Positions 1-22,102 of a stretch of 22,102 nt of DNA are shown here, one piece after another (positions within the stretch are counted from its first letter, which is position 1; the number at the start of each line of letters is the position of its first letter). The notes below the pieces were generated by a model that did not search any database, was not told the origin of the DNA, and worked only from the letters and a program-made list of their open reading frames with translations. A program made the position numbers and the translations under genes. The DNA comes from a virus. The DNA is taken from positions 1-22,102 of IMG/VR virus record IMGVR_UViG_3300027834_000030; one strand, written 5' to 3'.

Positions 1-447
1 GACACCCAGCGCCGGCGTTTCCATGGCCTGCCTGTAGACCGCTGCGGCGCTAATGGTGGCTGTAGGCGCATCCACCAGCGTCTCTTTCATCAGATCAACG
101 ATGAAGTCCGATTCAGCTTGCGTGAAATCTATCGCGCCTTCCTTCCACGTTGACATGATAGTGGCGCCAAGCGATGCCGCCCATTCATCAAGGAGCTTAA
201 CGACGCCCTGCACGCGAGTCGGCAGGCGGTCAACGCGCTGCCCTGAGCGATAGCGGCTTAGTGTACGCAGCTCGCCAGGGGTGAGGTTGTCTAACCGCTC
301 CAGCAGCTCCATCCCCAGCGTACGGCCTGCATTACCCACCACATCATTCATATCAGCCACTAAGCCGCGATTGTTTCGCTCGACGGCCAGGGCATTACGC
401 AGGACGGCATCAAAGGCTTTCTGCTGTGCGCGCTCGATCTCATCCAT
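1..447 (-). CDS. Phage minor head / head-morphogenesis protein, N-terminal part (truncated by window edge)
   Basis: Reverse-strand frame open from the ATG at 447 to the window edge, giving 149 codons without a stop. It begins MDEIERAQQKAFDAVLRNAL and continues as a mostly helical, charged N-terminal region. The start overlaps the portal stop as TGATG, typical of translational coupling. Proteins placed directly after a DUF4055-type portal are usually SPP1 gp7-like minor head proteins, which sit at the portal and help build the procapsid and stabilise ejected DNA. I see the frame, composition and context; the family name rests mainly on synteny because the more conserved C-terminal half lies outside the window. 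Confidence 0.7.
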   Translation of the reverse strand, partial: MDEIERAQQKAFDAVLRNALAVERNNRGLVADMNDVVGNAGRTLGMELLERLDNLTPGELRTLSRYRSGQRVDRLPTRVQGVVKLLDEWAASLGATIMSTWKEGAIDFTQAESDFIVDLMKETLVDAPTATISAAAVYRQAMETPALGV

Positions 448-1856
448 CACTCAACCCCTTCAGGCAGCGGCAAACCTCCTGTTGTCATCAGCGAAACCAA
501 CTCATCGTCTGACATGTCAGTAAGTCCAGCTTTGCGCATTGATTCAAACAGCACTTCATTCGGCGCACGATCAGCCATGACGATGTTGTAAACCACCTGA
601 AGCATCGCGGCGTCGACCTCCTCCTTGCTGAACTTGGGCTCAACCTTGAAGATGACTTTCTCAGCTACCTCAGCCTCTTTCATCCCTTTCCAGTAGGCGA
701 TATAGCGAAGCATTTGCTCTAACGCTTCAGCACCGTTCACGCATACGCTGTAAAGCGCGGAGTATTGGTCATTCTGCCTAGCCTTGCGGGCCTCGCCTGA
801 CTCCATGCCGCCAATGTCGATAGTCTTGGCGCCTGACTCAGCAGCGGCGTTCTGCTGGTCTTGCATGGCTTGGCGAAGCTTTTCAATGCCCGCGCCTGTA
901 AATTCTAGATAACCGCATTTGCCATTTTCTGGCAGCATCCAGGCAGCCATAGGGCCAGTGACGCGCATATCACCGTCACCGTTCATTGCTATCCAAGGCT
1001 GGGGATGAGCGGTGTAATGCATCGCAGTGTAGTAATCAGCGCTAAGCTGGTAATACTTGAGCGCGGCTTTAGCCATTGTCTGCAGAGGGATCTCGTCAAC
1101 ATCCGCGTTGTTGTCAGTACTTCCAGCAAAAACCGCTGGAATGAACTTTAGCGGCGTTGACTGGGTGCCGCCAATGAGGCCGGGGTATTCGGTATTTTCT
1201 ATTTCAACGCCTGCCTCGTTCATGATGCGAACGCGGTAACGCAGACCCTCTTGAAGATCGAGCACCCTATAAACGGTTTCGTATTCAGGTGCGAATTCGT
1301 CAGCCCCAGCCTTTAGCTTTTGCTCAGTGAATACCACCAGGGTTAAGTCTTGCCGCCCGCCAGCATCTGAGGTTAGCCAGTTGGGCGTCGTTTCAGCGGT
1401 GTAGGTCGCAATGTAAGGCTTCCCGTTATCGTCAAACTCAGCCAACAAAGGCTTGCGCCCTTTAGTCAGCAGGGCGGCAACAATACGCAAGTAGAGCTGC
1501 TTTAGGCTAAATCCGTCGCTGGTGGCCTCATTGAGCAAGTCTGACATTTGATCAGGCAGTTGAATCTCCGGCTCTTGCCGCGATACCAAGCCGACCATCG
1601 TGCGCAGCGAGTCTTTCACCCATAACGGGTACTCAGCGCGGCGCTTATAGGCGAGGTAAAGCTGCCTGGCCTGATCGGGCGTTAGCGGGCTGTTGTCCGT
1701 AGCTGCCAACGATTCGGCCTCGATCATTCCCGAGGTTTTGGGCAGGTAAATGATGCCGCCAGCGGAAATGGCACGCGGCCCGATAAGGGCGTCTTCCATC
1801 TCCTGCCATTCTTCGAGCATGGCGGTATATTGCGAATTCTGCGATGTGACCGCCAT
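447..1856 (-). CDS. Phage portal protein (DUF4055 type)
   Basis: A 469-aa protein starting MAVTSQNSQYTAMLEEW. It would form the dodecameric ring at one capsid vertex, through which DNA is packaged and ejected, and to which terminase docks. Length, the early stretch ending YLPKTSGMIEAES, the RRAEYPLWVKDSLRTMVGL segment and the C-terminal acidic helix region fit the DUF4055 portal-like family. A TTG two codons upstream is possible, but ATG at 1856 has an AAGAGG ribosome binding site at 7-nt spacing, so I chose it. It lies 30 nt after the large terminase and overlaps the minor head gene, in standard terminase-portal-head order. Late transcription from the left-reading promoter is expected. Confidence 0.85.
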   Translation of the reverse strand: MAVTSQNSQYTAMLEEWQEMEDALIGPRAISAGGIIYLPKTSGMIEAESLAATDNSPLTPDQARQLYLAYKRRAEYPLWVKDSLRTMVGLVSRQEPEIQLPDQMSDLLNEATSDGFSLKQLYLRIVAALLTKGRKPLLAEFDDNGKPYIATYTAETTPNWLTSDAGGRQDLTLVVFTEQKLKAGADEFAPEYETVYRVLDLQEGLRYRVRIMNEAGVEIENTEYPGLIGGTQSTPLKFIPAVFAGSTDNNADVDEIPLQTMAKAALKYYQLSADYYTAMHYTAHPQPWIAMNGDGDMRVTGPMAAWMLPENGKCGYLEFTGAGIEKLRQAMQDQQNAAAESGAKTIDIGGMESGEARKARQNDQYSALYSVCVNGAEALEQMLRYIAYWKGMKEAEVAEKVIFKVEPKFSKEEVDAAMLQVVYNIVMADRAPNEVLFESMRKAGLTDMSDDELVSLMTTGGLPLPEGVE

Positions 1857-1886
1857 TAGCAAGCCTCTTAGTTGAATATTTTGCGA

Positions 1887-3212
1887 TTAAGCGAGCCCAG
1901 GCATACGCCTCATGCCAACCTGCGGCTTGTAAATTGGATAGTCTTTAAAAATGAAGTAGCCAGCCGCGTCATTTGGATGGTCTTTATCACCTTCTTTCTC
2001 AGGCTCGCCATGTATCGTCCAGGCTTGCTGCTCCAGCGTGTCCGCGTAGGTCGGGCACTTGCTGATATTGACCTTGTATCGCCGCTCACCTTTTGCGTTG
2101 CAGAAGGCGGCATTCATGCTGTTCACGCGGTCTTTAACTGGCGGGTTGCTAGCATCGACAACTACCTTGAAGCCAGCTTGCTTGAGCTGAGTAATGTCCG
2201 TGGTAGATGCGTTGACGCTTTTTCGTGAATCACCGCTTGCATCAGGGTAAATGCGTATCTCGCAGGTCTTGCGGTAGTCACCGTCTTTGTATTCCCAGTA
2301 GCGCTCTTTGATCTGGCGAATCATGTCCGGCGTATCGAGGCCGCCCATAATCTCGTCAACAGCCCTAGGGTCGCCATCTCGCTTTACGTGAGTAATTGCG
2401 CTCATCTTGCCGACGTTAAAATCCAAGCCGATATAAAGCGGCTCGCCTTTGCTTAGCGTGTCGTTGCAATCACTAAGACGGCGATCAAACTGGCGGTATA
2501 CGGTGCCTGTGGTCAGGTTGACGAACAGACCGCGCAAGTAGGCATCAATTAACTGAGGCGGATAGGCCTCAAGAAGAGAGTCAATGTAGTCGTCAGGCAG
2601 ATTGGCTTCGTTGTCGTAGGTAGAGGCTTGGATCAGGCCATAGCGAGCGCCCATCTCTGGCTTTTCGCGCAAAGACTTAACGAATAGCTCATGGGTAAAC
2701 TTGAAACCTTCGGGCGTCGTCGTTACATCGATGCCGTTCTTAAGGCCGTCGACCTTGTAACGCATCCGGGCCATGATCTTGCGCCAGGCCATACGAGCCT
2801 TGGCAGCGGCCATAATATCTAGCTCATCAATCAATGCATGACCGATCTTGAAGCCGACGATAGCGCCTGGCTTATCCATTGACCGGCAAATGGTAGTCGA
2901 ACGGTATTGACGACCGCTGTAGAGATGGACTTCGCGGTTGCCTTCGCGTATCTCTGCCCGCAGCCCCATGGCGTGAGCGACTTCCTCAATGGTAGGGTAG
3001 AAGATGTCCCTTATCTGAGGGTAGGTAGGGGCGAAGTAGCCCATGTTTATGCCTGGATGTTTCCATGCGTGTTCACCAATACCTGCGCAGCCTACCCACG
3101 TCTTGCCTGAGCCAAAACCAGCCACGTAAGCGCGGAACTTATGTGGAAGCTGTAGAAAATCGCCTTGCGGCTGATTAAGCGTCACCTCTGTTTCGTTCTG
3201 GGCTGCTAGCAT
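1887..3212 (-). CDS. terL: Terminase large subunit
   Basis: A 441-aa packaging motor: ATPase plus headful or site-specific nuclease. Visible motifs are Walker A at residues 31-38 (AGFGSGKT), Walker B at about 126-130 (ALIDE), a coupling motif VTTTPEG near 163-169, and RNase H-fold nuclease acidic residues at D264 (GLDFNVG), D324 (IYPDASG) and D411/D415 (DHPNDAAG). Length is normal for the family and no key residue is missing. The ATG at 3212 lies inside the small-subunit gene (38-nt overlap) and has an AAGG element 7 nt upstream, implying coupled translation of the two terminase subunits. Confidence 0.93.
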   Translation of the reverse strand: MLAAQNETEVTLNQPQGDFLQLPHKFRAYVAGFGSGKTWVGCAGIGEHAWKHPGINMGYFAPTYPQIRDIFYPTIEEVAHAMGLRAEIREGNREVHLYSGRQYRSTTICRSMDKPGAIVGFKIGHALIDELDIMAAAKARMAWRKIMARMRYKVDGLKNGIDVTTTPEGFKFTHELFVKSLREKPEMGARYGLIQASTYDNEANLPDDYIDSLLEAYPPQLIDAYLRGLFVNLTTGTVYRQFDRRLSDCNDTLSKGEPLYIGLDFNVGKMSAITHVKRDGDPRAVDEIMGGLDTPDMIRQIKERYWEYKDGDYRKTCEIRIYPDASGDSRKSVNASTTDITQLKQAGFKVVVDASNPPVKDRVNSMNAAFCNAKGERRYKVNISKCPTYADTLEQQAWTIHGEPEKEGDKDHPNDAAGYFIFKDYPIYKPQVGMRRMPGLA

Positions 3213-3633
3213 CCTGCACCTTAAAGACTACCTGAACGGGTTGAGGGGCATCATTACCCGTATCAGCTTCCGGCTTATTCCGCCATCGGTCGGGCTTCCG
3301 GTTGTTCAGCCAAATAGCTGCCGCGGTTGTGTCCGGTGGGTAATGCTTTGTCGTTTGATGAGTAATGATCTCGCCAGCATTCTGGAAAACCTTCTCTTCT
3401 GGATGGCTATAACCAAGGGCGCGCTCATATAAGCGGGCAGCCACCTCGGCGTCAGCTAGAACCTTGCCCTTTTTAATGGACTCCAAAAACTCTTTATGAG
3501 CTTTCTTCCAGTTGTTGATAGTGGACTCTGGCACCTCAAAGAATCCGCCTAAATCAGCGTCCGTCGCACCCAGCAAGCACAGTTTGCGGGCCTGCTCGGC
3601 GAACTCCGCCCTGTACTTGGTAGGTCTTGCCAT
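3175..3633 (-). CDS. terS: Terminase small subunit
   Basis: A 152-aa DNA-recognition subunit of the packaging terminase. Residues about 22-46 form a helix-turn-helix (GATDADLGGFFEVPESTINN), followed by a helical oligomerisation part and a WLNNRKPDRWRNK segment often seen at the C-terminus of these proteins. It starts at ATG 3633 after AGGT at 6 nt. Its C-terminal tail shares DNA with the start of terL in another frame. It would bind the packaging start site on phage DNA; that site is not identifiable by eye here. Confidence 0.88.
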   Translation of the reverse strand: MARPTKYRAEFAEQARKLCLLGATDADLGGFFEVPESTINNWKKAHKEFLESIKKGKVLADAEVAARLYERALGYSHPEEKVFQNAGEIITHQTTKHYPPDTTAAAIWLNNRKPDRWRNKPEADTGNDAPQPVQVVFKVQDASSPERNRGDA

Positions 3634-3641
3634 GTGGTTAC

Positions 3642-3830
3642 CTATTCGGGATCAATTACACGCAAGCCGTTCTCGCCAGCTTGGAATGTGACGGTAAACG
3701 TGGGCAGGGCATTAGCAGTAGACTTCAACACCGTCTCAACCTGAAAGGGCAGCGCCTCATCCTTCTCATCTACCAAGATGTAAGCATCAGGACTGCATAC
3801 AGTGGAAACGCGCTTGATGGCGATGTTCAT
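3642..3830 (-). CDS. Small hypothetical phage protein, 62 aa
   Basis: Starts MNIAIKRVSTVCSPDAYIL. A longer frame from a TTG at 3848 exists, but ATG 3830 has AGGT six bases upstream and is the better start. The protein is mixed beta/alpha with no membrane segment or recognisable motif. It ends 9 nt before terS, so it belongs to the same late transcript. Function unknown; its position in front of the small terminase is a common place for short accessory packaging or unknown late genes. Confidence 0.6.
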   Translation of the reverse strand: MNIAIKRVSTVCSPDAYILVDEKDEALPFQVETVLKSTANALPTFTVTFQAGENGLRVIDPE

Positions 3831-3974
3831 ATCATTACCTATGGTCAATACACATTAGAGAGCGCCCAAAATGGAACGCTCTTTGATGCGCATCTACGCC
3901 ATCGCGGCGTGGCGCAGGGTTCCAGAGCCCTGCATGGAGATTATGACCACCTCCTGCCTTTCGGCTTGAGTCAA
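3831..3974. other. Short non-coding gap with two hairpins
   Basis: About 140 bases with no convincing gene. It contains two perfect inverted repeats: AGAGCG/CGCTCT at 3859-3864 and 3877-3882, and GCAGGG/CCCTGC at 3914-3919 and 3928-3933. Neither is followed by a clear T-run on the minus strand, so they are not convincing terminators. They could be mRNA-stabilising or processing structures in the late transcript. Confidence 0.4.
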
Positions 3975-4223
3975 TCAATCTGGTGTCGCTACTGCCATCT
4001 TTGCTAGCTCAAGTAACCCGATGCAGGCCAATACGTCATCAGCCCTTCGGCCTTGGCTGTAGGTAGCTAGCTCGCTTTCGTCTTTATCGCAGTCGTGAAC
4101 AATCATCAGGAGAGAAGGCTGGTATTCGCCAGACTCGATGCTGCCGGCCACGGCGCGTAGCGATGCCGCTATGTCTTTGCGGTACTGCGGGAGGTTTGCG
4201 TCAATTGGTGCGACGTTACCCAT
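3975..4223 (-). CDS. Hypothetical phage protein, 82 aa
   Basis: Starts MGNVAPIDANLPQYRKDIAA at ATG 4223, with AGGAG five bases upstream; a GTG six bases further up would collide with that site. The chain is soluble and helical, with segment PSLLMIVHDCDKDESELA. Similar short proteins with a conserved core (SGEYxxxLLMIVHD) occur in phages, but I do not know a function. It lies in the late operon between the terminase and lysis genes. Confidence 0.65.
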   Translation of the reverse strand: MGNVAPIDANLPQYRKDIAASLRAVAGSIESGEYQPSLLMIVHDCDKDESELATYSQGRRADDVLACIGLLELAKMAVATPD

Positions 4224-4235
4224 AACCACTCCTGG

Positions 4236-4337
4236 TCAATGTTTGCGCTTACGGTGCCAGTAGCACGACAGCAGGTAGACAGCGATGATGTAGCGGACAC
4301 GCAGCCAGGCTTCGAGGCGTTTAGATAACAGAGCCAT
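4236..4337 (-). CDS. Very small predicted membrane peptide, 33 aa
   Basis: An ATG at 4337 opens a 33-codon frame ending TGA at 4236. It begins MALLSKRLEAWLRVRYIIAV and has a single hydrophobic helix (about residues 15-27) between a basic N-terminal helix and a basic tail (HRKRKH). Support is a strong ribosome binding site (AAGAGGT, 6-nt spacing), tight packing between neighbours (17-nt overlap with the upstream gene, 12 nt before the next), and membrane-gene surroundings. It may be a minor holin, an antiholin or a lysis-associated peptide; this is inference from topology and place. Confidence 0.5.
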   Translation of the reverse strand: MALLSKRLEAWLRVRYIIAVYLLSCYWHRKRKH

Positions 4338-4509
4338 CTTGCGACCTCTTGACGATTCGCAGCTTTGCCCAGGGCGGCGCCACTGACATACCTTGATGTA
4401 TAGGGCGGTTCATTGTGTGGTCTATTCCGCTGTACCTATGCGAGTGAATGCCAAGTTCGCTCTGGTAAATCACGCTATAGCCAAAAGCCTCAATTAATCG
4501 CCTGAGCAT
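4321..4509 (-). CDS. Hypothetical phage protein, 62 aa
   Basis: Starts MLRRLIEAFGYSVIYQSELG at ATG 4509, which has AGGAG seven bases upstream. It overlaps the lipoprotein gene by about 20 nt and the 33-aa peptide gene by 17 nt, in keeping with a compact operon. The protein is basic, with no membrane segment and no motif I recognise. Its start codon lies inside the last codons of the lipoprotein gene, suggesting translational coupling. Confidence 0.5.
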   Translation of the reverse strand: MLRRLIEAFGYSVIYQSELGIHSHRYSGIDHTMNRPIHQGMSVAPPWAKLRIVKRSQDGSVI

Positions 4510-4744
4510 CACACATCTCCTCAAGCATCGCGCCTTGTTCGTCTGAATAAGCCCATAGCCCGTTGATATAAGCCTCTAAGCGCCGATACTCGCTATCCCC
4601 CAACCTATCCCATAGCTCGCCTTTGCTTAGCTCAGGCAATACAGGAGAGGGCGGTGGCGTGCATTCAGGCGTGACGTGGATGAACTCGGTAGTGGTGCAG
4701 CCACTTAGGGCCAATACAGCGAGGAGAGGTATCATGTATCGCAT
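4490..4744 (-). CDS. Lipoprotein, probable outer-membrane spanin (Rz1-like)
   Basis: An 84-aa protein with a lipoprotein signal: MRYMIPLLAVLALSGC gives an LSGC lipobox, so the mature chain would start at Cys16 and be lipid-anchored in the outer membrane. A proline-rich stretch follows (TPPPSPVLPEL), as in Rz1/LysC-type proteins, then an acidic helical domain. The o-spanin partners an inner-membrane coiled-coil protein to fuse the membranes at the end of lysis. It is longer than classical Rz1 and is not nested in an i-spanin gene. The candidate partners are the 91-aa and 124-aa proteins upstream. ATG 4744 and 4735 are both possible; neither has a strong ribosome site. Confidence 0.7.
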   Translation of the reverse strand: MRYMIPLLAVLALSGCTTTEFIHVTPECTPPPSPVLPELSKGELWDRLGDSEYRRLEAYINGLWAYSDEQGAMLEEMCDAQAIN

Positions 4745-4756
4745 ATTCGGCCCATT

Positions 4757-4781
4757 AAAAAGCCCAGCGCGGCGGCTGGGC
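4757..4781 (-). terminator. Rho-independent terminator inside the late operon
   Basis: On the minus strand a perfect 7-bp stem GCCCAGC/GCTGGGC (4775-4781 and 4762-4768) with loop of 6 is followed by TTTTT (4761-4757). It sits between the 72-aa gene and the lipoprotein gene, with head genes still to come downstream, so late transcription must read through it, pass by antitermination, or be attenuated here. Confidence 0.8.
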
Positions 4782-4799
4782 TATTGGTGTTCTTGGCGC

Positions 4800-5018
4800 C
4801 TAGAGGTCGGCGGTAAAGATGAAATTAATATGGCCGACCGGGCTGTGCGCTGCGAATGCTATAGGAAGTCGATCAGACGACAGCCATTTGGGCAGCGCGC
4901 CTAGCTGCCTTTCGTAGGCAGATAGAGCGTCATCCGATCCACTCTCTTCAAGATAAGCCGCTAGCTCTCTGTGATCCCACTCTCGGTATTCGCCGGATAT
5001 AATCGTTCCAATCTTCAT
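4800..5018 (-). CDS. Hypothetical protein, 72 aa
   Basis: Starts MKIGTIISGEYREWDHRELA. A frame from 5099 is open, but ATG 5018 has AAGG at 7 nt and the preceding 27 residues look non-coding, so I shortened it. The protein is acidic and soluble; no family recognised. It is separated from the upstream 91-aa gene by about 95 nt and followed by a terminator, so it could be a self-contained insertion (moron-like) in the lysis cassette. That is inference. Confidence 0.5.
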   Translation of the reverse strand: MKIGTIISGEYREWDHRELAAYLEESGSDDALSAYERQLGALPKWLSSDRLPIAFAAHSPVGHINFIFTADL

Positions 5019-5115
5019 AACGTCGCCTTCCCGTTTCGCCTTTAATGGGTGTGGCAGGGAGTAGGCGTCACTCCTTTTCGGCTGTACGGGCCTAGCCACC
5101 CTTAAATTCTACCAT

Positions 5116-5391
5116 TTACTGCCTAAATGAACCACTTGGCCGCTGGCCTTTAGGGCGTTGATCGGCTTCACGTTGCTTCTCCGCTGATTTCTCGCGCACC
5201 TGGGCGCGGGCGTCGTCGATAGCGCGCTCGGCATCGAGTGCGGCGCTTTTACTCTGCGCTTCGGCTTTCGCACGGATAGCTGCTTCGCGGGCGCGGTCGC
5301 GTTGGCCACCGGTGTAGAGCAAAGCGGCGCCAAGTAGTCCAGCGACTAAAGCCAGCGCACCGGCAATCTTTGACCACAGGCTGCTAAGCAT
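5116..5391 (-). CDS. Inner-membrane coiled-coil protein, i-spanin candidate (DUF2681-like style)
   Basis: A 91-aa protein with one N-terminal membrane helix (about residues 8-28, IAGALALVAGLLGAALLYTG) and a long charged coiled coil rich in Ala, Arg, Glu and Gln, ending RPSGSFRQ. This N-in/C-out single-pass topology with a periplasmic coiled coil is that of inner-membrane spanins. The start overlaps the end of the preceding holin-like gene by 8 nt. An out-of-frame reading nested inside has no lipobox, so there is no nested Rz1. Confidence 0.6.
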   Translation of the reverse strand: MLSSLWSKIAGALALVAGLLGAALLYTGGQRDRAREAAIRAKAEAQSKSAALDAERAIDDARAQVREKSAEKQREADQRPKGQRPSGSFRQ

Positions 5392-5608
5392 TAGTACCTC
5401 GCTTGAGGCCTGGCTGCTTGACCCCGCGCAGGTAGATACCCGCCGTATTGATCACCGCCCCGGCAATGCCAAACCAAAAGGGCGGTATAACCCCCTCCCA
5501 GAACGGTAACGCCATTTGCGCGTAGGCCAAAATAGCGAGCATCTGCGCTTGGTTTGACCAGAGCTTGTACCAGATAGGCGCTTCATCAGTTAGCTGTATT
5601 CGCTTCAT
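5384..5608 (-). CDS. Putative holin (DUF7940-like), 74 aa
   Basis: Starts MKRIQLTDEAPIWYKLWSNQ at ATG 5608, with AGGGG seven bases upstream; a GTG one codon earlier is less likely. After a polar N-terminus there are two hydrophobic stretches, around residues 20-35 (AQMLAILAYAQMALPF) and 42-61 (PPFWFGIAGAVINTAGIYL), then a basic tail. The combination of an amphipathic start containing a W-SNQA motif, two short membrane helices and a KR-rich tail fits small phage holins of this family. Its start overlaps the upstream stop, so it is in the same cassette. Confidence 0.6.
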   Translation of the reverse strand: MKRIQLTDEAPIWYKLWSNQAQMLAILAYAQMALPFWEGVIPPFWFGIAGAVINTAGIYLRGVKQPGLKRGTNA

Positions 5609-5982
5609 CACTCCACCCCTATCTCGCTTGTCCAGTTATTGCGCAGCCGCTCTACATCACCCTGGAGGGAGTTAACGCGGCGCTGCATCGGGCCGAGTCG
5701 ACCGTTGGCGATGTTTAGGCTCTGCTCGTTATCGTCGGCGCGGCGCTTTTCGTATTGCCAGCCGCCGATGATCACTGCGTTAGCCGCCATTAGGCCGACG
5801 CTGACGCGCTGTACCTGCTCGATGGTTTCCTGCTGTTCAGCGATGCGCTGCAAGTAGAAGTCGCGGTGTTCAAGTCGTCGTTGGTGAGCAGCGGCCCATC
5901 CGGTGGCCATGACCGTGGCGGCCACCAACATCAGCGCGACGATCCAGAGCGGCACCGGGTAACTACGGAATAGTCGTTTCAT
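5608..5982 (-). CDS. Single-pass membrane protein with coiled coil, Rz-like i-spanin candidate
   Basis: A 124-aa protein. Residues about 10-30 (VPLWIVALMLVAATVMATGW) form one membrane helix after a basic cytoplasmic start (MKRLFRSY). The remainder is a Gln/Glu/Arg-rich helical region with heptad character (IAEQQETIEQVQRV and the C-terminal NSLQGDVERLRNN). This fits an Rz/LysB-type inner-membrane spanin; a second weak hydrophobic patch (GLMAANAVIIGGW) leaves room for a two-pass holin-like protein. Starts at ATG 5982, overlapping the previous stop as ATGA. Confidence 0.55.
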   Translation of the reverse strand: MKRLFRSYPVPLWIVALMLVAATVMATGWAAAHQRRLEHRDFYLQRIAEQQETIEQVQRVSVGLMAANAVIIGGWQYEKRRADDNEQSLNIANGRLGPMQRRVNSLQGDVERLRNNWTSEIGVE

Positions 5983-6317
5983 TTTTTGCCCCGGATGCTC
6001 TCAGCGATGCTGTTGATGAGCGCTTTCAATTTGAGTTGCTGCACACGGTCTTGCATTCCATGCACTCCCATGAGGGCCATCCCAGCCCCAACGCCAGCAG
6101 CAGCCTCGACGGGTAGTTGATACGCACCGTTCGCCGGTATGCCGCTTAGGTATATAATCAGGTTGATCGTGCAGAAGGCGATGATTGCGCAGACCAAGGC
6201 GGTATTGCGGTTACCAATCAGCCAGGAAACAACAAACGCCGGAGCTGCTGCCGCAATGCGAGGATCTTGAAAGGGCATAGCCGCCCACGACCATAGCTGT
6301 GCCAGTAGTTCGGCCAT
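5979..6317 (-). CDS. Polytopic membrane protein of the lysis cassette, holin candidate
   Basis: A 112-aa protein with two or three hydrophobic stretches: about 22-38 (IAAAAPAFVVSWLIGN), 39-57 (TALVCAIIAFCTINLIIYL) and a glycine/alanine-rich one at 70-85 (EAAAGVGAGMALMGVHG), then a basic tail ending RGKK. Small size, multiple helices, a charged C-terminus and position after the endolysin suggest a holin or antiholin. The ATG at 6317 is preceded by AGGGGT at 5 nt. No family name can be assigned by eye. Confidence 0.5.
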   Translation of the reverse strand: MAELLAQLWSWAAMPFQDPRIAAAAPAFVVSWLIGNRNTALVCAIIAFCTINLIIYLSGIPANGAYQLPVEAAAGVGAGMALMGVHGMQDRVQQLKLKALINSIAESIRGKK

Positions 6318-6326
6318 GCGCGACCC

Positions 6327-6644
6327 CTATTTTTCTGAGCCGCGGTGATCTCTGAGCGCAACGTATGCAATGAGGACGACGATTTGATAAAGCGTTTGAA
6401 CAGCCATTCCACCGGCGGCGCGGTAATCGGGAGCCACGACTTCGCTAGCCGTGCCAAGACGCCATGCGACCATGCCGCAGCTTATAGCGGCAATCGCTAG
6501 CCATACCATGGATACCAGCCATTCTCGCCAGTGCGCACGGCTGAACGAAACGGCGCCGTGGCGTTTGTATTGTCGCCCATAGAGAATGGCGGTCACTGCC
6601 GCTAGCGGTATCTGTATGAGTGCGAAAATTGAATCAGGTGTCAT
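6327..6644 (-). CDS. Three-helix membrane protein, putative class I holin
   Basis: A 105-aa protein starting MTPDSIFALIQIPLAAVTAI. Membrane helices lie near residues 5-22, 44-62 (SMVWLAIAAISCGMVAW) and 82-96 (LYQIVVLIAYVAL), with a charged C-terminus. Three helices and about 105 residues match class I holins such as lambda S. A longer frame from 6734 is open, but ATG 6644 has GAGG at 6 nt and overlaps the endolysin stop by 11 nt. It is the best holin candidate in the cassette, directly downstream of the endolysin. Confidence 0.6.
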   Translation of the reverse strand: MTPDSIFALIQIPLAAVTAILYGRQYKRHGAVSFSRAHWREWLVSMVWLAIAAISCGMVAWRLGTASEVVAPDYRAAGGMAVQTLYQIVVLIAYVALRDHRGSEK

Positions 6645-7236
6645 AGAAAACCTCGCGGGCATTGCCTGCCTTGAATCCCTCCAAGTAAACAGCGCGCACC
6701 TTGGCGGCGGCTTCGGCTTTCGTGATGCGCCCATCCTGATCAGCGTCTAAGCCACGGTTCTGCGTATACGCTCGCGTGCCATCGCTGAATAGCACGGTGC
6801 CGAGCGGGGAGCTGATGTACTTTGGCATGAGGATGGCCATGTACATGTCTTCCAGGCAGCGAACGCGCTCATGCCATCGGTACTTGGTGAAGTAGGCGCA
6901 AACGTACTCAAGCTGGTCTACGGCGGTCATGCTGGCGAGGGCTTCGGTAGTGGTGCCCAGGTCGCGGGCCGTAGCCTCCATAAATTGGATCAAGCCTCGA
7001 CCGCTGCTGCCCGCTTGGTTTTTGATGCTGGGAGAGAACGTCCTGGCAGACTCAAAGGCCATACAGCCCATCAAGTCATCGGCCAAGTCAGGCCCCCAGC
7101 CCATGCGCTCGCAGATTTCAAATAGCTTGTCGATAAACGCATCATCGACTTTAGCGCCCCACGGCAGCATGAACGGCTGCGGGGTATACGTAGCCGTACC
7201 CTCTTGGGGTACATGCCTCAAGAAAGTAAAAGCCAT
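6634..7236 (-). CDS. Endolysin: lysozyme/transglycosylase-like domain with C-terminal EF-hand
   Basis: A 200-aa muralytic enzyme that would cleave peptidoglycan at lysis. Likely catalytic Glu62 sits in CMAFESARTFSPS, followed by SSGRGLIQFME (about 77-87), the usual transglycosylase motif order. Near the C-terminus, residues 163-175 contain an EF-hand calcium loop (DADQDGRITKAE). No signal peptide or SAR helix, so export depends on a holin. I chose ATG 7236 (AGG at 7 nt): longer starts lie within the tail of a terminator and the upstream residues look non-coding. It is the first gene after the tandem terminators of the late leader. Confidence 0.8.
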   Translation of the reverse strand: MAFTFLRHVPQEGTATYTPQPFMLPWGAKVDDAFIDKLFEICERMGWGPDLADDLMGCMAFESARTFSPSIKNQAGSSGRGLIQFMEATARDLGTTTEALASMTAVDQLEYVCAYFTKYRWHERVRCLEDMYMAILMPKYISSPLGTVLFSDGTRAYTQNRGLDADQDGRITKAEAAAKVRAVYLEGFKAGNAREVFYDT

Positions 7237-7251
7237 GGGATGCCTATGCAT

Positions 7252-7275
7252 AAAAAAGCCGCAGGGAAGGGCGGC
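7252..7275 (-). terminator. Second late-leader terminator (tR'-like)
   Basis: On the minus strand the stem GCCGC/GCGGC (7271-7275 and 7258-7262) with an 8-nt loop is followed by TTTTTT (7257-7252). It ends 15 nt before the endolysin ATG, so late transcripts must pass it to express lysis and head genes. Confidence 0.8.
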
Positions 7276-7366
7276 AACGACTTGGGTGAGTCGAGGGAAG
7301 AGTTGGGCCAACCGGCAGAGGCGATAAGGGTGTAGCCAGGGAGTGTACCGGTGCGGCCCGAACATG

Positions 7367-7391
7367 AAAAAGCCCCGCACGATGGCGAGGC
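7367..7391 (-). terminator. First late-leader terminator (tR'-like)
   Basis: On the minus strand GCCTCGC pairs with GCGGGGC (7385-7391 and 7372-7378, one G-T wobble) around a 6-nt loop, followed by TTTTT (7371-7367). It would end a leader RNA of about 70 nt started at the promoter at 7444-7472. The flanking TTT/AAA allow some activity on the other strand. Confidence 0.8.
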
Positions 7392-7443
7392 TTTGTAAGA
7401 TCAAGTGCTGGTGAAGCGCAATTTGTCCAGCTTAGTAATTAAT

Positions 7444-7472
7444 ACTTTATCCGAACCTTATTTGGGGGTCAA
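7444..7472 (-). promoter_or_regulatory. Late promoter, pR'-like (sigma70)
   Basis: Reading on the minus strand: -35 TTGACC (7472-7467), 17-bp spacer, -10 TAAAGT (7449-7444), predicted start near 7437. It begins just after the stop of the 7477-8145 gene and fires toward two terminators and then the lysis genes. This is the arrangement of lambda pR'-tR', where Q loads at the promoter and makes polymerase terminator-resistant. A second -10-like TATTAA lies just downstream of the -10 and could be a promoter-proximal pause element. Confidence 0.75.
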
Positions 7473-7476
7473 GGAT

Positions 7477-8145
7477 TTATGCTGCTTTTTTATACAGCCG
7501 GTTGGTTTCTTTTATCACCCTGTATATCGGCTCCATGGCCTGGGTTTCCAGTGACGCCATGATATCGCCAATCTTTGACCATTCTCGATGCCAGCCATCC
7601 TGCAGCCAGTTTTTAGAAACAATCTTCACGCCCATGTATTCCCGGCAATAAAACGCTATCTCTAGTGGCTGCCAAAGCGGACGGCTTCCATCCACATCAT
7701 TTCGATCTTGCATCATACGCGCCTGAATAAGCGCCTCTACGCGCTCTTTGCGTGCAGTGCGATAACTAATCCACTCCGGCGTTTTTGCCACGTACAGCGC
7801 AAGGATGGCCTCTGCTACGTCATCTAGGTACTGGTTCGCTGCGCCGGTGTCCGCTAGACATAGCCAATGACCGACAGCAGCCAGCAGGGGAGACTCGCGC
7901 TCCATGCGTCGAATGGCTGAATAAACCGGCGTGTACTCGGCACCATAAGCTGCGCCGGGGCCGCCTTTGTTCACGCGGTCTTGCGTTGCGGTAACCGGCT
8001 CGCGCCGCTCTGCGTTCTTGGCTCGCTTGCCCTTAACAGGTTGCGCTTCCTGCATTTCGGCAAGGTCTACGGTTGCCTGGGTGCGGATGCCGCTTTCGAA
8101 CGATAGCGCCCACGCGATTTTCGGATTGGAATCTAAATAGCTCAT
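7477..8145 (-). CDS. Late regulator in the antiterminator Q position (function inferred from context)
   Basis: A 222-aa soluble protein starting MSYLDSNPKIAWALSFESGI. It has a basic, disordered-looking stretch (KGKRAKNAERREP, about 38-50), a helical core with GHWLCLADTG and a Trp-rich C-terminal half (PEWISYRTARKERVEALI), ending in a basic helix (RLYKKAA). I do not recognise the family from sequence. It is the last gene of the leftward early operon, directly before a strong promoter with two terminators, which is where lambdoid phages keep Q. Its ATG overlaps the previous stop as ATGA. Confidence 0.6.
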   Translation of the reverse strand: MSYLDSNPKIAWALSFESGIRTQATVDLAEMQEAQPVKGKRAKNAERREPVTATQDRVNKGGPGAAYGAEYTPVYSAIRRMERESPLLAAVGHWLCLADTGAANQYLDDVAEAILALYVAKTPEWISYRTARKERVEALIQARMMQDRNDVDGSRPLWQPLEIAFYCREYMGVKIVSKNWLQDGWHREWSKIGDIMASLETQAMEPIYRVIKETNRLYKKAA

Positions 8146-8345
8146 GCTGCCCCCTTATGCCGCTCTGCCCGCTTGATGAGTTTTCCCGCATCGCTACCGC
8201 TGTCTAGCTCGACTCCTTTGTGAAACAGCACGTAAAGCTTTTCGCCGCCTAGCGTGTACTTGCTTAGCTTGTATTCCTTGCAATCCGATATTTTGCAGCA
8301 CAGGTTTTTGGTGCCGTCGCCGTTGCGCTGGTATTCCCATTTCAC
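8142..8345 (-). CDS. Hypothetical protein, 67 aa
   Basis: I chose the GTG at 8345 because GGAGGT lies exactly six bases upstream; a longer frame to 8456 would overlap the HNH gene and has no ribosome site. The product starts MKWEYQRNGDGTKNLCCKIS and is a small, lysine-rich beta/alpha protein with three cysteines near the start (CC and C), possibly metal-binding. No family recognised. It is coupled to the next gene by an ATGA overlap. Confidence 0.6.
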   Translation of the reverse strand: MKWEYQRNGDGTKNLCCKISDCKEYKLSKYTLGGEKLYVLFHKGVELDSGSDAGKLIKRAERHKGAA

Positions 8346-8385
8346 TCGAACACCTCCCGGCTCCAGCCGCCGCCAGCCTTCTTGG

Positions 8386-9024
8386 CTAACTGCCCGCTTT
8401 TGCTCTCCGTGCTTTTTGTCTCTCTCTTTCGCACGTCCGGCATACACGACCCCCACTTGTGTTTATTCGAAGATTATCCCCGCTCAACGGATGCCCGCGC
8501 TTACACGAGGTCATGGCCTTACGAGCAGCTATTGCCACTTCAATCCCGCTTAGCTCAGAAGCCATTCCCGCTTCTTTTAGGATCTGCCCCACTCGAACAT
8601 CGCTAATACCAAACTTGTTGGCTATTTCTGCTCTTGTTTTACCGCTGGAAGCCAGACGAATTACTTCCGCCTTTTGCTCATCGCTTAACTTCGCTTTTGG
8701 GTTTAGAGCTCCTCGCCAATCCTGAACGCGGACAGTTCTCCCTTTGGAAGACGCATCCTTCATATTGTCAAACCTTGTCCCATAACAAAGATGAGCAGGG
8801 TTTACGCACGAAGGGGTGTCACATGAATGCATCGCATCTAGCTTGTTATCCGTAGACAAGCCATTGAATAAATAAAGGGAAACCCTATGCGCGCCGATTG
8901 TTTTCCCTTTCCAGTAGAACCTCCCATAGCCTCCCTCCGTCGTACTTCCTTTCCATAGCCAGCATCCATTTTCCACTTTGGAAACCTTGGCCATAAAGCG
9001 GTCTAAATCTCTCTGATATCCCAT
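8386..9024 (-). CDS. HNH endonuclease with HTH and zinc-ribbon tail (free-standing homing-type)
   Basis: A 212-aa protein. Residues about 18-95 are an HNH_3-type nuclease: GCWLWKGS, a YGRFYWKG strand pair, AHR, then MHSCDTPSCVNPAHL with the catalytic His-Asn-His core. Residues 112-150 are a resolvase-like HTH (KLSDEQKAEVIRLASSGKTR and following), and 173-205 hold a four-cysteine zinc ribbon (CKRGHPL and CRTCERERQKARR). Such enzymes cut specific phage DNA and spread by homing, often inserted between nin genes. It overlaps the upstream nuclease gene by 22 nt, so an insertion would have had to keep that reading intact. Confidence 0.85.
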   Translation of the reverse strand: MGYQRDLDRFMAKVSKVENGCWLWKGSTTEGGYGRFYWKGKTIGAHRVSLYLFNGLSTDNKLDAMHSCDTPSCVNPAHLCYGTRFDNMKDASSKGRTVRVQDWRGALNPKAKLSDEQKAEVIRLASSGKTRAEIANKFGISDVRVGQILKEAGMASELSGIEVAIAARKAMTSCKRGHPLSGDNLRINTSGGRVCRTCERERQKARRAKAGS

Positions 9025-9332
9025 GTCCCACCCTTGCCTTTCCTGACGAGCTTGAACACGAATGGGTACATGGCGGCAGCGACCTTGAGCTTCACGTTCG
9101 CATCTTCGCGCATGAACCCTTTTACTTCGTGCAATTCAATTACATTATCTGTCGTCATTACAGCAAAGTCTACAGTCAGGAATGTCTTGTCAGCCAGCCG
9201 GAGCTTGATACCCTCAAAGGAATACCAGACGATCTCACCGGCCTGCTTGCAGGCTTCTAACAGGGCGGCATAGGCCGCCTCTGTCTGATTCATCTTTCCG
9301 GCCTTCATGCGGCCTAGGGCTAAATCGCTCAC
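9003..9332 (-). CDS. DUF1064-type PD-(D/E)XK nuclease
   Basis: A 109-aa protein with the compact phage nuclease pattern: N-terminal Glu18 in TEAAYAALL, then D55 (FLTVDFAVM), and E69-x-K71 (IELHEVKGF), i.e. a complete D...ExK catalytic set. DUF1064 members are Holliday-junction-resolvase-like nucleases found in nin-like regions, probably resolving recombination or packaging intermediates. It overlaps its upstream neighbour by 4 nt and its downstream HNH gene by 22 nt. Start MSDLALGRM at 9332. Confidence 0.8.
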   Translation of the reverse strand: MSDLALGRMKAGKMNQTEAAYAALLEACKQAGEIVWYSFEGIKLRLADKTFLTVDFAVMTTDNVIELHEVKGFMREDANVKLKVAAAMYPFVFKLVRKGKGGTWDIREI

Positions 9333-9823
9333 TGCTCAAGCTCCTTGGCCCGCTTAGCGCTGGCGATAATGTCGTTCATGTCGGTTTCTAGGTCTTTGTG
9401 GCCACGCTCCCCAGGCTGTAAGGCTTTCTTTATCAAGTGCTGTAGGGCTGGGTTAGTGACCGCCCACGCTTGGAGAACGTCATAGCAATCTACCCAGACG
9501 CCGGGCTTTATCTCGCGGTGGTACTTACTGTGCTGTTCTTGGGCATCGCTTTCATAGGCGTCGCAGTTCTCGCATACGCCATCATTGGCGACTATGAACC
9601 CAGCGCCATAACTGTTGGCTGGGTAGCTGTCGCCGCAGGCGCATGAAACAACTTGTCTATCGCCCAGCCTATTCGGACAATCCACGCAATAAGCGTCATC
9701 GCCTGCTGAGGGCGGTACGCCGCATTTCTTGCCATCGCTGCACGTTCCTAGCTCTCTAGCCGTTTCGAGCGCTTGGTTGTTCGTTGCGCTGCTGGTGATG
9801 GGGTTTAGTTCGCGTGTGCTCAT
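9329..9823 (-). CDS. Cysteine-rich hypothetical phage protein, 164 aa
   Basis: Two parts are visible. Residues about 27-95 carry nine or so cysteines in pairs (CSDGKKC, CVDC, CAC, CENC), likely one or two zinc-binding knuckles. Residues 108-160 form a helical domain beginning VWVDCYDVLQAWAVTNPAL and continuing HLIKKALQPGERGHKD, a pattern I associate with a common phage domain of unknown function. It sits between two nuclease genes with 4-nt overlaps on both sides, so it is likely part of the recombination/nin set. Confidence 0.65.
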   Translation of the reverse strand: MSTRELNPITSSATNNQALETARELGTCSDGKKCGVPPSAGDDAYCVDCPNRLGDRQVVSCACGDSYPANSYGAGFIVANDGVCENCDAYESDAQEQHSKYHREIKPGVWVDCYDVLQAWAVTNPALQHLIKKALQPGERGHKDLETDMNDIIASAKRAKELEQ

Positions 9824-10236
9824 TGTCCTTGTGCCTCCAAGTAGGCCAGTGCGTGCAATAAAGCTTCCGCATCAGCACCAGTGAATTGCTTTAAGCCAGC
9901 GCGCAACGTGGTGCGCAGCCATTGGGGTTGCATCTGCTGCAGTTCTGGCGAGCGGTGCACTGCGTCATGGCATGTCCTACACAAGCTCATAGCGAAACTG
10001 TCTGGAGCCGTTAGGCCATGCCCGGATAATCCCCAATGCAGGCCGATTACGTGATGCGGGTCGCGGCCAGGGCCTTGGCAGTTGCAGCAGGGTTGGGATT
10101 TAACGAACGCCAGGTATTGCTCACTCCGCCAGCGGCAATCCTTCTGCTTTGCCGACTGAGCCTTTTTACGACGCTTCGCTATCGGCTTGCGGGCCATGGG
10201 CTTCTTGGCCTTGAGGGGCGTTTTGCGTTTAAGCAT
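9820..10236 (-). CDS. YbcO/Ref-like HNH nuclease
   Basis: A 138-aa protein with a very basic N-terminus (about residues 3-33, poly Lys/Arg, probable DNA contact) followed by an HNH/zinc motif: CCNCQGPGRDPHHVIG, then CRTCHDAVH near residues 86-94. This matches the YbcO/Ref group of single-strand or RecA-dependent nucleases in lambdoid nin regions. The ATG at 10236 overlaps the stop of the alternative methyltransferase frame as TAATG and lies 12 nt after the stop of the main methyltransferase frame; AAGGA is upstream. Confidence 0.75.
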   Translation of the reverse strand: MLKRKTPLKAKKPMARKPIAKRRKKAQSAKQKDCRWRSEQYLAFVKSQPCCNCQGPGRDPHHVIGLHWGLSGHGLTAPDSFAMSLCRTCHDAVHRSPELQQMQPQWLRTTLRAGLKQFTGADAEALLHALAYLEAQGQ

Positions 10237-10925
10237 TAGGCGGCATCCTTATTGGCAGAAAGCGAGGGCGTGAAGTGCAGACGCCGCCACGATTGGAATT
10301 TGTCCATTGCCAGTGGCGCGGTATCTGTCCACCCGGCCGGATAGCCCATTAGCCATTCCTGATTGCTCGGGTTCGGCTTTCCAAACACCTGGACAAAAGC
10401 CCGTGCTGCTGGCCATTTCTGCATTGATGCAGCGCTGTAGTTGGCTTTTGTCGTCGGCGTATGCAAGTAGCCAATACCGCTGCCGAACGTGGTCACCACC
10501 CAGGTCTGACGCGCCAAGGGATATTGCTCTGGTTTGGTAACCCATATCCCGGCAGTCTTCGGCCGCTTTTTCGATGGCTCGCCAGCTGACGTTTTCGGCG
10601 AAGACGTACCAGGGAGCAACATCTGCCACGACGCGCCGCATCTCCGGCCAAAGGTCGTCAGCATTGTTGCGTCCAGATGCGGCAGTGCTGAATGCTTGGC
10701 AGGGAAAGCCGCCAGAAACGATGTCAGCGCGTCCACGCCAGGGCAGGCCGTCAAACGTGGTGACGTCGTCCCAGATAGGGAATGGCGGCAAGCATCCATC
10801 ATCTTGGCGCTGCTTGAGCACTTCGATGGCGTGCCGGTGGTTTTCGACTGCGCAGATAGGCCGGATGCCGAGCAATCCAGTGCCGAGCAAGCCGCCGCCA
10901 ACACCTGTGAATAGTGAAAGCTCAT
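10236..10925 (-). CDS. Overlapping second frame, methyltransferase-associated protein (dual coding candidate)
   Basis: A 229-codon frame, shifted +1 from the methyltransferase frame and covering 98 percent of it. Its C-terminal third reads YLHTPTTKANYSAA (153-166) and EWLMGYPAGWT followed by PLAMDKFQSWRRLH (190-217), a signature I know from phage proteins annotated as methyltransferases or their partners; SFLAAFPAKHSA (69-80) also fits that family. ATG 10925 has GGAGG at an ideal 8 nt, better than the GTG of the main frame, and its TAA overlaps the next gene's ATG. Both frames may be translated from one ribosome site. Function unknown; no complete catalytic motif set of its own. Confidence 0.55.
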   Translation of the reverse strand: MSFHYSQVLAAACSALDCSASGLSAQSKTTGTPSKCSSSAKMMDACRHSLSGTTSPRLTACPGVDALTSFLAAFPAKHSALPHLDATMLTTFGRRCGASWQMLLPGTSSPKTSAGEPSKKRPKTAGIWVTKPEQYPLARQTWVVTTFGSGIGYLHTPTTKANYSAASMQKWPAARAFVQVFGKPNPSNQEWLMGYPAGWTDTAPLAMDKFQSWRRLHFTPSLSANKDAA

Positions 10926-10929
10926 TCAC
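10249..10929 (-). CDS. C5-cytosine DNA methyltransferase (compact phage Dcm type)
   Basis: A 226-aa enzyme transferring a methyl group from SAM to cytosine C5, probably protecting phage DNA from restriction. Motif I LSLFTGVGGG (4-13), motif IV GGFPCQ with catalytic Cys77, motif VI ENV (112-114), motif VIII region RQRYWLLAYAD (149-159) and motif X GNGQIPIVAA (207-216) are all present. The space between VIII and X is short, so the target-recognition domain is minimal. It starts at GTG 10929, overlapping the NinB stop as GTGA, but GGAGG is only 4 nt away. Nearly its whole length is overlapped by another open frame (next entry). Confidence 0.88.
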   Translation of the reverse strand: MNELSLFTGVGGGLLGTGLLGIRPICAVENHRHAIEVLKQRQDDGCLPPFPIWDDVTTFDGLPWRGRADIVSGGFPCQAFSTAASGRNNADDLWPEMRRVVADVAPWYVFAENVSWRAIEKAAEDCRDMGYQTRAISLGASDLGGDHVRQRYWLLAYADDKSQLQRCINAEMASSTGFCPGVWKAEPEQSGMANGLSGRVDRYRATGNGQIPIVAASALHALAFCQ

Positions 10930-11381
10930 GCCACCTCCCGATATTCGTCATAGATGGCCAGGGCAGGCTCCGACCACTGCACGCCGTGCTGGCTGCCAAA
11001 GGCATAGATCAGCTCTATCAGTTGGGCGAACTCAGCTTTCCGCATCTTGCTAGTGCGCTTGCCGAGCATGACGAACCCGCCGTTTATGCCTGGGGCGACA
11101 CGCTGCTCGCTGTCTAGGCCGCTGCTAAGAATGTCTTTCCAGTCCTCGGCAGGCAGATAATCCATAGCGCCATTGACCGGCCATTTCACCTGCTTGGCAA
11201 CGTCGCTCAACATGGGCCAAAGTTTTTTGTTCTGACTGACGCTCCGCTTATCCTCCCGATGCCGCAGCGCCACCTCGACCGGGGCTCTCTCAAGCCCCTT
11301 GCCGATGGCTGCGCTAACGCGGGCGATGGCGTACTGCATCTCTTGCAGCGAGGAAACGGGGATAATTAGCTCTTTGCTCAC
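10926..11381 (-). CDS. ninB: NinB (Orf-family recombination mediator)
   Basis: A 151-aa protein starting with GTG 11381 (GTGA overlap with the preceding stop, GGGGT upstream). The pattern VEVALRHREDKRSVSQNKKLW, MLSDVAKQV and FVMLGKRTSKMRKAEFAQLIE is that of NinB/Orf, a dimer that binds single-stranded DNA and helps load recombinase in lambda recombination, replacing RecFOR functions. Length is normal (lambda NinB is 146 aa). It lies between small HTH genes and the methyltransferase in a nin-like gene order. Confidence 0.88.
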   Translation of the reverse strand: MSKELIIPVSSLQEMQYAIARVSAAIGKGLERAPVEVALRHREDKRSVSQNKKLWPMLSDVAKQVKWPVNGAMDYLPAEDWKDILSSGLDSEQRVAPGINGGFVMLGKRTSKMRKAEFAQLIELIYAFGSQHGVQWSEPALAIYDEYREVA

Positions 11382-11590
11382 AGATCACCCCGCTTGCGCA
11401 GATTGCAGCGATGCTGACGCACGGTGTTCGGCGATACACCCCATCGCTTGGCTAATACCGGAGCCTTGCTCTTAGTCGCTAGGTCAGCCCGGTACGCCTC
11501 GTTGTCGATGATTGAGTACATCCCACGGTGGCGAGCTGGGCGATGCACCGGCGCCTTTGTCTTGGCTAGATCGTATTTAGTTAGCCGCAT
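11378..11590 (-). CDS. Small HTH protein, 70 aa
   Basis: Starts MRLTKYDLAKTKAPVHRPAR. A basic N-terminal stretch precedes a helix-turn-helix in the second half (LAKRWGVSPNTVRQHRCNLR), ending in a basic tail. A DNA-binding or small regulatory role is likely; no named family. The start overlaps the previous gene by 14 nt and GGGGGTG lies just upstream. It could be a nin-type accessory regulator. Confidence 0.65.
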   Translation of the reverse strand: MRLTKYDLAKTKAPVHRPARHRGMYSIIDNEAYRADLATKSKAPVLAKRWGVSPNTVRQHRCNLRKRGDL

Positions 11591-11777
11591 GACGCACCCC
11601 CATAAGCGCGGTGAGGCGATCCATAAACCCAGGCTTCGCTAGCTGCACTAGGTCGCTTGCCGTGTAGTATCTTTCGCCGCTTGGCGTTGAACATTTCACG
11701 TTGCCATTTGCGTACTCAATGCGAACGATGATCTGCTTGGCGCGGAGTTGGGCGCGCTGTTTGATAGAGAGCGTCAT
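11577..11777 (-). CDS. Hypothetical protein, 66 aa
   Basis: Starts MTLSIKQRAQLRAKQIIVRI at ATG 11777, 2 nt after the helicase stop, with GGAG at 8 nt inside the helicase gene. The segment VKCSTPSGERYYTASDLVQL predicts a small beta-helix fold. Unknown function; tight packing and good codon structure support that it is real. Confidence 0.6.
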   Translation of the reverse strand: MTLSIKQRAQLRAKQIIVRIEYANGNVKCSTPSGERYYTASDLVQLAKPGFMDRLTALMGVRHAAN

Positions 11778-11779
11778 GA

Positions 11780-13171
11780 TTAAAACTCCGCCATAGCTGA
11801 TTTGCCTTTGGATGCCTGCATTGGCGCGGGCTCGGAAACTCTGCGAACGGTCTCGGCGTCCAGATCATCAAAGCGACCCATCGCTAAGCGTGCGGCTGAA
11901 TAAACAGTGCCAAGGCGGCCTTCGCGCTGCTTGCCAATGATCACCTCGCCTATTCCTCTCAGGCGGTCGTCGTGCTCGTCATAAACCTCATGGCGATACA
12001 GGAATAAGATCAGGTCGGCGTCCTGCTCAATTGCGCCTGATTCGCGCAAATCCGACATACGCGGGCGGCGGTTCTTGAGGTCGCGGCTTTCTAGATTCCG
12101 GTTAAGCTGGGAGAGGACTACAACGGGGCATTCAAGCTCTTTGGCCAAGGCCTTCATTGATCGGCTAGCCTCAGCTACTTCCTGCTCCCTGCTGCCGTGC
12201 TTACCTTCGGACTTCATCAGGCCGAGGTAATCAACAACGACAACGCCCATGTCGCCCAGGTGTTGCTTCCAGCGTTTGGCGGCACCGCGAATCTGGCTCG
12301 GCGTCAAAGCAGGGCGATCGTCAATAACCATCTGCGTGTCTTTTAGAATGTTTGCGCCACAGGCCAGCTTGGGCCAGTCGGCGTCTTCCATCGTGCGAGG
12401 GTCGCGAATCTTGTCTAGCGGCAATAGGCTGGCTGCAGAAAGCAGGCGGGTAGTAATCGCCTCCGATTCCATTTCCATTGAAAAAAGCATGGCGGGACGC
12501 TTATCTTTCGTCAGTACAGCGCGCAGCACGTTAAGCGAGAATGCTGTTTTACCCATCGAAGGCCGGGCGCCGACAACAATCATTTCGCCTGACTTCATGC
12601 CCATCGTCATGTGGTCAAGGTCAGATAGCCCGAAAGATGCGCCCATAGACGACTCTTGCAGGTTGTACTTCCGGTCAATGGTATCCACCAGCGAGTTCAA
12701 GGCGTCCTTGATCATTACGGCGCCTTTCTTCTCACCGCCAACCAGGGAGAGAAGCTGCCCTTGGGCCTTATCAATCAGGGTTGAGAAGTCTTCGCGGCTA
12801 TTGCTGGCTTCATCGGACATGTTGGCCAAGCTAGCCAGCAAGCGACGGCGCTGTGCTTTATCGCGGACAATGCCCGCGTAAACCTCTGCGTTTGCCGTGG
12901 TTGGTGTATTGCGAGTGATCTCTGCTAGGTATCCAAAGCCACCTACTGCATCAAGGTGGCCGTGCTCGCTTAGGTGTTCGCTGACGGTAATCATGTCGGC
13001 CTGAATGCTTTGGCGGCACGTCACGTCAACGATGGTACCCCAAATAGCAGCATGAGCAGGCTCGTAGAAGTCACCAGGGGATACGCGATCAGAAAGGCTA
13101 TCGACCACTTTGCTGTTAAGCATGGCGGCACCGATGACCGACTGCTCAGCTTCTAGCGAAAACAGGCTCAT
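11780..13171 (-). CDS. dnaB: Replicative DNA helicase, DnaB family
   Basis: A 463-aa hexameric 5'-3' helicase for phage replication. The N-terminal DnaB_N domain covers about residues 5-105 (starts LEAEQSVIGAAMLNS); a linker follows; the RecA-like domain begins near 180 with Walker A GARPSMGKT (201-209), Walker B VVVVDYLGLM (310-319), SQLNRNLESR (354-363) and the RPRMSDLRESGAIEQDADL block (369-387). All key motifs are intact. Its ATG overlaps the stop of the O-like gene (ATGA), so initiator and helicase are coupled as in phages that encode their own DnaB rather than a loader. Confidence 0.95.
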   Translation of the reverse strand: MSLFSLEAEQSVIGAAMLNSKVVDSLSDRVSPGDFYEPAHAAIWGTIVDVTCRQSIQADMITVSEHLSEHGHLDAVGGFGYLAEITRNTPTTANAEVYAGIVRDKAQRRRLLASLANMSDEASNSREDFSTLIDKAQGQLLSLVGGEKKGAVMIKDALNSLVDTIDRKYNLQESSMGASFGLSDLDHMTMGMKSGEMIVVGARPSMGKTAFSLNVLRAVLTKDKRPAMLFSMEMESEAITTRLLSAASLLPLDKIRDPRTMEDADWPKLACGANILKDTQMVIDDRPALTPSQIRGAAKRWKQHLGDMGVVVVDYLGLMKSEGKHGSREQEVAEASRSMKALAKELECPVVVLSQLNRNLESRDLKNRRPRMSDLRESGAIEQDADLILFLYRHEVYDEHDDRLRGIGEVIIGKQREGRLGTVYSAARLAMGRFDDLDAETVRRVSEPAPMQASKGKSAMAEF

Positions 13172-14100
13172 GATTCACCCCCGTGGTACGACTGCTCCAT
13201 GATCTTGGTGAAGTTCGTCTTGTTAACTACCCAATCGAGCTTGAACCAGCGATGGTCTTCCATGAGAAAAGGCGATTTGCGCAGGTAGGCGAAGAACTTA
13301 CCCCACCACTCGATACCCTCTTTCTCAGTGCGGTATAGCGGTTCGCCAGTGCGCTCATGCTTGATCGAAAAGCCAGCTTTCCAGCGAGCGGCGAGGTGTT
13401 TAGCACGAGGTGCGTTGTGCCAAAGGTTTTTAGCGGGTTGGGGTTTGTCAGCCATAAACTCTGCCCACTTGTCGATAATCGCCATGTGCGGGCAAGCAGG
13501 TAGCGGTTTGTTTTTAACGGGGCTGATCTTGAAATCAGTTTTAGTCAGATCGACAAGCGCATTCGCCGGGAGGCGATGTGCAATGAATACGTAAGTATTC
13601 ATGTAATTGTCTTTCTGTCTTTTGTGTGTACCCGTTTTGGTGACTTTCTGTGTCACCTTTTTGGTGACAGTGTCACCTTCTGGCTGCGGGTTGCGTTTAG
13701 GCGCTTTCTTCTCAGGACGTGCTGAAAAATCCCATTCGGTATAGCGCTTGTTGATGCCGATCTTCCGGCCATCATCAGATAGCACCAGTACCTTCATGGC
13801 GATTAACGCATGCTTAGCGGGGTTAACCTTCTGACGCGGTATGCCGGTATCGCCTGCTAGCTGAGTATCGGCTACTGCATCCATGGTCTTGTTGAAGCCG
13901 TATGTCCTACGGATGACCGCATGGATAAGGCGTAACTGTGTGAGTGTCACAGGGCAGGCGTGAGCGTTATTTACGACCTGATATAGCTCATTCGCTATAC
14001 GTGTGTAGCCATCCTCCACTTGAGGCCCCCTGTTAGCATCTTGCACCTCTACCGGAGCAGCTTCGGCAACCTGGGATGGAAAGTAAGCGATATTACTCAT
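13168..14100 (-). CDS. O-like replication initiator
   Basis: A 310-aa protein. Residues about 28-125 match the phage replication protein O N-terminal domain (DGYTRIANELYQVV, then LTQLRLIHAVIRRTYGFNKT, and a winged-helix ending YTEWDF). A low-complexity basic linker (130-166) with repeated KVT follows, then a C-terminal domain with WWGKFFAYLRKSPFL and FKLDWVV that would contact the helicase. I chose ATG 14100 (TAATG overlap with the upstream gene, GGGGGA at 7 nt) over 14115. As in lambda O, the linker DNA itself holds repeated sites that may be the origin. Confidence 0.85.
   Translation of the reverse strand: MSNIAYFPSQVAEAAPVEVQDANRGPQVEDGYTRIANELYQVVNNAHACPVTLTQLRLIHAVIRRTYGFNKTMDAVADTQLAGDTGIPRQKVNPAKHALIAMKVLVLSDDGRKIGINKRYTEWDFSARPEKKAPKRNPQPEGDTVTKKVTQKVTKTGTHKRQKDNYMNTYVFIAHRLPANALVDLTKTDFKISPVKNKPLPACPHMAIIDKWAEFMADKPQPAKNLWHNAPRAKHLAARWKAGFSIKHERTGEPLYRTEKEGIEWWGKFFAYLRKSPFLMEDHRWFKLDWVVNKTNFTKIMEQSYHGGES
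13583..13677. other. Candidate replication origin inside the O-like gene (iterons plus AT-rich palindrome)
   Basis: On the minus strand two units of the form GGTGACAC, short spacer, GTCACCAAAA occur in tandem: four GGTGAC/GTCACC half-sites at 13639-13644, 13652-13657, 13663-13668 and 13672-13677. They are followed by an A-rich stretch and a perfect inverted repeat ATGAATAC/GTATTCAT (13583-13590, 13595-13602). Iterons plus an unwinding element within the O gene is the lambda plan; the binding protein would be the O-like product. Confidence 0.55.
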
Positions 14101-14557
14101 TAGCAAATCCCCCATCGCAGATAGCTCTCAGCCCATCAATCGCAGCCTTACCAGCTTTCTTGCGCTCCTCTATTTCAGCTTGCGACAGCTCAACGACAGG
14201 CTCAGGCTTGGCGTATAAGGCGTCGCGAGTACGGTTATCAGTAACAGGCTGATAAAAGCCAGACTGGCCCGCAGCAACTAGAACTGCCGAAGCTGCTTCG
14301 GTGTCGCTTTTGAATTGAAAGAACTCACGGCGTGAATTGCTGCGCGACTTATCCAGCAGCAAGTGAACGTCGCGCTCTACTGCGGCGGGATTGTAGGTGG
14401 TAACTTCCAACACCTTATAGAAAGCCGCTGGCACCGACGTGCCGCGTGACAGATCAGAGATGCGTATTTGCACCGACTGAGTCGTGAAGCCGATCTTGTA
14501 GAGCCCAGGCATGGCTGGGTTAGCAAGAACATAGACAAATCCGTATTCAGTGCTCAT
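14093..14557 (-). CDS. T5orf172 (GIY-YIG-related) domain protein
   Basis: A 154-aa protein. The N-terminal domain begins FVYVLANPAMPGLYKIGFTT (7-26), with LSRGTSVPAAFYKVLEV and a later ERDVHLLLDKSR plus REFFQF: the signature of the T5orf172/MUG113 branch of GIY-YIG-like domains. These are often fused to DNA-binding parts and are thought to be nucleases. The C-terminal half is charged and helical (EIEERKKAGKAAIDGLR). It lies between a terminator and the replication genes; AGGA is 6 nt upstream of ATG 14557. Confidence 0.8.
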   Translation of the reverse strand: MSTEYGFVYVLANPAMPGLYKIGFTTQSVQIRISDLSRGTSVPAAFYKVLEVTTYNPAAVERDVHLLLDKSRSNSRREFFQFKSDTEAASAVLVAAGQSGFYQPVTDNRTRDALYAKPEPVVELSQAEIEERKKAGKAAIDGLRAICDGGFANE

Positions 14558-14584
14558 AATGTTTCCTATCGGTTAGATGTAGTT

Positions 14585-14622
14585 AAAAGCCCGCTCGCTC
14601 CCCAGCGATAAGCGGGCTTTTT
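14585..14622. terminator. Bidirectional hairpin terminator in the early leftward operon
   Basis: GCCCGC/GCGGGC (14589-14594, 14612-14617) with an inner CGCT/AGCG pairing. It is flanked by AAAA on the left and TTTTT on the right, so it can act on both strands. For leftward transcripts from PR it stands between the first early genes and the replication genes, in the place of lambda tR1, and implies antitermination or partial read-through. Confidence 0.8.
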
Positions 14623-14697
14623 GCTTTTCAAAGGGTGCCGGGCGCACCTGTGGTATCGTCGGAGCTTCCACACACACGACGGCCCAGGAAGCCCGAC

Positions 14698-14910
14698 ATG
14701 AAAGACCTCAAGAAGACAATTCCCTCAGAGGCCGCTACAGCGCTAACGCTGCAATTCCTAGCTTCGCCAGCAGCCAGCGCCTTGCTCGATAAAGAGCAAG
14801 ACTTGGAAGTGCTGGCAGACAGAATCATTGAGCTTCACCAGACGCTGACGGAGAAGCTGGAGCCGCATCATCAGAAGCCGAAGGGTGGAATGAAGCCGCT
14901 TCACGTTTAG
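14698..14910 (+). CDS. Possible small plus-strand gene, 70 aa, opposing the early operon
   Basis: ATG 14698 follows AGGA at 8 nt. The product begins MKDLKKTIPSEAATALTLQF and is a helical, protein-like chain with an amphipathic stretch DLEVLADRIIELHQTLTEKL and a basic tail. It runs against the leftward operon and its last 86 nt overlap antisense the end of the next gene. No promoter is obvious, though the bidirectional terminator just upstream would insulate it. It may be a real antisense-oriented gene or a chance frame. Confidence 0.4.
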   Translation: MKDLKKTIPSEAATALTLQFLASPAASALLDKEQDLEVLADRIIELHQTLTEKLEPHHQKPKGGMKPLHV

Positions 14911-15094
14911 AGCCGTAAAAAGCAACTTCACAGGCCGTCCGAATAGCGCGGGCGGTCTGCTCAAAGAACTCTTCACGGGTGATTTCTTCGAGACTGACAG
15001 CAGTAGATGCCAGCTCATGAAATGCTGGCTGATCCAGTAGGCGGTACATTGCGCCTAGTGCCAGCTCTTCGATGGTGTCTTTTGCCTGTGCCAT
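14825..15094 (-). CDS. Hypothetical early protein, 89 aa
   Basis: Starts MAQAKDTIEELALGAMYRLL at ATG 15094 with GGAGG 5 nt upstream. Residues 1-60 are a plausible helical domain (REEFFEQTARAIRTACEVA); the C-terminal 25 residues are Ala/Ser/Pro-rich (DDAAPASPSASGE) and look unstructured. It follows the HNH gene by 2 nt in the early leftward transcript. Function unknown. Confidence 0.6.
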   Translation of the reverse strand: MAQAKDTIEELALGAMYRLLDQPAFHELASTAVSLEEITREEFFEQTARAIRTACEVAFYGSKREAASFHPSASDDAAPASPSASGEAQ

Positions 15095-15096
15095 GC

Positions 15097-15693
15097 CTAC
15101 CTCCGGTTGTCGTGTTTTGAGTAATGCGCAAATGATTTGCCGTGATTAGGATCGAATCCGTGTTTTTTTCTTGCCGCCAGAATCGCTGCCTCTGCGTCCT
15201 TTAAAGATGTGAAGTACCCAACGCTATGAGCCTTGCGCTTTCCGTTCTTGGACGTGTTAAATTGCGCGTACCATTTTCCAGCCCGCTTGCTCCACGAAAC
15301 CCCGCTTACCCCTGACTTATTTCTGCCGTGCCGGCTCAGGTTTCTGCTATTCATCCCTTGAGCTAACCGAAGGTTTTTCCACGAGTTGTCACGCGCATCT
15401 CTATTAATGTGGTCAATGTCACTTTCGGGCCAGCTGCCAGTCATGTAGAGCCAAGCTAGGCGGTGCGCGGCATAATGCTTATCCAGCAGAACTATTACGC
15501 GGAGCTGGTAACCACCATCTATCGTCCGTAGCGAGCCAGCCTCCTGGTTGGCGTACAATTTTTTGAAAGCCTTAAAATTTGCCTCGCTTTTAAACCACCG
15601 CCGATCCCTGGGCTTCCATGTAAAGCGCCCTGAGTCCGGGCTGTAGTGCAGCAGCTCTCTTACCGCCTCGTAGGTCATGTGATGCGTAGCCAT
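15097..15693 (-). CDS. HNH endonuclease with AP2-type DNA-binding domain
   Basis: A 198-aa free-standing homing-type endonuclease. Residues about 50-125 carry the HNH_3 core (AAHRLAWLYMTGSWP, then DIDHINRDARDNSWKNLRLA, with NSRN). Residues 127-180 are an AP2/ERF-like three-strand domain (GVSGVSWSKRAGKWYAQF, then AHSVGYFTSLKDAEAAILAA). It is the second gene after cro, with AGAGGT at 7 nt before ATG 15693. Such genes are selfish passengers that cut alleles lacking them; here it may also help phage competition. No intron is evident. Confidence 0.87.
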   Translation of the reverse strand: MATHHMTYEAVRELLHYSPDSGRFTWKPRDRRWFKSEANFKAFKKLYANQEAGSLRTIDGGYQLRVIVLLDKHYAAHRLAWLYMTGSWPESDIDHINRDARDNSWKNLRLAQGMNSRNLSRHGRNKSGVSGVSWSKRAGKWYAQFNTSKNGKRKAHSVGYFTSLKDAEAAILAARKKHGFDPNHGKSFAHYSKHDNRR

Positions 15694-15749
15694 CTCGCTA
15701 ACCTCTGTAATTCCGAACAGGGCGTTCCAGCCCGATTAAAAAATCTCTA

Positions 15750-15962
15750 TCAGGCTGTACACTTGTTCTCATTGACCGAGTGGCGACCAATTGAGCGGGT
15801 CTCGTACGCGCCTAAAAGAGTTCCTTTCTCATCAAGCCGAACGAATATCTTTCTTGAGCTGCGGAGCATCTGTGATAAACCGCTCTGAGTGACCCCTATC
15901 TGCTGGGCCACCACGTCTTGAGTTCGGTCTTTCACGTACTCACGAATAGGGATTTCACGCAT
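15750..15962 (-). CDS. cro: Cro-like repressor
   Basis: A 70-aa protein with a short HTH (TQDVVAQQIGVTQSGLSQML, about residues 14-33) followed by RKIFVRLDEKGTLLGAYE, closely matching the lambda Cro layout in which RKIFL precedes a dimerising beta strand. It is the first gene of the leftward early operon and is divergent from the repressor. Cro would bind the same operators and shut off repressor synthesis to favour lysis. AGGAAG lies 5 nt before the ATG; the PR start site is about 26 nt upstream. Confidence 0.85.
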   Translation of the reverse strand: MREIPIREYVKDRTQDVVAQQIGVTQSGLSQMLRSSRKIFVRLDEKGTLLGAYETRSIGRHSVNENKCTA

Positions 15963-15994
15963 GGTAGCTTCCTGTGGTTCTTTCCTTGCTTATG

Positions 15995-16023
15995 ATAGTA
16001 GCACTGCTAATTTATATCAGCAA
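15995..16023 (-). promoter_or_regulatory. Early leftward promoter PR with operator
   Basis: On the minus strand: -35 TTGCTG (16023-16018), 17-bp spacer, -10 TACTAT (16000-15995), start near 15988. The palindrome TAGCACTGCTA (15999-16009) fills the downstream part of the spacer and overlaps the -10 by two bases, so repressor binding would block polymerase. It drives cro and the early operon. Confidence 0.7.
15999..16009. promoter_or_regulatory. Operator site at PR
   Basis: Perfect 11-bp palindrome TAGCACTGCTA. Its core AGCACTGCT recurs in two sites at the PL region (17901-17911, 17926-17936) and, with one change, at PRM (16056-16066). The 14-nt string AGCACTGCTAATTT is identical at 16000-16013 and 17927-17940. 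Confidence 0.75.
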
Positions 16024-16043
16024 CAATTCGCGCCTCCTGCTGT

Positions 16044-16071
16044 TTGCGCTGGCATTAGCGATGCTTATAAA
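16044..16071 (+). promoter_or_regulatory. Repressor promoter PRM; near-leaderless start
   Basis: TTGCGC (16044-16049), 16-bp spacer, TATAAA (16066-16071). The ATG of the repressor is at 16081, only nine bases past the -10, so the mRNA would begin two to four bases before the ATG, or at it, as with lambda cI from PRM. An operator variant TAGCGATGCTT (16056-16066) lies across the spacer/-10 and would give autorepression. Confidence 0.65.
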
Positions 16072-16080
16072 TTAAGAGGT

Positions 16081-16824
16081 ATGAAAAAACCTGTCAGAAC
16101 ACCTCTTACTCCTGAGCAAGATCAGGAGGCGAAGCGCTTAAAGGCGATTTTTAACGCACGAAAAGATGCGGCGCGTTCCCGTGGCGGGAAGCTAAACCAA
16201 GATGACGTTGCAGCCGCTTGCGGATGGGGCGGTCAGAGCGCTGTGAGCCAGTACATGAACGGGCGTATAGCACTAAACCTGGATGCTTTATTAAAGCTTT
16301 CTAGGGCTTTGGATTTTGAGCCAAGCGAAGTCAGTCCGCGCTTAACTGGCGAGAGGGTCGTCGGCTCAAACGTAACGCCAATAAAGACGGAATCTAATGT
16401 TGCACCTGCCCCAAAATTGGAGGGGTACGTTCCAGTGATCTCTTGGGTTCAGGCCGGGGCATGGACAGAAGTTTGCAATGTCGATTTCTTGAGCGAGGAG
16501 GTAGTACCCAGGCCACCAGCATGCTCAGAATCAACCTTCGCCTTGCGTGTCAAAGGCCAGTCAATGGCCCCAAGGTACGAGCCGGGACTAATTATCTACG
16601 TCGATCCAGAGGTAGTGCCTTTCGATGGCGATGACGTCGTCGCAATGCTTACAGATGATAACGAGGCGACTTTCAAGCAGTACGTTGAAGAGCCGGGCGG
16701 CAAGAAAATGCTCAAGGCTCGCAATCCTGGTTGGCCTGAGCCGTGGGTACCCATCAATGGAAACTGCCAGATTATCGGTGTTGTTATCGCAACCATGTGG
16801 CTACGAACGCCCAGGGCGGGTTAG
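16081..16824 (+). CDS. cI: CI-type prophage repressor with LexA/S24 autocleavage domain
   Basis: A 247-aa repressor keeping the phage lysogenic. Residues about 38-80 are the HTH (LNQDDVAAACGWGGQSAVSQ, then YMNGRIALNLDALLKLSRAL). From about 113 the S24 peptidase domain starts: cleavage site Ala125-Gly126 in WVQAGAW, catalytic Ser161 in KGQSMAP, and Lys199 in TFKQYV. SOS-stimulated self-cleavage and induction are therefore expected. The frame is open from 15961, but ATG 16081 is chosen because the PRM -10 lies just upstream and the extra residues cover the operators. AGAGGT is only one base from the ATG, consistent with leaderless initiation. Confidence 0.93.
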   Translation: MKKPVRTPLTPEQDQEAKRLKAIFNARKDAARSRGGKLNQDDVAAACGWGGQSAVSQYMNGRIALNLDALLKLSRALDFEPSEVSPRLTGERVVGSNVTPIKTESNVAPAPKLEGYVPVISWVQAGAWTEVCNVDFLSEEVVPRPPACSESTFALRVKGQSMAPRYEPGLIIYVDPEVVPFDGDDVVAMLTDDNEATFKQYVEEPGGKKMLKARNPGWPEPWVPINGNCQIIGVVIATMWLRTPRAG

Positions 16825-16839
16825 TGCTAAGGAGTCTTT

Positions 16840-17139
16840 ATGGATAAAGCTGAGAAAGAAAGACTAGATAAGGAGTGGGAAGAGGAAAAAGTCAGTCGCG
16901 CAGAGATGCTGGAGCTAATGCTGCCATTGGTGCTTTCTTCTTCCAGCTTGATCAAGAGTGTCAATATTTTAGGCAGAGCAATGCTGGACAGTGGAGACAA
17001 TGAATTGCTTGTAGCCGGGGCAAGGTCACTAGCTCTTGCAGATGACGCCATGAAAGATCTGCGCGAGTTTCACGTTGAGTTCAAGCGCATATCTGGCCAG
17101 GAGGAGCAGGAGGGCGAAGAGGATGGAGCACAAGATTAA
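16840..17139 (+). CDS. Repressor-operon protein 1, unknown, 99 aa
   Basis: Starts MDKAEKERLDKEWEEEKVSR, 15 nt after the repressor stop, with AAGGAG at 5 nt. A highly charged N-terminal helix is followed by a hydrophobic, Leu/Ser-rich helix (LMLPLVLSSSSLIKSVNILG) and an acidic tail (QEEQEGEEDGAQD). No family recognised. Being co-transcribed with the repressor, it is likely expressed in the lysogen, where rexA lies in lambda; exclusion, immunity or host-benefit roles are possible but inferred only. Confidence 0.65.
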   Translation: MDKAEKERLDKEWEEEKVSRAEMLELMLPLVLSSSSLIKSVNILGRAMLDSGDNELLVAGARSLALADDAMKDLREFHVEFKRISGQEEQEGEEDGAQD

Positions 17140-17536
17140 TATAGTGGAGAGTGCGCTGAACGATTTAGCTGAAGCTTTGGGCGATACGCCTATTATCTAT
17201 ATGAGAAAGCGCGCCACTATAAGAAAACGCCTTAAAGACGCCGCTGTAGACGCTAGTGACTTTTCTTTTGAATCCGACCATAATGACAAAAGGTGGCCAA
17301 TCGATAAGGAGGGCGATATGAGTGATCGAATTATCAATCTTGAATCTCAAGTTAGCCAACTTCGCGTCGATATGGCCGAGGTTAAAACCAAAGTTACGCA
17401 CATAGAATCTAACATGCTCACCAAGGGCCAAGCCGCAACATCTGCGCTTATCGCAGTATTGTCTATATTGGCTGGCGGGTGGTGGGTTGTTCAGCAATAC
17501 CTTGCCCCTATACTGCAAGCCACAGGGACAAGTTAG
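17123..17536 (+). CDS. Repressor-operon protein 2: coiled coil with C-terminal membrane helix; likely internal second start
   Basis: A 137-aa reading from ATG 17123 (GGAGGG 8 nt upstream) starting MEHKINIVESALNDLAEALG. The first 65 residues are a basic soluble region; then MSDRIINLESQVSQLRVDMA begins a coiled coil, followed by a membrane helix (AATSALIAVLSILAGGWWVV) near the C-terminus. A second start, ATG 17318, has a very strong GGAGG at 5 nt and would give a 72-aa tail-anchored form resembling XhlA-type proteins. The gene overlaps its upstream neighbour by 17 nt. It could be an exclusion or membrane sensor protein in the rexB-like slot; function unknown. Confidence 0.6.
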   Translation: MEHKINIVESALNDLAEALGDTPIIYMRKRATIRKRLKDAAVDASDFSFESDHNDKRWPIDKEGDMSDRIINLESQVSQLRVDMAEVKTKVTHIESNMLTKGQAATSALIAVLSILAGGWWVVQQYLAPILQATGTS

Positions 17537-17553
17537 TCCAAGGGCGCCCACCC

Positions 17554-17733
17554 ATGAATAAATCTGTAGGCTCCAGCTTCGACGAATTTCTGGTTAACGA
17601 GGGCCTGTTTCTTGAGGCGCAAGACTACGCGATCCAAAAAATGATTTCGTGGCAATCCCGTCAAGAAACGGAGGATCAGCGGCTTCTGAAATCAAAAATG
17701 GCGAGCAGGAAAAGCGATTCAGAACCCTCATAG
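17554..17733 (+). CDS. Repressor-operon protein 3: antitoxin-like N-terminal module, 59 aa
   Basis: Starts MNKSVGSSFDEFLVNEGLFL and continues EAQDYAIQKMISWQ. The GSSFDEFL...EGL..EA...AIK..I.WQ pattern is that of the N-terminus of a common XRE/HigA-like antitoxin family, but the usual C-terminal HTH is absent: the chain ends after RLLKSKMASRKSDSEPS. So it is either a truncated antitoxin or an independent small relative. AAGGG is 9 nt before ATG. It is the last gene before the terminator at 17772. No toxin partner is recognised. Confidence 0.6.
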   Translation: MNKSVGSSFDEFLVNEGLFLEAQDYAIQKMISWQSRQETEDQRLLKSKMASRKSDSEPS

Positions 17734-17771
17734 CCTATCCTGCCCCCGCCCTCTACCTCATAACCACTTTA

Positions 17772-17794
17772 CCCGCCCGCGAGGCGGGTTTTTT
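17772..17794 (+). terminator. Terminator of the repressor operon
   Basis: CCCGCC/GGCGGG stem (17772-17777, 17783-17788) with a five-base loop followed by TTTTTT (17789-17794). It closes the repressor operon and insulates it from the PL-like operon that starts about 150 bp further on. Confidence 0.88.
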
Positions 17795-17900
17795 GTGCCT
17801 TAAAAACAGATAGCGCCACCTAAAAACACTATTTCCAATATTTTTTAACACCACTGATTATTGTTTTTCAGTCACTTAGCTTATTTTTATAAATTATTAG

Positions 17901-17940
17901 CAGCACTGCTGTTGCAATTAATAAGAAGCACTGCTAATTT
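17901..17940 (+). promoter_or_regulatory. PL-like promoter with two operators
   Basis: -35 TTGCAA (17912-17917), 17-bp spacer, -10 TAATTT (17935-17940), start near 17947. Operator 1 CAGCACTGCTG (17901-17911, perfect palindrome) abuts the -35; operator 2 AAGCACTGCTA (17926-17936) overlaps the -10 by two bases, the same geometry as at PR. Centre-to-centre distance is 25 bp, about 2.4 helical turns, as in lambda operators. It drives the rightward early operon. Confidence 0.75.
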
Positions 17941-17980
17941 TATTCACATCGAACAACGCAACAGGCAAGCAGGGCGACTC

Positions 17981-18352
17981 ATGGAAATCATGCACAACGG
18001 CTGGATAGCAGAGGTAAGCGAGGAGCGGGGCAGCGGCCTTACGCCATCCGAAGCGCTAAGCCTTCTCCATCTAGCTAGCGGCATGACCCAAAAGGAGATT
18101 GCCAAGGCAATCAACCTAAGCCCTCGCACGGTGCGCGGCTCTTTAGATCGAGCCTACCACCGCCTAGGCGTCACCAGAGGCACTGCCGCCGTAGCCAAGG
18201 CCCAGGCCAAAGGATGGATTCGATACGCAGGGAAGCTAGGCATGTGCTTAGCACTAGCAACAACGCTACTCACAGGCACAGACGATGCGATGCGCCGCAG
18301 TGGCAAGACGCGCATCGCCCGAAAGGCGGAACAGGTTCAGATGATCGCCTAG
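17981..18352 (+). CDS. LuxR-type HTH protein with C-terminal hydrophobic segment
   Basis: A 123-aa protein, first gene of the PL-like operon. Residues about 20-78 are a LuxR/GerE HTH (LTPSEALSLLHLASGMTQKE, then INLSPRTVRGSLDRAYHRLG). A hydrophobic stretch at 84-99 (LGMCLALATTLLTG) may be a membrane helix, followed by a basic tail (MRRSGKTRIARKAE). Similar HTH-plus-hydrophobic-tail proteins occur in other phages. An in-frame extension to 17861 is open but would cover the operators; ATG 17981 has AGGG at 6 nt. It occupies the place of lambda N; a regulator of early transcription is likely, the mechanism unknown. Confidence 0.75.
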   Translation: MEIMHNGWIAEVSEERGSGLTPSEALSLLHLASGMTQKEIAKAINLSPRTVRGSLDRAYHRLGVTRGTAAVAKAQAKGWIRYAGKLGMCLALATTLLTGTDDAMRRSGKTRIARKAEQVQMIA

Positions 18353-18649
18353 CAGCAGCACGACCCGCACCACCGGGCAATGTGGAGTTCTTTAACAATA
18401 TGCCGTAGTTCGCGCACAGCCATCCCGTAAGCGGAGGCGAGAAAGCACACCCACAAGATGCGCTCGTCGCGGGGCGTTTCCCTAAAAGGATTGGGAGGCG
18501 TGGGCACTCTGGATTGCGACCCCAGGCTGCCGATAGCGACATCAGTTGTGCGTAAGGAACGAGAGTTCGATGGTTGCTCCTTGTTTAATGCAGGGAGCAT
18601 CCGAAAGGCCATTCAGAGAGTGTCTTTTCGGTTACATGGAGATTTGAGC
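18353..18649. other. Gap in plus-strand genes containing a boxA-like site
   Basis: Almost 300 bases between rightward genes with no convincing plus-strand gene. It holds GTTCTTTAACAAT at 18387-18399 and, on the minus strand, an 87-codon open frame (18349-18612) with acceptable codon use but no ribosome site. A weak hairpin CCCG/CGGG (18364-18367, 18374-18377) lies before the boxA-like site. Confidence 0.5.
18387..18399 (+). promoter_or_regulatory. boxA-like antitermination element (nut/rrn type)
   Basis: GTTCTTTAACAAT differs by one base from the E. coli rRNA boxA core GCTCTTTAACAAT. On a rightward transcript it could bind NusB-NusE and help polymerase pass downstream terminators, including those at 20001 and inside the gene at 21088. 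Only the match and orientation are seen; activity is inferred. Confidence 0.5.
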
Positions 18650-18871
18650 ATGATTAAGAGAACGTATTTCTACTCTGCCACTAGGCGTGACAAAGAAGGC
18701 GGTTACGCGTGGTGGCACGGCTACATGGAGTTCACCTCATGGTTTCCTGTTCCAGCAGGCGAGCTGCTTGATATAGCGAAGCGCGAAGCCAAAGAGGGAA
18801 TAGAGATAGTCAGCGGCCAAAAGATTTGGCATGACGACAACGTGCGTATTGTGGCGCTTAACAGGATTTAA
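18650..18871 (+). CDS. Hypothetical phage protein, 73 aa
   Basis: Starts MIKRTYFYSATRRDKEGGYA. I use ATG 18650 (GGAG at 8 nt); the 64 upstream codons in frame look non-coding. Aromatic-rich, with WWHGYMEFTSWFPVPAGELL, ending in VRIVALNRI, probably a compact beta/alpha fold. Short proteins of this kind recur in early regions of phages of Pseudomonas-like hosts; function unknown. Confidence 0.7.
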   Translation: MIKRTYFYSATRRDKEGGYAWWHGYMEFTSWFPVPAGELLDIAKREAKEGIEIVSGQKIWHDDNVRIVALNRI

Positions 18872-18881
18872 GGAGTCGAGA

Positions 18882-19280
18882 ATGACAACGCAATCAAGAA
18901 TGCTGATAGCAGTAGATGAGTCGGTGGCCGTTTCAGCCACCAAAAACGCGATAGCAGATCGCATTGATGAGTTGGTCAGCACGGCGGAGGCGGTCAGCAA
19001 GGTTGAGATGAAGCGCGCTGGCTACGCTGATGCACAGATATTGATTGACGCCGCCGTACTGGTTGATCTTGCCGAGAAGATACGCAGCGAGCCAGTTATT
19101 GTCCCTAAAGCCTCGCATGGCGCACCTCCTATCGGCAAAGCTGGAAGCATTTCGCATCCAGAAGCAATGAAAAAGGATGATGTCAGTAGTGTTCTAGAAG
19201 CGCTATCCGGCCTTATAGACGAGATAGCGCTGCTCAGAAAGCAAAATCATGAGCTGCTCGGCAGGCGAAAAGTTGTCTAG
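18882..19280 (+). CDS. Hypothetical phage protein, 132 aa
   Basis: Starts MTTQSRMLIAVDESVAVSAT at ATG 18882 with AAGGAG at 6 nt, 10 nt after the previous gene. Helical N-terminal half (AIADRIDELVSTAEAVSKVE), a Pro/Gly linker, and a C-terminal coiled coil (LSGLIDEIALLRKQNHELLG) ending in basic residues. No family recognised. Its TAG stop is interlocked with the stop of the convergent minus-strand gene: the four bases CTAG at 19277-19280 serve both. Confidence 0.65.
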   Translation: MTTQSRMLIAVDESVAVSATKNAIADRIDELVSTAEAVSKVEMKRAGYADAQILIDAAVLVDLAEKIRSEPVIVPKASHGAPPIGKAGSISHPEAMKKDDVSSVLEALSGLIDEIALLRKQNHELLGRRKVV

Positions 19281-19555
19281 ATGGGCTGTAGATACCAGCT
19301 TATATCATCCGCCTTGGTCACCAGGACAAAGCTTCCGGGCACGATTGAGTCTGACAGATTCTTAACCTCATTCCGCACTGATAGGGCGCTTAGCGGTTTC
19401 TCAGCGTAATACTCAGCATCTGGAAGTTGGAATACTTGACCATTTACATCCTTGAGCTGTCGCGAATATCGCTTAGCTTCCATTAGCTCATGTAGTCGCT
19501 CGTAGTCTTCTGAATCTGCGGAATGAAGAACAACCCTGATGATGAATTTATCCAT
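19277..19555 (-). CDS. DUF2622-like small protein, inverted in the rightward operon
   Basis: A 92-aa protein starting MDKFIIRVVLHSADSEDYER, followed by LHELMEAKRYSRQL and, later, AEYYAEKPLSALSVRNEV and GSFVLVTKADDISW. The pattern of a beta strand VRVVLHxA, then DYxxLHxxMExxG/RY, a central LPxAEY and a C-terminal VLVT resembles DUF2622, a ferredoxin-like small family seen in enterobacterial prophages. AGAGGT is 5 nt before ATG 19555. Being opposite to its neighbours and next to the structured segment, it may be an independently controlled unit (moron-like). Confidence 0.6.
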   Translation of the reverse strand: MDKFIIRVVLHSADSEDYERLHELMEAKRYSRQLKDVNGQVFQLPDAEYYAEKPLSALSVRNEVKNLSDSIVPGSFVLVTKADDISWYLQPI

Positions 19556-19570
19556 TTAAAACCTCTTTAA

Positions 19571-20023
19571 CGGTGCTGGTGTGTGGAAACTTCAGCATAC
19601 CGTGAAGCGCGGGGCCTGCGACAGTGCCACTTAAAGCCTGCTGGTTCGGCTGAGAATAGAGCCAGCATCGGTGATGCCGTTTGCCCGATAGTCTCCTGGG
19701 AAGCGCCAAGCGGCATCTCCGATGCACCTAAACCCAGCTAATTTAACAGGCGGTTAAAGAAGTAAGGCGGTGCATCAGCGGCGCTCGCAGCGCTTATCTG
19801 CGAGCCATCGGGATAGCAGTCGGCGGGGAGCGGAGCTGGCTGGTGAGGCTGATTGAGCGGCTTAGCGGCCAGGAGAGAAACGCCTCACGCCTCACTTGAT
19901 CAATGGGGCGAATAAACCCAGTCAGCACTCACAGTTCGAGTCTGTGCGGCTGCTATCCCGATGCTTGCCATGGCATCGACTCCTTGCAATGGATATGCAC
20001 AGCCCTCTACGGAGGGCTTTTTT
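19571..20023 (+). ncRNA. Candidate structured non-coding RNA with tRNA T-arm mimic
   Basis: About 450 bases without a gene, packed with perfect inverted repeats: GGTGCTG/CAGC-ACC near 19571-19602; a 17-bp hairpin GCATCGG plus ATGCCGTTTG (19665-19725, with a 2x2 internal loop and one wobble); TTTAAC/GTTAAA (19742-19758); GCTCGCAG/CTGCGAGC (19783-19805); a long-range 17-bp stem CATCGGGATAGCAGTCG (19806-19822) with 19947-19963 (one G-U pair); GTGAGGC with GCCTCAC (19843-19849, 19882-19888, copied again at 19889-19895). CACAG-TTCGAGT-CTGTG (19930-19946) is an exact tRNA T-arm and abuts the long stem. It ends in a terminator. No promoter is evident at the 5' end. I do not recognise a known RNA family. 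Confidence 0.6.
20001..20023 (+). terminator. Strong terminator ending the structured segment
   Basis: AGCCCTC/GAGGGCT perfect 7-bp stem (20001-20007, 20012-20018) with loop TACG, and a run of six T ending at 20023. It defines the likely 3' end of the candidate RNA and separates it from the next rightward genes. Confidence 0.9.
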
Positions 20024-20162
20024 GAACCATCAAGTAATCCTTGTCAGTTGAAATGAGCGTGGATCGCGTTCATTTCCGCGCCGCTTCATCCCATTAACTC
20101 AAAGCCGTTGGCACTGCGACGAGTTGCCGAGGCGGCGCGCCTAATTCTATAAGAGGTGATTT
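20024..20162. other. Upstream region of the right-hand small-gene operon
   Basis: Non-coding. Holds an inverted repeat GAAATGA/TCATTTC (20050-20056, 20070-20076) that could be an operator, and a promoter-like pair TTGCCG (20124-20129) and TATAAG (20148-20153). The latter would start transcription too close to the ATG at 20163 to keep the ribosome site, so it is doubtful. The real promoter may lie further up or the operon may be read through from PL. Confidence 0.35.
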
Positions 20163-20516
20163 ATGAAGAATCTAGATCAACCAGCAAATGCTTTAACAGG
20201 CGATGCCTACTCCGATATTAACGGCAGCAACTTAACTCCGGGCCGAGCTGAAGGCGGCATGGGCTTTACAAAACGCGAGCGCGCCTGCATTGACCTGCGC
20301 ATACCCGAGAGCGGCGACCCCGAGCTAAACGCACTGATTGAGAAGGCGCGGCGGCAGGAGATCGCTATGCGAGCCATGGAGGCAACCATGGTTAATGCGG
20401 GGCGCAATGGCTACAAACCCATGGACGATAAAATCTTTCTGGATGCTGGCCGGGCTTCCGACTACATGCTGGATGAACTCGACAGGCTAGACAGGCTGGA
20501 GCGCACCGATGGCTAA
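20163..20516 (+). CDS. Hypothetical phage protein, 117 aa
   Basis: Starts MKNLDQPANALTGDAYSDIN, with AAGAGGT at 5 nt. After a flexible N-terminus the core reads GFTKRERACIDLRIPESGDP and ELNALIEKARRQEIAMRAME, a helical pattern conserved in small phage proteins of unknown function (FTKRE..A..L..P.SGDPELD..I..ARR). Ends in an acidic/basic helix (LDRLDRLERTDG). Probable first gene of the right-hand cluster. Confidence 0.75.
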   Translation: MKNLDQPANALTGDAYSDINGSNLTPGRAEGGMGFTKRERACIDLRIPESGDPELNALIEKARRQEIAMRAMEATMVNAGRNGYKPMDDKIFLDAGRASDYMLDELDRLDRLERTDG

Positions 20517-20679
20517 GCCTGCCCACACTCGCCACATCGACATCACGCGCCGCACAGCACCCAGGCCGGTATCGCAAGACAAGGACGCCGAGCGCTTCCG
20601 GTTGCGGCTTGCTAACGACCAGTTGCTCGCTGACTTAGCGCTGCAGCGCGATCAGAGAAGGGATTATGAGTATGAGTGA
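20509..20679 (+). CDS. Small hypothetical protein, 56 aa
   Basis: ATG 20509 overlaps the end of the preceding gene by 8 nt; GGAG lies 7 nt upstream. The product starts MAKPAHTRHIDITRRTAPRP and is strongly basic, with a C-terminal helix (RLRLANDQLLADLALQRDQR). Its stop at 20677-20679 overlaps the next gene's start. Tight packing on both sides is the main support. Function unknown. Confidence 0.6.
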   Translation: MAKPAHTRHIDITRRTAPRPVSQDKDAERFRLRLANDQLLADLALQRDQRRDYEYE

Positions 20680-21106
20680 TTTAGAAAAGCCAGCACATTC
20701 AGAAATGCACAAGGACGGCGTGCGTTTCAATATTTACTCAAACGGTGAGATATGGGCTCACACCAGAGATCTGCCAGCCGAGCTGGTAGCGACGCTAACC
20801 AGCGAAGGCAAGCCCTGGATTCCTTCGCATAGGAATTTCAACAACACCTGCAAGCAGCTTATTCGTGATGGCGATTTAGATAGTCTAATTCGGCGCCAAA
20901 AGAAAATATCGAAAGAGCGCGGCATGAAGCGCAATGCGGGCGTTGAGCTTTTCGAGGCGCTTGATGAGCTGGTCGCGATCAATGAGGTGTGCGACGAGAC
21001 AGGTTATGTGGATGGCGAAGGCTTTGTTGATGTTGAGGCAGCGCTAGAAAAAGCCCGCGCCGCACTGGCAAAAGCGAGAGGTGAGTCATGCGACACCGCT
21101 GGATAG
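20666..21106 (+). CDS. Hypothetical phage protein, 146 aa
   Basis: Begins MSMSDLEKPAHSEMHKDGVR; ATG 20666 or 20672 both work with AAGGG just upstream. Segment VRFNIYSNGEIWAHTRDLPA predicts a beta hairpin; the middle is basic (LIRRQKKISKERGMKRN) and the C-terminal part acidic then Ala/Lys helical (EAALEKARAALAKARGE). No family recognised. Confidence 0.65.
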   Translation: MSMSDLEKPAHSEMHKDGVRFNIYSNGEIWAHTRDLPAELVATLTSEGKPWIPSHRNFNNTCKQLIRDGDLDSLIRRQKKISKERGMKRNAGVELFEALDELVAINEVCDETGYVDGEGFVDVEAALEKARAALAKARGESCDTAG

Positions 21107-21237
21107 TCCGAGATAGAAAAGACGATATCACGACGCCCCACATAAACCTGGGGCTTTTTTATGGCCGTCGTTCAGCCCGCGTGGCAGCAAAAGACCACGG
21201 CTACCCGCCCCAGTTAATCAAGAAGGTGACGCGATGA
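21088..21237 (+). CDS. Small basic protein, 49 aa, with a terminator-like hairpin inside
   Basis: ATG 21088 has AGAGGT at 5 nt inside the previous gene, and the stop overlaps the next ATG as ATGA. Product starts MRHRWIVRDRKDDITTPHIN and is Arg/Lys-rich, ending LIKKVTR. The coding region contains GCCCCA/TGGGGC (21135-21140, 21149-21154) plus TTTTTT (21155-21160), encoding part of HINLGLFYG. Function unknown; possibly nucleic-acid binding given its charge. Confidence 0.6.
   Translation: MRHRWIVRDRKDDITTPHINLGLFYGRRSARVAAKDHGYPPQLIKKVTR
21135..21160 (+). terminator. Intragenic intrinsic-terminator-like hairpin
   Basis: Perfect 6-bp GC-rich stem GCCCCA/TGGGGC with 8-nt loop and six T. It lies within the 49-aa gene, so translating ribosomes or antiterminated polymerase would be needed to express the downstream genes fully. 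Confidence 0.6.
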
Positions 21238-21482
21238 AATGGAATAAAGCGAGCGAATCGACGCCTAGCCAGGGCGAGCGCGTACTGCTGGCGATCGCTT
21301 ACGAAGAGTGCCCGGTAGTTGGTTACTGGGGCGAAGGTGAATACGAAGCCTGCACAGTCAATATGGATGTTGACTGCTGTGCATTCTGTTACGGCGGCAT
21401 GGTTGATCGAGCCTTTAAAAGCAGTGACGTAACCCACTGGATGCAAATACCGGAGGTTCCCAATGAACAAGAAGACTCTTAG
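21234..21482 (+). CDS. DUF551-type phage protein, 82 aa
   Basis: The pattern MKWNKASESTPSQGERVLLA, VVGYWGEGEYEACTV, CCAFCYGGMVDRAFKSS and DVTHWMQIPEVP is typical of DUF551, a small phage/prophage family in early accessory regions, with a conserved DVTHWMPLPxPP end. Function is not established. The start is coupled to the upstream stop (ATGA). Confidence 0.85.
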   Translation: MKWNKASESTPSQGERVLLAIAYEECPVVGYWGEGEYEACTVNMDVDCCAFCYGGMVDRAFKSSDVTHWMQIPEVPNEQEDS

Positions 21483-21696
21483 CGCAATCGCGCTGATGGC
21501 TCTCGGCTTGAGTATGGTGCTAGCGGCCAACCTAGGCGCGGCTGACAAAGAGAGCCTGCACCAGACGTATTGCGCCGAGGTGGCTGTATGGGCTGCTGAG
21601 GAGGCGCGAGGCGTTGAGCCTACCCGCAGAACTGGACACCCCGATTATAGAGGCATTGCCGCCGAGTCTTGCCCCGGCCTACGCCCCGCGCCGTAA
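21463..21696 (+). CDS. Small secreted or membrane-anchored phage protein, 77 aa
   Basis: Starts MNKKTLSAIALMALGLSMVL: basic start and a hydrophobic signal/anchor segment (about 6-23), followed by ANLGAADKESLHQTYCAEVA and a short Pro-rich tail with a second cysteine (AESCPGLRPAP). The two cysteines suggest a periplasmic disulphide. GGAGG is 6-7 nt before the ATG. Similar small YCxxVAxW proteins occur in phages; function unknown. Confidence 0.7.
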   Translation: MNKKTLSAIALMALGLSMVLAANLGAADKESLHQTYCAEVAVWAAEEARGVEPTRRTGHPDYRGIAAESCPGLRPAP

Positions 21697-21706
21697 GGAG
21701 ATTTTT

Positions 21707-22024
21707 ATGAGCACTGAACAACAAGCAACAGTAAAGCAGACGCTATTCATCCTGCAGAACCTATCTCCCCACTCTTGGGAGGGAAAATACTCAATTGCAG
21801 CTCACGACATGAGTAAGAGTGAGCACTTTGCTGGGCAGTACGTTTGCTTGGGGGAGCACGAGCTAGAGGTGCCTATCCCTACAGACGTAAACCCAGCCGC
21901 CCTGGCAATAACTGCGCTAGAGCGGCATCGCGACTCAGTGCGCGAGCAGATGATGCAGAAAATCGCGGTGATTGATGAGCGTATCGAGAGCATTCGCTGC
22001 ATTGAGTACAAGCCGGAGGAGTAA
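21707..22024 (+). CDS. Hypothetical phage protein, 105 aa
   Basis: Starts MSTEQQATVKQTLFILQNLS at ATG 21707 with AAGGAG at 6 nt; an upstream in-frame start at 21614 would run through the preceding gene and has no ribosome site. The first half has strands (GKYSIAAHDMS, GQYVCLGEHELEVPIP), the second half is helical (ALERHRDSVREQMMQKIAVI). No family recognised. Confidence 0.7.
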   Translation: MSTEQQATVKQTLFILQNLSPHSWEGKYSIAAHDMSKSEHFAGQYVCLGEHELEVPIPTDVNPAALAITALERHRDSVREQMMQKIAVIDERIESIRCIEYKPEE

Positions 22025-22027
22025 CCC

Positions 22028-22102
22028 ATGAACGCAGCACTCGCATTAAGAGAAGCCCAGCGCCCTGTTGTGGGGGTGCACCCTGATTTAGACAGCGCAT
22101 CG
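22028..22102 (+). CDS. Start of a further phage gene (truncated by window edge)
   Basis: ATG 22028 with GGAGGAG 6 nt upstream, 3 nt after the previous stop. The 25 visible codons read MNAALALREAQRPVVGVHPD and then LDSAS; too short to assign. Confidence 0.55.
   Translation, partial: MNAALALREAQRPVVGVHPDLDSAS

Follow-up and report, generated by a model that had tools for sequence, protein, structure and literature searches.

C5-cytosine DNA methyltransferases made of two polypeptides have been described, but it is unusual, to our knowledge, for two genes that overlap over a long stretch of the same strand to encode known parts of the same enzyme. In the 1995 paper on M.EcoHK31I, the beta chain, about 176 aa in length, is reportedly encoded in an alternative frame inside alpha. 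M.EcoHK31I (YGGCCR; Lee, Kam and Shaw 1995, cited in PMC3404938) is a two-polypeptide C5-methyltransferase whose larger chain carries motifs I–VIII and X and whose smaller chain carries motif IX; its target recognition domain (TRD) has been predicted to lie in the larger one (PMC3404938). In M.AquI, the catalytic subunit carries motifs I–VIII and a second subunit carries motif IX (PMC3404938). Here we describe a phage locus with two overlapping genes, A and B, whose sequences make it very probable that they encode the two subunits of a single C5-cytosine DNA methyltransferase, with the small domain encoded in the +1 frame of the large-domain gene.

The DNA analysed (the window, 22,102 nucleotides) covers positions 1–22,102 of the IMG/VR phage record IMGVR_UViG_3300027834_000030. 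A and B overlap over nearly the full length of both genes, and each frame is open for ~226 codons (Table 1). The stop codon of B shares bases with the ATG of the following gene (DUF968/HNH; TAATG), and a NinB-like gene lies directly upstream of the pair. Portal, terminase, DnaB-like helicase, O-like protein and CI-like repressor genes in the window mark it as a temperate-phage region. Three HNH-endonuclease-like genes were seen in the 22-kb fragment (8386–9024, 9820–10236 and 15097–15693, all on the minus strand), and no restriction enzyme was recognised among the genes scanned.

Table 1. Features of the methyltransferase locus in the window (positions are those of the whole stretch)
Feature	Position	Strand	Remarks
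Gene A (proposed alpha subunit), large domain of a C5-cytosine methyltransferase	10249..10929	-	GTG start, 226 aa
Gene B (proposed beta subunit)	10236..10925	-	ATG start, 229 aa, +1 frame of A
GGAGG Shine-Dalgarno, able to serve the GTG of A and, 4 nt further, the ATG of B	10934..10938	-	sequence
A motif I, FTGVGGG	10891..10911	-	near-invariant F7, G9, G11, G12, G13
A motif IV, GGFPCQ (catalytic Cys)	10696..10713	-	invariant G73, G74, C77
B constrained small-domain part (~residues 100–217), putative target recognition and motif IX	10275..10628	-	B identity > A identity; A fourfold sites frozen; L005 and L228 carry this segment fused to A
A linker, motifs VIII to X (~residues 156–195)	10345..10464	-	A identity 0.31–0.52, B identity 0.54–0.77
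B motif-IX-like element, EWLMGYPAGWT	10326..10358	-	aligned to canonical motif IX by profile comparison
A motif X, GNGQIP, in the DNA just after B motif IX	10294..10311	-	nearly invariant G207, G209, Q210, P212

Compared with M.EcoHK31I, A corresponds to the larger chain, with motifs I–VIII and X, and B to the smaller chain, with a motif-IX-like element. Both in the window and in nearly all relatives, B is read at +1 relative to A, which resembles the layout said to be that of M.EcoHK31I. Unlike in that enzyme, B overlaps A almost completely, both genes have a common Shine-Dalgarno with the start of B 4 nt later, and the pair is phage-borne; the recognition region also seems to lie in the smaller chain B, unlike the TRD predicted in the larger chain of M.EcoHK31I. 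By this likeness, which is one of description and not of sequence and carries no claim of membership, the window pair would work like M.EcoHK31I, its nearest precedent. As in M.AquI, the enzyme would be split into a catalytic chain and a motif IX chain, whereas motifs IX and X are both in the second subunit of M.AquI and motif X of the window is in A, with the two genes read from one DNA segment in different frames. A resembles the large domain of M.HhaI and M.HaeIII in sequence and predicted fold, and the motifs follow the same order along the DNA; unlike A, M.HhaI and M.HaeIII each have a TRD and motif IX within their one chain, and no depletion of +1 stops is seen in monomeric relatives.

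Homologues were collected by searching IMG/VR with A as the query, which gave 80 loci with an A identity from 73% down to 41%, and further homologues were added from GenBank phages and GTDB genomes. Expected numbers of stop codons were obtained by permuting synonymous codons within each gene, so that protein A and codon usage were kept. Fourfold-degenerate sites were analysed in 49 aligned genes from the window's own clade.

A matched PF00145 (E=2e-19) and phrog_363 (8e-47), and its predicted model matched M.HaeIII/M.HhaI (E about 1e-11). The original prediction had taken A for an intact C5-methyltransferase. Judged by its motif content, A is the large domain of such an enzyme, with motifs I–VIII (including IV, PCQ; VI, EN; and VIII) and X in one chain, but it is not intact, as the TRD and motif IX are absent between VIII and X, where just ~50 weakly conserved residues leave no room for a TRD.

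The openness of frame B was counted in 66 non-redundant genes, leaving aside codon 1 and the 12 final codons. The +1 frame of these homologues contained 2 internal stops against 283 expected under A-preserving shuffling (~5 per gene), with 1 against 113 expected in codons 2–100 and 1 against 170 expected in the remainder. The two long same-strand frames of the original prediction were borne out, along with their coordinates, their starts and the TAA/ATG overlap, and stops in the B frame of related loci proved not to be frequent. Nearly all homologues have a +1 frame that is open end to end, and their +2 and antisense frames are broken. When all homologues were counted, the +2 control frame had 1314 stops against 1325 expected, and the single +1 stop present in most rows was the TGA formed by A's own start codon (NTGA). 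Bacterial and prophage copies (n=60) showed 18 stops in the +1 frame against 250 expected, with zero in 51 of the 60. The +1 stops of 13 ordinary monomeric C5-methyltransferases from the same host genomes, most of which have motif IX in their own frame, summed to 223 against 224 expected. A chance open frame in GC-rich DNA was excluded by the codon shuffles, the control frames and the control genes, and on these counts selection acts on B as a second coding frame. It is scarcely credible that there is no B protein and that base composition, codon usage or an RNA/DNA structure merely happens to keep the +1 frame open. Much of the first 100 residues of B does follow A almost freely, as would then be expected, but the 2 stops seen stand against 283 in shuffles that keep both A and codon usage, the +2 frame and the monomeric methyltransferases have no such depletion, and the B segment stands in its own right in two natural fusions (L005 and L228, see below).

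Along the DNA the motifs are collinear with the canonical order, I–VIII being in A, IX in B and X again in A, with two frame switches. Fourfold-degenerate sites of A were 39–41% identical in codons 20–100, and 73, 60, 87, 89 and 94% identical in the successive 20-codon blocks from 100 to 200 (49 genes). In codons 153–203 of A, conservation was higher in B than in A (e.g. 0.77 vs 0.52). The most variable codon position was the third position of A up to ~codon 135, the first position of A (the third of B) in codons 136–210, and again the third position of A in the final codons; the strongest constraint therefore switches from A to B and back to A. The first 100 residues of B are held open with little constraint on their sequence, and the lightly constrained overprint is the N-terminal half of B together with the VIII–X linker of A. 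The expectation that B would constrain synonymous sites of A was upheld for the C-terminal half and failed for the N-terminal half. Similarity among B proteins forced by A was also considered; it largely explains the first 100 residues and was ruled out for the C-terminal half, also by L005 and L228.

The C-terminus of B matched phrog_35493, phrog_26627 and phrog_1008, and 53–64 of 64 B proteins matched these three PHROGs. B had no family in Pfam or NCBIfam and no match in a profile search of the PDB; its predicted model was poor (pLDDT 55), a structural search with it gave no match, and the model was given no weight in the interpretation. The C-terminal half ends in the conserved pattern NPxxxEWLMGxPxGWTDLxPLxxxKFxxW. 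In a profile-profile comparison with canonical C5-methyltransferases, this element fell on motif IX (LTPRECARLMGFPDTF-like) with a score of 16.4, above all 150 column-shuffled profiles (maximum 14.7); the element is short and the match modest, with an E of 0.03 for one comparison. The methyltransferase-related signature that had been noticed in B is in agreement with this placement of the WLMG element on canonical motif IX. In its C-terminal half, B has the look of the small domain that belongs to the methyltransferase itself, read in a shifted frame and comprising motif IX and a putative TRD, for which there is no room in A and a conserved candidate region in B. A de novo overprint on motif X was excluded, since the conserved part of B matches motif IX. 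The earlier suggestion that overprinting of the methyltransferase C-terminus gave rise to the WLMGxPxGWT family was not supported, in view of this picture of an own small domain, and frameshifted descent, offered beside it, is nearer to reading A and B as one enzyme.

B could alternatively be an independent overprinted phage protein, for instance a regulator or an anti-restriction protein, and not the small domain of A. The missing Pfam/NCBIfam family and structural match would suit such a protein, as would the low-complexity N-terminal half, which is often seen in overprinted proteins. We nevertheless consider it very improbable, as A would then be left without the small domain needed by every C5-methyltransferase, the selected half of B has a motif-IX-like element and forms one ORF with A in L005 and L228, and B has gained motif X in L105, L028 and L180.

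The strongest evidence comes from the two natural fusions, which lie on related phage contigs. The first, L005 (MT837127, human gut), is a single 325-aa ORF in which A continues, without a change of frame, into the C-terminal half of B. Its A part corresponds to residues 1–223 (about 40–46% identical) and its B part to about residues 138–217 (about 50% identical). The second A-B fusion, L228, is 53% identical to L005. Neither fusion retains the depletion of stops in the +1 frame under A, which has reverted to the chance level (13 seen, 14 expected). The fusions form one clade (100/100) in the tree of A, and because this clade is nested inside the window's 27-row clade (100/100), fusion is most simply the derived state. 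The order of motifs in the fusions is I–VIII, X and then IX, which fits the joining of two complete polypeptides. In L105/L229, L028 and L180, motif X (LGNGQVP-like) is found in the B frame after motif IX, and these variants, with IX and X both in B, are closer to M.AquI. Fusion and motif X exchange link the selected part of B to A, and L005 and L228 supply B homologues beyond those forced by A, as the original prediction would have it.

Two further observations concern ORF structure. The B ORFs of L105/L229, L028 and L180 are long (401–505 aa). An apparent one-base frame change in L021:1497-2186 places the A N-terminus and the B C-terminal half in one ORF and leaves the remainder of A without its usual start, which may be a sequencing error or a real variant.

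The most constrained frame goes A-B-A in canonical motif order, and this would also be expected of a single chain made by programmed frameshifting, where the ribosome begins in A, slips +1 into B before the small domain and returns before motif X to give a monomer. We regard such a chain as improbable. It requires two opposite shifts; B keeps its own ATG and an open N-terminal half (1 stop against 113 expected), which slippage does not need; and the order I–VIII, X, IX of the fusions fits two joined polypeptides.

Both chains would be started from one Shine-Dalgarno site. The GGAGG lies a few nt before the GTG of A and about 8–9 nt before the ATG of B, and the two start codons are 4 nt apart (NTGAATG). 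A purine-rich block at -13..-9 of the B ATG and the NTGAATGAG overlap are conserved across homologues. This agrees with the predicted use of one Shine-Dalgarno by two start codons. In some loci codon 1 of A is not a start codon; in most of these cases A can start 9–15 nt upstream, and B keeps its ATG. Phages of Mycobacterium, Bacteroides, Porphyromonas, Sulfitobacter and Synechococcus have stops in the first 30–60 codons of the B frame, past which it is open with the same small-domain sequence; an internal B start is therefore needed there, and an ATG overlapping the 'D-D-I/V' residues of A is a candidate.

In the proposed mechanism, B would supply target recognition and motif IX, and the A and B polypeptides would assemble into one enzyme. 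This enzyme would methylate cytosine in the phage DNA, most likely protecting it from host restriction. The N-terminal ~100 residues of B would mainly be a leader that is tolerated and has only to remain open. The arrangement could plausibly have originated in an ordinary gene when two compensating frameshifts moved its recognition segment to +1, after which each frame may have been extended across the other. It also seems rather likely that the reading applies clade-wide, and that these phage C5-methyltransferases, over many phyla of phages and hosts, are frame-split heterodimers that keep the motif order, with the recognition domain in +1, two starts on one ribosome site, a leader that is only kept open and an occasional escape by fusion.

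In the literature searched, we found no description of a phage-wide frame-split methyltransferase, nor of the family scale, full-length overlap, common start or fusions. The passages found of the GeneTack frame-transition survey (PMC3711429) do not mention a frame-split methyltransferase. The near-total overlap, the common start, the A-B-A switch and the spread over many phyla are apparently new here.

Outside phage records, carriers were found in Pseudomonadota, Actinomycetota, Verrucomicrobiota, Nitrospirota, Acidobacteriota, Bacteroidota, Thermodesulfobacteriota, Patescibacteria and one Leptospira plasmid, and many of the bacterial copies are probably prophages. The copy in the E. coli PCP07014 prophage (L274:2001-2762) is a RefSeq pseudogene with an internal stop in the methyltransferase; frame B has a stop within a few bases of it, so that both frames are interrupted together.

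Each of the 20 annotated records (L001–L004, L006–L012 and L189–L197) has only one of the two frames annotated, A in 13 and B in 7 (e.g. Shamal, phPA-G, Vibrio phage 1.236.O, SOVA965 and Rctr197k), with B mostly called 'hypothetical protein'. PHROG 1008, 35493, 26627 and 27243 are the annotators' frame-B proteins, listed as 'DNA methyltransferase' or unknown, and their entry descriptions do not mention the A/B overlap. Anyone cloning such a phage methyltransferase as annotated would leave out one subunit, and the product may seem truncated or without activity. The more than 100 natural variants, the internal-start variants and the two fusions would provide material for testing how one ribosome site serves two proteins and how an enzyme divides between frames.

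Follow-up and report, generated by a model that had tools for sequence, protein, structure and literature searches.

Tandem pseudoknot-arm modules downstream of a phage repressor gene as candidate put-like RNA elements

The region at positions 19571–20023 of the window, a 22.1-kb virus fragment (22,102 nt), is a tandem of modules, each consisting of an H-type pseudoknot and a directly adjoining long-stemmed arm (CATCGG...CCGATG). The window contains two such modules (Table 1), and the family comprises 26 records or genomes, namely 22 virus records (window included) and four further genomes, all of one genus (L156, L163, L164, and L166; loci carry the prefix L). No Rfam 15 family matches the module in the window or its homologues, and literature searches, mostly without full text, returned no description of a pseudoknot-arm RNA family, which is apparently undescribed. 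As set out below, the modules are tentatively explained, at somewhat under even confidence, as put-like elements that work within the nascent RNA and influence transcription elongation.

The minus strand of the fragment carries head-packaging and replication genes. The plus strand carries a repressor-led operon, which opens with an S24-type repressor gene (15961–16824) followed by a LuxR-type gene (17861–18352). The structured region belongs to this operon and lies between a small minus-strand gene (19277–19555, phrog_8894), which breaks up the operon immediately upstream, and the gene at 20163; mechanically called ORFs of 51–59 aa overlap it. The product of the minus-strand gene shows sub-cutoff similarity to endoribonuclease GhoS (E 0.0075). 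Between 15600 and 22102, the plus strand has a single consensus promoter match, at 17256, and the operon contains three strong plus-strand terminators (17772, 20002, and 21135). The first of them (17772–17796, CCCGCC...GGCGGGTTTTTTGT) is located upstream of the LuxR-type gene and recurs in near-identical form in several related loci; in several loci, the LuxR-type gene is preceded by a terminator. Across the family, the modules lie downstream of the repressor and usually of a boxA-like element.

Table 1. Features of the structured region and its surroundings in the window
Feature	Position	Strand	Details
boxA-like element TTCTTTAACA	18388–18397	+	36 nt past the LuxR-type gene
Hairpin H0, CGGTgCTG / CAGcAtACCG, loop GTGTGTGGAAACTT	19571–19602	+	L055/L056/L163 have AGCTcCTG / CAGgAtAGCT, i.e., paired changes (by eye)
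Pseudoknot, module A	19635–19666	+	S1 19635–19638/19648–19651; S2 19640–19647/19659–19666; loop GAGAATA 19652–19658; alignment A3
Arm, module A	19667–19723	+	12/13 pairs, inner 31 nt; inverted repeat I1
Linker helix 19721–19728/19769–19776	19721–19776	+	Inverted repeat I5; alternative partner of the module A arm end
Pseudoknot, module D	19777–19805	+	S1 19777–19780/19791–19794; S2 19783–19790/19798–19805; alignment A1
Arm, module D, partly tRNA-like	19806–19963	+	14/14 outer pairs, inner 130 nt
T-arm motif CACAG-TTCGAGT-CTGTG	19930–19946	+	Abuts the long stem, inside the module D arm
GCATC copy	19973–19977	+	May pair with GATGC 19960–19964, competing with the arm base
Intrinsic terminator	20001–20025	+	38 nt beyond the module D arm
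Conserved leader hairpin ahead of gene 20163	20076–20160	+	blastn with L027, L028, L055, and L056; seen in L163

Modules of the pseudoknot type share one layout: strand S1a of 3–5 nt, a loop of 1–3 nt, S2a of 6–8 nt, S1b directly adjoining, a loop of 1–8 nt (often GAGAATA or TAT/AAT), and S2b. These loop lengths fit the established geometry of H-type pseudoknots. The arm starts right after S2b, opens with CATCGG or a similar sequence and closes with CCGATG, and the complete module spans roughly 90–190 nt.

Folding with covariation statistics, a check proposed in an earlier sequence-only reading of the region, revealed compensatory changes in both pseudoknot helices. In alignment A1 (ten D-type pseudoknots), 99.2% of the cells are standard pairs, and both partners differ in 6 of 12 pairs, including three of the four pseudoknot pairs of S1, whereas control structures slid by 1–3 columns gave zero or one such change. 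Alignment A3 (five A-type pseudoknots, without L030-A, which MAFFT misaligned, and L058-2, which is gapped in A2) is 95% paired, with both-sided changes in 7 of 12 pairs against at most three in slid versions. Part of the loci were found by a descriptor that scores complementarity, so the pairing there is partly circular. In L058–L061, which were aligned via their boxA flank, a G-C to A-T change in S1 occurs together with an A-T to G-C change in S2. Across 27 pseudoknots, from which the near-duplicates L027-D, L060, L138, L141, and L154-1 were omitted, 21 have a complete S1 and the other six are one S1 pair short, with 13 strand combinations; when S1 strands were exchanged between modules, full pairing was obtained in only 63 of 624 cases. 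The claim that a structured RNA at 19571–20023 is conserved among phages is thus backed by compensatory changes in homologues.

The stretch 19571–20025 is also more stable than its dinucleotide shuffles (z = −4.8, with 0 of 100 equally stable). The opposite strand gives z = −3.6, a good fold that is expected because of the inverted repeats. At least six perfect inverted repeats had been described; the region has six of 8 nt or more, three of them perfect and three of 89–94%. The long stem (19806–19822/19947–19963; 17 nt, 94% complementary) abuts the T-stem, and an intrinsic terminator with a T tail was located at 20001–20018, both as originally described. The proposal of one RNA of about 450 nt, on the other hand, gives way to a repeated module: a single 450-nt fold is ruled out because the homologues vary in module number and order. 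The linker differs as well; in L028, a different helix occupies its place and is likewise paired, AATGCAGTG/CACTGCATT (by eye).

The homologues were reached by several routes: L027 and L028 via flanking genes; L030 via a hairpin pattern; L055, L056, and L058–L061 via the LuxR-type gene; L137, L138, L139, L141, and L144 via a boxA-plus-flank pattern; and L146, L147, L149–L152, and L154 via a hairpin pattern, of which L149 and L151 have only a module-0 type. At a low threshold, the descriptor scan produced 79 hits, some at overlapping loci, compared with 24 when the sequence was reversed, and hits were retained only with conserved S2/CATCGG and a phage regulatory context, judged by eye. From a second hit set, 11 of 14 were retained, and its reversed control gave no hits. 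LuxR-type loci of other genomes gave three hits beyond the window's own two, none of which was accepted as a module. Genome searches with the boxA pattern (0 of 390) and with L060 DNA (0 of 82) found no match; L056 DNA matched in 1 of 390 and 5 of 250 genomes, and one of these, G431, gave no module. Matches to phrog_3282 were obtained in 347 of 390 genomes and also in 9 of 14 control genomes; they are therefore a generic LuxR-type signal. Among named phage and plasmid records, none is similar to the window region, and named phages show no similarity to L028, L030, L059, or L163.

The arms are hypervariable. For the arm catalogue, 40 of 41 arms were located (L147-1 was left out; L028-D, whose arm is a tRNA, stands outside it). 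The outer stems keep 9–18 pairs despite differing sequences, and the 40 arms fall into 32 sequence families by blastn. A single arm family is found on two pseudoknot types, D-type in L059 and A-type in L163. Arms and ORFs also vary independently in their combinations; L055 and L151, for example, share an arm and L150 and L151 share an ORF. Such shuffling would be expected if the repeats were DNA-level linkers at which gene cassettes recombine, the RNA structure being a by-product. This explanation is highly improbable because of the compensatory changes in S1, a pseudoknot helix that double-stranded DNA cannot form.

The T-arm motif noted in the sequence-only reading is indeed present in the module D arm. 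Perfect T-arms occur in 2 of 36 distinct arms, each lying 2–3 nt short of where the interior ends, whereas shuffled arms average 0.006 and none of 500 sets reaches two; the T-arm of module D is real and beyond chance. It is probably tRNA-derived. Its 17-mer occurs in 25 IMG/VR stretches, mostly within called tRNA genes. The predicted free (minimum-energy) fold of the region lacks the T-stem (pair probability ~0.01), and forcing it costs 3.5 kcal/mol. The arm of L056-1 is predicted to be cloverleaf-like, with D-like and T arms and a T-stem probability of 0.98–0.99. As in tRNA, the T-arm sits on an acceptor-like stem in module D of the window and in L056-1, but this stem measures 14–17 bp, and the window lacks a CCA. 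ARAGORN and Rfam RF00005 detect no tRNA cloverleaf in the window, and no tRNA was called in L056. In L028, by contrast with these, a tRNA recognized by both ARAGORN and Rfam directly follows the D pseudoknot, in the arm position. The suggestion of a tRNA-like arm is therefore supported in part, by L056-1 and L028. The tRNA likeness is optional, since L027, the closest homologue, carries an unrelated arm that lacks a T-arm.

Several further tRNA-related sequences were noticed. The tRNA-Met(CAT) of L028 (3918–3994, minus strand) has an odd T-arm, with the loop AGCATAA instead of TTCRANY. Around CACAGTTCGAGTCTGTG, two phages (L013 and L023) contain almost the same tRNA-like element, a nested hairpin whose T-arm is canonical and which ARAGORN leaves uncalled. 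At L154:3959–4041, a T-arm, TCAGGTTCGAATCCTGA, resembling a tRNA 3' half lies just upstream of a module-0 hairpin.

The module-0 hairpins (GCCCGTTCACYGAGCGGGC) stand ahead of a leader and RBS of differing small ORFs. A pseudoknot for this type was considered and not retained: its S1 (CAGTG/CACTG) is possible in L028, shorter in L055 and L056, and missing upstream in L146–L154. The immediate succession of module-0 type, conserved leader, and RBS before differing ORFs would suit an RNA processing or translation element, in which each small gene is preceded by a pseudoknot and arm that insulate the mRNA or cause its cleavage, e.g., at RNase P or RNase III sites, and tRNA-like arms could serve as RNase P substrates. 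Yet most arms have no T-arm and many modules precede a terminator rather than an ORF, and we regard this explanation as quite improbable.

Boxes resembling boxA occur upstream of modules in L027, L054–L056, L058–L061, L156, L163, and L164. In L137–L144, which were found by the boxA pattern, boxA provides no independent support, and in L030 the motif is absent as scanned. By itself, the boxA of the window is not significant (one seen, 0.24 expected). Most cores near modules read CTCTTTA(A)CA, and those of the window and L027 read TTCTTTAACA. As in rrn-type antitermination, a boxA core as in the E. coli K-12 rrnB leader (CTCTTTAACA) stands ahead of an untranslated structured RNA; we know of no rrn counterpart of the pseudoknot-arm modules.

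Terminators are concentrated on the module strand: 238,911 bases of 23 loci contain 50 intrinsic terminators on this strand and seven on the other. Thirteen of 30 modules end 15–42 nt before an intrinsic terminator, against 0.24 expected and a maximum of four in 20,000 draws. In L163 and L164, the module is followed by a stem of this kind whose T tail is weaker (by eye). A GCATC copy, able to pair with the arm end GATGC, follows 14 of 15 terminator-proximal modules, and L055-2 has the paired change GATGT/ACATC (both by eye). These copies would fit a conditional attenuator, in which a terminator-adjacent GATGC/GCATC hairpin forms at the expense of the last arm's base (CATC/GATG), and the choice between stop and read-through depends on how the arm folds or on a bound factor. 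The absence of GCATC from the module-0 type, which precedes ORFs (by eye), is in line with this. Nevertheless, the competing hairpin, at about 5 bp, is short next to arms of 9–18 bp, and the arm interiors offer no common core to bind one ligand; an attenuator is considered unlikely.

The near-fixed distance between the last module and the terminator would also fit a discrete trans-acting ncRNA spanning approximately 19571–20024. Its 3' end would be formed by the terminator, and its tRNA-like arm would serve as a decoy that occupies tRNA-binding proteins or nucleases. PMC4807359 describes boxA as able to shield long untranslated RNA from Rho, which would allow such a transcript. The tRNA-like arms of the window and L056, the tRNA of L028, and the minus-strand gene that interrupts the operon point in the same direction. 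However, other modules directly precede RBS-ORF units without a terminator, module number differs among phages, the arms are mostly not tRNA-like, and no consensus promoter match lies just upstream. A discrete ncRNA is thus somewhat unlikely.

The modules do not correspond to large phage RNAs of known type either. The covariance search with Rfam proposed in the sequence-only reading matched no family other than tRNA at the gathering score: the window, L055, L056, L058, and L030 gave no match, and L027–L029 gave only tRNA. Group I/II introns, ROOL, GOLLD, HEARO, and other Rfam families were set aside on this basis, and with them the suggested kinship to GOLLD or ROOL; low-threshold hits to SpF51, osmY, and mir-458 look like chance. 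A CRISPR-repeat mimic, type III antitoxin repeats, an HDV-like ribozyme, and a TPP riboswitch were considered and not adopted. GOLLD and ROOL are likewise structured phage-borne RNAs, and GOLLD at times carries tRNAs within a variable part, but their folds measure 660–800+ nt (PMC12286853), against about 90–190 nt for the modules.

The put-like explanation rests on putRNA topology, early-operon position, boxA, and terminators. The compensatory changes in the pseudoknots also count in its favour, as do the three strong plus-strand terminators and the single consensus promoter match of the window's operon. In the cryo-EM structure of HK022 putRNA (PMC9378689), A3–G7 pair with C15–U19, there is a 2-nt loop, stem I runs from C10, the minor groove takes up a third strand (U21–C25), and stem II runs from G36. 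The modules share this order of S1a, short loop, S2a, S1b, loop, S2b, and then stem II, and they share the phage early operon and, presumably, action in cis. A general search for the pseudoknot-plus-stem topology recovers putL in HK022, and putR was recognized by eye in the printed sequence.

Differences are nonetheless present. Whereas put is about 70 nt long with an S2 of 5 bp and a short stem II, the modules have an S2 of 6–8 bp and a long arm with a variable interior. The put RNA has L1 = AA and an A9–G35 pair, and the modules have neither; L1 in the 27 pseudoknots is T, GC, GT, CC, CT, TA, TT, or CTC, never AA. The modules are tandem and lie beside boxA and terminators, whereas HK022 put requires no boxA. 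In HK022, put lies downstream of both early promoters; on the minus (lytic) strand of the window, whose record is a fragment, the descriptor scan gave no accepted module. The absence of put-specific nucleotides speaks against the put-like explanation, as does the terminator close behind the last module, which a constitutive antiterminator would render useless. H-type pseudoknots, moreover, occur in translational regulators too. We file the family under phage cis-acting elongation-control RNAs and do not claim membership of the put family, because a defining put feature was not found.

If the modules are put-like, the two copies in the window would act in cis on RNA polymerase as it transcribes the repressor-proximal operon of this temperate phage. 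Each would bind the elongation complex and suppress termination, and the polymerase would then pass terminators and long untranslated stretches, assisted by the upstream boxA, as with HK022 putRNA, which suppresses termination without protein factors and is blocked by mutations in the zinc domain of the RNAP beta' subunit. The arm would be the counterpart of put stem II, with an inner part free to vary and sometimes tRNA-derived. Among the roles first proposed for the region, that of a regulator of adjacent genes comes closest to this put-like element. To our knowledge, very few systems of RNA-only antitermination exist (HK022 put and Bacillus EAR). With a family that unites one topology with freely swapped arms in at least 22 virus records and four further genomes, put-like control would become general and open to direct testing. 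The arms that bear tRNAs would also offer natural evidence of how an elongating polymerase tolerates a large RNA cargo. More speculatively, and with considerable doubt, the modules may represent a new modular class of phage RNA, in which a constant pseudoknot docks on the transcription (or other) machinery, while hypervariable arms that are exchanged horizontally and in some cases consist of a captured tRNA lend each phage its own specificity, e.g., against host factors or tRNA-targeting defences.

The arm of L060 has one short match in Citrobacter phage phiNP (L084, OR565852). There, a repressor-type gene is followed by about 1 kb of DNA (positions 1863–2854) that contains boxA and no genes. 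This stretch holds tRNA-like pieces and the block common to the L060 arm, and near its end it shows sub-threshold matches to RprA and DicF.
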